Assembly (NCBI GenBank): GCA_002877855.1
Contig: PNIA01000012.1
Location: 1 to 51,306, forward strand
Direction: 5' to 3'
Length of the DNA: 51,306 nt
Source of the DNA: Caldisphaera sp.
Lineage (GTDB): Archaea > Thermoproteota > Thermoprotei_A > Sulfolobales > Acidilobaceae
Position 1 is the stretch's first letter. Each line of letters begins with the position of its first letter. The position numbers and the translations under genes are program-made. Of this stretch, positions 1 through 51,306 are shown one piece after another. Below the pieces are notes generated by a model, which was not told the DNA's origin, searched no databases, and was given only the letters and a program-made list of their open reading frames with translations.

Positions 1-98
1 GAAACCAATATCTTATATGGTATTTCATAACAAAGTAGCTCCCATAGGTAACCCTTAAGACCTCGAGAACAAGCCCTTCAGGGCGAGGAGAGGGTCGG
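1..98 (+). mobile_element. 3' end of an IS200/IS605-type tnpB gene with transposon right end (copy A)
   Basis: Bases 2-58 read as an open tail (KPISYMVFHNKVAPIGNP, then TAA at 56-58) resembling the C-terminal tail of archaeal TnpB proteins. It is followed by a CCCTTCAGGGCG palindrome and a GGTC-type end near 90-98. The same ~98 nt occurs in inverted orientation at 23859-23956 with roughly ten differences. In IS200/IS605 elements the 3' end of tnpB and the right end together encode the omega (re) RNA. The rest of the gene would lie left of base 1, so I cannot tell whether this copy is intact. The TnpB assignment rests on the tail and right-end pattern and on the repeated copies, not on the catalytic domain. 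Confidence 0.55.
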
Positions 99-335
99 AT
101 CTGATAAAATTGTTAAGGAATTTTTATCAAATTTTATAAAATAGCTTTCAAAAAATATAAGAATATTAAGGAGCTTTATTTTTTTATTAGAATTAATAAA
201 TCAACTTTATATTAAATAAAAGGCAAACTAAAAGATAAATCCGTAAATTAAATAAATAATATTTCACTTTATATAGAAATTTTTCTTATTATGCAATAAA
301 AAATCCTTTTATTTCTTTAAATCTTTTATATTAGC
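99..335. other. AT-rich intergenic stretch
   Basis: No gene is visible. A small inverted repeat (TGATAAAA 102-109 and TTTTATCA 122-129) directly follows the transposon end and could form a weak hairpin. The remainder up to the aldo/keto reductase stop is plain AT-rich DNA. Confidence 0.5.
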
Positions 336-1142
336 TTATAAATTTTTTATAGATTCATAGTCATTATCTGTTAGACTAAAATCTATTGATCCCATTATTT
401 CCTCAATATGATTTTTATTAGCCGATTTTGGTATAGGAATAGAGTTTCTAATTAAATAGTTTAATGCGATCTGTACGCTAGTTTTTCCATATTTTTTCCC
501 TATTTCTTTTAATTTCTCATCATAATATACCCTTCCTTTTCCTAAAGGAGAATATGCAATTATTTTAATACCATTTTTATTTGCAAAAGGTATTAAATCT
601 TTTTCAGCCCATTTATTATAAACATTATACTCTATTTCATCGGCAACAATTTCATATTTTTTTGTTGAATTTATAGCTTCGTTTAAAAGCTCAACATCAA
701 AATTACTAACTCCCATACACCTTATAATCCCTTTATCTATAAGATACTCCATAGCTTTTATTGATTCTTCTATTTTTACATTTTTATTTGGCCAATGGAT
801 TAAATAAAGATCTATGCTCTTCATCTTTAGCCTTTCCCTACTCTTTATTGCTGACTTAATTAAGTCATCGTAATGTAAATGGTTTGACCATACTTTAGAA
901 ATGATAAAAACTTTTTCTTGGTAGTCTTTTAATGCTTCCCCAATTAATTCTTCTGTATGTCCATTTCCATACATTTCAGCAGTATCAAATAAATTAATGC
1001 CTTTCTCATATGCAAATAACAATATACCCGTATATTTATTATCCTCAGAATAATCTTCGCTCCAATAACCTCCACCGAAACCCCAAGTACCTAAACCAAC
1101 TAAGCTAACTTCCTTGCTGCAAATCTCCATTTTATTCCCCAT
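336..1142 (-). CDS. Aldo/keto reductase
   Basis: NAD(P)H-dependent reductase of carbonyl compounds with the (beta/alpha)8 fold. The N-terminus has GLGTWGFGGG. The catalytic tetrad is recognisable: Asp and Tyr in FDTAEMYGNG, Lys in IISKVW and His in LIHWPN. The C-terminal cofactor region IPIPKSANKNHIEE is also typical. Its 268 aa are near the usual family length (270-330). Two starts are possible: ATG at 1142, about ten bases behind a promoter with a TATA-like element at 1174-1182, or ATG at 1130, preceded by GGGG. It is divergent from thrC, and a perfect palindrome (1187-1212) lies between the two promoters. The substrate cannot be read from sequence. Confidence 0.9.
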   Translation of the reverse strand: MGNKMEICSKEVSLVGLGTWGFGGGYWSEDYSEDNKYTGILLFAYEKGINLFDTAEMYGNGHTEELIGEALKDYQEKVFIISKVWSNHLHYDDLIKSAIKSRERLKMKSIDLYLIHWPNKNVKIEESIKAMEYLIDKGIIRCMGVSNFDVELLNEAINSTKKYEIVADEIEYNVYNKWAEKDLIPFANKNGIKIIAYSPLGKGRVYYDEKLKEIGKKYGKTSVQIALNYLIRNSIPIPKSANKNHIEEIMGSIDFSLTDNDYESIKNL

Positions 1143-1186
1143 ATTAATATTTTAATCAAAAAATTTATGGTTTGTTATAATCTAGA

Positions 1187-1212
1187 TATTGTTAACCGGG
1201 GAGTTAACAATA
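1187..1212. promoter_or_regulatory. Perfect 10-bp inverted repeat between divergent promoters
   Basis: Arms TATTGTTAAC (1187-1196) and GTTAACAATA (1203-1212) flank the spacer CGGGGA. The dyad lies just upstream of the thrC TATA-like box (TTTATAAA near 1223-1230) and upstream of the leftward TATA-like element at 1174-1182. It is therefore placed as an operator that could affect both genes. It has no T-tract like a terminator. The regulator is unknown. Confidence 0.6.
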
Positions 1213-1221
1213 AAAAAGAAA

Positions 1222-1284
1222 GATTTATAAATTTGAGAAATTGACAAGATCTTGGTGAGATTATTGACAAGCGGGGTTTTATGA
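1222..1284 (+). promoter_or_regulatory. thrC promoter and possible 9-codon leader ORF
   Basis: A TATA-like box at 1223-1230 predicts transcription starting near 1250-1255. A GTG at 1255 opens a 9-codon frame (MRLLTSGVL) whose TGA (1282-1284) overlaps the thrC ATG (1281-1283). The leader would be nearly leaderless and translationally coupled to thrC. It contains only one Thr codon, so classic attenuation is not obvious. The TATA call is reasonable; the leader peptide is inference. Confidence 0.4.
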
Positions 1285-2438
1285 AGTGCCTTTCTTGTAA
1301 TTCAGTATTCGAACTGAACCAAGAGTTGATTACGTGTCCTAAATGCGGTGGTTTGCTGGAAATAATTAATGATCAATCGAATTTTAAAGAATTTAAGGGA
1401 AGAGGAGTTTGGCGATATAAACAGCTTATACCTGGAGAATATAAAAAAATTGTAACACTTAATGAAGGAAACACGCCGTTAATAAATTCAAAAAAATACA
1501 GAAACTTATATTTTAAATATGAGGGGCTTAATCCAACAGGTAGTTTTAAAGATAGAGGAATGACTGTTGCAATTAGCAACGCGCTAAATCTAGGCTATAA
1601 AAGTGTGATAGCTGCATCAACAGGTAATACTGCGGCATCAGCTTCTGCATATTCAGCAAGGGCTGGACTTAAAACAATATTGGTTTTGCCAAAAAATAAG
1701 GTTGCCAAGGGAAAATTATTTCAATCAATTCTACATGGAGCTATAATCCTAGAGGTCGAAGGTAGCTTTGATGTAGCAATGAAAGAAGTTAAGAAAATTT
1801 ATTATAATAATAAAATATATCCTGTTAACTCATTTAATCCTTGGAGATTAGAAGGCCAGAAAACAATAGCCTTTGAAATATTTGAGGATCAAGGAGTTCC
1901 TGATTATGTTATAGTACCAACAGGAAATGCTGGAAATATATATGCTATTTGGAAGGGGTTTAAGGAATTAAATAACATGGATCTAATAGATAAATTACCT
2001 CACATGATAGCTGTTCAAGCAGAAAATGCCTCTCCAATTGTTGATATAATAGAAAACGATAGAAATCAAATAAGGTTTGTTGATTACCCTGAAACTTTAG
2101 CGTCAGCAATAAGAATCGGAAAGCCAGTGAATTGGATTAAGGCGATAAATGCAATAAAGGAATCAAGAGGGACTGCTATAAGGGTATCAGATAATGAAAT
2201 AATAAATGCTCAAATAGAGTTGGCAAGGGAAGAAGGAATTGGTGTTGAACTTGCTTCGGCATCTTCATATGCTGGGTATAAAAAACTATTAGAAAACAAT
2301 TATATTGAAAAAGATAGCAAAGTTGTTTTAATATTTACAGGCCATGCATTAAAGGATCCAAACATTTATTTTGATGAAACAAATAGATTAAATGCAAACC
2401 CCAATAACATAGAAGAAATAATAAACAAATTATTATAA
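1281..2438 (+). CDS. thrC: Threonine synthase
   Basis: PLP enzyme converting O-phosphohomoserine to threonine. The N-terminus carries a zinc ribbon (C3, C6, C19, C22). The PLP lysine is K90 in PTGSFKDRG. The phosphate-binding STGNTAAS follows near residue 115, then [10 protein letters not shown] (glycine-rich cofactor loop) and the C-terminal [14 protein letters not shown], which is typical of archaeal threonine synthases. 385 aa is slightly shorter than many archaeal homologues (about 350-410). ATG at 1281 places the zinc ribbon at the extreme N-terminus, as in relatives. It is followed about 57 bp later by the UDG gene on the same strand. The paralogue cysteate synthase cannot be fully excluded from sequence alone. 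Confidence 0.92.
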
Positions 2439-2495
2439 AATAAAAATATTGCTAATCATTTAAATTTACAGTTTAAAATAATTAATTGAGCAAAA

Positions 2496-3158
2496 ATGAG
2501 CGATTTAAAAGAATTGCAAGAAAAAATCATTTCATGTCAAAAATGTCCTAGGCTAATGAAATATATAAAGGAAGTTTCAGAAAAACCTCCAAAAAGGTTT
2601 AGAAATTGGAATTACTGGGCCAAACCTGTTCCAAGCTTCGGAGATGAAAATGCGGAAATAGGAATTATCGGGCTTGCCCCAGCAGCAAATGGAGGAAATA
2701 GAACTGGTAGGCTCTTTACTGGAGATCACTCAGGAGATTGGCTTTTTAAGGCCTTATATGAAGTGGGCTTATCTAATAAACCAATATCTCATGATATAAA
2801 TGATGGTCTCAAGGTATTTAATGTTTATATAACAGCAGTTATCCATTGTGCTCCTCCACAAAATAAACCTAGCAAGGAAGAGATAAATAACTGCCTTCCA
2901 TATTTAATTGAAGAGCTAAAAGAATTAAAAAAACTAAAGGTAATCATAGCTCTCGGTAAAATAGCCTTTGATACAATAAATAGCTTATATAATGTCAAAT
3001 ACGAATTTAAGCATCTAGCTAAATATAAATTACCGGATGGAAAATGGATGATAGCAAGCTATCATCCAAGTGCAAGAAATACTAACACAGGGCTTATGAA
3101 ATGGGATGATTGGGTCTCAGTATTTAAAACAGCAAAGGAAATAGCAGGAGGAAAATAA
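2496..3158 (+). CDS. Uracil-DNA glycosylase, family 5 (UDGb)
   Basis: Removes uracil and other deaminated bases from DNA, a key repair step in thermophiles. Motif A is GLAPAANGGN (59-68), in which the usual catalytic Asp/Asn of other UDG families is replaced, as in family 5 enzymes of Pyrobaculum and Thermus. TGRLFTGD follows (70-77). The C-terminal loop is YHPSARNTNTG with H190. Four cysteines (C14, C17, C118, C133) have the spacing of the [4Fe-4S] ligands of family 4/5 UDGs. 220 aa is normal. The downstream phosphatase begins 2 bp after the stop, and its Shine-Dalgarno site lies inside this gene, so the two are cotranscribed. Confidence 0.9.
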   Translation: MSDLKELQEKIISCQKCPRLMKYIKEVSEKPPKRFRNWNYWAKPVPSFGDENAEIGIIGLAPAANGGNRTGRLFTGDHSGDWLFKALYEVGLSNKPISHDINDGLKVFNVYITAVIHCAPPQNKPSKEEINNCLPYLIEELKELKKLKVIIALGKIAFDTINSLYNVKYEFKHLAKYKLPDGKWMIASYHPSARNTNTGLMKWDDWVSVFKTAKEIAGGK

Positions 3159-3160
3159 AA

Positions 3161-3661
3161 TTGGTTGGTCATCCAGTTTGGATAATTGATAAACTTTATG
3201 CAGGCCCAGGTTGCGTGGATTTAGGAAATTATGGGATAAATGCAGATATAATCATAACTCTGGATCCTTCATGCTCAGTAAAAGGGGATGGAAATCAGAG
3301 AATTGTTTTACCATTAGAGGATTTCAATGTTGAGCCAATAAAAAACATAGGTAAAGCAGTTCAAATCATTGATAAAAAGCTAAAGAAAAACAACAGCGTT
3401 TATGTACATTGCCATGCTGGTTGTGGTAGGACTGGAACTATAGTAGTTTCATACTTAATTTTATTTAAGGACATGCAACTAAATCAAGCAATTGATATAT
3501 TTTATGAAAAAAGGCATTGCGGACCTGACTCCATGCCTCAAGAAATTTTTTTAGAGGCATTGTATAAGATGAAAAGGAAGCTTGGATCAAACAACTTAGT
3601 ATTAAAGATATTAAACAAATCTGAAACACTCGATGATTTTCTACAAAATTTGAGGGAATAA
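3161..3661 (+). CDS. Protein-tyrosine / dual-specificity phosphatase
   Basis: Cys-dependent phosphatase that removes phosphate from Tyr (and Ser/Thr) residues. The signature HCHAGCGRTG gives the P-loop nucleophile C84 and R90, and D54 in the PLEDF segment is a plausible general acid. At 166 aa it matches small archaeal DSPs such as the Sulfolobus PTP. The start is TTG at 3161, supported by GGAGG (about 3147-3152) at normal spacing. The stop overlaps the next start (TAATG), so the three genes 2496-4512 form one tightly coupled unit. Targets are unknown. Confidence 0.88.
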   Translation: MVGHPVWIIDKLYAGPGCVDLGNYGINADIIITLDPSCSVKGDGNQRIVLPLEDFNVEPIKNIGKAVQIIDKKLKKNNSVYVHCHAGCGRTGTIVVSYLILFKDMQLNQAIDIFYEKRHCGPDSMPQEIFLEALYKMKRKLGSNNLVLKILNKSETLDDFLQNLRE

Positions 3662-4512
3662 TGTTGTTATGTGATATGATTTCTAAGATTACAAATGGAT
3701 TACTTGTTGAACCTTCATTGACCCCAAAGCCAGGTGCTGTAACACCAGAAAAGAGGCATAAAGATAAAAATTACTATGATTTTTTAATTCATTCAAATAT
3801 AGTCCAAAAAGTTATGTACGAGACCTGCAAAAGATATGAAAAAGAAGAAAAAAATATAATAGCCTATGGCTTTAAATTATATAGAAAATTTCTTATTGAA
3901 AATAATATTGGTAAAAACATTGCATTAGGAGAATTTCTTTTGCATCTACCTTTTTCCATAGCAATATATTATGGGCAAAATAGTTACGAGATAGCCAAGG
4001 CATCTAGCGAAATTATAAGAAATACAGGAAGGGAAGAAGGTATTGAGTATTATGAGATACTGAAAGGCTTATCATTATCATATCTAGGAAAATACCAAGG
4101 CTTAGAAAAGGATGTTAATGAAGGATACCCAAATAGTTTCATAGATGTTTTGGAAAAATATTCATGGGATTTAGTTTATAAAGAATTGCTCAATAATTAT
4201 TCAATTTCACTTGAAATAAAAGAAAAAATGGAAAAAATAAATGAAGAAAAGTTAAACGAAAAATTCTTGTGGGGGTTTATTCATCTAATCTCTTCTTATG
4301 GGGATACATTAATTGCTAAAAAGAACGGGTTCAATGCATTTATAAAAACAAGAAATGATGCAGAGATTGCAAAGATAATAGCAAAAAAATATGGAATTAA
4401 ATTTGCTTTAGATTATTTGGATAAATTGTGGAGACCTCTTAAAATAAACCCTGGATCATCTCTTGATGTGTTATCATCATCAATAACATTTTACTTTTTA
4501 GATAACTTTTAA
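3661..4512 (+). CDS. CitG/MdcB-like triphosphoribosyl-dephospho-CoA synthase family protein
   Basis: 283 aa of the COG1767 all-helical family. It shows the nucleotide-site signature EPSLTPKPGAVTPEKRHKD followed by YYDFLIHS (residues about 17-45), a mid-protein SYGDTLIAKKNG, and the C-terminal PGSSLDVLSSSITFYFL. Bacterial members make the prosthetic-group precursor of citrate or malonate lyases. No lyase subunits or acyl-carrier proteins are nearby, so the archaeal role is open; a nucleotide or cofactor transferase is a reasonable guess. Its ATG overlaps the phosphatase stop. It converges on the membrane protein at 4509 with a 4-bp overlap. Confidence 0.75.
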   Translation: MLLCDMISKITNGLLVEPSLTPKPGAVTPEKRHKDKNYYDFLIHSNIVQKVMYETCKRYEKEEKNIIAYGFKLYRKFLIENNIGKNIALGEFLLHLPFSIAIYYGQNSYEIAKASSEIIRNTGREEGIEYYEILKGLSLSYLGKYQGLEKDVNEGYPNSFIDVLEKYSWDLVYKELLNNYSISLEIKEKMEKINEEKLNEKFLWGFIHLISSYGDTLIAKKNGFNAFIKTRNDAEIAKIIAKKYGIKFALDYLDKLWRPLKINPGSSLDVLSSSITFYFLDNF

Positions 4513-4889
4513 CTTTCTTTACCTTTTATATACAGATAAACAAACTTTTTATTTTTTGATTCAACAACTATTGAATCTCTTTTCCTCATAGAATCTGCAG
4601 ACACATACATAGCATATATGGAAGCAGCTAATATTGCAAACATAGATAGTGACAATATAAAATTAAGATCCCTAGGTAAATCATAAATTTTCCATGGCGG
4701 TAAATAAATTATTATTAAAATTGCTATTAAAAAGAAAAAGAAAAAAGCCAAGATTGATCTAAAAAAGTTAATTCTTTTCTTTTCAATCTTTATATCAGCG
4801 TTTGAAAATTCAATTCTTTTTCCATCAATAAGCGTAATAACTACCTTATCATCATACTTTTCATAGGATACAGCTAAACCATCAACCAT
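4509..4889 (-). CDS. Small membrane protein of unknown function
   Basis: 126 aa. The N-terminal ~35 residues are beta-rich and soluble (MVDGLAVSYEKYDDKVVITL). Two hydrophobic helices follow (about 44-66, FFFFFLIAILIIIYLPPW, and about 77-98, ILSLSMFAILAASIYAMYV), then a charged C-terminus. The layout recalls archaeal PH-domain-like or photosystem-assembly-like small membrane proteins, but I recognise no family. It starts 7 bp after the lplA stop on the same strand and is probably cotranscribed with lplB-lplA. Confidence 0.7.
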   Translation of the reverse strand: MVDGLAVSYEKYDDKVVITLIDGKRIEFSNADIKIEKKRINFFRSILAFFFFFLIAILIIIYLPPWKIYDLPRDLNFILSLSMFAILAASIYAMYVSADSMRKRDSIVVESKNKKFVYLYIKGKES

Positions 4890-4895
4890 ATGCCA

Positions 4896-5726
4896 TCATC
4901 TTTTGCATATTTTATTTATCTCATCTTCAACTCTAGTAAATATTAGATGCTGGGCTCTTTCCATATTCCACTCCTCTTTTCTATATTTTTCTTCATATAA
5001 TAAATTTGCAATTTCTATTTCTTCTTTGCTTGGCAATTCATAAATAACACCATTAAAATTTAGAAGCTTTCTATAAGATTCCACCATGGAATTTATTATT
5101 TCTTCAACTTTAATAGAATCATTTATATCAAAGAGGTTTGTCACTCTATATTTTACATTGCTAATCCCTTTATCGATCAGTTTCTTTTGAGATACCTTTA
5201 AAACACTTGAAAGCTTTTCAATATCAGTTTTCAATAACATTGCTCCATGAAAGAAAATTGAATTCCAAGAGATGCTTGCAGCAGTTCCGCTAACCTTTCT
5301 GTTATTTACTACAATATCATTTATATTTTCAACTCTTGCATTGAAGCCCAAGCTATTTAAGGCATTTATTGGTCCTTTTATTAATTCATTAAAAATATAA
5401 TCAACTGGACTTAAAGATTTAGCCCTATCATGTGAAACAACTATTGAATAATTTAAATTTCCTAAATCATGATAAACTGCTCCACCACCGGTCGGTCTTC
5501 TAACTAATGATGCATCTATCTTCTTTAAATAATTAATATTAACTTCCTCATCAGCTCTTTGGAAATACCCTATTATTACAGCATTTTTATTTCTAAAAAA
5601 TCTCAAGGTATCAGGTATTATATTACAACCCCTTGCTCTTGCTAATGCTTCTTCAAATGCTATGTTAAAATATGCATCGTGAGGTGTTTCAAACATCAAA
5701 ACCCTTAAATAATTCATAAGTCTCAT
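4896..5726 (-). CDS. lplA: Lipoate-protein ligase A, catalytic subunit
   Basis: Activates lipoate with ATP and transfers it to a lysine of lipoyl-domain proteins. The large domain shows LRFFRNKNAVIIGYFQ, the RRPTGGGAVYHDLGNLNYS lipoate-binding loop and NNRKVSGTAAS, whose Lys binds lipoyl-AMP. It lacks the bacterial C-terminal accessory domain, which is encoded by the gene just upstream (lplB), as in Thermoplasma. I chose ATG 5726 because it overlaps the lplB stop (ATGA) and has GAGG just before it; an upstream in-frame GTG at 5741 exists. The product is 276 aa. The target (2-oxoacid dehydrogenase E2 or GcvH) is not in this window. Confidence 0.9.
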   Translation of the reverse strand: MRLMNYLRVLMFETPHDAYFNIAFEEALARARGCNIIPDTLRFFRNKNAVIIGYFQRADEEVNINYLKKIDASLVRRPTGGGAVYHDLGNLNYSIVVSHDRAKSLSPVDYIFNELIKGPINALNSLGFNARVENINDIVVNNRKVSGTAASISWNSIFFHGAMLLKTDIEKLSSVLKVSQKKLIDKGISNVKYRVTNLFDINDSIKVEEIINSMVESYRKLLNFNGVIYELPSKEEIEIANLLYEEKYRKEEWNMERAQHLIFTRVEDEINKICKR

Positions 5727-5992
5727 GCCTCTAAAGAACACATAATTACATCAAGAAAGTCATCTATTGTTGATCCTAACAAATTAGCATTTTTAAGAAT
5801 TTCATTTAAAACATTTCTTATATCTTCTTTTCTTGAGTTTACACCGATCAATTTCTTTTCAAGCTCCCATATCACATCTTCAGGAAATACCATAAAATCA
5901 CCTGTTATGGAGATATTTTTAATTTTGTTATCATCTTTTTTAGCTATTACTCTTATTAACCCTTTTTTAGCTTTAACTTCACATTCTCCCAT
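5723..5992 (-). CDS. lplB: Lipoate-protein ligase accessory subunit LplB
   Basis: 89 aa matching the small C-terminal domain of lipoate ligase: KAKKGLIRVIAKKDD, then GDFMVFPEDVIWELEKKLIG and a helical tail. In archaeal bipartite ligases this subunit is needed for the lipoate-adenylation step. The gene precedes lplA and overlaps it by 4 bp (ATGA), so equimolar coupled synthesis is likely. No other gene lies upstream before the 5S rRNA promoter region, so this operon probably starts near 6000-6070. Confidence 0.85.
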   Translation of the reverse strand: MGECEVKAKKGLIRVIAKKDDNKIKNISITGDFMVFPEDVIWELEKKLIGVNSRKEDIRNVLNEILKNANLLGSTIDDFLDVIMCSLEA

Positions 5993-6232
5993 CTAATCCA
6001 CCAATTGAAAATTAGAATTCTTGCCATAAAGGCTTTTTCTTTCATAACTTGAACCATTTTATATTTTATAAATTTATAAATTGTTTTAGCTTACCTATGT
6101 ATAGAATTAACAAGCTCATATTACTACCATCCTTTCTATCGTTTTTAATAAAATTTTATAAAAATTATAAATTTTGGAATAACTTATGTATAGTATTTCA
6201 TTATTTTAAATTAATTTTAAATCATTAAGCAT

Positions 6233-6268
6233 AAAGCTTATATTTGTACACCTAAAACTAATAATAAC
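6233..6268 (+). promoter_or_regulatory. 5S rRNA promoter
   Basis: A TATA-like stretch (GCTTATATTTG, about 6236-6246) lies about 27 bp before the 5S rRNA 5' end, the normal archaeal spacing, with purines just upstream as a BRE. The interval 5993-6232 is AT-rich and shows no gene. Confidence 0.6.
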
Positions 6269-6396
6269 TGCCTGGCTCGGCCATAGTTGCCGGGCAACAC
6301 CCGGACTCATATCGAACCCGGAAGTTAAGCCGGCCACGTTGGGTTCGCCAGTGAGCTCCGAAAGGGCTCGCAGGCTTCCCAAGCCGAGGCCAGGCT
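6269..6396 (+). rRNA. 5S ribosomal RNA
   Basis: A GC-rich ~128-nt island in AT-rich DNA. Ends GCCTGGC (6270-6276) and GCCAGGC (6389-6395) form helix I. The conserved internal segments ACACCCGGACTC, ATCGAACCCGG and GAAGTTAAGCC are typical of archaeal 5S rRNA. It is followed by TTTT, a plausible terminator. No 16S/23S genes are nearby; unlinked 5S is usual in Crenarchaeota. Ends may be off by 1-3 nt. Confidence 0.95.
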
Positions 6397-6409
6397 TTTG
6401 GTAATAAAT

Positions 6410-6736
6410 ATGGACAAAAATGAAATATATGAAAATGTATATGATATTTTGCAATTAATACCTTTAGGTTATGTAACAACATACAAATGCTTAGCAGATT
6501 TCCTTAGAGTACATCAAAGAACTATAGCGGCAGCTCTAAGAAACAATAAAAGGCATTTTATCATTCCTTGCCATAGAGTTATAAAGAGTAATGGAGACCT
6601 TGCTGGGTATACACCTTATGGAAGAGAAGCTAAAAAAATATTACTTATATCAGAAGGGGTTGAAATAATAGGGAATAAGGTTAGTGAAAAACATATAATA
6701 AGGAATCTGTCAAAATTTTTAGAAAACTATTATTAA
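6410..6736 (+). CDS. ogt: O6-alkylguanine-DNA alkyltransferase (minimal, C-terminal domain only)
   Basis: Suicide repair protein transferring the alkyl group from O6-alkylguanine to its own Cys. The active site IPCHRV is intact (Cys about residue 54), so it is not a Trp-type alkyltransferase-like protein. The DNA-binding helix carries GYVTTYKCLADFL and an Arg-bearing RTIAAALRNN, and the downstream LAGYTPYGREAKKILLISEG is normal. At about 108 aa it lacks the N-terminal domain of Sulfolobus OGT (about 150 aa). ATG 6410 is preferred; a further-upstream TTG at 6398 would abut the 5S rRNA. The gene begins 13 nt after the 5S 3' end and could depend on readthrough from it. Confidence 0.9.
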   Translation: MDKNEIYENVYDILQLIPLGYVTTYKCLADFLRVHQRTIAAALRNNKRHFIIPCHRVIKSNGDLAGYTPYGREAKKILLISEGVEIIGNKVSEKHIIRNLSKFLENYY

Positions 6737-6975
6737 TATCTTTTAGAAAAAGTAAACTTAATATCTTTTTGATTTAATCTATCAATATTCATCTCTATAG
6801 ATCTTATCTTAGAGAATTCATATGCTATCATTGTTGCGCATCTCCAAGAATCCATTATTACTTCAATTTTTTCTCCAATATTTAACTTACTTATAAGTCT
6901 TGTAACTAATATATATCCTTCTGGACAATCCCTTCCTCTATAATCATATTCTTGTTTACTCATAATATATCCCAT
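6733..6975 (-). CDS. TusA/SirA-like small protein
   Basis: 80 aa with the TusA-type pattern DYRGRDCPEGYILVTRLISKL, GEKIEVIMDSWRCATMIAYE. TusA proteins carry a persulfide on the Cys of a CPxP motif. Here the Cys is present but the motif is CPEG, so sulfur transfer is possible but not certain. A second Cys lies in SWRC. ATG 6975 lies about 25 bp from a TATA-like TATTTAAAT (6994-7002), suggesting a leaderless transcript; ATG 6963 is an alternative. It converges on the alkyltransferase with a 4-bp overlap. Confidence 0.7.
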   Translation of the reverse strand: MGYIMSKQEYDYRGRDCPEGYILVTRLISKLNIGEKIEVIMDSWRCATMIAYEFSKIRSIEMNIDRLNQKDIKFTFSKRY

Positions 6976-7061
6976 TTTTATATGTAGAGAATGTATTTAA
7001 ATTATCATATAGATTTTTTATAGAAGATTAGCAACTAAATAGCAAAGCAAAAATTATTCAA

Positions 7062-7406
7062 TTATGATGGAAACATTACATTTTCAATTATATATTCTAA
7101 TAGCCTTATATTATCATTAGGATTTAACAATCTATTTATATTTGTTAAAAGGTCCCCCTTTATCAATTCTTTGCAGTCAACAAAATTAAAATATGTATTA
7201 TCAATCTCAATAAAAAAGCCTGCTCCATTATTATTAAAAAACATATAATAGACCTTACTTATATCTTTTGAAACCCCTGTAAGTAAAACATTTGGCATGA
7301 TAACTCTAAAGTTATCCTTTTGCTCACCTATTATATTAGGTAATCCATGCTTACATAACAACCATCTTGAACCACAATCATCGGATTTTTTCTCCTCGCA
7401 ATCCAT
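7062..7406 (-). CDS. Hypothetical protein
   Basis: 114 aa, not recognised. It has a Cys-rich N-terminus (CEEKKSDDCGSRWLLCKHGLP, with cysteines near residues 3, 11 and 18). A mixed beta region follows (VYYMFFNNNGAGFFIEID, FNFVDCKELI) with a short helical tail. There are no membrane segments. It has a good ribosome site (GGTG) before ATG 7406. It is transcribed away from the GltD-like gene. The Cys cluster could bind metal; nothing more can be said. Confidence 0.6.
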   Translation of the reverse strand: MDCEEKKSDDCGSRWLLCKHGLPNIIGEQKDNFRVIMPNVLLTGVSKDISKVYYMFFNNNGAGFFIEIDNTYFNFVDCKELIKGDLLTNINRLLNPNDNIRLLEYIIENVMFPS

Positions 7407-7485
7407 AAAGTAACACCTATTAATAAATTATTTTTAGAGGTTTATTAATCCCTTTTAATAAGATACTTTTTGGGTGTGCAGACGC

Positions 7486-8550
7486 ATGAAATTTTTAAGG
7501 TGCAAGCCAGAACAGGTTCCAACTGGGGTTGGTAAAAAAGTAGCTATAATTGGAGCAGGTACAGCAGGTCTTGGTGCTGCAGGTATTTTAAGATGTAAAG
7601 GATATCAGGTTACAATTTATGATATGCTACCAGAACCTGGAGGTATGCTAATATTTGGAATTCATGTCTATAGAATACCAAAGCCGCCTGTTAGAGAAGG
7701 AATAAAGGAGCTAATGGATGCCGGGGTTGAATTCGTTCTTAATACCAAAATAAATGCGAATGTAAGCTATGGTTTGATGGACAAAATAATAAGTCCAAGC
7801 CATTCAGTAGATCTGGAGGATATAATTAAAGACCATGATGCAACATTAATTGCTACAGGGACATGGGAAAGCAGTAGAATGAAAGTTCCAGGAGAAGACT
7901 TACCTTGGGTATTCCCTTCAATGGAATTTATAATTGCTACACATCTTGCAAAGTTTGGTTACAAATCTTGGGATATAGTCCCAAACATATCTGGAAAGCT
8001 AATGGTTATTGGAGGGGGATATACTGCTGAGGATGCAGCATATATACCAATAACATACGATGAATTTAAGAACAAGATAAGCAAGGTTATACTATCATAC
8101 AGAAGGAGCAGAAAAGAAGCTCCTATGGGAGTTATGGAAATGAATAATATAGAAGCAGCAGGAGTTGAGATATGGGAACTAACAGTTCCTACAGAATTTA
8201 AAGAGGTAAACAGTAAAAGAATAGTAAGATTGATAAGAAATACTCTAGTTCATGCACCTGGGGAAAAGAGGCCAAAACCAGTTCCAATACCTGGTAGCGA
8301 ATTTGAAACAGAGATTAATTTTGCATCAAAGGCTGTAGGAGAAAAGCCAACAGCACCTCTAACAAACAATTGCTGCGGCATAACATTAACTGATTGGGGA
8401 ACAATAGTTACTGATAAAAACCTAATGACAACAAGAAAAGGAGTATTTGCAGCAGGTGATGTAGTCCACGGTCCAAGCCAGCTAGGTCCTGCATTAAAGA
8501 GCGGTATGGATGCAGCAAATTCCATAATGAGATATCTTTCTTCACTTTAA
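7486..8550 (+). CDS. GltD-like NAD(P)H/FAD oxidoreductase
   Basis: Flavoprotein of the glutamate-synthase small-subunit type. It has an FAD Rossmann motif (VAIIGAGTAGLGAAG), then EPGGMLIFGIHVYRIPK typical of GltD, a second nucleotide motif VIGGGYTAEDAA for NAD(P)H, and the FAD-closing GVFAAGDVVHGPSQLGPAL. It lacks the N-terminal Fe-S domain of bacterial GltD, and no GltB is nearby. It may therefore feed electrons to another acceptor such as ferredoxin. ATG 7486 lies about 30 bp after a TATA-like TTTTAATAA (7452-7460), fitting leaderless expression; GTG 7474 is an in-frame alternative. 354 aa. It converges with the SDR (4-bp overlap). Confidence 0.85.
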   Translation: MKFLRCKPEQVPTGVGKKVAIIGAGTAGLGAAGILRCKGYQVTIYDMLPEPGGMLIFGIHVYRIPKPPVREGIKELMDAGVEFVLNTKINANVSYGLMDKIISPSHSVDLEDIIKDHDATLIATGTWESSRMKVPGEDLPWVFPSMEFIIATHLAKFGYKSWDIVPNISGKLMVIGGGYTAEDAAYIPITYDEFKNKISKVILSYRRSRKEAPMGVMEMNNIEAAGVEIWELTVPTEFKEVNSKRIVRLIRNTLVHAPGEKRPKPVPIPGSEFETEINFASKAVGEKPTAPLTNNCCGITLTDWGTIVTDKNLMTTRKGVFAAGDVVHGPSQLGPALKSGMDAANSIMRYLSSL

Positions 8551-9305
8551 AAAACACTATTCAACAGTCCACCATCAAAAGGTATTGAAGCTCCGCTCAC
8601 ATAAGTATTTTTGGCTATTAAGTAGTTAACAAGATCTCCTATTTCTTCTGGCTTAGCCATCCTTTTTAATGGAATTTCAAATTCGATTTCTTTTATTATA
8701 TCTTTCTTATCTTTCCCTTCTTTTTTAGTTTTAGAATTTACGACCTCCTCAACCCTTTCAGTTTCTATCCATCCAGGCATTATCATATTAACCTTTATCC
8801 CATATTTACCTAATTCTTTAGATAGGCTTTTAGTTAATCCTGCTAAAGAAATCCTTACTACATTACTTAATATTAAATTTTCTTGAGGTTCCTTTATAGC
8901 AAAGCTGCTCAAATATACATAAGACCCTTTACTTTCTTTTATATATGGTAAAGAAATTTTTGTAATCCATACAGCACTTAAAAGTAATGATTTAACTGCT
9001 TCGTCCCACGCTTCTATTGGTGTATCTTCAAAATTACCTGGTTTTGGAGGAGGAGCCACATAAACTAATGCATCAAGCCCCTTCAATATATTAATTGATT
9101 CATCAACAAGATTTTTTATATCGTTTATATTTCTCAAATCTGCAAGGATTCCATGTATTTTACCATAGCTTTTCAGGCTATCCAAAGCACTTTCTAGGTT
9201 CCTTTCATTATGTCCAGAAATAACTACATCATTTCCATTTTCTAACAAAACCTTTGAAATACCATAGCCTATCCCTTTAGTCGAAGCTGTAACTATAATT
9301 TTCAT
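8547..9305 (-). CDS. Short-chain dehydrogenase-like protein with atypical active site
   Basis: 252 aa Rossmann-fold SDR. The N-terminal cofactor motif is TASTKGIGYGIS instead of TGxxxGxG. YVAPPPKPG replaces the NNAG motif. The catalytic region reads SSFAIKEPQ then LSNVVRISLAGLTKSL; aligned to the usual YxxxK, both Tyr and Lys are missing (Ser and Arg instead). The C-terminus GASIPFDGGLLNS is normal. This matches a known group of ketoacyl-ACP-reductase-like SDRs that lack the standard tetrad. It may bind a cofactor or acyl group without standard catalysis. Start ATG 9305 is preceded by GGTG. Confidence 0.85.
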   Translation of the reverse strand: MKIIVTASTKGIGYGISKVLLENGNDVVISGHNERNLESALDSLKSYGKIHGILADLRNINDIKNLVDESINILKGLDALVYVAPPPKPGNFEDTPIEAWDEAVKSLLLSAVWITKISLPYIKESKGSYVYLSSFAIKEPQENLILSNVVRISLAGLTKSLSKELGKYGIKVNMIMPGWIETERVEEVVNSKTKKEGKDKKDIIKEIEFEIPLKRMAKPEEIGDLVNYLIAKNTYVSGASIPFDGGLLNSVF

Positions 9306-10081
9306 TTAGAGCACCAATAAAAAAGTTAAATGCAAAAATTATAAGTTTTGGTAGAATTGGGTTTTTAATATCTCTTTCCGCCTTATCCCGGTTTACTAAA
9401 TCCCACTATTTGTCTCTACATAGTTATGTCTATCGTTTTTATATTGAATATAATATAGATACTCAAACGCATCAGATGCAAGCAATAGAACTAAATCATA
9501 CTGTTATGGTTTTTACTAATGTTATTTTTAAGATATCCTGTTACGGATCAAAGCTAATATTGCCCAACTGACCCCTTCAACAAGTTTGCTGCTTTTCAAA
9601 AAACCTTTTTCTTGCATTTAATAGCTAGGAAGATGCTTATCTTATATTGGTGAAGCATACATATTTGATAGGAAAAAGATTTAAATGAATTATATAAAAC
9701 TTATCTTTAAGCAGCAATCTCTAAAAATAGGTTTTAAGCAATACATTAAATTAAGTACATAAACTAATTAAAATGTTATAAGAGAAATTATACTATATAA
9801 GTATACTGTTTAATCCTTCTTGTAGTGCTATTTCATGAAGTTTTTTATCTGAAACAAGAAATGAATTTGCGCCTATATAGTTTGCTGACACAATCACTGT
9901 GAAGATGAGTAGATTGCTAGAGCTAAGTTCCTATACTCAATCATAAGTTGAAATAAAATGATTGAAAGTGTAGAAACAAACTGTAACTCGTTATCTTTTA
10001 TAGAATACCATTTTCATTGCCTTTTTATAGTATAATAGTAGATTTAAATCTAGATATAAACCTTCTCTTAATAAAAATTAT
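9306..10081. other. Long non-coding / decayed stretch
   Basis: 776 bp without an intact gene. The right half (9793-10013) holds a PIN-toxin relic listed separately. A GC-richer patch at about 9379-9408 and a CAACTGACCCCTT at 9565-9577 (also found at 34874-34886) may be transposon debris, but I cannot define an element. Otherwise it is AT-rich. Confidence 0.5.
9793..10013 (-). pseudogene. Decayed PIN-domain (VapC-type) toxin fragment
   Basis: Reading leftward, the frame ending at TAG (9793-9795) gives VIVSANYIGANSFLVSDKK followed by LHEIALQEGLNSI, the C-terminal half of a PIN ribonuclease (ALxxGAxxFVTSDxxL...A...GL). The part before it continues in another frame (IEYRNLALAIYSSS, stop TGA at 9894-9896), so at least one frameshift separates the halves. 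The N-terminal half is not recognisable, and no VapB antitoxin is seen. Recognition rests on motif shape only. Confidence 0.5.
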
Positions 10082-10831
10082 TTAAGACAATATATCCTTT
10101 GGCAAAAATATCTTATTGTTATTAAGATCCATTTCTTCCAATTCAATACCATATACATCCTTTAATATATTTTTATCTAACACATTCTTTGGAGAACCAT
10201 ATCTAACTATATTACCTTTTTTTAATAAAATTACTTTATCGGCTATGTTTGCATAATAAATTTCATGTATTGCTAACACTATTGTTATATTATTTCTTTT
10301 TGATAAATCCCTAATCAAAGACAAAATTTTAGCCTGATTCGAAATATCCAAAAATGCAGTAGGTTCGTCTAATAGAAATACCTTTGGGTTTCTAGCAAAA
10401 CCTCCTGCAAGCAAAACAAGTTTTTGTTCTCCACTACTGAGAGAACCAAATGGATTGTTCAAATAACCATTTAAATTAAATAAAGAGGCCCATTTTCTTA
10501 TTTCATTCCTATTGTTTTTGCTGAAGAAGAATTTATTGTCATAAAGTTCTGCGAACATTACATCCTCTGCTGTAGCGTATGGATCTACAGTATAATTAGC
10601 TGGCAAATATGAGATATGTTTTCTAAATCTTTCGGGAGTATTACCATATAAAAATATATTACCATAACTTGGCTTTATTATACCAGCCAATATTTTTAAC
10701 AAGGTTGATTTACCAACTCCGTTCGGACCTAATATAGCTAATATATTTCCCTCATCTAAATCAAAACTTATGTTATTTATTATTGCTCTGTCCTTAATTT
10801 TATATGTTAAGTTTGAAACAGATATGCTCAT
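10082..10831 (-). CDS. ABC importer ATP-binding protein (iron-siderophore/cobalamin type)
   Basis: 249-aa ATPase of the FecE/BtuD group. It has Walker A GPNGVGKST, a Q-loop in SYLPANYTVD, signature LSSGEQKL, Walker B VFLLDEPT and the H-loop AIHE. It energises the FecCD-type permease encoded directly upstream; that gene's stop adjoins this ORF. ATG 10831 is chosen because GGTGGT lies at ideal distance; ATG 10837 and GTG 10843 overlap the ribosome site. It is the last gene of a three-gene importer operon transcribed binding protein, permease, ATPase. Confidence 0.93.
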   Translation of the reverse strand: MSISVSNLTYKIKDRAIINNISFDLDEGNILAILGPNGVGKSTLLKILAGIIKPSYGNIFLYGNTPERFRKHISYLPANYTVDPYATAEDVMFAELYDNKFFFSKNNRNEIRKWASLFNLNGYLNNPFGSLSSGEQKLVLLAGGFARNPKVFLLDEPTAFLDISNQAKILSLIRDLSKRNNITIVLAIHEIYYANIADKVILLKKGNIVRYGSPKNVLDKNILKDVYGIELEEMDLNNNKIFLPKDILS

Positions 10832-10843
10832 TTTCATTACCAC

Positions 10844-11833
10844 CTATAACTTTCCTTTATACTTTAGTGTTAAGTAAATCAAAACTGGAGCACCGAAAAT
10901 GCTTGTGATAGCGGTTAGTGGAGCTTCGCTTGGATAAATAACTATTCTTGCAAGTACATCGCTAAATATGGCCAATAGGGAACCTGTTATTAAGCTCATA
11001 AATAACGCCTTTCCATAATTGCTTCCAACTATAAGCCTTGCCATCCAAGGTGCAGCTAATCCTATGAATCCAACTGGTCCTGCCATTGCTACAAGAGCAG
11101 AAGTTGATAGAGAAGTAACTATTAATGAAACTATCCTGACCCTAAACACATTTACGCCCAGGCTACTTGCTATATCTTCACCCAACATTAAAGAATTAAT
11201 CGATTTCCAGAAATAAAACATTATAAACAAGGATAATACAACAATAATTGTTGTTTTTTCAACTAAACCCATGGTAGAAAATGCAACACTTCCAAATAAC
11301 CAAAACAATACTCCTGGAATCTTTGGGCCTAGCTTAATCATATAAATTGTTGTGATACCACTTAAGAAATATGATATGGATATACCCGCTATAATTACAG
11401 AAGTTGGAGATGATTTAAAAATTGCTGAAATTAATAATACAACTGCAAGGCTTGCTAAAGCACCCATTAGAGATGAAATATATAATTGATAAAAAGAAAC
11501 ATACCCAAAATATTCCGATAAAGTTACTCCCAATATTGCTCCAGAGCTAATTCCTAATAAAAATGGATCTGCTAATGGATTTTTTAAAGTATATTGCAAT
11601 GTCAGTCCTGAGCTCGATAGCCCAATCCCAAGAACCAGAGCTGCTAATGTTCTGGTTAATCTATAAAAAAGTATGTCCTCATAAACTGATGGTAATTTAA
11701 CTCCAAAAAAGTATTGAAGGGCTTGATTTAAGCCCACTTTATTATAAGAGCCCACTGATAATGAAATAATAAATGATACCGGTAACAAAATTATTGTTAA
11801 AATTAAAAAAAATCTATTATTTATCAATCTCAT
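10844..11833 (-). CDS. ABC importer permease, FecCD/BtuC family
   Basis: 329-aa integral membrane protein with about nine to ten hydrophobic helices. The family hallmarks are NPLADPFLLGISSGAILG (early loop) and MAGPVGFIGLAAPWMARL, the ATPase-coupling region. It normally works as a homodimer moving ferric chelates, cobalamin or heme. GGAGG precedes ATG 11833. It sits between the binding protein (10 bp upstream) and the ATPase (adjacent). Confidence 0.93.
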   Translation of the reverse strand: MRLINNRFFLILTIILLPVSFIISLSVGSYNKVGLNQALQYFFGVKLPSVYEDILFYRLTRTLAALVLGIGLSSSGLTLQYTLKNPLADPFLLGISSGAILGVTLSEYFGYVSFYQLYISSLMGALASLAVVLLISAIFKSSPTSVIIAGISISYFLSGITTIYMIKLGPKIPGVLFWLFGSVAFSTMGLVEKTTIIVVLSLFIMFYFWKSINSLMLGEDIASSLGVNVFRVRIVSLIVTSLSTSALVAMAGPVGFIGLAAPWMARLIVGSNYGKALFMSLITGSLLAIFSDVLARIVIYPSEAPLTAITSIFGAPVLIYLTLKYKGKL

Positions 11834-11843
11834 TAAATCCTCC

Positions 11844-13082
11844 CTATGAAATGGAAGTTAAATTAAAATCATTTGGTGTAATAAGCTCTGGTACGCTGGT
11901 TATATTTAAAATGCTTGGGTGTGTTATAGAAACAAATAATTCTATACCTTGAACAACCATAGGTCCTGGCTCATTCAGATAGTCTTCATAATATCCACTT
12001 ATTGCATATACTTTTCCATATTTTATTGCTGATATGTTTTCATATGCATTTCCAATAGTTTGATTTAGCCAAAATATTAAATCGGACTCGTTTATTAACC
12101 CATAATTGCTATCAATTATAATTATGCTCGGATTGGCTTTCAATAACTCCTCAGGACTAATTACTGGCCATCCAGACATATTAGAAAATGCGTTGTTATT
12201 GCCAGATAAAGTTATCATATCATTCTGAAAAGTTCCTCCTGCTGCTACATATGTAGGATTTATCCATAATAGATAGGAAACGTTTTGAGGTGTAACATTT
12301 TGAGTTAATTGCCTTATATATGATATTTCCTTAGAAATGTTTTCGACCAAATTAACTGCTTGATTTACATGACCTGTTGCCTTACCGACCATTATTATTG
12401 CCGTATATAAATCAGACAATGAATTATAAGATGGGAGCAAAACCACCGGGATTCCATAATTCTTTAAAACTTGCGCCGTGGAAGAGAAACTCCATTGGTA
12501 TGTCCCTATTACTAGATCAGGTCTTTCGGCTATAATTGTCTCTATATTTGGCCCTGAATATGTACTACCTATATTAACCAACTTACCTTCATTATATAGT
12601 GTTATTAGTTGCTTCTCAAAATTGGGCGGTAGATAATAAAAACTATCATTATCAACACCTATTAATTGATTTCCGGCTCCTATTGACAACAAGATCTCAG
12701 TACTTGCTGGATCCAACGAAATTATTCTTTCTGGATAAGATGGTATTGTTACTGAAGTATTTGTTGCGTCAATTATTGTTACAGGAAAGTTTAGCTGATA
12801 AACCAATTGATTCAACTGCTTTTGCAAAGAATTTATTGAGCTGTAAGCACTACTGTTTAAATTATTAACCTTGCTTTCCAAAAATCCTATCTCATTGGCA
12901 AGATTTGCTATTTTATTGCTAAGTCCAGTCTGAGTTTCATTGCTTGCATGCAGTATTGTTGAGTTAAGGTTTATAACTTCTTTCTGAACTTCAGAATAAA
13001 GGGAAAGCATGGAATATCCAATTATAGAAAATCCTATCACCATAATAACTATAATTGCTATTATTAACTTACTTGAATTCAT
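11844..13082 (-). CDS. Membrane-anchored substrate-binding protein of the FecCD-type importer
   Basis: 412 aa. Residues 6-28 are an uncleaved-looking hydrophobic anchor (IIAIIVIMVIGFSIIGY). Residues about 30-95 form an Asn/Leu-rich coiled-coil stalk. The rest is a BtuF/TroA-like binding domain (YPERIISLDPASTEILLSIG, IGTYQWSF, GTFQNDMITLSG, KVYAISGYYED). There is no lipobox. Many N-x-S/T sites suggest an extracytoplasmic glycoprotein. Ligand specificity (iron chelate or cobalamin) cannot be read. A strong GGAGAGG site precedes ATG 13082, and a palindrome lies in its promoter. Confidence 0.88.
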   Translation of the reverse strand: MNSSKLIIAIIVIMVIGFSIIGYSMLSLYSEVQKEVINLNSTILHASNETQTGLSNKIANLANEIGFLESKVNNLNSSAYSSINSLQKQLNQLVYQLNFPVTIIDATNTSVTIPSYPERIISLDPASTEILLSIGAGNQLIGVDNDSFYYLPPNFEKQLITLYNEGKLVNIGSTYSGPNIETIIAERPDLVIGTYQWSFSSTAQVLKNYGIPVVLLPSYNSLSDLYTAIIMVGKATGHVNQAVNLVENISKEISYIRQLTQNVTPQNVSYLLWINPTYVAAGGTFQNDMITLSGNNNAFSNMSGWPVISPEELLKANPSIIIIDSNYGLINESDLIFWLNQTIGNAYENISAIKYGKVYAISGYYEDYLNEPGPMVVQGIELFVSITHPSILNITSVPELITPNDFNLTSIS

Positions 13083-13092
13083 TTTTCCTCTC

Positions 13093-13133
13093 CTGGATAC
13101 CCTATCCAGTTGTTACTAGTTAATAAATATTTT
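13093..13133. promoter_or_regulatory. Shared AT-rich promoter box and perfect palindrome between divergent genes
   Basis: CTGGATA (13093-13099), CCC, TATCCAG (13103-13109) form a perfect 7-bp dyad. An AT-rich TTAATAAATATTTT at 13120-13133 could serve as TATA box in both directions. It would place the importer transcript start near 13102, inside the palindrome, and the opposite start near 13150, at a GTG codon. The position suits an operator for the importer. Confidence 0.5.
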
Positions 13134-13149
13134 GCTATACTCTAATTTT

Positions 13150-14025
13150 GTGGTGTATACCGATTTGGAGAGGATTAATGAAGTTGCGTTAGAAATATCA
13201 AGAGAAAGGGTTAGGGGGGCTTCATGGAGTTCAGAGGCTATGGCAAAAGCAATATTGAATGAAGCAAATAAAAACACAATATCATGCAAGGATATAGATA
13301 TCATAACAAAAATTGTTACTGATGCAAACCCTTTAATGGGTAGTTTGTACAATTTATCTTTAATAATGCAAAATGCTTGTAATCAAGGAAAAACACTAGA
13401 ATGGGCTACAAATAAATTTTTATCATACATGTCATGGGCAAGAAAATCTATTGTAGAGCATGCAGCTCAATTATTTAAAGAAGAAATAAATATATTTACA
13501 ATGAGCAATAGCAGCAATATATTAGATGTAGTTGCAAGGTACAAAGAAAAGATAAACAAGGTATTAGTTGGAGAATCTCAGCCTGGTGGCGAAGGTGCAT
13601 ATTTTGCAACCCAAACAAAAAGCTTAGGAATTGATGTAGAGTTATATCCTGACTCGGCTGTTAGCTCTGCAATTGAGAAAAGTAATGTTATTCTTATTGG
13701 TGCAGATAACATAACAATTGATGGGTGTCTATTTAACAAAGTAGGAGCAAAAAATGTTGCAATAATAGCAGGCTATTATGGTAAACCTGTTATATCAGTT
13801 TTTGAGCCCTTTAAAATAAACCCAATCATGAAATGTAATAATGAAATTGCATTAACTAGGTCATATCTTGTCGAAGGATTTGGCCAATTAACTTATCGCC
13901 TATTTGATGAACTGCCAAATAATTTAATAGATGGAATTTTAAGCGTGAACGGATTAACAGATGTTTCCCAAAGCAGCCTAAAATTTTTGCACGATTCTTT
14001 TGTTTCATGGTTTAACACCAACTAA
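13150..14025 (+). CDS. eIF2B-alpha / ribose-1,5-bisphosphate isomerase-like protein
   Basis: 291 aa of the eIF2B alpha/beta/delta-related sugar-phosphate isomerase superfamily. The N-terminal half is helical. The C-terminal Rossmann-like half has ESQPGGEG, YPDSAV and GADNITIDGCLFNKVGAKN, the hallmark segment with the catalytic Asp. Family members isomerise methylthioribose-1-P or ribose-1,5-bisphosphate, or are true initiation-factor subunits; here the ESQPGGEG loop departs from the usual ExRP. GTG 13150 fits leaderless expression 25 bp after the AT-rich box; TTG 13132 would lie within that box. It precedes the pyr genes, which have their own TATA element. Confidence 0.75.
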   Translation: MVYTDLERINEVALEISRERVRGASWSSEAMAKAILNEANKNTISCKDIDIITKIVTDANPLMGSLYNLSLIMQNACNQGKTLEWATNKFLSYMSWARKSIVEHAAQLFKEEINIFTMSNSSNILDVVARYKEKINKVLVGESQPGGEGAYFATQTKSLGIDVELYPDSAVSSAIEKSNVILIGADNITIDGCLFNKVGAKNVAIIAGYYGKPVISVFEPFKINPIMKCNNEIALTRSYLVEGFGQLTYRLFDELPNNLIDGILSVNGLTDVSQSSLKFLHDSFVSWFNTN

Positions 14026-14067
14026 ATTTATAAACCAATTCTAATATAACTATTAGAGTGGGTTAAT
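14024..14067 (+). promoter_or_regulatory. pyr operon promoter
   Basis: A TATA-like AAATTTATAAAC at 14026-14037, directly after the preceding stop, predicts transcription from about 14058, ten bases before the pyrF TTG at 14068. The short leader contains GTGGG as a possible ribosome site. Confidence 0.5.
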
Positions 14068-14742
14068 TTGACTTTAATAGTTGCAATAGATAGATCAAAT
14101 ACTGAAGATGGTAAAGATGTAATATACATATTGTCTAATATTTGCAACATGGTTACAGGTATAAAGCTTGGTTTACCATTGCTTTTAAAGCACGATCTAA
14201 CATTAATTAGTAAAATTAATGAAATTTGTAAAAATAATTTAATTATTGCAGACTTAAAACTAGCAGATATAGGAGATGTAATGATAGAAACAGTTAAGAT
14301 ATTTAATTCCTATGTTAATGCATTTATTGCACACTCATTTATAGGAAAAAAAGACGCAATTTCGGATCTTAAAAATTATCTCGATAAACAAAACAAGAAA
14401 CTAATATTAGTTGGATCTATGAGCCATAAAGGATCTGAGGAGATTTACGATAAGGAACTTGAAAACATAACAAAGTTAATAATTGATATAATGCCATGGG
14501 GTATTGTAGCACCTGCAACCAGACCAGAAATAATAACATATTTTAGGAAAAGTATTGGAAGAGGAATAAAAATACTTTCTCCAGGTATTGGCATACAAGG
14601 AGCAAAACCTGGAGAAGCGTTATGCCATGGTGCAGATTTTGAAATTGTAGGTAGATACATAACAAATGCTCCAGACCCTAAAGAAGCAACTAAGGTATTA
14701 ATCTATGAGCAAAAAAGAGGGTTAGATCAATGCAGGAAATGA
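14068..14742 (+). CDS. pyrF: Orotidine 5'-phosphate decarboxylase
   Basis: Last step of UMP synthesis. The catalytic Lys/Asp array is plain in IADLKLADIGDVM. MTLIVAIDRSN at the N-terminus has the first substrate Asp, VGSMSHKG is the barrel loop, and LSPGIGIQGAKPGEA is the phosphate-binding loop. 224 aa is normal for archaea. It starts with TTG at 14068 and overlaps pyrE by 13 bp. Confidence 0.95.
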   Translation: MTLIVAIDRSNTEDGKDVIYILSNICNMVTGIKLGLPLLLKHDLTLISKINEICKNNLIIADLKLADIGDVMIETVKIFNSYVNAFIAHSFIGKKDAISDLKNYLDKQNKKLILVGSMSHKGSEEIYDKELENITKLIIDIMPWGIVAPATRPEIITYFRKSIGRGIKILSPGIGIQGAKPGEALCHGADFEIVGRYITNAPDPKEATKVLIYEQKRGLDQCRK

Positions 14743-15338
14743 ATGAGATTTCCTTGCTTTTATATGAAACAAATTCTATAAAAATAGGTAATTTTTTATT
14801 GGCTAGCGGGAAAACAAGCTCGATATATATTGACATGAGAAACATGCTAGGATATCCAAACGGATTTAAAAAAGTTTCAGACTTATTAACAAATTTTGCA
14901 GAAAAAATAATAAAATCAAAAAAAATAGATTCAATAGTTGGAGTAGCAACTGGAGGCATACCTTGGGCAACAATAATTTCTTATAAATTAATGATGCCCA
15001 TGTCATACGTTAGACCTTCTAAAGGTCATGGAACAGATAGCAAAATTGAAGGTTTTAATGTGAATAAAAAGAATTGCTTGATTATCGATGATGTATCAAC
15101 TACTGGAGAAAGCATAATATCAGCGGTAAAATTGATTAGATCCCTTGGAGGAATAGTCGATGAATCTCTAGTTATTATCGATAGAAATCAAGGGGCTTTA
15201 AGTAATTTAAGAAATGAAGGAGTAAACTTAAATTATTTGTTCTCCTTGAAGGATATATTAAATAGTCTGCAGAACCAAAATTTAATAGAAGAAAATATAT
15301 TTAGAAAAATTAATCTTGAGCTTTATGGGGTGCCTTAA
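14730..15338 (+). CDS. pyrE: Orotate phosphoribosyltransferase
   Basis: Joins orotate and PRPP to OMP. LASGKTSSIYIDMRN gives the substrate lysine region, VGVATGGIPWATI follows, then SYVRPSKGHGTDSKIEG (flexible catalytic loop) and the PRPP motif CLIIDDVSTTGES. 202 aa. The start lies inside pyrF, so expression is coupled. The stop overlaps alternative upstream starts of pyrB. Confidence 0.95.
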   Translation: MQEMNEISLLLYETNSIKIGNFLLASGKTSSIYIDMRNMLGYPNGFKKVSDLLTNFAEKIIKSKKIDSIVGVATGGIPWATIISYKLMMPMSYVRPSKGHGTDSKIEGFNVNKKNCLIIDDVSTTGESIISAVKLIRSLGGIVDESLVIIDRNQGALSNLRNEGVNLNYLFSLKDILNSLQNQNLIEENIFRKINLELYGVP

Positions 15339-15339
15339 A

Positions 15340-16266
15340 TTGTGGAAAAATAAAGATGTAGTTAATATATTAGATTTTACTAGGAATGATCTTGAAGAAT
15401 TGTTTGAGAAAACTGACGAGAAGGTAAGAGAACTAAAAGGAGGGAAGATTAAAAAAGAACTAGAAGGTAAGATAATAGGGCTAGCGTTTTTTGAACCATC
15501 AACAAGAACAAGAATGAGTTTTGAAACAGCTGCAAAAAGACTTGGAGCAGATACTGTTGGATTTACCAGCGAAGAAGGTACAAGTGTTGCTAAGGGGGAG
15601 ACATTTGCAGATACTATAAAAATGATCGATTCATATGTAGATGCAATAGTATTAAGACACAAATTTGAAGGTGCAGCAATGTTTGCCTCAAATATTGCAG
15701 AAAAACCGGTTATAAATGGTGGAGACGGAAGGTCTCATCACCCAACACAAGCTATGCTTGATTTATATACATCGAGAGTATTGTTTAATACAATAGATGG
15801 ATTAAGCTTTGCATTAGTTGGTGACCTTAAATATTCAAGAACCGTTTCAAGCCTAATTTATGGTTTAACAATGTATAAACCAAAAGAAATAATATTAATT
15901 TCTCCTCAATCGCTCAAATTGAGAGAAGAAATTAAGATGCTTGCAGAAAATAAAGGCCTAAAGCTAAGAGAAGAACAAGAAATAGAAGCAATATCTGATG
16001 CTGATATAATTTATGTTACAAGGATTCAGAAGGAAAGATTCCCAGATCTTCAAGAATATGAAAAAGTAAAAGGAAGCTATAAATTAACTAGAAAGCTATT
16101 AGAAAGCTATGCAAAAAAGGATGCAAAGGTTTTACACCCATTACCTAGGATCGATGAGCTTTCTCCAGATATTGACAGTACAAGCTATCAGGGATACTTT
16201 TTACAAGCAAGCCTTGGAGTTCCATTGAGAATGTCCTTATTGTCTTTGGTATTAGGAGGTGATTGA
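15340..16266 (+). CDS. pyrB: Aspartate carbamoyltransferase, catalytic chain
   Basis: Committed step of pyrimidine synthesis. The carbamoyl-phosphate signature FFEPSTRTRMSFE is present, followed by the 80s-loop GTSVAKGE, DGRSHHPTQAMLDLYT, and VLHPLPRIDE near the C-terminus. I chose TTG 15340 because GGTG lies 9 bp before it and the remaining 10 residues before LDFTRND match relatives; ATG 15325 and TTG 15316 are in-frame alternatives overlapping pyrE. 308 aa. It pairs with PyrI immediately downstream. Confidence 0.94.
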   Translation: MWKNKDVVNILDFTRNDLEELFEKTDEKVRELKGGKIKKELEGKIIGLAFFEPSTRTRMSFETAAKRLGADTVGFTSEEGTSVAKGETFADTIKMIDSYVDAIVLRHKFEGAAMFASNIAEKPVINGGDGRSHHPTQAMLDLYTSRVLFNTIDGLSFALVGDLKYSRTVSSLIYGLTMYKPKEIILISPQSLKLREEIKMLAENKGLKLREEQEIEAISDADIIYVTRIQKERFPDLQEYEKVKGSYKLTRKLLESYAKKDAKVLHPLPRIDELSPDIDSTSYQGYFLQASLGVPLRMSLLSLVLGGD

Positions 16267-16267
16267 G

Positions 16268-16756
16268 TTGTCAAAAAGCAAAGAAAAGCTATTAGTTAGT
16301 AAGATAGCCAATGGTACAGTTATTGATCATATAAATTCAGGCAGGTCCTTAGTAGTCCTAAAAATTTTAAACATAAAAGGTAATGAAGGCTTTAGAATGG
16401 CACTAGTTATGAATGTACCGAGCACCACCATGGGAAAGAAAGATATAGTAAAGCTTGAAGATTACTACCCAAATTCTGAAGACCTTGAAAAAATTAGCCT
16501 GATTTCTCCTAATGCTACAATAAATATTATTAAAGACTATCAAGTCATAAAGAAATACAAGGTTGAAATACCTAAGAAAATAAAGGGAACTCTTAAATGC
16601 AATAATCCCACATGCATTACAAGAAAACCAGGAGAGCCTATACAAAGTAGCTTTACTTTGATTAGTAAAGATAAAATAAAATTACAATGCGATTATTGCG
16701 GTTCAATATTAACAGAGGATGATATTATAAATGAATTAATCGGCGAAAATAAATGA
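16268..16756 (+). CDS. pyrI: Aspartate carbamoyltransferase, regulatory chain
   Basis: Binds nucleotide effectors and holds catalytic trimers together. The N-terminal allosteric domain starts KIANGTVIDHINSG, as in known PyrI. The C-terminal zinc domain has CNNPTCI and CDYCG, four cysteines. TTG 16268 is supported by GGAGGTGA just upstream, which spans the pyrB stop; a GTG at 16259 is less likely because it is part of that ribosome site. 162 aa. Its TGA overlaps the pyrC ATG (ATGA). Confidence 0.95.
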   Translation: MSKSKEKLLVSKIANGTVIDHINSGRSLVVLKILNIKGNEGFRMALVMNVPSTTMGKKDIVKLEDYYPNSEDLEKISLISPNATINIIKDYQVIKKYKVEIPKKIKGTLKCNNPTCITRKPGEPIQSSFTLISKDKIKLQCDYCGSILTEDDIINELIGENK

Positions 16757-17991
16757 TTATATCATCTGTTTGTGGGAAAATATTTGATTATAGAGGTTTT
16801 TTAGGTAATAATTGCATAAATATAAATGATGATGGTTATATAGATTCTATCAGTAAATTACCAAAGTCTAACAAAAAATACGAGTACAGTAACTATATAA
16901 TTGCACCAGGATTGATAGATTTGCATGTTCATCTTAGGGGGCTTGATCTCTCATATAAAGAAGATGAAGAAACTGGAACGAAGTCTGCAGTCCAATCAGG
17001 TTTTACGTTAGTTGTTGATATGCCAAACACTAAACCAAAATTAAATAACAGGAAATCGATTGAACTTAAACTAAATGAACTTAAAAACAAAAGCTATACG
17101 GACTATGGGGTTTACTCAGGCGTTCCATCTAAAATTGATGATATAGAAGAAATAATTGATTTACCTATAGCAGGTTTCAAAATTTATCCAGAGGACTTGG
17201 GATCTAAAATTAATATAATAAAAAAATTACTAAATATAAATAAATTAGTTATATTACATCCAGAGCTTCAGGAAGCGGAGAAAATAAATGATTTGGAAAA
17301 TTTTGAAAGAGGTTTAGTTAGGGGTTGCCATTATGAATCTTCAGCAGTTGACTATTTAAATTCAATAGACTATGAGGCAAAAAAGATTCATATAACTCAT
17401 GCAAGCTGTCCTTCAACTGTCTATGAGGCAAAAAAGTTTAATTATACAGTTGATTCAACACCTCATCATATTTTTTATGATAGCAATAACATGGGCTGTT
17501 ACTATAGAGTAAACCCACCACTGAGAGATAGAGAAACAAAATACAGTTTATTTAAGTTATTAATTGATGGACAAATTGATGCCATGTGCAGCGATCATGC
17601 ACCTCACTCAGATAGAGAAAAAAATAATTTTATTACTTGCCCTTCTGGCATACCTTGGTTAGGATTGTGGCCTTGGCTCGTATTTAAGCTAGTAACTCTT
17701 GGCTTAATCAGTATTGATAGATTTCTTTTCTTATTATCATACAGCCCAGCAAAAATATTAGGATTAAGCAACTATGGTTATATAGATAGAAATGCAAGAG
17801 CAGATCTAATAGTTATTGATAAATCAATGAAATGGAGATTTGTTGAAACATTCAGCAAGGCACCTTATAATATGCATTTTATGGAAGAAATGTATGGTTT
17901 TCCAATAAAGGTATTTGTTGGAGGAAAGCTTGTATCTGATTACAGAAACATTATAGATAGGCCTGAACCTATTAATCCATTTGCAAAGTAA
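16753..17991 (+). CDS. pyrC: Dihydroorotase
   Basis: Cyclises carbamoyl-aspartate to dihydroorotate. It is an amidohydrolase with metal ligands in DLHVHLRG, later histidines in VILHPEL and HITHASCP, and the catalytic Asp in CSDHAPHSD. DMPNTKPK and GFKIYPEDLG are class-I features. 412 aa. It is the last gene of pyrFEBIC; a 64-bp convergent gap follows. Confidence 0.94.
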   Translation: MIISSVCGKIFDYRGFLGNNCININDDGYIDSISKLPKSNKKYEYSNYIIAPGLIDLHVHLRGLDLSYKEDEETGTKSAVQSGFTLVVDMPNTKPKLNNRKSIELKLNELKNKSYTDYGVYSGVPSKIDDIEEIIDLPIAGFKIYPEDLGSKINIIKKLLNINKLVILHPELQEAEKINDLENFERGLVRGCHYESSAVDYLNSIDYEAKKIHITHASCPSTVYEAKKFNYTVDSTPHHIFYDSNNMGCYYRVNPPLRDRETKYSLFKLLIDGQIDAMCSDHAPHSDREKNNFITCPSGIPWLGLWPWLVFKLVTLGLISIDRFLFLLSYSPAKILGLSNYGYIDRNARADLIVIDKSMKWRFVETFSKAPYNMHFMEEMYGFPIKVFVGGKLVSDYRNIIDRPEPINPFAK

Positions 17992-18055
17992 CAATGATAC
18001 TTGCTAATAATATGAGGAAATAAAATTAAATTTATAAGGCCTATTTTCAAAATAA

Positions 18056-18670
18056 TTAATTCTTTAATGAAGATAAAACCTTTGAAGATCTTTGATATAT
18101 TGTTATGGCTCCAAATAATGCTATTATTGATACTATTATGTTTGATATCAATACTTGTCTAAATATTAATAAAATTGAGACTATGAAAAGCAATAATAGC
18201 CTTTCACTCCTTTCTAATAGGCCTATACCCTCCATTTTAACACCTATTAGCTCTCCTTTTGACCTTGAATAACTAACTATCTCAGACAAGCCTAAGGCTA
18301 TTATAGCTATAAAGGCATTAACACCAGATAAAGCTAACGCTAAGAAAAAAAGCATATCCGATAATCTATCGGTTAATGAATCTAGATAGGCCCCAAATCT
18401 ACTAGTTTTACTAGTTGCTCTAGCTATAGCTCCGTCGATTATATCCATGAAGCCAGATAATAAAATAACTACTGGGATTCCATAATAAATTTTAAAATAT
18501 GCTAATATTGGAGCAAGTATTGCAAATAAAAAACCAATTAATGTTGCGTCATTAGCAGTAAGCCCAGCCTTAGCAAAGAAATTACCTAGTGTTTTTGGTA
18601 AATACTCATTAATGTATTTCCTCAACTTTCCTAACAAAATAGCTTCCTCCTTAGGTATATCTGCCAGCAT
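18056..18670 (-). CDS. CDP-alcohol phosphatidyltransferase, probably archaetidylinositol-phosphate synthase
   Basis: 204-aa membrane enzyme with the diagnostic motif DGAIARATSKTSRFGAYLD followed by SLTDR (DGxxAR-x8-GxxxDxxxD), which binds metal and CDP-archaeol. About five to six hydrophobic helices are visible. Archaeal members attach inositol-1-phosphate, glycerol-phosphate or serine. The inositol-1-phosphate synthase gene 3 kb upstream favours the inositol-phosphate product. The start overlaps the upstream SDR by 20 bp. Confidence 0.85.
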   Translation of the reverse strand: MLADIPKEEAILLGKLRKYINEYLPKTLGNFFAKAGLTANDATLIGFLFAILAPILAYFKIYYGIPVVILLSGFMDIIDGAIARATSKTSRFGAYLDSLTDRLSDMLFFLALALSGVNAFIAIIALGLSEIVSYSRSKGELIGVKMEGIGLLERSERLLLLFIVSILLIFRQVLISNIIVSIIALFGAITIYQRSSKVLSSLKN

Positions 18671-19400
18671 TTATACTTAATACATGCCCAGTTATTCCCC
18701 TTGATAGTTTTGGATCTGATAAGAAATAAACTGCTTCAGCAATATCATCAGGCTCCAGCAAAATTTTTAATGGATGTAAATCTATAACAGATTTCTTCCT
18801 ATTTTCATCTTTTAATATATCTGCAACCATATCAGTATTAACAAAACTTGGCGCAACAGCATTTACTCTTATCCCATATTTTGCAAATTCAGTAGATAAT
18901 CTTTTTGTTAATCCTATGAGACCTGCCTTTGCAACAACATAAGAAATTCCTCCATAAACATTTCCAGTTTGTCCTGCTATGCTGGAAACATTAACTATTG
19001 ATGCCCATTTTGATTTTTTTAATAAATCCAAAAAATTCTTTATGATTAGAAATGGACCTGTTAAATCAATCCCTATAATATTATTCCATTCTTCTAAGGT
19101 TACATCCTCAAATTGAGTATAGCTAATTATTCCAGCATTATTTACCAAAACATTTATATGATCGACAAGCCCATTAACAACCTCTTTAGCATATGTTATG
19201 CTTTTTTCTGAAGATAAATCCAATTTTAAGCTATATGCTTTTTCAGCTCCAATATCTAAAAGTTCTTTAACTGTTTCTTTGGTACCTTGCTCGTTTCTAT
19301 TATAGGAAATTATTACAACATATTTTTCTTTTGCAAATCTTTTTGCTATAGCTTTACCTATCCCCCTATCCCCTCCAGTTATGAAAGATACATTACTCAT
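18651..19400 (-). CDS. Short-chain dehydrogenase/reductase
   Basis: 249-aa SDR with a complete active site: FITGGDRGIGKAIAKRF (cofactor loop), NNAGI, VSSIAGQTG (Ser) and YVVAK (Tyr/Lys). It resembles 3-oxoacyl-ACP reductases (FabG) and sugar dehydrogenases; the substrate is not determinable. ATG 19400 follows GGTGG at good distance; the in-frame GTG 19409 is part of that ribosome site. It lies between an alcohol dehydrogenase (10 bp upstream) and the lipid transferase, all leftward, so one transcript is likely. Confidence 0.9.
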   Translation of the reverse strand: MSNVSFITGGDRGIGKAIAKRFAKEKYVVIISYNRNEQGTKETVKELLDIGAEKAYSLKLDLSSEKSITYAKEVVNGLVDHINVLVNNAGIISYTQFEDVTLEEWNNIIGIDLTGPFLIIKNFLDLLKKSKWASIVNVSSIAGQTGNVYGGISYVVAKAGLIGLTKRLSTEFAKYGIRVNAVAPSFVNTDMVADILKDENRKKSVIDLHPLKILLEPDDIAEAVYFLSDPKLSRGITGHVLSINAGRYT

Positions 19401-19419
19401 TTCAACCACCTTTTCTGAA

Positions 19420-20376
19420 TTAAATTTTTAATACGGCTCTTCCAACTATTTTTCCTCCATTTATATCATTATATGCCTTATTAATTTCATCTAATTTATA
19501 TAAACTATAAAATGGTTTAATCTTGTTTTTTCCTATTAAATCTATAGCCTCTTCATATTCTTTCTTTGTATATGCTGCAGTTCCAATTATAGATATTTCA
19601 TTCATAACAACAAAAGCTGGTCTGATAATTTTAATTTCTTCTCCACTTATATTTCCAATTAATATTAATTTACCCCTTTTCTTTAAAGATAACATGCTAT
19701 CATTAATTGTCAACGAACCAACAATTTCAAAGACTGAATCCATTTTTCCCTCTTTTTTATAAAAATCAAAAGACTTAACAGGAAATACGCCCAAATCCTT
19801 TAAAATTTTTTCCTTTTCCTCACTTCTTGCATACCCATATACCTCATAATTCTTATTAACCAGATATTGAATTCCATGGATTCCAACTCCTCCCGTGGAT
19901 CCCGTGACAAAGACTTTTGATCCCTTATCTAAGCCTGCTAATATATCTGCATGAATTATTGTAGCTACTCCGCAAGTAGATGCAGCATATTTTTCAAAGT
20001 TTTCATCTGGTAAATCAATCAGATTCCATTCTGATACAGAAATTTTTTCTGTATATCCACCTTGTTCTTTTTCACCTATTATACTATAATCTGTACACAA
20101 ATTTTCCCTTCCTTCCATTTCTTTTAAACACTTTTCAGATACATTAGCAGGAAAAACTGCTACTGGTTTGTAATTATAAATCCCAAATATTTCATGACCT
20201 AAAATTAACGGAGGCTTTAAATTTTTAAATCCACCTTTCCATATTACTTGGTCTCTTCCACAAATTCCTACAGCCTTGTTTTCAACTATAACATTCCCTT
20301 CTTTGTTTTCTAAATTGATATACTCTATTGAAAATGGTCTGTTAAATTCCTTTAAAACCGCAGCTTTGATTTTCAT
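19420..20376 (-). CDS. Zinc-dependent medium-chain alcohol dehydrogenase
   Basis: 318-aa MDR enzyme. The catalytic zinc site is given by VGICGRDQVIWKG (Cys) and LILGHEIFG (His-Glu). The four-cysteine structural zinc lobe is reduced (only KCL and ENLC remain), unlike Sulfolobus ADH. The NAD(P)H motif is VFVTGSTGGVGIHG. It is about 20-30 residues shorter than classical members. GGTGA precedes ATG 20376. It is the first gene of a leftward group including the SDR and CDP-alcohol transferase. Substrate unknown. Confidence 0.88.
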   Translation of the reverse strand: MKIKAAVLKEFNRPFSIEYINLENKEGNVIVENKAVGICGRDQVIWKGGFKNLKPPLILGHEIFGIYNYKPVAVFPANVSEKCLKEMEGRENLCTDYSIIGEKEQGGYTEKISVSEWNLIDLPDENFEKYAASTCGVATIIHADILAGLDKGSKVFVTGSTGGVGIHGIQYLVNKNYEVYGYARSEEKEKILKDLGVFPVKSFDFYKKEGKMDSVFEIVGSLTINDSMLSLKKRGKLILIGNISGEEIKIIRPAFVVMNEISIIGTAAYTKKEYEEAIDLIGKNKIKPFYSLYKLDEINKAYNDINGGKIVGRAVLKI

Positions 20377-20421
20377 TTTTTCACCAATTAAAAAACTTAA
20401 GATAAAAATTTAAATTTATTT

Positions 20422-21264
20422 TTAAATTCCTATATGCATGACTCTAAATATCATATAAATACCAACTATTACTATTATTATACCATAAGCCTTCTGCAAA
20501 GTTGATTTAGGAGCTTTTACAGCTAAAATTGTTCCAAAATATCCGCCAAGCAAACCACCTAATAAATATAACAAAGAGATTGAAACTATCGTGTCTCCAT
20601 AATGTAAATATAGCAAGCCGCTTGCAAGACCAAAGGTACCGACACTTATTAATGAAGTCCCTATCGCTCTAGATATACATAATGATGCAGAAAACATTAA
20701 AGCAGGTACTATAAGAAAACCTCCTCCTATACCAAAATAACCGCTTACTAATCCAACTAAAAAGCCAAAAAATCCAATAATAGCTATTGTTTTAGGTGTT
20801 AGATTTCTGCATTTATTAAATGCTTCATTAATTCTTGGTATTTCTTCGTGTGTTCCAGCCTTTGTTGCATTTTTTTTAAAGCCAACATAAAAACCTAGTA
20901 TTATCATGGCAATTGAGAAATATAGCAATAAACTAGACCCTGGTGTTATGTGACCTAAATAAGTTCCGATTAATGAACCGACAAGACCAACTCCTGCAAA
21001 AATTCCCCCAATTTTTACTCCAACATTGTGCTTTCTCAAATGCATATAAGAATTAACATACGCATTTAACCCTACAGCTAAAGCCGTTGTACCTAAGGCT
21101 ATATGGGCGGCATTAGGCATATTGCTTAAACCTACAAAGTATAGCAATAATGGCACAGCTAATATTGATCCACCTCCACCAATCAATCCAAGAGAAAATC
21201 CTACTATGATACCTGAAACTATTGAAAGACCATATTGCATTAAAGTTATCATTTTAAACCACAT
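20422..21264 (-). CDS. TauE/SafE-family anion exporter
   Basis: 280-aa membrane protein with about eight helices in two related halves. The glycine-rich repeats GLIGGGGSILAVPLLLY (first half) and GYFGIGGGFLIVPALMF (second half) are the family hallmark. Members export sulfite, sulfoacetate or similar anions. Nothing nearby fixes the substrate; the organism's sulfate-activation genes lie 25 kb away. Several ATGs are possible (21264, 21252, 21240). Confidence 0.88.
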   Translation of the reverse strand: MWFKMITLMQYGLSIVSGIIVGFSLGLIGGGGSILAVPLLLYFVGLSNMPNAAHIALGTTALAVGLNAYVNSYMHLRKHNVGVKIGGIFAGVGLVGSLIGTYLGHITPGSSLLLYFSIAMIILGFYVGFKKNATKAGTHEEIPRINEAFNKCRNLTPKTIAIIGFFGFLVGLVSGYFGIGGGFLIVPALMFSASLCISRAIGTSLISVGTFGLASGLLYLHYGDTIVSISLLYLLGGLLGGYFGTILAVKAPKSTLQKAYGIIIVIVGIYMIFRVMHIGI

Positions 21265-21333
21265 TTACAAATTATAATTTGTTTATTAAAAAGGTAATAT
21301 AAGCCTTTATGTATTTCTAATATACATTTTTAT

Positions 21334-22485
21334 TTAAATAATGTCAATAGATTTTAACTCCTTCATCAACTCATTATAAGCTACTATTCTAGATACATTT
21401 TTTGTTCCTAGAGGACCAGGTCTTTTCATAAAGAACCTATTTATTGATGTTACTGTGCCTTTATAACCTCTATCAATATATGCTTTGGTTATAGGTATTA
21501 CAGAAGCCATTAAACCGCCTAAGTTAGATTTATCATTTATTCTACCTGTTACAACTATTTCATCTTTATATCCACCAAATCCTACATACTCAATGTGCAT
21601 TGCTACAAACTTTTTATCACCCAATGGCTCTAGAAAGCCTGTTGGTTTAATATAATGGGGGGCATCATAACCCAATATATCGTTAACTATGCTTCCTTTT
21701 GTGTTTTCTTTTGATTTATTTCTTTCTGGCTCTGTTAGGCTTAAAAAGTCCATATTTCCCCCTATATTAAACTGGGCAACCGAAGATACCTTCCTATTCC
21801 TTTCTGCCATATGCTCTAGTAAATCTGCTGTCAATGGGGTTGCTCCCGTTGCCGCATCGTCTCCAAAAACTAAACCTCCCACTTTTTCATAATAGGATAT
21901 CACTCCTGGAGAATTTGCTAGCAAGGGAGGAGTTAGATTAATAAAAGATACCTTGTTATGCAATCTACTGTACTCTGCTGCAGCATATGCATAAGCCAAA
22001 GAAGCCCCTCCTCCACAACTAGTTGCTAATTTTACAAACTCGGATTCATTATTTATTTGTATCTGTTTTTCTGTAGTAATAATGTTAACTATAATATCTG
22101 GTTTTAACTTGTCTAGCAAGGAAATAAACTCATTTATAGCAATGCTTGGTTCTCCAATTATATCGTCTAGTCCTGTTGCATCTATGGGTAAGCCCAATGT
22201 ACTTTTGCAATGGAGACCCCTTAGGATTTCTATATCTTTTAGCGAATTTGGTATACTATTTTCATTAAGTAATTTGCTTGTTACAGAATGCATATCTAAA
22301 CCAATTTTTTTATTATCCACTTCAAAAACTGCCAAAATTTGTATTTCTTCGGGCCTATACGATCTAAAAAGATTTCCAAAAGGAATTCCATAGGCTTCTA
22401 TTTCTCCCGTTTTTAATCTTTCTATTCCAGCTGCAAAATAAGCAGCTCCTGGTCCTGCACCTAATAATATCGTTCTTATTGGCAA
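21334..22485 (-). CDS. ino1: Inositol-1-phosphate synthase (archaeal)
   Basis: Converts glucose-6-phosphate to 1L-myo-inositol-1-phosphate in an NAD-dependent reaction. It has ILLGAGPGAAYFAAGIERL (NAD loop), GDDAATGATPLTADLLEH, QFNIGGNMDFLSL and a C-terminal lysine-bearing segment FLEPLGDKKFVAMHIEYVG. I prefer TTG 22485 (MPIRTILLG) because AGGTG lies 7 bp before it and a TATA-like ATTTAATAAAC is about 25 bp upstream; an in-frame upstream start at 22518 would sit before that box. It supplies the headgroup for archaetidylinositol with the CDP-alcohol transferase at 18056. Confidence 0.9.
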   Translation of the reverse strand: MPIRTILLGAGPGAAYFAAGIERLKTGEIEAYGIPFGNLFRSYRPEEIQILAVFEVDNKKIGLDMHSVTSKLLNENSIPNSLKDIEILRGLHCKSTLGLPIDATGLDDIIGEPSIAINEFISLLDKLKPDIIVNIITTEKQIQINNESEFVKLATSCGGGASLAYAYAAAEYSRLHNKVSFINLTPPLLANSPGVISYYEKVGGLVFGDDAATGATPLTADLLEHMAERNRKVSSVAQFNIGGNMDFLSLTEPERNKSKENTKGSIVNDILGYDAPHYIKPTGFLEPLGDKKFVAMHIEYVGFGGYKDEIVVTGRINDKSNLGGLMASVIPITKAYIDRGYKGTVTSINRFFMKRPGPLGTKNVSRIVAYNELMKELKSIDII

Positions 22486-22592
22486 GCTAACACACCTATC
22501 TTGTTTATTAAATTGCACAGAGCAGGTATAAAACCTTTCGCTTTTTGAAAGAAGGTATTATTTTTTGAGCAACCAATGACAAGTATTAACTA

Positions 22593-22865
22593 TTATTTTG
22601 CCAATGCTTCTCCTGTTGCTACATCTGGAGTGAAGCTAATATATTGAACCATACTACCCCTTATTAATATTTTTCCAATTTTTGCAATTACTTGCTTACC
22701 ATCTTTTACCTCTATGGAATCATCTAATATTAAATTCATTGTTGTATCGGTCATTTTTAATGTACCAACAAATTCACTGCCATCTTTTAGCTTTACATAT
22801 ACCTGTGTATCTATCGCATCTCTCAAATACTTCATTGGAGTCGTTGTTTTATTTTCTCCAGGCAT
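22593..22865 (-). CDS. Sm-like archaeal protein (Lsm)
   Basis: 90-aa RNA-binding ring protein. The Sm1 motif is VYVKLKDGSEFVGTLKMTD with TTMNLILDD, and Sm2 is KILIRGSMVQYISF. Lsm rings bind U-rich RNA. ATG 22865 follows GGGTG with 6-bp spacing. It is a single gene between inositol-phosphate synthase and the membrane protein, all leftward. Confidence 0.93.
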   Translation of the reverse strand: MPGENKTTTPMKYLRDAIDTQVYVKLKDGSEFVGTLKMTDTTMNLILDDSIEVKDGKQVIAKIGKILIRGSMVQYISFTPDVATGEALAK

Positions 22866-22922
22866 CTTATACACCCTTTACTAACACTCAAGATTAAATT
22901 GTAAAAGCTCGTATTTTAAAGC

Positions 22923-23702
22923 TTATATATTCTGGGTCTTTGTGCCTTGATCTTCAGATAATTTTCCATATTTTCTAATAATTTCATATAGCCTTTTTGG
23001 ATTTTTAGAATAGAATCTCAGTTTTGTTATAGTTCTTTTTCCTTCCTTTATTACTTCTACAAACTTTCTATCTTCATTTATGTTTACATTAACTTCATTA
23101 GGCAATGGGAATGCTATTCCTTTTGTCGATATCATACCTTTTATGACTATTCCCTTATCTGTAATAGTATATTGGGATGGTGTGTTTATCATAGGTAATT
23201 TCTTTATCCTGCTAACAGCCCAAATCATATTTAAGGTTGTTATGATAAAGTAGCCTTCAAAATAGATTAGAAATGCTAAAAACAAATCCAACCTAGCGCT
23301 ATATGATATATAATATCCCAAAAACTTAGCTAGGTCTGGCACATGTTTAAACAAAACAAAGAAATATATTAAACCTATAAACATACCAATGGTTGTATAT
23401 AGTGTGAATTTAGTTTGCTCTTGAAAATCAACCATTACTTGTTTATCTTTCATTTGTATGCTTCTTGTTTCTGGTTCATGATATAGTCTTTTTCCTTGCA
23501 ATATTTCTGTTACTTTGGTGTTTTTACCTAATGGATTTCCTCCCAAATAGCTTTGCAGAAACATGCTAATCATAACAAATATTATAACCAATATGAAAAG
23601 CATGTAGTTAACTCCAATAAATACAGCCAATACAGAATAGATTAATATATATACCTGATTTAATAGGGTTGATTTCCATCTCTGTTCAACCATGTATGAC
23701 AT
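22923..23702 (-). CDS. Multi-pass membrane protein, probably DUF2208-like
   Basis: 259 aa. Two hydrophobic helices lie at about 12-50, a cytoplasmic loop of ~45 residues follows, then two more helices (about 95-120 and 130-165). The C-terminal ~85-residue soluble beta-rich domain includes YTITDKGIVIKGMISTKGI and ends with basic residues. This resembles a crenarchaeal membrane family annotated DUF2208; I cannot confirm it without a search. GGTGG precedes ATG 23702. Function unknown. Confidence 0.65.
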   Translation of the reverse strand: MSYMVEQRWKSTLLNQVYILIYSVLAVFIGVNYMLFILVIIFVMISMFLQSYLGGNPLGKNTKVTEILQGKRLYHEPETRSIQMKDKQVMVDFQEQTKFTLYTTIGMFIGLIYFFVLFKHVPDLAKFLGYYISYSARLDLFLAFLIYFEGYFIITTLNMIWAVSRIKKLPMINTPSQYTITDKGIVIKGMISTKGIAFPLPNEVNVNINEDRKFVEVIKEGKRTITKLRFYSKNPKRLYEIIRKYGKLSEDQGTKTQNI

Positions 23703-24078
23703 TTTTCCACCACGATGTCTATTTTTTATCTTCTATAAATTATAACTCTAATCCTCCTTTTTAAATATTGATAAAAAACAAAAAATAATGAGATTTTAGA
23801 AGAATTTTCATCGATTTTTTCTATTAATTCAATGCATTTTAATGATACTATTAATAAGCTGACCTCTATCCCGCCCTGAAGGGGGTGTTCTCGATATCTT
23901 GAGGGTTACCTATGGGAGCTACTCTATTATGAAATACGATATAAGATATTGGTTTCTTTACATTTCTTACTATCAAACCTTTAGGAGAAAAGTTCCCGAT
24001 AAAAGTGTGGATAAGTGGTAAAACCTAAAAAACATTTAAAGGAACCATTTAGAATGAGAAAAAAATAAGGCGAATAAA
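23703..24078. other. Intergenic stretch with transposon relic
   Basis: 376 bp between divergent genes. It holds relic B (23859-23956) and, on the right, a TATA-like ACATTTAAAGG (about 24030-24040) serving the amidohydrolase. The rest is AT-rich. Confidence 0.5.
23859..23956 (-). mobile_element. Solo tnpB 3' end / IS200-IS605 right end (copy B)
   Basis: On the minus strand this is nearly the same as bases 1-98, with about ten changes. It reads KKPISYIVFHNRVAPIGNP, then QDIENTPFRAG and a stop, in one open frame. It then has the CCCCCTTCAGGGCGGG palindrome and GAGGTCAG end. The open frame extends about 20 residues upstream to a TAG, and no TnpB catalytic domain is present. It is thus either an isolated relic or a retained omega-RNA-like segment. 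Confidence 0.6.
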
Positions 24079-25179
24079 ATGGAAATAAAAGCAGGTTTAG
24101 CGCTAATAGGAAAAGAATTATCAGTTAAAAAAGATGTCTGTATTAATATAAATAATGATGGCATAATAGAATCCATAGGAAGCAATAATACCTGTAATAA
24201 CTCCATAGGAAGCACCAATCTAATTGCGATACCACAGCCTGCTAATTCTCATGTGCATAGTGGAGATAACGGCTTTCCAGAATATGGAATAGGAAAAAAT
24301 TTACATGAGCTTGTTTCATACCCTGATGGTTTAAAGCACAAACTATTAAATTCTTTGCCTTATAATTCTTTAATAAATGGAATAATGAAATTTTATGAAA
24401 CAGCCTATAATATGGGTTTAGGATTATTAATAGATTTTAGAGAAGGTGGAGGTGTTGGATGTAAAGCATCTAAAGATGCTCTAAGCATTTTAAACAATAA
24501 AATAGATGTTTTAATATTAGGAAGACCAGGCCCGGATTTTCCAAGATATTGCGATGGATTAGGAATTTCAAGTCCATTAGACTACAATCCTGAAGAAATA
24601 GTAAGACTTTCAAATACATATAGACCCTCAATGACTCATGTTGCCGAAGACCCTGAAAGTAGAGAAAAATTTGACTTTGAGATTAGCCTGAAAGCAAGCT
24701 TCGATGCAATAATCCATGGATTATATCTTAATGAAAAAGATTTCATCAAATTAAGTCAGACAAATACATATCTAATTTTTTGCCCAACAAGCAACTTATG
24801 GCATGGTCTAAGAATACCCCCTATAGATTTAGCCTTAAAATATAATATAAAATTTTCTGTAGGAACAGATAATGCTTCATGGTTTTTACCAGATATATAC
24901 AAAGAAGTAAACGAATTGTTACTATTTTTAAGACTAAAGGGGATTAAAGGAGAAGATGTAGCAAAGAAACTATTAGAAAGCATATACTTAAATGGTTATT
25001 ACTTAGCAAAAATAAGGCCAAAAATAATTGAAGAAGGTAATTTTGCAAACTTTTTGCTTATAGATGGAGATAATTCTAACATATTAAGATCGATAAATAT
25101 ATATAATGCTATAGTTAAGAGAGTCATGCCTGGTTTTATAAAATATAGGATTGATAGAAAAAAAATTTATTCTTTTTAA
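24079..25179 (+). CDS. Amidohydrolase-family metal-dependent hydrolase/deaminase
   Basis: 366 aa. Metal ligands are visible in NSHVHSGDNG (HxH), MTHVAED, IIHGLYLN and SVGTDNAS (Asp). FCPTSNLWHGLR resembles the active-site region of chlorohydrolases and cytosine/guanine-type deaminases (TSNlw). The substrate is probably an amino- or amido-substituted heterocycle, but this is inference. It is a single gene with its own TATA element, convergent with the SCP2 protein. Confidence 0.8.
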   Translation: MEIKAGLALIGKELSVKKDVCININNDGIIESIGSNNTCNNSIGSTNLIAIPQPANSHVHSGDNGFPEYGIGKNLHELVSYPDGLKHKLLNSLPYNSLINGIMKFYETAYNMGLGLLIDFREGGGVGCKASKDALSILNNKIDVLILGRPGPDFPRYCDGLGISSPLDYNPEEIVRLSNTYRPSMTHVAEDPESREKFDFEISLKASFDAIIHGLYLNEKDFIKLSQTNTYLIFCPTSNLWHGLRIPPIDLALKYNIKFSVGTDNASWFLPDIYKEVNELLLFLRLKGIKGEDVAKKLLESIYLNGYYLAKIRPKIIEEGNFANFLLIDGDNSNILRSINIYNAIVKRVMPGFIKYRIDRKKIYSF

Positions 25180-25186
25180 TTTTTAT

Positions 25187-25528
25187 TTACTCTTTACCCA
25201 AACCAGCATCTATTAATTTCTTTAGGTTTACAGTATCTAATACATTCCCACTTATTTTTAGCTGTCTTGTCATAAATGCTTTCATTGAATCTAATTCCCC
25301 GCTAATAATTTTTTTCATTATATCTGGTTTTGCTGTTAAAGTTGCTATTGGATTAGGATGCTTTCCTTCAGAAATCTTTAATTTACCATTGCTTATTTCA
25401 ACATAAAATTCTCCATTACCTTCTATAACAAATTGATAAACTTTGTTCCACGTCTTTATTTCAGATACTCTCTCAATAGCTTTATCAAATATATTTTGAA
25501 AAGATTCTTTCATTTCATCCAAAGACAT
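25187..25528 (-). CDS. SCP2 sterol-carrier-domain protein
   Basis: 113 aa with the SCP2 fold pattern: VYQFVIEGNGEFYVEISNG, then PIATLTAKPDIMKKIISGEL and MKAFMTRQLKISGN. These domains bind lipids or acyl-CoA. It starts ATG 25528 after GGTGG. It lies back-to-back with a thiolase operon, suggesting an acyl-CoA-related role, but no partner is certain. Confidence 0.88.
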   Translation of the reverse strand: MSLDEMKESFQNIFDKAIERVSEIKTWNKVYQFVIEGNGEFYVEISNGKLKISEGKHPNPIATLTAKPDIMKKIISGELDSMKAFMTRQLKISGNVLDTVNLKKLIDAGLGKE

Positions 25529-25746
25529 CTTGTCCACCATTTTAGTATTTTCAAAAAAAATAATTATTGTTAAATAATAAACTCGATCATTAGGAGTTTA
25601 ATTGCTAAGCTTATATATTTGCTCCAAAATTTATTTATTAATCAAAAAATTAGATAAGATTATAAATATTTATTTCGTGGGAAAACATAAGCATTTTAAG
25701 ATGAAAATTATAAACTGTTCAGCTAGATTAAAAAAAGGTGCATAAA

Positions 25747-26940
25747 TTGGGCAGAAAAGTAGCTGTTATTGGAACTGGACATTCTAAATTCGGAGTTAGA
25801 AATGAAGTTAATTTAGCAGAACTGTCATATGAATCAATAAAACAAGCCTTAAATAGCGCTAATTTAGAGGCAAAAGATATAGAGTATGTTGCTGTTTCTA
25901 ATGTTGGAGGATGGAGTGCAGAACCTTTACCTGCAGTTGTTTTATCCGAATATGCTGGCTTAACTGGTAAACCTTTGTACAGAGTAGAGGCAGCCTGTTC
26001 ATCAGGAAGCTCTGCTGTATTTAATGCATACAACGCAGTTGCATCAGGCCAATTTGATATTGCAATGGCAACAGGAGTTGAAAAGATGAATGAAAGTCCA
26101 ACACCAACAGTTGTTGAATTTATAGGCAGGGCAGGAAACTATTTTTGGGAATTTGAAAATTTTGGTTTAACATTTCCCGGATATTATGCTCTATACGCAA
26201 CAGCATATATGTCTAAATATGGAGCAACAGAAGAAGACCTTTGTCAGGTAGCTATTAAAAATCATTATTATGCAAGCCTTAATCCAAAAGCTCAATTCCA
26301 AAGAAAAATAGATATGGCAACATGCATGAACAGCAGATACATAGCATGGCCTCTTAAATTATTTGATGCGTCTCCAATAACCGATGGAAGTGCAACTGTT
26401 ATATTGGCAAGTGAAGAAGTAGCAAAGAAAGTCACAGATTCGCCTGTCTGGATCCATTCTGTAGGAGCATCTTCTGGTAGTGCAAACCTCTCTAGAAGAA
26501 ATAACTTTACTGGTTTAGAGGCAGCAAGCCAGGCAGCAAAAATGGCATACAAAAAAGCAGGTTTAGAAACAGAAAACACAGCTAAATATTTTGATGCAGC
26601 AGAAGTTCATGATTGCTTCACTATAGCAGAGATCATGGCCTATGAAGATCTTGGATTTGTTAAGAGAGGAGAAGGATATAAGTTAGTAAAAGAAGGACAA
26701 ACTTACATCGGAGGTTTAGTACCAGTTAATTTAAGTGGTGGGTTAAAGGCAAAAGGCCATCCAATAGGTGCAACAGGAGAAAGCATGGTCGCAGAGCTGA
26801 CAAAACAATTATTAAACGGTGCAGAAAAGGGAAGGCAAGCAACTATTAAAAATGGAAGAGCAATAGCTCACAATGTTGGCGGAACAGGCCATTATGCATA
26901 TGTAACAATCCTAGGGCTTGATAAGCCAAAAGATAGCTGA
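25747..26940 (+). CDS. Thiolase (SCP-x / acetyl-CoA acetyltransferase type)
   Basis: 397 aa. The nucleophilic Cys lies in EAACSSGSSAVF, EVHDCFTIAE follows, the catalytic His is in GGLKAKGHPIGATGES, and the end is AHNVGGTGHYAYVTIL. The C-terminal Cys of classical thiolases (CxG) is replaced by NVGGTGH, as in archaeal non-decarboxylating thiolase partners of DUF35 proteins. TTG 25747 follows AGGTG; GTG 25738 is part of that site. The next gene encodes the DUF35 partner, ten bp downstream. It may act in acetoacetyl-CoA formation for mevalonate, but no HMG-CoA synthase is here. Confidence 0.9.
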   Translation: MGRKVAVIGTGHSKFGVRNEVNLAELSYESIKQALNSANLEAKDIEYVAVSNVGGWSAEPLPAVVLSEYAGLTGKPLYRVEAACSSGSSAVFNAYNAVASGQFDIAMATGVEKMNESPTPTVVEFIGRAGNYFWEFENFGLTFPGYYALYATAYMSKYGATEEDLCQVAIKNHYYASLNPKAQFQRKIDMATCMNSRYIAWPLKLFDASPITDGSATVILASEEVAKKVTDSPVWIHSVGASSGSANLSRRNNFTGLEAASQAAKMAYKKAGLETENTAKYFDAAEVHDCFTIAEIMAYEDLGFVKRGEGYKLVKEGQTYIGGLVPVNLSGGLKAKGHPIGATGESMVAELTKQLLNGAEKGRQATIKNGRAIAHNVGGTGHYAYVTILGLDKPKDS

Positions 26941-26950
26941 GGTGAAAAAA

Positions 26951-27490
26951 ATGCCAAAGAGTCAAAAGGAAGAGGCCGAAGAATTCTTAAAGCAAATGGA
27001 ATCATTTGTTAATACGATGAAATCGAGTATTGGCTTACCCATGTTTGTAGATCCAAAAACAAACGTTGCAGTTTGGTACGATCAAAGGGAATTGAAGCTA
27101 AGATTTATGATAAGCGTTGAAAAAACTAGAAAATTCTTTGACTCACTATCTGAAGGTAAACTATTAGCAACAAAATGTTCTAAAAGTAACGAAATACTAT
27201 TTCCTCCACAACCTGATTGCCCTAATCCAAAAGATAGCGAAGTTGAATGGATTGAGTTACCAAAAGAAGGTGAGCTTCTTACATATACAATAATAACAAC
27301 AAAACCATTTAGCTTCTCCCATTACAATGACTACACCGTTGGAATAGCAAAGTTATCAAATGGAGTCCAGGTGTTAGCATGGGTTAGAGAGACTGACCCA
27401 AAGAAATTGAGAGTTGGAATGAAGGTTAAGCTTGAAATAGTAAAAAGAAAGCCTGAAGGATATCTGACATACGAATTTGTTCCAGTATAA
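26951..27490 (+). CDS. DUF35 / OB-fold acyl-CoA-binding protein
   Basis: 179 aa. The first ~70 residues are helical. A reduced rubredoxin-like knuckle (KCSKSNEILFPPQPDCPNP, only two Cys) follows, then an OB fold with GELLTYTIITT and VLAWVRETDP. Such proteins bind thiolases and shuttle acyl-CoA. Its place directly after a thiolase, with GAGGTGA across the thiolase stop, supports a complex. ATG 26951 is chosen over an overlapping earlier start. Confidence 0.85.
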   Translation: MPKSQKEEAEEFLKQMESFVNTMKSSIGLPMFVDPKTNVAVWYDQRELKLRFMISVEKTRKFFDSLSEGKLLATKCSKSNEILFPPQPDCPNPKDSEVEWIELPKEGELLTYTIITTKPFSFSHYNDYTVGIAKLSNGVQVLAWVRETDPKKLRVGMKVKLEIVKRKPEGYLTYEFVPV

Positions 27491-27509
27491 CTTGAAATAT
27501 AATTTTAAA

Positions 27510-28463
27510 TTACTTTTCTTCTATTTTTTCCTCGATTTCTTTCTTTTGCTCCTGTAAAAACTTAATTGCTTCATCATGTGTTGGTATAGCATTCGCTCCC
27601 AATCTAGTAACCTTTAATGCGGCAACTGCTTGAGCATATTCTAATGCATCTTTCATCTTTTCCCCTCTTGATAAGCTTAATAGAAATGCAGATGCAAACG
27701 CGTCTCCACTACCTGTTGAGTCCCTAACATCTTTAACTCTGAATGCAGGCATATAACCCGTAAATTCTTCAGAATTTGCATATAATCCCTTTGGACCCAT
27801 TTTTACAATAATCATCTCTGGTCCAATTCCTCTTAATAAATTTGAGCATTTTTCTGGGTCATTTAATCCAGTTAAATTTTTACATTCATTTTCATTTAGC
27901 AATACTATATCAGTTAGTTTAATCAAGCTTTTTAATTCCTTTAAACCTCTCATGCTCAATCTTCTCCCAGGATCCCAAGAAATTAATGAATTATTTTCTT
28001 TAGCTATCACTGCTGCCCTAATAGATGTATCTGGTCTAAGGCTCGCTATATGGATATATTTTGATCTAGATATTATATCTTCATCTATATCATTTGGCAT
28101 AAACTTTTCTGCACATCCCTTAAATCCATATATTGATATATTACCGCTTTGATCTATCATTACTATAGAAAAACCAGTTTCTTCAAAACAAATCTTTAAA
28201 CCTGAAATGTCTACCTTATATTTCATTAGCTCCTCAACAATTGATCTTCCAAAGGTATCTAAACCGACCTTTGCTAAAATTGCAGAAACCCCTCCAAGCT
28301 TTGATACATTTAAAGCAGCATTAACTGCTGATCCACCAGGGCCTGTTGATTGCTCCATTATATCAGCTTCTTCGTCAGGACTTGCAAATCTCTCAACAAT
28401 AAATCTTAAATCCATTAGTGCATGACCTACTGCTACAACATCTATATTTTTTAAGTTTACCAT
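27510..28463 (-). CDS. PfkB-family sugar/nucleoside kinase
   Basis: 317 aa ribokinase-fold kinase. GPGGSAVNAALNVSKLGG is the substrate-side motif, and DSTGSGDAFASAF the anion hole with the catalytic Asp. It could be the ATP-dependent phosphofructokinase used by some Desulfurococcales-type glycolyses, a KDG kinase or a nucleoside kinase. Its place 90 bp after the FBP aldolase on the same strand favours the glycolytic reading. GGTG precedes ATG 28463. The C-terminus is Glu/Lys-rich. Confidence 0.85.
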   Translation of the reverse strand: MVNLKNIDVVAVGHALMDLRFIVERFASPDEEADIMEQSTGPGGSAVNAALNVSKLGGVSAILAKVGLDTFGRSIVEELMKYKVDISGLKICFEETGFSIVMIDQSGNISIYGFKGCAEKFMPNDIDEDIISRSKYIHIASLRPDTSIRAAVIAKENNSLISWDPGRRLSMRGLKELKSLIKLTDIVLLNENECKNLTGLNDPEKCSNLLRGIGPEMIIVKMGPKGLYANSEEFTGYMPAFRVKDVRDSTGSGDAFASAFLLSLSRGEKMKDALEYAQAVAALKVTRLGANAIPTHDEAIKFLQEQKKEIEEKIEEK

Positions 28464-28553
28464 TATTTACACCATTTCTTTATTCTATTTATTTCTTTTT
28501 GTATTTGCAATAATAAACGCTTATATGTTTAGTTTTCAAATTTTTAATAAATG

Positions 28554-29390
28554 TTATTTTTCTAACTCCTTTATTGCTTCTTCTGGCGTTAAATTATCAT
28601 GAACTACCTTCATTATTGCTCTTACCATGCCTGAAATATTATTGCTTCTAAACACATTTCTACCAACAGCTACTCCACTACCTCCAGCTTGAATGACATT
28701 ATAAACATCTTGTAGGAATTCTATCGGTTTATCTCTTACAGCCCCTCCACTCATAACTACAGGCAATCCCTGTGCTATCTCTACAACCTTTGCAAAAGTC
28801 TCTTTACTACCTGTATAATAGGTTTTTATCAGATCTGCACCTGTTTCAGCTGCTGCCCTAGCACCATACATAACTATTTCTGGATCATATCTATTTTTAA
28901 TTGTAGATCCTCTTGGATATGCAAGTTGTAAAACTGGCATGCCATATGCATCTGCTGCATCCTTTATTAGATACCATTCCTGTATCATGTCATTCTCATA
29001 ATCGCTACCCCAATAAACTGTAGCAGCAACAGCTTCTGCTCCCATCGATATAGCATCTTCTACTGATCCTAGCCTTGTTTGTAGATAATGGCTTTGAGGG
29101 GGTCTTATGTTACTTTTACCTGTTAATTTAACTACTAAATTGACTTTATTTGCCCATATTTCATGGGTTAATCTAGCCATGCCAGGTAACAACATTATTG
29201 CATCTACTCCAGAATTTACAACCTTATCTAAAATTGTTTTTGCTAGCAATCTATCATCTGGAAAATCAGATGGACCATGCTCTAAACCATGATCAAATGC
29301 AAATATAACTGCTCTCCCATCTTTAAGTATTCTTCCAAGTCTTACCCTTATACCTATATTGGAATAACTTAAACCTTCGTACTTGCTCAT
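28554..29390 (-). CDS. fba: Fructose-1,6-bisphosphate aldolase, archaeal class I (DhnA family)
   Basis: 278 aa Schiff-base aldolase. FAFDHGLEHGPSDFPDD is the family signature, the Schiff-base Lys is in DLIKTYYTGSKETF, and VVMSGGAV and GVAVGRNVF bind phosphate. It interconverts FBP and triose phosphates. ATG 29390 (MSKYEGLSYS) follows GGTGGGTG; an earlier GTG at 29402 is part of that ribosome site. The first ~40 bp of the gene and its ribosome site belong to a 58-bp unit repeated five times upstream. The related 2-amino-3,7-dideoxyheptulosonate synthase is less likely given the neighbouring sugar kinase. Confidence 0.9.
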   Translation of the reverse strand: MSKYEGLSYSNIGIRVRLGRILKDGRAVIFAFDHGLEHGPSDFPDDRLLAKTILDKVVNSGVDAIMLLPGMARLTHEIWANKVNLVVKLTGKSNIRPPQSHYLQTRLGSVEDAISMGAEAVAATVYWGSDYENDMIQEWYLIKDAADAYGMPVLQLAYPRGSTIKNRYDPEIVMYGARAAAETGADLIKTYYTGSKETFAKVVEIAQGLPVVMSGGAVRDKPIEFLQDVYNVIQAGGSGVAVGRNVFRSNNISGMVRAIMKVVHDNLTPEEAIKELEK

Positions 29391-29640
29391 ATTTACACCC
29401 ACCTTTAATACCTATATTGGAATAACTTAAACCTTCGTACTTGCTCATATTTACACCCACCTTTAATACCTATATTGGAATAACTTAAACCTTCGTACTT
29501 GCTCATATTTACACCCACCTTTAATACCTATATTGGAATAACTTAAACCTTCGTACTTGCTCATATTTACACCCACCTTTAATACCTATATTGGAATAAC
29601 TTAAACCTTCGTACTTGCTCATATTTACACCCACCCTTTA
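29351..29640. repeat. Five-copy 58-bp tandem repeat of the fba start region
   Basis: Copies begin at 29351, 29409, 29467, 29525 and 29583 (exact 58-bp steps). They are virtually identical except the outermost edge (CCACCCTTTA). Read leftward each carries TAAAGGTGGGTG (ribosome site), ATG (29390, 29448, 29506, 29564, 29622) and the codons for MSKYEGLSYSNIG. Only the copy at 29390 continues into the aldolase. 58 is not a multiple of three, so each extra ATG opens a short ORF shifted in the next copy. Confidence 0.97.
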
Positions 29641-29651
29641 GGTGTTCGTAG

Positions 29652-29669
29652 GTATTTAAATATATTTTA
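29652..29669 (-). promoter_or_regulatory. fba promoter (TATA box) upstream of the repeats
   Basis: Leftward the sequence reads AAAATATATTTAAATACC, the only good TATA box beyond the repeats. It predicts a start near 29632, ten bases before the outermost repeat ATG at 29622. The functional fba ATG therefore lies about 240 nt into the mRNA. A separate AT-rich AAAATAAATAAGC at about 29675-29687 could serve ubiX in the other direction. Confidence 0.55.
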
Positions 29670-29717
29670 GCGAGAAAATAAATAAGCAAAGTTTTCTCTT
29701 AGAAATAGGGAAAAATA

Positions 29718-30296
29718 ATGGGTTGCGAAAGCATAGCGATAGCTATAACAGGGGCTAGCGGTATAAGATACAGCATAAGAATTTTAGATGCAATAAAACA
29801 AACTGATGTAAAAATTAAAGGAATAATTTATTCAAAGAGCGCAATAAAAGTAGCTCAGATTGAGGAAAAGTTTAGCGAGGAAGAATTTCTAAATAAATTG
29901 AAAAAATATGGAGATACTTACAGCGAAGATAACTATGATTCACCTCTAGCAAGCTCGAGCTCTTTGCCAGATTGCATGGTAATTTGCCCAGCAAGCATGA
30001 AAACAATTGGCATAATAGCTAATGGAATTCCATTGAATTTGATTTCAAGAGCAGGCTTATCATTTTTAAGGATGAAAAGACCGTTGGTTATAGCATTTAG
30101 AGAAGCTCCTATAGGAACAGCTGAAATCAGTAACTTGTTAAAGCTATCAAAATATGGTGCTATAATAATGCCTCTAGCCCCAGGATTTTATTCAGAACCA
30201 AAAACGATTGATGACCTAATAGACTTTATGGTAGGAAAAATCCTTGATTCGTTAAACATACCAAATAGGCTTTATAAAAGATGGAGTTTGGATTAA
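29718..30296 (+). CDS. ubiX: UbiX-like flavin prenyltransferase
   Basis: 192 aa. The flavin site IAITGASGIRYSIRIL starts the protein. DSPLASSSSLPDCMVICPAS and KRPLVIAFREAP are conserved UbiX segments, and IIMPLAPGFYSEPKTIDDLIDF is the C-terminal signature. It makes prenylated FMN for UbiD decarboxylases; no ubiD is in the window. AGGGA precedes ATG 29718. It converges with the Cys-rich gene (4-bp overlap). Confidence 0.92.
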   Translation: MGCESIAIAITGASGIRYSIRILDAIKQTDVKIKGIIYSKSAIKVAQIEEKFSEEEFLNKLKKYGDTYSEDNYDSPLASSSSLPDCMVICPASMKTIGIIANGIPLNLISRAGLSFLRMKRPLVIAFREAPIGTAEISNLLKLSKYGAIIMPLAPGFYSEPKTIDDLIDFMVGKILDSLNIPNRLYKRWSLD

Positions 30297-30697
30297 ATTT
30301 TCTTTTTCTGAATATCCTTTAGATTAGAAGGCATATCTAAATCATTTTCCTCATTAAGCTCTTCTTCGAATGACTTCATCTTCTTTGGTTGATTTTCAAC
30401 TGCAAAAGCACATCTACCATCTGGTAACATGGCTTTCTTTTCACAATATGCATATCTGCAGGAAGCTCCAATACATTTATCTCCAATCCATGCACACATA
30501 GCTACCTTTATAGGCCTACCTCTATAATGATCTGTAGATATTCTTAAAGCCTTTTGGCCGCATCTAAAGAATGGACAAAGAGGATTACACTTATCTCCAA
30601 TAGGTCTTGGCTTTATTTCTTTGCTTTGTTGATAGTTTGTTTCGTTGCTTTTAAATTCACGGCCCTGCTTTGATGGGCCTGATGTATTTGAAACCAA
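30293..30697 (-). CDS. Conserved-looking Cys-rich protein, probable metal binder
   Basis: 134 aa. A basic, disordered N-terminus precedes nine cysteines in CNPLCPFFRCGQKAL, CAWIGDKCIGASCRYAYC and GRC, spaced like zinc or Fe-S ligands. The C-terminus is acidic/helical (SFEEELNEENDLDMP). I do not recognise a named family. TTG 30697 follows GAGGTG at 6 bp; a GTG at 30706 overlaps the site. The cysteine pattern suggests a nucleic-acid or Fe-S role, which is inference. Confidence 0.65.
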   Translation of the reverse strand: MVSNTSGPSKQGREFKSNETNYQQSKEIKPRPIGDKCNPLCPFFRCGQKALRISTDHYRGRPIKVAMCAWIGDKCIGASCRYAYCEKKAMLPDGRCAFAVENQPKKMKSFEEELNEENDLDMPSNLKDIQKKKI

Positions 30698-30747
30698 AAC
30701 ATACACCTCTTATATTTTTGGTTTTCTCTGTTTACCCTCCTTATATA

Positions 30748-31290
30748 TTATGGTTTAAACCATTTAAATATTATGTATAAAGGCGCATCATTTTGTCTTA
30801 AAGTAGATAATATAAAGGCCTTTTTAACACTATGACTTAATCTTCCTGCTCTTACCAACTCTATAGGATCAAATGGTTCATAAAGATCATGGAAATGTAT
30901 TATAAATGGTGCGTGATCTATCCCTGGTCCTTGCCTATATGCAACAAATTCTGCACCATATTTTAAACCAGACCTTACTATTAAACCTTTATCTCTTAAG
31001 TCTTTGTAAACACTATAAATCCTTTTATTTCTATCATTAAATTTAAATAGATTTATAATTTCTTCAACTTTATCAATTTTTTTATCATAATATATTTCTA
31101 TTATTCCTTTTTCAAATAAATAAAGAGCCTCATATTGATTTAAGATAAGAGGGGAATCTATCTCATTTATATCCTTTACCTTTTCAATGTTTAACGGTTT
31201 TCCATAATAACCCAATGAATACAAATACCTTGCATTTTCTATATCTCTAACTAAAATCATACTATTTTCATATTCTGCCTTAATAGCCAT
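30748..31290 (-). CDS. endA: tRNA-splicing endonuclease
   Basis: 180 aa. It cleaves bulge-helix-bulge introns in pre-tRNA. The C-terminal catalytic domain has Tyr in GLIVRSGLKYGAEFVAY, His in DHAPFIIHF and Lys in SHSVKKAFIL, the RNase triad. In Crenarchaeota two subunit types form a heterotetramer; this one carries the full triad and is the catalytic subunit. The start follows the upstream stop directly (TGAATG), so it is coupled to the helical protein gene. Confidence 0.9.
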   Translation of the reverse strand: MAIKAEYENSMILVRDIENARYLYSLGYYGKPLNIEKVKDINEIDSPLILNQYEALYLFEKGIIEIYYDKKIDKVEEIINLFKFNDRNKRIYSVYKDLRDKGLIVRSGLKYGAEFVAYRQGPGIDHAPFIIHFHDLYEPFDPIELVRAGRLSHSVKKAFILSTLRQNDAPLYIIFKWFKP

Positions 31291-31968
31291 TCAAGACAGC
31301 CCGCTTAATCCTATTAACTTAACGTAGACAGATGAGTTGTATAAGCAATCAATGCTATCTTCTATATATTCTATACTTTCTTTAAATGATATAAGCTTTG
31401 AAGGCTCATTTTTATACAATTCTAGAACCTTTGCTAAACCAGTTCTATATATTATATCAGCCTTACCTTCAGAATCGCTAATTTTATTAAATTTATCCTC
31501 CAATATCTTCCTTTTTTCTGAATTGCCTTTACCTCCCATTGATATGGATCTAAGAAGATCAACTAAATACATTGATGAATTGTAAGTCTCCCCCAATAAA
31601 GATGTTATTGCTTTTTCCACATCTTTTTCAATATCTTTTTGTAGACTATATGATAAGATAAGCCTATATATACCTGCTTCAAGTTTGCTCATAGCACACT
31701 CAAGCTGTAAGGATGAATTTATATAAAATTCCTTATATGAAACCAATTCAAGCCTACCACTTGCCAAATAATCAAATATCCTATCTTTATTTCTTGCTAT
31801 CCTATCCTTTGTTGACATTAGTTCTTGTCTATATGTTTTCTCTAAATAATCATTATTCTTGTTTTCTTGAATCCTTGAAAGAAGCAATGCGGAAATGTTT
31901 TGCAGATCTTGAGCCATATCCTGCAGTACTTCTAACAAAGTAATTTTTGTTATGCTCTCAGTTGCCAA
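31291..31968 (-). CDS. All-alpha protein of unknown function, possibly translin-like
   Basis: 225 aa, almost entirely amphipathic helix with no membrane segments. Segments such as RQELMSTKDRIARNKDRIFD and FYINSSLQLECAMSKLEAG recall translin/COG2178 or PhoU-like helical bundles, but the match is weak. Translin proteins bind RNA, which would suit the coupled endA gene. TTG 31968 follows GGGGTG at 6 bp; GTG 31977 overlaps that site. Confidence 0.6.
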   Translation of the reverse strand: MATESITKITLLEVLQDMAQDLQNISALLLSRIQENKNNDYLEKTYRQELMSTKDRIARNKDRIFDYLASGRLELVSYKEFYINSSLQLECAMSKLEAGIYRLILSYSLQKDIEKDVEKAITSLLGETYNSSMYLVDLLRSISMGGKGNSEKRKILEDKFNKISDSEGKADIIYRTGLAKVLELYKNEPSKLISFKESIEYIEDSIDCLYNSSVYVKLIGLSGLS

Positions 31969-32133
31969 ACTTAGCACCCCATTAATTCTCCATATATCTA
32001 GGTTATATAAAATAGATAAAAATCTATTCCTTTCTTATGTTTCTTGAGCGAATTTATAATCCTTGGATATAGGATGATTTAAATTAAGTTAAATTTAAGA
32101 GTACAGGAGAATTTTTAATCTAGGGAGCTAGAT

Positions 32134-32706
32134 ATGAGCAAAAAAATTATAGTTTGCAATAATAATAATATAGAAATATATGAAACAAACAACATAGATG
32201 ATGTTATTGAAGATAATAAGGATAAAAAAGAAATAAGTTTCATAATTATTGATGGAGAAGTTATAGCAAATGGAAACCTTTTAATAGGAACAAACAGGGA
32301 AAAGATCGATAATAAAGAAAAACAGATTAATACAGGTAAAATAGCTATTGTTTTGGATCAAATGTTTAAGGGCTTTTCTGAAATTTTAAACAGGGAAACA
32401 AATTTTGTAGAGGTTCACGATATTGTTGGAAAAGGATTGCAATTTACCATTAAAGTTAGTGATAGGCTTTATAAAGAACCTGCAAACGATGATTATGATG
32501 TTTTAAAGGTAGTCGAAAGGATTGCTAATGAAAATAAATTCGTTATATTCTTTACTGGAGATAAAAAGCTAGCCGCACAAGCTGCATCCTTAGGAAATAA
32601 ATTAATAGAGGTGCATTATTTCCCTCCAAACGAGTTTTCAGGGAAAGAAAGTGTTATAAAATCAATGATTTCTGAAATAAAATCAAAGACAACTCAACTC
32701 TTCTAA
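32134..32706 (+). CDS. PIN/NYN-like protein, function uncertain
   Basis: 190 aa. The N-terminal 75 residues are Asn/Asp/Lys-rich (IIVCNNNNIEIYETNN, IIIDGEVIANGNLLIG). The C-terminal half has NDDYDVLKVVERIANENKF followed by VIFFTGDKKLAAQAASLGN, which has the late PIN-domain pattern (acidic D..., TxDxxL, A..G). The first PIN acidic residue is not clear. It may be an RNase or a degenerate one. TATA-like TTAAATTTAAG (about 32090-32100) and GGGAG precede ATG 32134. A single gene. Confidence 0.6.
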   Translation: MSKKIIVCNNNNIEIYETNNIDDVIEDNKDKKEISFIIIDGEVIANGNLLIGTNREKIDNKEKQINTGKIAIVLDQMFKGFSEILNRETNFVEVHDIVGKGLQFTIKVSDRLYKEPANDDYDVLKVVERIANENKFVIFFTGDKKLAAQAASLGNKLIEVHYFPPNEFSGKESVIKSMISEIKSKTTQLF

Positions 32707-32777
32707 CTCAATGATAAAGTAAGAACAAACCTCACCATTTAAGCAAGTAAAGCTTTTAAGGTTTGTTTAATATAAAA

Positions 32778-32837
32778 AACCGGCCATCAAGGGTATTCTT
32801 CACGATATGAGGTAGGCCTCTACTCGTTATCAAATTA
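32778..32837 (-). mobile_element. Degraded transposon right-end relic (copy D)
   Basis: Leftward, ATTTGATAACGAGTAG aligns with ATTTCATAATAGAGTAG of copy B. After a gap of about ten bases, CATATCGTGAAGAATACCC and GATGGCCGG align with the ATATCGAGAAC and CAGGGCGGG of copy B. The frame is broken. It lies between the PIN-like gene and the proC stop. Called only by similarity to copies A and B. Confidence 0.45.
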
Positions 32838-32865
32838 AAGAAAAAGGAGAGTTAAGATATCTCTT

Positions 32866-33687
32866 TCATGAAAAAATAGATCCTTCTATTTCATCAGCTC
32901 TATTCTGAGCTTCTAAAACTGCCTCCATAATAGATTTCTTTAATCCATTTCCTTGTAATACCATAATTCCTTTTATGGTTGTTCCTGCAGGAGTTATGAC
33001 CAAATCTCTTATATAATGAGGCGACCATCCTTTTTCTAATAAAGTTTTTGCAGTCCCTTGCATCGTATATAAAACTGCCTTATATGCTAGCTCTCTGGGT
33101 AGTCCTGTTGCAATACCTCCTAATGCTAATGCATCTATTATCTCCGCCAAAAATGCCGGTGCGCTTCCACTTAATGCAGTTAATGCATTCATATATTTTT
33201 CATCAACCCATTCATAGGTGCCTATAGTAGAAAAAATCTCTTCAACTAGTTTCTTTAATTGGCTATCAATATTAACATTGGTTGAAATCGCTGTAAAGCT
33301 TGATGATGTTTCAGAATTTATATTTGGCATTGCCCTAACAATCTTAGCTCCTATGAATTTTTTTGACAGCCATCTAATAGGAGCAGCCGCTACAACAGAT
33401 ATTATTAATTTATCATTTACATAAGGAGAAATTTCATCAGCCAAATTAATTAATTGAGAAGGTTTAATAGATAAAAGAACTATATCAGAGCTTTTAACTG
33501 CATACACATTATCTTTCGATACTTCTATTCCTAGGCTTTTTACTTTATTTAAAGATTCATCACTCTTGACTGTTGCAATTATTTTCCATTCCTTTCCAGA
33601 TCCCATCAAAGATCTTATTATAGATGAACCAATAACTCCAGCCCCTAAAACTGCTAACTTTCTATCTACCAATTCAATTTCCCACAA
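32866..33687 (-). CDS. proC: Pyrroline-5-carboxylate reductase
   Basis: Last step of proline synthesis. The NADP motif is LAVLGAGVIGSSIIRSLM, then VRAMPNINSETSSSFTAIS, and the C-terminal signature is ITPAGTTIKGIMVLQ. LSGSAPAFLAEIIDAL is the dimer/active-site helix. 273 aa. The start is TTG: 33687 lies 25 bp after a TATA-like AATTTAAATAC (leaderless), or TTG 33672 begins MVDRKLAV. Confidence 0.93.
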   Translation of the reverse strand: MWEIELVDRKLAVLGAGVIGSSIIRSLMGSGKEWKIIATVKSDESLNKVKSLGIEVSKDNVYAVKSSDIVLLSIKPSQLINLADEISPYVNDKLIISVVAAAPIRWLSKKFIGAKIVRAMPNINSETSSSFTAISTNVNIDSQLKKLVEEIFSTIGTYEWVDEKYMNALTALSGSAPAFLAEIIDALALGGIATGLPRELAYKAVLYTMQGTAKTLLEKGWSPHYIRDLVITPAGTTIKGIMVLQGNGLKKSIMEAVLEAQNRADEIEGSIFS

Positions 33688-34029
33688 TTTTCTAAAAACT
33701 AAAGTATTTAAATTTTACATATTTCTTTTGTGTTTATATTTCTTAATGAATCATGATTTTATATTATCCATTAATTTTCTTTATTTTATATCATTTCAAT
33801 ATATAAAATGCGATAATAGATTGTTTTAATTTCTCTATCTCTCTAATTATACAAAAGGAAAATATATTATCTTATTTTCTAAATAATGGCCTAGTATTTT
33901 AAGCAATTTATTATATTCTTCTCTTTATATCTATTTTTAAAGAAATTTTCTCCATACCTTAGCTGAAAGAATTTTTTCAATAATTACAATTTTTAATTTA
34001 ATAAAATAATCTTGCTTTATCATTTGACT
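33688..34029. other. AT-rich intergenic stretch
   Basis: 342 bp between proC and the GPN GTPase stop. It contains the proC TATA element (about 33707-33717) and otherwise only AT-rich DNA without visible gene or strong hairpin. Confidence 0.5.
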
Positions 34030-34806
34030 TTATTCTTTATTATAAATTTTATAGTCTTCGCCTTCTGTTAATATATCTTGGATTTTTCCATATAATTCCT
34101 TCAAACTCAATTCATCAAAAATGTTAACTGGTATTATATCACCAAAATAGCCGGATAAATACAAAGCCTTTGCAAGGCTAAGAGATAAATCTAGGGTCAT
34201 TCCATCAATATCTTTCGATTCCATTAACAAAGACTCTAAATAACCTTCTTCGTGAAGTCTTGGTATCACTTCGCTAATAACCTCCTTAATAAGTAAATCT
34301 GATTTGCTAATTATATTAATTTGAGGCTTTTTAAATCTTGTATTAACGGAGCTTGCTAGAGTTAAAATTGAAACTATGTTTGCTGGATTATCAAAAAATA
34401 TTGAATCCATTAAAAATACAACAACAGATTTTTCGTTATATATAATAGAGTTTAATACTAAAGGCCCACCAATTCTATATGCAAATAACTCAAGCTGGCC
34501 TGGGGTATCAATTATAGTAAAATCAGGTTTAAGCTTATCAATTTCATTTCTTATCTTATCAGCATAGTTTATTAAAGAATCTACAGCACTAATTAGAGAT
34601 CCATTAGGTCCTAAACCTTTATCTAAAAAATCTTCTATTTTAACATAATTCCTAACATCTACATCTGGGTCATAAGGTAGCTTATCTGCTGCAGGATCAA
34701 AGTTTACTAAAGCTATATTTGCATCAGAATCCTCCATAACTGTGCTTAATTCGGATGCTAATGTACTCTTTCCTGCTCCTGCTGTTCCAACTAATATGAT
34801 ATACAT
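34030..34806 (-). CDS. GPN-loop GTPase
   Basis: 258 aa. P-loop GTAGAGKST, NFDPAADKLPYDPDVDVRN, the diagnostic GPN triad in GLGPNGSLIS, TIDTPGQLELF (Walker B/switch II) and the guanine motif ISKSD. Archaeal homologues (Pyrococcus PAB0955) are homodimeric GTPases; eukaryotic relatives assemble RNA polymerase. GGTGG precedes ATG 34806, so the longer in-frame extension is not used. Immediately upstream is a GC-rich hairpin with a T-run (34816-34886). Confidence 0.92.
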   Translation of the reverse strand: MYIILVGTAGAGKSTLASELSTVMEDSDANIALVNFDPAADKLPYDPDVDVRNYVKIEDFLDKGLGPNGSLISAVDSLINYADKIRNEIDKLKPDFTIIDTPGQLELFAYRIGGPLVLNSIIYNEKSVVVFLMDSIFFDNPANIVSILTLASSVNTRFKKPQINIISKSDLLIKEVISEVIPRLHEEGYLESLLMESKDIDGMTLDLSLSLAKALYLSGYFGDIIPVNIFDELSLKELYGKIQDILTEGEDYKIYNKE

Positions 34807-34815
34807 TTTTCCACC

Positions 34816-34886
34816 ATAAAAAGGGGTCTCCTGCGTACACATGACTCCGTGACGCGGGGCTATTTCGCGCAGGCAACTGACCCCTT
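34816..34886 (-). ncRNA. Candidate structured small RNA or leader hairpin before the GPN GTPase
   Basis: A GC-rich island in AT-rich DNA. Leftward, outer helix GGGGTC pairs with GACCCC and inner helix CCTGCG with CGCAGG. The centre contains a possible CGCG/CGCG hairpin and the ACGGAGTCATG segment. TTTTT (34818-34822) follows the closing strand and TATA-like boxes (34901-34909 or 34911-34920) lie 22-30 bp before the 5' end. It is tRNA-sized but lacks the T-arm GTTC, so it is not a normal tRNA. It may be an independent RNA or the 5' leader of the GTPase. No known class recognised. Confidence 0.55.
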
Positions 34887-35060
34887 TGTTTCTTATATTA
34901 TTTTTAAAGCCTATAAAGCTGACCTAATTTCTTAGAAGGGATTAAGATTATTTGTTAGCTGAATAACATTTTTCATTTAAAATTGCAAGTAAAAATTAAC
35001 TTAATGGTATGATTTTACAAAACATTGTAAAAATTGATCCAACAGATTAAGATAAAAGAA

Positions 35061-36254
35061 TTATTTATTGTTATAAACAACTTTTAAATAATGTAATATG
35101 TTTGATATTGGTATCTCTACAGGGCATGCAACATCACACCTCATGCAACCCAAACAAAGCTGTGATAACTCCGCGCCCTTTTCAATCCCTTCAGTTATAG
35201 CTGTCCAAACAACACCCATAGGTCCTCCATAAACACTTCCTCCCCAAGTGTTTGCTACTTGATCCCATACTGGGCAAACAAACTGGCAATAACCGCATCT
35301 AATGCATCTCAATTGCTCTTTTAAGAATTCATTTTTACTGGCACTTTTTCTTCCATTATCCAACAATATTAAATGCATCTCTATAGGACCATGCGCTCCA
35401 TAAACCCTTCTATGGCCTATATCTCCTGTTGAACTTGGACCGGATACCACGCTAACATATGTTGGAGGATATAAGCCTGCAAATGATGATTGAACAATTA
35501 TTAACTTAAATGCATCTAAAATTGTGGGTACAATCTTTTCAACGCCAGCTATTACTATATGAATTGGAGGAAAGGTTGTAACCAATCTAATATTACCCTC
35601 ATTTTCTATTAGGAAAATGGATCCTGTATCAGCAGATATAGCATTTGCACCGCTAATTCCTATCTCTGCATTTACAAATTTCTCTCTTAGAAAAGGTCTT
35701 ATTTTTGCCACAATTTGTTGTGGCGTCTCATTACCATTTAATTCTATATGTAGCTTATTTTTAAGTAAATCCATTACTTCCTCAACAGTCATGTGTATAG
35801 CGGGAGCAGTGGCATGCATAGGCTTTCCATTTTCCAATTGTATTAACAACTGTCCTATATCAGTCTCCCACACTTCTTTATTTAAAGATTCAAGATGATT
35901 CCTCAAACCTATCTCTTCCGCAACCATACTTTTTGATAATATTATTTTATTTTTATTTCCTATAATTTTATCTATTATGGAAATGGCTTCATCTTTATCT
36001 TCCGCATAATGCGGTATTCCATTTATAGACTTTAAAGAATTCATAGCTTTTTCTATGTAATAATCCAGATTAGATACTACCTCCTTCTTTACTTTCTCCA
36101 CTTCTCTACTTAATGAAACTATGTCACTGTGAGAACTCAAAAAATCTATTACCCTGCTCTCAGCATTTGGTATGCTTGACGATAATGCCTTCTGAAATTC
36201 TTTGTTATCTAATACTTCAGTAATATCAACTATAACTTTTTCCAGATAATCCAT
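35061..36254 (-). CDS. LutB/YkgF-type iron-sulfur protein
   Basis: 397 aa. The LUD-type domain includes GISGANAISADTGSIFLIEN and VIAGVEKIVPT. Two [4Fe-4S] motifs near the C-terminus are CIRCGYCQFVCPVWD and CLGCMRCDVACPVEI. In bacteria LutABC oxidise L-lactate; here the upstream CCG protein would be the LutA-like partner and no LutC is seen. ATG 36254 follows GGTGA inside the upstream gene's end. The electron acceptor and substrate are unproven. Confidence 0.85.
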   Translation of the reverse strand: MDYLEKVIVDITEVLDNKEFQKALSSSIPNAESRVIDFLSSHSDIVSLSREVEKVKKEVVSNLDYYIEKAMNSLKSINGIPHYAEDKDEAISIIDKIIGNKNKIILSKSMVAEEIGLRNHLESLNKEVWETDIGQLLIQLENGKPMHATAPAIHMTVEEVMDLLKNKLHIELNGNETPQQIVAKIRPFLREKFVNAEIGISGANAISADTGSIFLIENEGNIRLVTTFPPIHIVIAGVEKIVPTILDAFKLIIVQSSFAGLYPPTYVSVVSGPSSTGDIGHRRVYGAHGPIEMHLILLDNGRKSASKNEFLKEQLRCIRCGYCQFVCPVWDQVANTWGGSVYGGPMGVVWTAITEGIEKGAELSQLCLGCMRCDVACPVEIPISNILHYLKVVYNNK

Positions 36255-36255
36255 T

Positions 36256-37209
36256 TTAATCACCAACTAATAAGTTGGATATATCAATAACTTCTGCATT
36301 ATTATCACTAGCTTGGTTATATAAATTTATATAACATATAGGACACATAGTTACTATTTTTCTTGATTTTTCTACTAATTCAATTACTCTATCCCTTGCT
36401 ATTGCATCAGATAAAGATGGCGCTATCGACTCTATAGGCCCTCCGCAACAAAAGGTAAATTTTTTATTTCTTCTAACCTCATTAATTTGATATCCAGCCT
36501 TCTCTAATAGCCTTCTTGGTTTTTCTACTATTGATAGATTCCTTGCATATATGCAAGAATCATGAACAGTTATAACACCTTTGTTATAATTTTTATTTTC
36601 TATAGAGCTATCATCAATTAACTCTAAATAACTTACAACATCTAGAGAAAAATTATCAATATACCTTGGATAAATATTTTTAAGCAAATTTGTTGTATGC
36701 GGGTCCACAGTTACAACCTTCCTTGCATTACTTTCTTTTATGATCGAATAAACTTTTCTTGCGTGCTCTATAAACTCATTTTGAATTCCCATATCATATA
36801 GCAATGCACCACTGTAAATATCATTTTCATATAGATAAGAAAAGCTAATCTTATTTTTCATCAAAATACTCGCAATTGATTTTAAAACATTACTTGACCA
36901 ATTTATTAATTTTTCATCAGGCTTAGGTAAAATTTTAAATATAAAATCAGTTTTCACTAGGTTCTTTGCAATGCTTAAAGCCATATAACCCCCCTCATCG
37001 CTTTTTTCAATAGCCTTTAAATAGAAAGACAATGATCTTATATATGGAACCAACTGATATAATGCGCCAGTATATAAAACTGTTTCACCCTTTTTATTAA
37101 AATTATAATCCTTTGCCCATCGATAAGAAAAATCATATGGAACTGGAACCGGATAGCCTGTTCTTAAAGTTAGATCCGCCATAAACCTCATTAATTCTTT
37201 TATTTTCAA
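36256..37209 (-). CDS. CCG-domain (LutA/HdrB/GlpC-like) redox protein
   Basis: 317 aa. The C-terminal Cys-rich CCG repeat is VHDSCIYARNLS...KFTFCCGGPIES and MCPICYINLYNQA; the N-terminal copy is degenerate. CCG domains bind unusual Fe-S clusters in HdrB, LutA, GlpC and SdhE. Its stop directly precedes the LutB-like start, so the pair is cotranscribed. TTG 37209 would be leaderless, about 23 bp from a TATA-like GCTTATAAG; ATG 37191 is an alternative. Confidence 0.8.
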   Translation of the reverse strand: MKIKELMRFMADLTLRTGYPVPVPYDFSYRWAKDYNFNKKGETVLYTGALYQLVPYIRSLSFYLKAIEKSDEGGYMALSIAKNLVKTDFIFKILPKPDEKLINWSSNVLKSIASILMKNKISFSYLYENDIYSGALLYDMGIQNEFIEHARKVYSIIKESNARKVVTVDPHTTNLLKNIYPRYIDNFSLDVVSYLELIDDSSIENKNYNKGVITVHDSCIYARNLSIVEKPRRLLEKAGYQINEVRRNKKFTFCCGGPIESIAPSLSDAIARDRVIELVEKSRKIVTMCPICYINLYNQASDNNAEVIDISNLLVGD

Positions 37210-37266
37210 ACTTTATCCTATTAGGAATCTTATAAGCAGAAGATTTTAGACTTTTATATTAAAATA

Positions 37267-37965
37267 TTATTTTTCTTTCAATATCCAATATCTAGAGTCT
37301 TCATCATAGTAAACCATTCCTTTTCTTGATAAAATGCTAAAAAGCTTTGCTCCATTTTCTCCAAAGCTAGATCCCAAAATATCTTCTACCTCTCTAGAAT
37401 CCTTAACTCCTATAGTTTCAAGCTTTTCCTTAAACCTATTCCAATAATCTTTATCTAAAGCTATTTTTTCATTATCTAAAGTTAATACAATAGCACCGCT
37501 GCTTTCAAGTTTTTTAAAGTATGCATCTGGATTTCTTAACCATTGAACTGAATCTGAAAATATTACACCTTGGTCTTTTAATACATCCATAGCCGTCTTC
37601 TTTTTCTGTTGCTTTACCTCTTTTTCTTCCTGAACCCCTTCTTTTTCTTCTTTACCTTCAATTCTTTCTTCTAGATCGGCAATTCTGGACGAAAGCTCAT
37701 CTATTTTTTGAGTAAAAGGATTTAAAAGATCCTGTACAACTCTTTCAATTCTTTTTGTTATATTATCTATTAATTCCTTATTTATCTGATTTTCTTCTAA
37801 GTTACCTTTTTCTGCAGATAAAATAATTATTTCTCTGATATAATCGTTTGGCAAAGAATACCCCTTTGATTTAGCAATCTTTGATAATATCTTATAGTCC
37901 TCCTCCGGAATTTCTATCTTAATGACAACATTTTTCTTTGAATTAATTTCCAAGCTCCCCACCAT
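37267..37965 (-). CDS. Coiled-coil protein with ribbon-helix-helix-like N-terminus
   Basis: 232 aa. Residues 12-55 (VVIKIEIPEEDYKILSKIA, YIREIII) look like a ribbon-helix-helix DNA-binding unit. Residues about 65-125 are a highly charged coiled coil (IDELSSRIADLEERIEGKEE). The C-terminal ~100 residues form a mixed domain (GVIFSDSVQWLRNPDAYFKK, FSILSRKGMVYYDED). No named family recognised; a chromatin or regulatory role is inference. Alternative TTG 37953 has GGTGGGG before it. Confidence 0.65.
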   Translation of the reverse strand: MVGSLEINSKKNVVIKIEIPEEDYKILSKIAKSKGYSLPNDYIREIIILSAEKGNLEENQINKELIDNITKRIERVVQDLLNPFTQKIDELSSRIADLEERIEGKEEKEGVQEEKEVKQQKKKTAMDVLKDQGVIFSDSVQWLRNPDAYFKKLESSGAIVLTLDNEKIALDKDYWNRFKEKLETIGVKDSREVEDILGSSFGENGAKLFSILSRKGMVYYDEDSRYWILKEK

Positions 37966-38088
37966 TTTATTATTTAAAATACAAAGTTAATAAAATGATT
38001 AGGTTTAATAAAGATAAAATCAAATTTATCATAAAAATTATTAAATTTTTATTTTACTTTTTACTTAAAAATAAATTTATTTTTAGGG

Positions 38089-38982
38089 TTAACCTATTAA
38101 AGCCCGTATTCCAAACACTTTTCCTATCAAGTCCCCGAAGAAGAAGCCGGCTATTGCAGTTAAGAATAGCATCAACAGACTTTCTATTATTTCCTTTGAA
38201 AACCTTTGAGCATGAATTATTGAGCTATAATAAGTAAATCCACTAATCATAATAGTTGCCAAAAATAATGAAATGACAAATGCCTCTATTATATTTCTTA
38301 GCAGCAAATAAGGCAATGCCAATATCAAAACTGTCAACAAATAGCTAAATCCTGTCACAGTCGCTCCTGTAGAAGCCCTTACAGTTTTTTCCTGTTTAGC
38401 CTGCAGGTATGCAGCTCCTGCCATTGAGAGTGCAGCAGAAAATCCAACAACAAGTCCAGCAATACCAGCTATTATTGTCTTGTCCGTTGCTCCTAAGAAA
38501 CCTGCATGAACACCTGATACCTCAACTATTGCATCTGCAAGACCTAAAGCAACATAACTTAAATACTTAACTCTTATATCTTTTATATCACAAATTATTT
38601 GTCTTTCATGATTTTCTTCATCCTCTATTATCTTTTTTAATATTTTCTTCTTTTCTTCATTATCCAGCTTATCTAAAAAATTCTTATATTCCTCTATGGT
38701 TGCTGATTCGTTGTTTTCTAGCACCTGCAAGGTAAATACAGGACCAAATAATCTATATAAAATTTTAAAGAAAAAGCCAGGTTTTATATCTGGCTTACAC
38801 TCTTGTTTAACTATACTTTTCCAAAATTCGTAATGCTCTTTTTCTTGATTTGCCAGCTTCTCTAAATGATCTTTTATCTGGTTATCTTTAGAGGTTTCTG
38901 ATAATGTCTTATATAATACATATGTATTTATTTCATCCTTACAATAAAGCTTGGCTTTTTTTAAATCCTCTTCGCTTATCAT
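38089..38982 (-). CDS. Rubrerythrin-VIT1 fusion (membrane iron protein)
   Basis: 297 aa. Residues 1-~130 are ferritin-like with diiron ligands (KDEINTYVLY, NQEKEHYEFW, EDEENHERQ). The C-terminal membrane part has five helices of the VIT1/CCC1 family (GLADAIVEVSGVHAGFLGAT, GLVVGFSAALSMAGAAYLQA). Such MbfA-type fusions export iron/manganese using a ferritin-like sensor/oxidase. GGGTGA precedes ATG 38982, which overlaps the end of the upstream peptidase gene, so they are cotranscribed. Confidence 0.88.
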   Translation of the reverse strand: MISEEDLKKAKLYCKDEINTYVLYKTLSETSKDNQIKDHLEKLANQEKEHYEFWKSIVKQECKPDIKPGFFFKILYRLFGPVFTLQVLENNESATIEEYKNFLDKLDNEEKKKILKKIIEDEENHERQIICDIKDIRVKYLSYVALGLADAIVEVSGVHAGFLGATDKTIIAGIAGLVVGFSAALSMAGAAYLQAKQEKTVRASTGATVTGFSYLLTVLILALPYLLLRNIIEAFVISLFLATIMISGFTYYSSIIHAQRFSKEIIESLLMLFLTAIAGFFFGDLIGKVFGIRALIG

Positions 38983-38986
38983 CTTT

Positions 38987-40912
38987 TCACCCAATGTGTT
39001 TTTTAATCCAATCAGTCATTATCTCCAAATACTTTAACCTAGTCTTTGGTTTACCTGTTCTTGTTAAATCATGATTTTCTCCTGGAAATAGGGCTAGCTT
39101 AGTCTCAATACCTAAATTCTTTAGAGAAGTGAAAAACTGCAATGCCTGCTCATATGGACATCTATAATCATCTAGCGCATGCATGATAAGAAGAGGAGTT
39201 GTTACTTTATCTGAATAAAATAGAGGACTCTTTTCCTTAAATTTATCAAAATCTTCCCATGGATTCTTTACTCCTAATTGATCTGCTGTAAAATACCATC
39301 CTATATCGCTTGATCCATAAAAACTAAACCAATTACTGCAGCTTCTTTCTGTTATTGCAGCCTTAAATCTATTTGTTTTAGTAACAATCCAATTAGTCAT
39401 GAATCCTCCATAGCTACCTCCAGCAACAACTCCTTTATCTGGATCCAGATTTTTATTTTCTTTCAACGCATCATCGGTAATACGCATTAAATCAGAAAAA
39501 TCTATTGTGCCATATTTGCCCCTTATGTCTGCAAATTCTTCACTATAAGAATCACTACCATGAGGATTTCCATAAATAATAGCATATCCTTGAGATGCTA
39601 AATAGTGAAAAACAAAATTAAATGAATATCCATAAAATGTCTTTGGCCCTCCATGTATATATAATATCCAAGGATTCTTTTCCTTAACTTCTTTTGGCAT
39701 TAATACCCAATAATCTAATTCAGAACCATCCTCAGACCTTGCTTTGAAATGCTTAGCTTTATTCAACTTCTTCTCATATAAAAAATTATCATTAAAGTTT
39801 GTTATCTTCTTTTCAGATATACCATCAAAATAAAATATTTCTTTTGGCTCATTATCAGACATCTTTGCATAACTAAATATTAAACCGCTGTTCGATATAG
39901 AAAACTCATCTATTGTATATTCATCTGGCTTCAATATCCCTTTTAAGTTACTCTTCTCATTTGCAGCATATAAATGCACGTTTCCCTGATCGCTCAGCAA
40001 AAAGTAAACATATCCATTCAAGGTCCAATAGAAATTTTCGTTACAAGAAGGACCTCTTACATCACTATTAATTGAATTTTCTATATTTCTATTTATACCG
40101 GGCCAGATCTGTTTAATTTCATTATTTTTTAAATCCATAAAATAGAGCTTTGTATGTGTGGCATATCCCCTTTCCATCTTGTTCCCTAAAAATGCGATTT
40201 TTTCATCCCTTGGACTCCATATTATTTTAGATATAGAATAATCCTTTAGTACACTTATATCTTCGCTTGTCTTTAAATTTACTATTCTTATCTCATTCAA
40301 ATAGGGCTTTAATTCATTATAAGAATTTACATAAGCTATTCTATTTCCATCTGAAGAAAAATCAAACGATGATACTCCATATTTGCTGTAAGTTAATTGA
40401 GATACTTCACCATCTGGATAAGAAACTACAAATAAATTATAAGGTCTATCAAATATATAACCTTCTCCATTAAAATATGGTGGGATATTGTCTATTACTA
40501 ACGCCTCCCTTTTATTATATTCTATCCAATCATTGCTTATTGACCTAGATAAATAAGCAATTTTTCTATTGTCTTTTGACCACTTTATGTTTATTATTCC
40601 TTGATTAGATTTAGATAGTTCAAACTCTTCACCACCAAGCTTCAAAACATTTAATGAAGATGATTTATTTCTAATCCTAACAAATGAAACAATTTCATCA
40701 TCGCTAGACCATGATGGGCAAATGTCTTTAATACCTTTAGTTAAAGGGTAAAAGAAATTGTTTTCATATATCCAAATATTGCTTTTTAAAATATTTTTAC
40801 TTAGATCGTATTTTGATAATACAAACAATACCTTTAAACCGTTATGGGAAATCTTGGGATCAGATAAAAGAGAGATTTTAGATAAATCTTCAATTTTTAA
40901 CCTTTCATTCAA
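38987..40912 (-). CDS. S9-family serine peptidase (acylaminoacyl-peptidase-like)
   Basis: 641 aa. An N-terminal seven-bladed beta-propeller (repeated IxWSxDxxKIAYLS units, about 20-390) precedes an alpha/beta-hydrolase domain. The catalytic Ser is in GGSYGGFMTN, Asp in HALDDYRCP and His in GENHDLTR; the oxyanion region is YIHGGPKTFYGY. It cleaves short peptides or acylated N-termini in the cytosol; no signal peptide is present. The start is TTG 40912 after GGGGGGA. Operon with the rubrerythrin-VIT gene. Confidence 0.92.
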   Translation of the reverse strand: MNERLKIEDLSKISLLSDPKISHNGLKVLFVLSKYDLSKNILKSNIWIYENNFFYPLTKGIKDICPSWSSDDEIVSFVRIRNKSSSLNVLKLGGEEFELSKSNQGIINIKWSKDNRKIAYLSRSISNDWIEYNKREALVIDNIPPYFNGEGYIFDRPYNLFVVSYPDGEVSQLTYSKYGVSSFDFSSDGNRIAYVNSYNELKPYLNEIRIVNLKTSEDISVLKDYSISKIIWSPRDEKIAFLGNKMERGYATHTKLYFMDLKNNEIKQIWPGINRNIENSINSDVRGPSCNENFYWTLNGYVYFLLSDQGNVHLYAANEKSNLKGILKPDEYTIDEFSISNSGLIFSYAKMSDNEPKEIFYFDGISEKKITNFNDNFLYEKKLNKAKHFKARSEDGSELDYWVLMPKEVKEKNPWILYIHGGPKTFYGYSFNFVFHYLASQGYAIIYGNPHGSDSYSEEFADIRGKYGTIDFSDLMRITDDALKENKNLDPDKGVVAGGSYGGFMTNWIVTKTNRFKAAITERSCSNWFSFYGSSDIGWYFTADQLGVKNPWEDFDKFKEKSPLFYSDKVTTPLLIMHALDDYRCPYEQALQFFTSLKNLGIETKLALFPGENHDLTRTGKPKTRLKYLEIMTDWIKKHIG

Positions 40913-40983
40913 AATTATTCCCCCCTCTTTTCTATTATGTGAAAATAAAGAATTTAATCTTTGTTATTTATAACATAAAAATT

Positions 40984-43311
40984 TTAAATTCTAGAGATTT
41001 TAGAATAAACGCTTAATAGCTCTAGACCAGATTTAACTCCGGGATCGCTTGCCAAAGGACTATTAGCAAAGAATTCTTCTACTTCTTTTTCTTTATTAAT
41101 TCCAATTATTGGTATTACGCCCATTAAATTCCTGCCAAAAATAGCTGTTCCCTCAAAAGCCTTATTTAGCAAATTAAAGCCTTTTGATTTAAACCAGTTC
41201 CATAAGACATCTCTTGCATTTTCATTTGATGCAGCTAACAACAAAATTATCAAATCTTGCGACTTTACATTACTTTCTCCCCATTCTAGTGCTTTTCTAA
41301 CAATTGATGGATCAGACATAAACATCATAGATCTCAAGAACTTCAACCTCTCGGAATCAAGCTTTTCAGTTAAATATTTCTTGCTTAGTGTTTCAAAATC
41401 ATTTGTGGTAATAGCATAGGCAGTATAGACTGCTTCTCTCATTTCTGGCTCAATTTCCTTATTAAACATAGCAGATAGCTCTTGGGCAAATTTCTTATCT
41501 AAAATTGAAAGCCTTCTTGCTATTATGCCTCTTAAATATTTTGAGTTGGGATCATCTTTATTATTTTGTAATGCGAATTGATCTCTGTGATAGCTTGTAG
41601 CTAAATCTCCAAATAATTTTTTGTTTATCAGGCTCAGCATAAATAATTGGGAAGATATCTCGTTAGCAGGTAAATAGGCAGTTTCTTTTAAATACATATT
41701 GATTATTTCTAGATATTCATTTTTGTTGCTCAAGCCTGATAACAAGAAATTATAATAATCATTGATTAATCCCCATTTTTCTTTAGAGTTCATATCCTCT
41801 ATTAAACCCTTATCTAATTTATAGTAAACCCTATAAAATCCTGTTCTATCCAAATTAACTTTTATTGATTTTAATTTGCTTGTATTTATACTAATAGACT
41901 TTTCATTCATAACGATATCATGCCTAACTCCATTTATATTCATAGCTATTGGTATCATATATGTTAAATTATCTAGTTTCTTGCTTAAAGTAAACCTGTT
42001 CTGCTCTAAAATTATTTTATCACCCTCTACACTTACTTTTACATATGGATAACCAGGTTGCATTATCCAACTATCCATTATTGATCTTACTTGATAAGAA
42101 GTAGTTGTTTGCAATGCATCCCATAAATCATTTGCCTTTGCATTAACATATTTAAAATGGTTTAAATAATTGTTTAATCCTTTTCTAAAAGATTCTCCCA
42201 AGAAGAATTCAATCATCCTTAAAATGCTAGCTCCTTTCCCATAGCTTATATCATCAAATATTCCTTCTATCTCATCTGGACTATTAACTTCAACATGTAT
42301 TGGGTGTGTTGTAGACAAAGAGTCTCTAACCATAGCTCCGCTTGTTTCCCCCATTAGGAAATCATCCCATAATTTCCATGAAGGCATAAAAGAATCAACA
42401 GCTTTATAACTCATAAATGTAGCAAAGCTTTCATTCAACCAAAGATCGTCCCACCACTTCATTGTTACAAGATCTCCAAACCATTGATGGGCTATTTCAT
42501 GAGCAACTACTTCTCCTACCCTCTTTAATTGGCCGAGATCTGAATCCTTTGGAGCAAGCAATGCAGATTCCCTAAATGTTATTGCCCCCCAATTTTCCAT
42601 AGCGCCAAAAGCAAATTCTGGTACAGCTATTAAGTGCATTTTAGGTAACATGTATGGAAATTCAAAATATCTTTCATAAAATTCTATTGATTTTTCAGCA
42701 ACCCATGCTGCAAATTCTCCATTAATCGACTTTCCTGAAACTGTAGCTACAATAATTTTTCCTTTGCTTAATTCCTCCCACTTTCCTATACCCAAATATA
42801 ATAAATATGTAGACATCTTTGGCGTTTCATAAAATGTAACTATTTTTTTGTTATTACCTTCTACATCTATTCTTTCTATGGGCATGTTAGATATTACATG
42901 AAAATCCTTTGGAATTCTAACTTTAATTTTAAAATTTGCCTTATAACTTGGTTTATCAACACATGGAAACATCTTTCTTGCATGAACAGATTCGAACTGT
43001 GTTGATATTACATAATCATTATCATACTTTGCTTTATATATACCAACAAGCCTTTCTATGGCTTCTCCTTCAAATCCTATTTCTAATACTCCATTAAATG
43101 ACCCAGTCTTTATTATAATCTCATTTTCAGTTTTTTTAAATTCTATATCATTTCCATTCGCTTTAACATAATCAATTTTTAATCCAACAGCATCTAAAAC
43201 TACCTGACTGTCTGCGCTTAATTCAATTTTTTCCACTCCTCTGTATTTTGTTCCATCAAAATCCATAAACATATCATATCTTTTTATTTCAAATCCCTGT
43301 AAGTAACTCAT
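40984..43311 (-). CDS. M1-family zinc aminopeptidase (tricorn-factor F2/F3-like)
   Basis: 775 aa. Substrate motif GAMENWGAI, zinc site HEIAHQWFGDLV...NESFATF, N-terminal beta domain (SVHARKMFPCVDKPSYKANF) and a C-terminal helical domain. It trims N-terminal residues from peptides. ATG 43311 (MSYLQGFEIKRY) follows GGGGGAGG, an unusually strong site; a longer in-frame extension to 43389 crosses the promoter and is unlikely. Convergent oligopeptide-degrading neighbour: the S9 peptidase. Confidence 0.94.
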   Translation of the reverse strand: MSYLQGFEIKRYDMFMDFDGTKYRGVEKIELSADSQVVLDAVGLKIDYVKANGNDIEFKKTENEIIIKTGSFNGVLEIGFEGEAIERLVGIYKAKYDNDYVISTQFESVHARKMFPCVDKPSYKANFKIKVRIPKDFHVISNMPIERIDVEGNNKKIVTFYETPKMSTYLLYLGIGKWEELSKGKIIVATVSGKSINGEFAAWVAEKSIEFYERYFEFPYMLPKMHLIAVPEFAFGAMENWGAITFRESALLAPKDSDLGQLKRVGEVVAHEIAHQWFGDLVTMKWWDDLWLNESFATFMSYKAVDSFMPSWKLWDDFLMGETSGAMVRDSLSTTHPIHVEVNSPDEIEGIFDDISYGKGASILRMIEFFLGESFRKGLNNYLNHFKYVNAKANDLWDALQTTTSYQVRSIMDSWIMQPGYPYVKVSVEGDKIILEQNRFTLSKKLDNLTYMIPIAMNINGVRHDIVMNEKSISINTSKLKSIKVNLDRTGFYRVYYKLDKGLIEDMNSKEKWGLINDYYNFLLSGLSNKNEYLEIINMYLKETAYLPANEISSQLFMLSLINKKLFGDLATSYHRDQFALQNNKDDPNSKYLRGIIARRLSILDKKFAQELSAMFNKEIEPEMREAVYTAYAITTNDFETLSKKYLTEKLDSERLKFLRSMMFMSDPSIVRKALEWGESNVKSQDLIILLLAASNENARDVLWNWFKSKGFNLLNKAFEGTAIFGRNLMGVIPIIGINKEKEVEEFFANSPLASDPGVKSGLELLSVYSKISRI

Positions 43312-43421
43312 TTTCCTCCCCCCTTTAAATATTGTAGAAGATGGGAATTTAAAAATGAAATATAAATATTTAGAGAAAAATATAAACACCCCTAATTTTA
43401 ATAAATATAAAGGGTGAGGAT

Positions 43422-44837
43422 ATGTTTGGAAAATATCTATTATCTGTAGCTATTATATCATTGATAGCTTTGAGCCTTTCAATACCATTGATTTCATCAG
43501 CCTATAACTTTGACAATATTACTAACATAGAAAATAATAATTATATCATCGTTTATCCAAATTCTATATCATTCTTATTTAATGGATCTAACTATGTTAA
43601 TAATTATAATGGAAATGGAACACTAGGCCTAAATCTGTTATTTTTAAGCGGTTCAAAGGAATTGACAATAAACGTAACAAAATATGTAGAGAATAAAGGA
43701 TTTAAAGTAAGTAAATTTGAATTCTATCACAACTCTAATGGAGGGCAAGGTATATCAAATTATTCATCAATTTACGAGTCTATACCTTTTAATAGCAGTT
43801 CAAAAGGGTACTTGAAGATTTTAGCTAATCCAATCAACAAACTCTACTATATTAACCTATCAATAAATGCTTCATGGGAGGGTTCTCTCAACTTATCAAA
43901 TAGCCTTTCAAACAATGAAGTTTTTAGTAAGATGTTATCGAATTACAATAATGAAGGATCTATATTTAACAGCTTTAAAAACTATGGTAACTTTGAAAGC
44001 ATAACACAAGAACTATCAGGATTTGGTGTCTCATCTTTAATCAACAACTTAAATATAACAGGTTTAAACATAACCTATTATAAAATTAATATTGGAAGCA
44101 ATACATTAAACATAACATTTGATGCAACATTTAATTCCACAGAGGCAACAGAAAGCAAAGCAAGCAATGTTTCGATGCTAATAAATAGCTTAATTAATAG
44201 TTTCTTAAAGCCAAGCTATACAGAAATAAGCTCTTATTTAACAGTTGAAAACAACTTATTAAATTACAATTTATATGTAAACACGAATGTTAACATAACA
44301 TCTACATCAATGCCATACAAATTTAACCTGTCAAAGCTACTATCAAATATAACACAGATCAATCAATTTAACCTATCTATAGTTAAAAAAGCTATAAATG
44401 CTTCTCTAGAAATAGCTAACTATGTTAATAAAAACTATGAAATAGTTGTTCCAAGTTCTTTAAGCTTAAATGTTTCTTGTAAAGATAATTATAATAATTA
44501 TAGCTTAGAGACGCCAAAAATATCTTATTTAAATAATCCTATAAGGAGCTTGGCAAGTGTTGATTATTTAATAGGAAATGTTTCAACAATATTGCAACAA
44601 AATGGATTTATTGAAGCATCAAACAAGGTACTTTCATTAAATAATGTAGAGGTAAAGTTAATTGGTAAAGGGGTAACTGTTAAGCCAAACCAAACAACTA
44701 TTGGAAACTTAAGCAAGGTAACTGTTACAGTAAACAACAACTCATCAAGTAATATTAAACAAGCAGAAATAGGTAGTACTATTGCAGTTATAATAGTTTT
44801 GGCTGTTGTAATTATATTAATTAAAAGACATTTTTAA
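43422..44837 (+). CDS. Asn/Ser-rich surface protein with C-terminal anchor
   Basis: 471 aa. An N-terminal signal peptide (LLSVAIISLIALSLSIPLIS) is followed by a large extracellular region very rich in Asn, Ser, Tyr and N-x-S/T glycosylation sites. A C-terminal helix (IGSTIAVIIVLAVVIILIK) with a short KRHF tail anchors it. There is no known domain. GGTGAGG precedes ATG 43422. It may be an S-layer-associated or transport-associated protein; function unknown. The next gene encodes a similar-layout protein and is probably cotranscribed. Confidence 0.7.
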   Translation: MFGKYLLSVAIISLIALSLSIPLISSAYNFDNITNIENNNYIIVYPNSISFLFNGSNYVNNYNGNGTLGLNLLFLSGSKELTINVTKYVENKGFKVSKFEFYHNSNGGQGISNYSSIYESIPFNSSSKGYLKILANPINKLYYINLSINASWEGSLNLSNSLSNNEVFSKMLSNYNNEGSIFNSFKNYGNFESITQELSGFGVSSLINNLNITGLNITYYKINIGSNTLNITFDATFNSTEATESKASNVSMLINSLINSFLKPSYTEISSYLTVENNLLNYNLYVNTNVNITSTSMPYKFNLSKLLSNITQINQFNLSIVKKAINASLEIANYVNKNYEIVVPSSLSLNVSCKDNYNNYSLETPKISYLNNPIRSLASVDYLIGNVSTILQQNGFIEASNKVLSLNNVEVKLIGKGVTVKPNQTTIGNLSKVTVTVNNNSSSNIKQAEIGSTIAVIIVLAVVIILIKRHF

Positions 44838-44856
44838 TTTTTTCTAGGTGTATTTA

Positions 44857-46149
44857 ATGCTTTATAATAAAAAATTAGCAATAGCCATAATTTTTTCTAT
44901 ACTTATTTTAGCTTCTTTATTCTTTTCTTTGTATGGGATTAGTAATAAAACAGATCAAGGTGTATTAATAAAATCAGATATGAATCTAATTTACTACATA
45001 CCTGAAAAATCTATCAGCATATTAAGTAATTCTACAGAAACGATAGTATTAGAAAATGGGAATGAATATCAGATAAATGGTTTGGAAAGCAACTATGCTT
45101 GCTCCTATAAAAATGATTATATTGGTATATCTGGGTATTATAAAAATAATCCTTCATTAACCATCTTATATGATAATGGTACATATTCAATTTATGAACT
45201 AAAGCTTGAAAACCCCCCAACTAGTATTTATTGCTTAAATAATGAAATTATTTTTTCTGGAATAAACCCTCTATATCCATACATAGGTTTTATTAATTTC
45301 AATAACACTTCCTCTAACACTATACCAATTTATATGGATAGCATTTATTTTGGAACCCCTTCAGAAATACACCTATTTAATAACACAGAATTTTTAACAT
45401 TTAACAACAATTACATTATTGTATATGATGAAAACAAGAGCTATTTTATCGAGTATCCAAATTCAACAAGCATATATAACATGTATATTTATAATGGAAA
45501 AATTTACATTATAGGATCAATAAATATAAATGGATCAACATATGGCCTTGTCTCACCATTATTTGGTAACTACTCATATACTATTGGCCTAAATAACTAT
45601 CAAGGTTTCATTGAAGTTGGAGCCGATAAACTAAATGGTTATTCTCTTTTATATAGACCTTATGTAACATTTGCTTATTTAATTACCGTCACCCAAAATA
45701 AATATTTATACACAGCATTAATTGGCATGTCCTATCCTTTCACACTATATAATGAGGGCTCTTATAACAAAGGCATTTGGCTTACAGGTAGCATGAACAT
45801 AAGCAATCAAAATTATCAGGTAGGTTTATATATTAATGGAACCATCAATGGGAACATAGGATATAAACCTTCAATTGCATATATAGTTACATCAATACCA
45901 ATAGTATCTAAAGGATTTATGTATACAACAAATACTTCATTTAAGGTTAATAGTTTAAACACAACAAAAATTAATATATCATTTAATAAAATCTTTGGGA
46001 ATTCTATTAAAACAAGTTCAATAAATGTTATCTATTTAAATTTTGTTGTAAACAGATACATAATATTTGGGGAATATACTTTTATATCAATTTTAATCGG
46101 TTTAGTAATTTATTGCGTGCTAGCAAAAAGCTATAAATGGAGTTGCTAA
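44857..46149 (+). CDS. Asn-rich extracellular protein with N- and C-terminal membrane segments
   Basis: 430 aa. N-terminal anchor/signal (LAIAIIFSILILASLFFSLYG), a repetitive beta-strand extracellular region with many N-x-S/T sites and propeller-like short repeats (YNMYIYNGKIYIIGSINI), and a C-terminal helix (TFISILIGLVIYCVLA). AGGTG precedes ATG 44857 by 6 bp. It starts 20 bp after the previous surface protein. Unknown function, probably cell-surface. It converges on sat with a 4-bp overlap. Confidence 0.7.
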   Translation: MLYNKKLAIAIIFSILILASLFFSLYGISNKTDQGVLIKSDMNLIYYIPEKSISILSNSTETIVLENGNEYQINGLESNYACSYKNDYIGISGYYKNNPSLTILYDNGTYSIYELKLENPPTSIYCLNNEIIFSGINPLYPYIGFINFNNTSSNTIPIYMDSIYFGTPSEIHLFNNTEFLTFNNNYIIVYDENKSYFIEYPNSTSIYNMYIYNGKIYIIGSININGSTYGLVSPLFGNYSYTIGLNNYQGFIEVGADKLNGYSLLYRPYVTFAYLITVTQNKYLYTALIGMSYPFTLYNEGSYNKGIWLTGSMNISNQNYQVGLYINGTINGNIGYKPSIAYIVTSIPIVSKGFMYTTNTSFKVNSLNTTKINISFNKIFGNSIKTSSINVIYLNFVVNRYIIFGEYTFISILIGLVIYCVLAKSYKWSC

Positions 46150-47291
46150 TAAAATGGATTTTGAAATGACAATATAACATTTACAACTTCAGGCCTCATA
46201 ATATAATCAGGTGGTCTTTCCCCTTTAATAATCATATTTCTAATTTGAGTTCCGCTAATCCTTATCCTATCGCTTTCGTCGTGAGGACATATTTTTTCAT
46301 TTGTCATAGTACCGCACTTTTTGCAATAAAATGCCTCCCTAATAAAAAGGGGCGTTATTCCTAAATCAGGAAAATCATCGAATATTTTCCAAGAATCATA
46401 TGGCCCATAATAATTCCCAACTCCTGCATGATCTCTACCAACAATTATATGCGTTGCACCAAAGTTTTTTCTAACTATTGCATGATGTATTGCTTCCTTG
46501 GGACCAGCGTAATTCATCTCCATTCTCAAAATACTAAATACGTAACTTTCCTTAGGGAAGTAATTATCTAATAAAGCCTTGTATGCATTAACAATAACCT
46601 CATCTTTGAAATCCCCTCTTTTTTTCCAACCAAGTAATGGATTTATAAACAAGCCATCTACAAAAGTTAAAGCTGCTTTGATAACATACTCATGCCCATT
46701 GTGGGGAGCATTTCTAGTTTGAAATGCAGCTATAGTTTTCCAATTTAAATGATCAAACAAAACTCTAGTATCCTTTGGCCATAACCTAACACTTTCAAAA
46801 ACTTCAAAAGGATCCTTTAATAAAGTTATCGGCCCAGAAATAAGATAATCATTTCTCTTTAGGATTTTCTCAACTCCAGGGTGATCAATGGATGTTGTGT
46901 TATAAATCTTAAATGCATACTCCTTTTTATCCCATTTGTATATTTCCTCAATTCTCAATATTGCTATTTTATCAGTTTTGTAATCTAAAATTACTTCATC
47001 TCCTTGAGATATCCCTGATAGATCATCCTTGGTTACATCTAAAATTATTGGTATTGACCAGGGTAAATCGTTTTCTAGCCTAGAGCTATTTATCACGGAT
47101 TCATAATCATTTCTATTCATAAAGCCTTCTAAAGGTGAATATATGCCATGAGCTATATTTGCTACATCAAAAGCCCTCCCCTCGTTTATTTCAATTTTAT
47201 TCATTGATTTAGATTCTTCTGTCAGCCTTTCTAATGTTTTTCCAATTCTTGTTCTATCGATTAGCCTACCTCCATGAGGTTTTGACACCAT
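46146..47291 (-). CDS. sat: Sulfate adenylyltransferase
   Basis: 381 aa. It makes APS from ATP and sulfate (or ATP from APS in sulfite oxidation). QTRNAPHNGHEYV and IIVGRDHAGVGNYYGPYD are the nucleotide motifs. A zinc-type CKKCGTMTNEKICPHD and RISGTQIRNMI complete the archaeal type. GGTGGG precedes ATG 47291, 8 bp after a ribbon-helix-helix gene, so the two form an operon. Confidence 0.95.
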   Translation of the reverse strand: MVSKPHGGRLIDRTRIGKTLERLTEESKSMNKIEINEGRAFDVANIAHGIYSPLEGFMNRNDYESVINSSRLENDLPWSIPIILDVTKDDLSGISQGDEVILDYKTDKIAILRIEEIYKWDKKEYAFKIYNTTSIDHPGVEKILKRNDYLISGPITLLKDPFEVFESVRLWPKDTRVLFDHLNWKTIAAFQTRNAPHNGHEYVIKAALTFVDGLFINPLLGWKKRGDFKDEVIVNAYKALLDNYFPKESYVFSILRMEMNYAGPKEAIHHAIVRKNFGATHIIVGRDHAGVGNYYGPYDSWKIFDDFPDLGITPLFIREAFYCKKCGTMTNEKICPHDESDRIRISGTQIRNMIIKGERPPDYIMRPEVVNVILSFQNPFY

Positions 47292-47299
47292 TTTCCCAC

Positions 47300-47539
47300 C
47301 TAAATATAACCTAATCTCCTTAATCTTTCAATTATCTCCTTTTTTTCTTCATCGGATATACTAGATGAAATCTTCTCCTGCTCCATATTGCTTACTACTT
47401 CTCTTAAGATATATGTAACAAATTGAGATACGCTTGTAAAACCGGTATTTCCAATAATTTTTTTAATCCTATCATATAAGGTAATTGGTATTGAAACTGT
47501 CGTATATTTGGTCTCAGGCTCTCCAATTCTTTTTTTCAC
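47300..47539 (-). CDS. Ribbon-helix-helix (CopG-like) regulator preceding sat
   Basis: 79 aa. TKYTTVSIPITLYDRIKKII then GFTSVSQFVTYILREVV is a ribbon-helix-helix DNA-binding fold. The tail EKKEIIERLRRLGYI is nearly the same as the tail of the protein at 48155. GTG 47539 follows AAGGTG at 6 bp; GTG 47548 overlaps it. It is cotranscribed with sat and divergent from cysC; two ATATTTAATTA repeats lie between. Confidence 0.8.
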   Translation of the reverse strand: MKKRIGEPETKYTTVSIPITLYDRIKKIIGNTGFTSVSQFVTYILREVVSNMEQEKISSSISDEEKKEIIERLRRLGYI

Positions 47540-47550
47540 TCCACTCACCT

Positions 47551-47615
47551 TAATTATATTTAATTATAGCAGTATAATAATATTTAATTAAGTTTTGTAT
47601 ATATTATTTGGGGGG
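47551..47615. promoter_or_regulatory. Divergent sat/cysC promoter with direct repeats
   Basis: ATATTTAATTA occurs at 47557-47567 and again at 47580-47590, a 23-bp step. It overlaps TATA-like sequence for both directions. cysC has a strong GGGGGGA ribosome site (47610-47615). The repeats suit binding by the adjacent ribbon-helix-helix protein, but such AT-rich words can also occur by chance. Confidence 0.4.
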
Positions 47616-47620
47616 ATTAT

Positions 47621-48178
47621 ATGGAGTGTTTAAAAAAAGGATTTGTCGTATGGCTAACAGGTTTGCCTGGAAGCGGGAAAACTACTCTTAGTTTTAAGAT
47701 ATCAGAAATGCTAAAAAATGAAGGATACAGGGTTGAAGTTATAGATGGAGATTGGTTTAGAAAAAATATTGATCCAAATGCAGGATATACAAAGGAAGAG
47801 AGAAGAAATCACCTTTTAAGAGTTGCAACAATAGCTAGGTTACTAGCAAGAAATGGCATTATAACTATATGTAGCTTTGTTTCGCCCTATGAAGATGTAA
47901 GAAATGAAGTTAAAAAATTAATAGAAGAAGAGGTAAGATTTTACCTTATCTATACAAAATGCAATATTAATGAATGCATTAAAAGAGATCCTAAGGGTTT
48001 ATATAAAAAAGCATTGAGAGGTGAAATAAAAAATTTTACTGGAATCAGCGATCCTTATGAAGAGCCCATAAAAGCAGATTTAACTCTAGATACAGCTAAT
48101 AATAGCATTGAAAATAACTCAAAAATCCTATATGATTTTATCAAAAAATCATTATTACAGGTATCCAAGTCTCTTTAG
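47621..48178 (+). CDS. cysC: Adenylylsulfate (APS) kinase
   Basis: 185 aa. It phosphorylates APS to PAPS. Walker A is LTGLPGSGKTT, VIDGDWFRKNI is the catalytic/substrate loop, NHLLRVATIARLLARNG follows, and KALRGEIKNFTGISDPYEEP is the lid region. ATG 47621 follows GGGGGGA. It is divergent from the RHH-sat operon and overlaps the second RHH gene by 24 bp tail to tail. Confidence 0.94.
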   Translation: MECLKKGFVVWLTGLPGSGKTTLSFKISEMLKNEGYRVEVIDGDWFRKNIDPNAGYTKEERRNHLLRVATIARLLARNGIITICSFVSPYEDVRNEVKKLIEEEVRFYLIYTKCNINECIKRDPKGLYKKALRGEIKNFTGISDPYEEPIKADLTLDTANNSIENNSKILYDFIKKSLLQVSKSL

Positions 48179-48367
48179 TCTATCTTTTACTTTTTCCTCA
48201 TCTTCTTTGCTCATAACTTGTTGATCTTGAGATTGGCTTATCAATTCATTAATCATAAATTCAACAAGTTCTTCTACGCTATTAAATGTACCTTGAGATT
48301 CTATATACTTTTTTGCTTTCTCATACAAATCCTTTGAGATATTTATTGAAACCTTTTCTTGGCTCAT
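48155..48367 (-). CDS. Ribbon-helix-helix (CopG-like) protein following cysC
   Basis: 70 aa. KVSINISKDLYEKAKKYIES then GTFNSVEELVEFMINELI is a ribbon-helix-helix unit, followed by a short linker and the tail DRLKRLGYL. GGTGG precedes ATG 48367. It is a close relative of the protein at 47300 with the same C-terminal RL[RK]RLGY motif, so the pair probably arose by duplication and may co-regulate sulfate activation. Confidence 0.78.
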   Translation of the reverse strand: MSQEKVSINISKDLYEKAKKYIESQGTFNSVEELVEFMINELISQSQDQQVMSKEDEEKVKDRLKRLGYL

Positions 48368-48768
48368 TCTTCCACCACATTATTGTATATGTTCAGAGAT
48401 TATAAAAGTTCGATAATAATAGTTAATGCCAAGTCTAAAAATTTCAATTTTATCTTTCTATATTTTATTTAATAGAAATTCAAGCTTCTCTTAAATTTAA
48501 TTTTTACGTAAAATACAGGTTAATAATTAATTTTAATACTAGCAGTCCATATCTTTGTAAACTACAGACAATATTTATAATTAATATGATATAGATAATA
48601 AAAAACAATACAATTTTAATATACTTATATAACTAAAACTTTAACATCTAAATATTATTTTCTCCTATAAGATATCTTACAATTAAAAGAAGAGCTTTCA
48701 TCATGCATAGAATTATCTTTTATAATAGAAGGCATGGTTTTATAATTGTATAAAATCGTAATTGATAT
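48368..48768. other. AT-rich intergenic stretch
   Basis: 401 bp of strongly AT-rich DNA. An ATTATAAAAG near 48398-48407 is a plausible leftward promoter for the RHH gene. I see no gene and no convincing RNA. Confidence 0.5.
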
Positions 48769-49194
48769 TTATGTTTTTTCAAACCTATATTTTTTATAAA
48801 AGAGACATTTTTTAGCAATTTCATAGTAATTACTGATATCCCTCATAGTAATTCTATCATATTCTCCATTTTTGTTCTTATGCAATAAATATTTATCATA
48901 TATTTTTGCTTTGATCGCCTTTTCGTCAAATTCCTTTAATATTAATAAAATTATATCCTTTACAACCTCATTTTCGCACAAAGCAGTAAGCCCATTTAAT
49001 TTGTTATTCACATTAGAATCAATTCCATGAAGGCAATTAAATGCAACATCATAATAATTTAGAAATTCTTCTTTGCTTATAGATATTTTGTAATCAAAGT
49101 ATAGTGACGATTCTATGCAGTCTTTTCCAAGACCCTTTTTAATTAGACTTTCGATTATTTTTATTATTTTATTATTGCAATTGCTAAAGCTCAT
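48769..49194 (-). CDS. Hypothetical protein with internal duplication
   Basis: 141 aa, all-helical, not recognised. The two halves look related: DCIESSLYFDYKISI, EEFLNYYDVAFNCL in the first and AIKAKIYDKYLLH, RDISNYYEIAKKCL in the second. It thus seems built from a duplicated ~60-residue unit. It lies alone in a gene-poor AT-rich area beside a tnpB relic, which suggests an accessory origin. GGGAGAG precedes ATG 49194. Confidence 0.55.
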   Translation of the reverse strand: MSFSNCNNKIIKIIESLIKKGLGKDCIESSLYFDYKISISKEEFLNYYDVAFNCLHGIDSNVNNKLNGLTALCENEVVKDIILLILKEFDEKAIKAKIYDKYLLHKNKNGEYDRITMRDISNYYEIAKKCLFYKKYRFEKT

Positions 49195-49780
49195 TTCTCT
49201 ACTCTCTCCCTTAAAGGTAAGGCCTTTCTAAGTTCAAAAGGGTTACAATTATATTGTTCATGATTAAATTTATTTCATATTGTATATAATTGAATAAACT
49301 AATGTGTAAATGAGATGTAACTGACCTTTTCCGCCCTGAAGAGTAAGGGTTCCCTTAGAGCGGTTCTAGGTTTGTGATTTACCGCCTTCATTTTTATCAT
49401 TTCATAGCTAGCAGGTACATAAAGCGCCAACCCCGCCCCTAAGGGTTGAGGCTTGTCATTTGTTTTGTCAAGCTTTTGCCTAATCAAATTTTCTAAATCT
49501 TAAAGATAAAAAATGAGAATTTTAACAAATAGATCCTTCTTTTACCCATCTTAATGCTAAAAACCTAATTTGTTATAAATAACCTTTTGTTATTTATTGG
49601 CTAAAGAGTTACGCCACGAGTAAACACTAAATAAATTATATTAGCTCTAATACTTTATTCTAACTTTAAATAAAAAAATTTCTAAGTAATAAAATTTTTC
49701 GTAAAGATCTGTCTATACTAAAATAAATAAATGGGCATATGACAAATTAAATAAAGCCATTGATTAAGAGGGCATAAAAT
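49195..49780. other. Gene-poor stretch around a tnpB relic
   Basis: 586 bp with no intact gene. It holds relic C (49321-49487) and AT-rich flanks. 49600-49620 has a slightly GC-richer TTACGCCACGAG of unknown meaning. Confidence 0.5.
49321..49487 (-). mobile_element. tnpB C-terminal relic with right end (copy C)
   Basis: Leftward it reads KPQPLGAGLALYVPASYEM, IKMKAVNHKPRTALREP, LLFRAEKVS in one frame. It aligns with the tail of copies A and B (PxSY...NxP...L..FRA) but is a different subfamily. It ends in CTTCAGGGCGG and GGTCAG, like copy B. No upstream TnpB domain exists; a TAA stops the frame just before. It is thus a truncated transposon relic, not a small gene. Confidence 0.6.
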
Positions 49781-50188
49781 GTGGAAAAGGTTTCAGAAAT
49801 AATTGACTCCAAAATGGATTGGGCTGATATTGAACATTATTTAGCTAGTAAGCCTTTCTACTACCATGTTTTAATAAGAAAATGTAATATATCGAATCCA
49901 AAAGCAAGTGGATATAAAAGATCGTTTGGTGAATACAATGGTGAAAAAATAGATTGGAGAAAGACGTTAATAAATGGTACTTGCATACACATAAGAGAAT
50001 ACGAAAACTACTATATAGTTCATAAAGATAAGGTTAATCCAGATGATAACTTATTAAAACACATAGCTCTTGATTCATTAAAAAATCTTCCATTAATATT
50101 ACCGTTTATTATACCTATTTTGTTATTAAGGTATAATTATAAGTTAATTTTGAAGAAAAGATTAAGGAAAACTGTTAAAATAAATTAA
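49781..50188 (+). CDS. Hypothetical protein with C-terminal membrane segment
   Basis: 135 aa, not recognised. The soluble N-terminal ~95 residues include [21 protein letters not shown] hydrophobic helix ([18 protein letters not shown], about 103-120) and a very basic tail (KKRLRKTVK) follow. The start is GTG. It converges on queC with a 4-bp overlap. The layout suggests a tail-anchored membrane protein. Confidence 0.6.
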
Positions 50189-51018
50189 ATACATTCCTTA
50201 CTTATGTAATAATTATCAATCTTTGTAAAATATTCAGGATTTTCTGGTGGATATTGATATTTGGTACAATCCTTTATTCCAGCCTTTTTAAATGCGTTGT
50301 ACCTGTTTTTACAAGATTCACATTTACCGCAATGATATCTATTACTTAGATAGCAGCTCCATGTATCATATATTAGGTTTCCAATCTTATTATAGCAGTC
50401 TTTTATTATCATATCTTTTGTTAAACCTTCCTTACTAGGAGACCATATCTCAATTTTTCTTTCTGACCTGAAATGACATATTCTAAAAGATGATTGCAAA
50501 GACTCTATGCATTCTGGACTGCAATCTGGATATAAAGGCTCTCCTGTATCTTGCCTAGGTGCAATATCGTTGTAGTGAGCCCCATATATAACATAAGTTT
50601 TTTCTTTAAACAACTCAGATATGCTATATGCATATGCCGTTGCTATAGATAACATAACTACATTTCTTATTGGAACAACTACACTTGGCATATAAGATTC
50701 TTCCACTTTTAAGTTTACATCAGTTAGTTGATTGTTTTTCCATAATTCCCCCATAAATGAAACATCAATTATTTTATGCTCTATTATTTTTCCAAAGTCT
50801 TCTTTATTATTAAAAATCTTTTTTAGCTCTTGTACAATGCTTTTAGCTATTTCTACTTCCTTTTTCCCTTTTTGACCATAAATAAAACTTAAAGCATGTA
50901 CATTACATCCCCTAGAAAGCCATAAAGATGTATAGCAGGCAGAATCAGGACCACCGCTCATTATTGATATAGCTCTACAAGGTCTTGTTACTTCCGGCTT
51001 TATTCCTAAGCTGCTCAA
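50185..51018 (-). CDS. queC: 7-cyano-7-deazaguanine synthase
   Basis: 277 aa. It makes preQ0, the precursor of archaeosine in t[15 protein letters not shown] is the PP-loop, [16 protein letters not shown] and [20 protein letters not shown] are family signatures, and the zinc-type [10 protein letters not shown] is near the C-terminus. TTG 51018 is chosen because GGGGTGAT lies just before it and a TATA-like AATTATAAAAAG is about 25 bp upstream; a longer in-frame extension to 51099 crosses that box. Confidence 0.92.
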
Positions 51019-51306
51019 CTTATCACCCCTAATTCTTTTTATAATTTTCCTATTTTGCTTACTATTAAACCTTTTCAAAATTTCTCGGATTAAAAGCAAA
51101 ATTTATTGATTGAGTTTTTATATTTGCTTTAGTTCCATCATTTATTAAAATACCAATAAAAATCATTTGCCTTTTTTTATACAGTATTTATCTATACAGT
51201 AAACTATTATTTTTATCTATTAATAAATTAAAAAATAAATTTTATTATAAAAATTATAGATTCAGAGTCCGTTTGTACCTACACTTTTATTTCAATCATT
51301 TTTTTT
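51019..51306. other. AT-rich end of window
   Basis: Contains the queC promoter (TATA-like near 51041-51052) and otherwise AT-rich DNA without a visible gene. Confidence 0.5.

Follow-up and report, generated by a model that had tools for sequence, protein, structure and literature searches.

The start region of fba, which encodes an archaeal class I fructose-bisphosphate aldolase, is repeated five times head to tail in the 51,306-nt stretch of Caldisphaera sp. DNA analysed here (the window). The fivefold repetition is confirmed in the sequence, and it places four false starts ahead of the real one, most likely left there by a copying accident. The array is probably the result of a recent expansion through slippage or unequal exchange, tolerated because the last copy retains a complete ribosome site of its own, and not a built device. 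Recent slippage was one of four readings offered in the first-pass annotation of this DNA and provides the best fit, since the copies are identical and the four closest genomes found have a lone start. The absence of a comparable array from the window and from the whole genome of G015, a Caldisphaera-type genome, fits as well.

The repeated start region and its relatives

The features of the locus, listed from the divergent neighbour through fba to the gene downstream of it, are as follows.

29718-30296, plus strand: divergent neighbour, UbiX-family flavin prenyltransferase (TIGR00421, 158.9 bits)
29651-29664, minus strand: TATA box TATATTTAAATACC, 42 nt before the outermost ATG (7.67 bits in the G015 profile)
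29350-29635, minus strand: periodic array of 286 nt, period 58, with five copies of the ribosome site, ATG and about the first 13 codons (Tandem Repeats Finder and script)
29628-29635, minus strand: ribosome site GGTGGGTG of the outermost copy, with one extra G before it (sequence and predicted anti-Shine-Dalgarno pairing)
29396-29403, minus strand: ribosome site GGTGGGTG of the true fba start, repeated at +58, +116 and +174 (sequence)
28554-29390, minus strand: fba, archaeal class I fructose-bisphosphate aldolase, 278 aa from ATG 29390 (NF040816, PF01791)
27510-28463, minus strand: downstream neighbour, PfkB-family carbohydrate kinase (PF00294, 171.7 bits)

The five tandem 58-bp copies described in the first-pass annotation were verified by reading of the sequence, by Tandem Repeats Finder and by a script, and direct reading likewise bears out that every copy carries a Shine-Dalgarno site, an ATG and early fba codons. 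Tandem Repeats Finder calls the array at 29350-29640 with a period of 58, 5.0 copies, 99% matches and 0% indels, and gives it a score of 573 against 71 for the runner-up in the window. The ATGs lie on the minus strand at 29622, 29564, 29506, 29448 and 29390. A core of 54 nt, from 13 nt before to 41 nt from the ATG, is identical in all five copies and each pair of adjacent copies matches exactly over 228 nt, which points to an array that is either young or kept homogeneous; the exact identity could instead stem from active homogenisation or selection. The window holds four occurrences of a 23-nt stretch that spans the junction, whereas none was found in 100 shuffles (up to 3 mismatches allowed). 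The left edge of the outermost copy deviates from those of the remaining copies.

The product of fba narrowly passes the NCBIfam cut-off for NF040816 (430.8 bits versus 430) and also matches Pfam PF01791 (DeoC/LacD). Outside its own cluster in the protein collection (P0001), its best matches are P0002 to P0005 at 81-83% identity; P0003 and P0004, from Caldisphaera sp. and a Caldisphaeraceae archaeon, are named class I fructose-bisphosphate aldolase family protein. The related aldolase P0002 has a predicted start three residues earlier. Twenty-five of the 48 genomes in the family of G001 have a match to the window aldolase, and four of these (G001, G015, G016 and G017) reach 80-83% amino-acid identity. 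All four of these closest genomes found have a single start at the homologous place, as read by eye over the 130 nt before the start, and the scan for tandem repeats gave no array there. The N-terminus of the window aldolase aligns with those encoded at L001, L016 and L018, where L001 is the same place as in G001 and L001-L040 denote 40 fba loci with some places counted twice. The start in G016 is less certain since the first seven residues fail to align. The fba genes at L001 and L018 seem to begin with TTG rather than ATG, following a GAGGTG ribosome site. L001 also has a divergent ubiX-like neighbour that by eye is similar to the one in the window. Two frames near the locus, 30293-30706 and 31291-31977, have no Pfam or NCBIfam match, and by eye the first of these resembles a frame at the start of L001.

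A clean five-copy array across a start codon is unusual by comparison with G015. The whole G015 genome (1,546,846 bp) has no array with a period of at least 30, at least 95% matches and at least three copies; the near miss has a period of 177 bp, 3.5 copies and 92% matches, and the six weak arrays that extend over a putative start have 1.9-2.2 copies. In the scan of the 40 fba loci, the only tandem array near fba (score of at least 50, period of at least 20, matches of at least 80%) was found at L014, about 1,500 nt from the start. Repeat-region DNA matched none of the four genomes with which it was compared, a result that is uninformative as a negative. The exact junction pattern had no match among viral contigs, a collection in which none was expected, and a viral origin of the array was dropped. 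Within the terms used, a search of open-licence papers did not yield a description of such a repeated start region.

Elsewhere in the window, the sole Rfam match at gathering scores is a 5S rRNA gene at 6273-6392 (RF00001, 55.2 bits). ARAGORN, which can miss intron-bearing archaeal tRNAs, found no tRNA in the 51 kb. A 471-residue frame at 43422-44837, beside an aminopeptidase N-like gene, lacks an NCBIfam match.

Reading frames and predicted transcription and translation of the array

Candidate promoters were scored with a TATA profile fitted on 800 kb of G015 sequence (494 upstream regions, of which about 0.6 were assigned a site), and the profile sites in G015 peak 42-45 nt before the start codon. 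The TATA box TATATTTAAATACC outscores 98.6% of the best coding-window sites and 82% of the best upstream-region sites. For each of the inner four ATGs, the preceding 70 nt hold nothing better than a site of 1.74 at -24, which ranks near the 53rd percentile of the best coding-window sites. The first-pass claim that no good TATA box exists except beyond the outermost copy thus holds for the inside of the copies, where nothing scores well, but there are two sites outside the array, since a weaker one (5.07) is located at -68 from the outermost ATG. In tandem promoters each unit has its own TATA box, which is not the case here (1.74 for the inner sites versus 7.67 bits for the outer box). Scores for the relatives are less clean, with 6.83 at -46 for L001, 7.0 at -69 and 6.62 at -45 for L018, 4.3 at -50 for L019 and just 3.51 at -27 for L016. 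Given that the best TATA box is outermost and none is found in the copies, it is likely that the promoter is outside the array and that a single transcript spans all five starts.

Four decoy open reading frames begin at the starts that precede the true one, and their extents were determined by script.

29521-29622, minus strand: decoy ORF 1, 33 codons, TAA 14 nt before ATG 29506
29463-29564, minus strand: decoy ORF 2, 33 codons, TAA 14 nt before ATG 29448
29405-29506, minus strand: decoy ORF 3, 33 codons, TAA 14 nt before the true ATG 29390
29323-29448, minus strand: decoy ORF 4, 41 codons, out-of-frame end within fba

Because 58 is 1 modulo 3, an ORF that starts at an outer ATG shifts frame in the next copy and stops one copy later. 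Two further statements of the first-pass annotation agree with this, namely that a 33-codon out-of-frame ORF ends at a TAA, 14 nt short of the ATG two copies on, and that the ORF from 29448 terminates within fba. The annotation had also proposed a stop-restart chain through 29622, 29506 and 29390 from which the even copies were excluded. This chain does land on the true start, but the exclusion of the even copies does not stand as the ORF from 29564 also stops 14 nt before 29448. There are in fact two interleaved chains, 29622-29506-29390 and 29564-29448 with its end within fba, and the odd one alone reaches the true start. An additional TAA in the same frame is found 2 nt before each ATG reached by a decoy ORF. 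In the inner copies the TAAs 14 and 2 nt before the ATG share one shifted frame; by eye, the outermost copy has only the 2-nt TAA of that set, its other TAA being at 15 nt. Any ORF that enters the fba leader in that shifted frame terminates just before the start.

The geometry of the chain follows from the 58-bp period and the two leader TAAs of that shifted frame, 14 and 2 nt ahead of the ATG, and it does not stand out as a special feature. In a simulation, a one-copy model of the leader was duplicated at all pairs of breakpoints that gave units of 40-80 bp including the ribosome site and ATG, yielding 1287 cases of five copies each, 876 of which had a unit length not divisible by three. A stop near the restart is to be expected since the outermost ORF ended -4 to +20 nt from a later ATG in 826 of these 876 out-of-frame cases; the stop was exactly 2 nt before the later ATG in 807 of the 826, while it was exactly 14 nt away in 11 of the 876. 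The 14-nt gap of the array, an uncommon value, is owed to the junction, and the 2-nt stop lies behind it. Of 1377 putative gene leaders in G015, 1092 have one or both shifted frames closed by a stop no more than 25 nt from the start, and 308 have both closed, with starts taken approximately as the first start of the longest ORF. That shifted-frame stops are so common in these leaders strengthens the reading of the geometry as chance.

The decoy frames gave no sign of a coding role. The 37-residue decoy frame has no Pfam match, and the 45-residue frame from GTG 29460 had no candidate in the protein collection, in a search that needs shared 5-residue words and easily misses short proteins. A coding role for the decoys was rejected on these grounds.

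Partial reinitiation along the decoy chain is possible by analogy with Haloferax volcanii, for which reinitiation at gaps of 13 or 14 nt is described as 'varying from 40 to 60%' in three gene pairs, with a '60% reduction' stated for one of the three (PMC10666635). According to the same paper, a gap of 13 or 14 nt lowers reinitiation far below that of overlapping genes, a gap of about 20 nt nearly abolishes it, and native coupled pairs mostly overlap (PMC10666635). The predicted pairing of the ribosome site, calculated with an assumed anti-Shine-Dalgarno sequence, is -9.2 kcal/mol at the outer, inner and last starts alike; with equal predicted pairing at all starts, direct initiation at the last copy should dominate. 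Folding predictions at 37 C give the last start an exposure of 0.45-0.48 for two to seven copies, compared with 0.27 for the one-copy model, and the outermost start has a similarly low value of 0.27. At 75 C the last start has a predicted exposure of 0.73 with five copies versus 0.50 in the one-copy model. Multiple copies may possibly raise the accessibility of the last start, and hence its translation, and effects of the array on translation are plausible. An RNA-structure switch was rejected since exposure of the last start is nearly constant across two to seven copies, despite the lower one-copy value.

Origin of the array

The expansion would have begun with the tandem duplication of a short stretch consisting of the ribosome site, the start codon and the first fba codons. 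This duplication probably occurred through slipped replication or template switching at imperfectly matching sites, TAAAGGGT upstream and TAAGGGT at codons 14-16, and reading of the flanks by eye places these imperfect repeats at the two breakpoints. A simple crossover at the shared AGGGT would yield an in-frame unit of 57 bp. The actual junction (by eye) is one base longer and has other changes, indicating that the event was imprecise or that the junction mutated afterwards. Once two copies exist, slippage or unequal exchange expands an array easily, and further rounds of either would have raised the number of identical copies from two to about five. The mRNA would then start from the old promoter, which lies beyond the outermost copy, and its leader would be longer by about 230 nt and hold four added starts whose predicted ribosome-site pairing equals that of the true start. 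Ribosomes that load at the last site would make normal aldolase, while those that load at outer sites would make out-of-frame peptides of 33 or 41 residues. A modest shift in fba output would be a likely side effect.

It is also possible, though unlikely, that five is the assembler's count, the true locus having one or a few copies and the rest arising from an assembler loop or misjoined reads. The 228 nt over which neighbouring copies are identical is longer than typical short reads and k-mers, which makes copy number hard to resolve, and the single copy in the four closest genomes found is in keeping with such a miscount. Short-read assembly graphs, however, tend to collapse tandem arrays or break contigs and do not readily lengthen them, and the bases at the junction differ from both flanks, where a simple misjoin of a single-copy locus supplies no such bases. 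The flanking fba and ubiX frames are also open, and the aldolase cluster P0001 is counted on 5 contigs, with the array itself read on this contig alone. Another reading with little to recommend it is promoter multiplication, in which each copy brings a TATA-like GGTTTAAGT, located some 40 nt ahead of the next ATG, and with it an extra transcription start. Judged by eye, the spacing of TTTAAG to the next ATG is nearly right, but this motif fails to score in the G015 profile, the best inner site being the one of 1.74 at -24 as opposed to the outer box of 7.67. As the inner sites are at the average level of coding windows, promoter multiplication was rejected and is very unlikely.

The proposal that the array is a translational tuning or phase-variable device holds that copy number is selected, with odd counts feeding ribosomes to fba and even counts diverting them out of frame. 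Stop-restart geometry does exist in the array, the outermost chain meets fba at odd copy numbers only, and the first stop leaves a 14-nt gap, which few simulated duplications reproduce (11 of 876) and which is of a length at which three Haloferax volcanii pairs showed reinitiation 'varying from 40 to 60%' (PMC10666635). Against this, a stop near a later ATG is what most simulated duplications produce (826 of 876, with 807 at 2 nt), and the real array has the 2-nt stop too. Since the inner starts share the ribosome site of the true one, direct initiation and the two chains would operate together and blur any effect of parity. The array is absent from the four closest genomes found, and aldolase is a housekeeping gene, a kind of gene not usually found among phase-variable loci. 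A phase-variable device requires variation in copy number. Selection of copy number for such a purpose is on balance unlikely. Still more specific is an archaeal parity switch: with a 58-bp unit (1 modulo 3) whose stops precede its ATG by 14 and 2 nt, ribosomes loading at the 5'-most site would advance by two copies at each restart, so that gain or loss of one copy by slippage would toggle access to the fba start. Such a switch is highly improbable; if true, it would produce heritable cell-to-cell variation in aldolase level.

Comparison with known systems

If the array is real, it provides a natural series of complete, identical starts on one mRNA with which the choice of start by archaeal ribosomes and the extent of reinitiation could be tested. 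If it is merely the outcome of recent slippage, it illustrates that out-of-frame duplication of an AT-rich leader brings stop-restart geometry with it as a near-automatic result.

Short internal tandem duplications reportedly cause phase variation of the type 3 capsule genes of pneumococcus. The array resembles these in that a short, spontaneous tandem duplication shifts reading frames, but the pneumococcal duplications lie in the coding region and turn the gene off, while the last copy of the array leaves fba intact. Identical repeat units in the leader or at the start of the coding region, as expected of a phase-variable locus, are found at fba. The uspA1 and uspA2 genes of Moraxella catarrhalis have tandem repeats between the promoter and the start codon whose copy number can alter expression (PMC4679880), and the likeness to fba is that the repeats precede the start codon. 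The repeats there consist of a run of G and of the tetranucleotide AGAT in 6-23 copies and lack a start codon, and both the variation and its effect were measured (PMC4679880). The unit at fba is 58 bp and holds a ribosome site, an ATG and coding sequence.

Coupling of termination and reinitiation occurs in archaea and bacteria (PMC6728339, PMC10666635), and the fba array is like it in having a stop just ahead of a ribosome site and start on the same mRNA. In the array the gap from stop to start is 14 nt, with a second in-frame stop at 2 nt. A conserved or selected upstream frame is not seen, as none of the four closest genomes found has a decoy start. Known coupled pairs consist of two real genes that mostly overlap by 4 or 1 nt (PMC6728339, PMC10666635), whereas the fba decoys are out-of-frame by-products with stops that are 14 and 2 nt away from the start.
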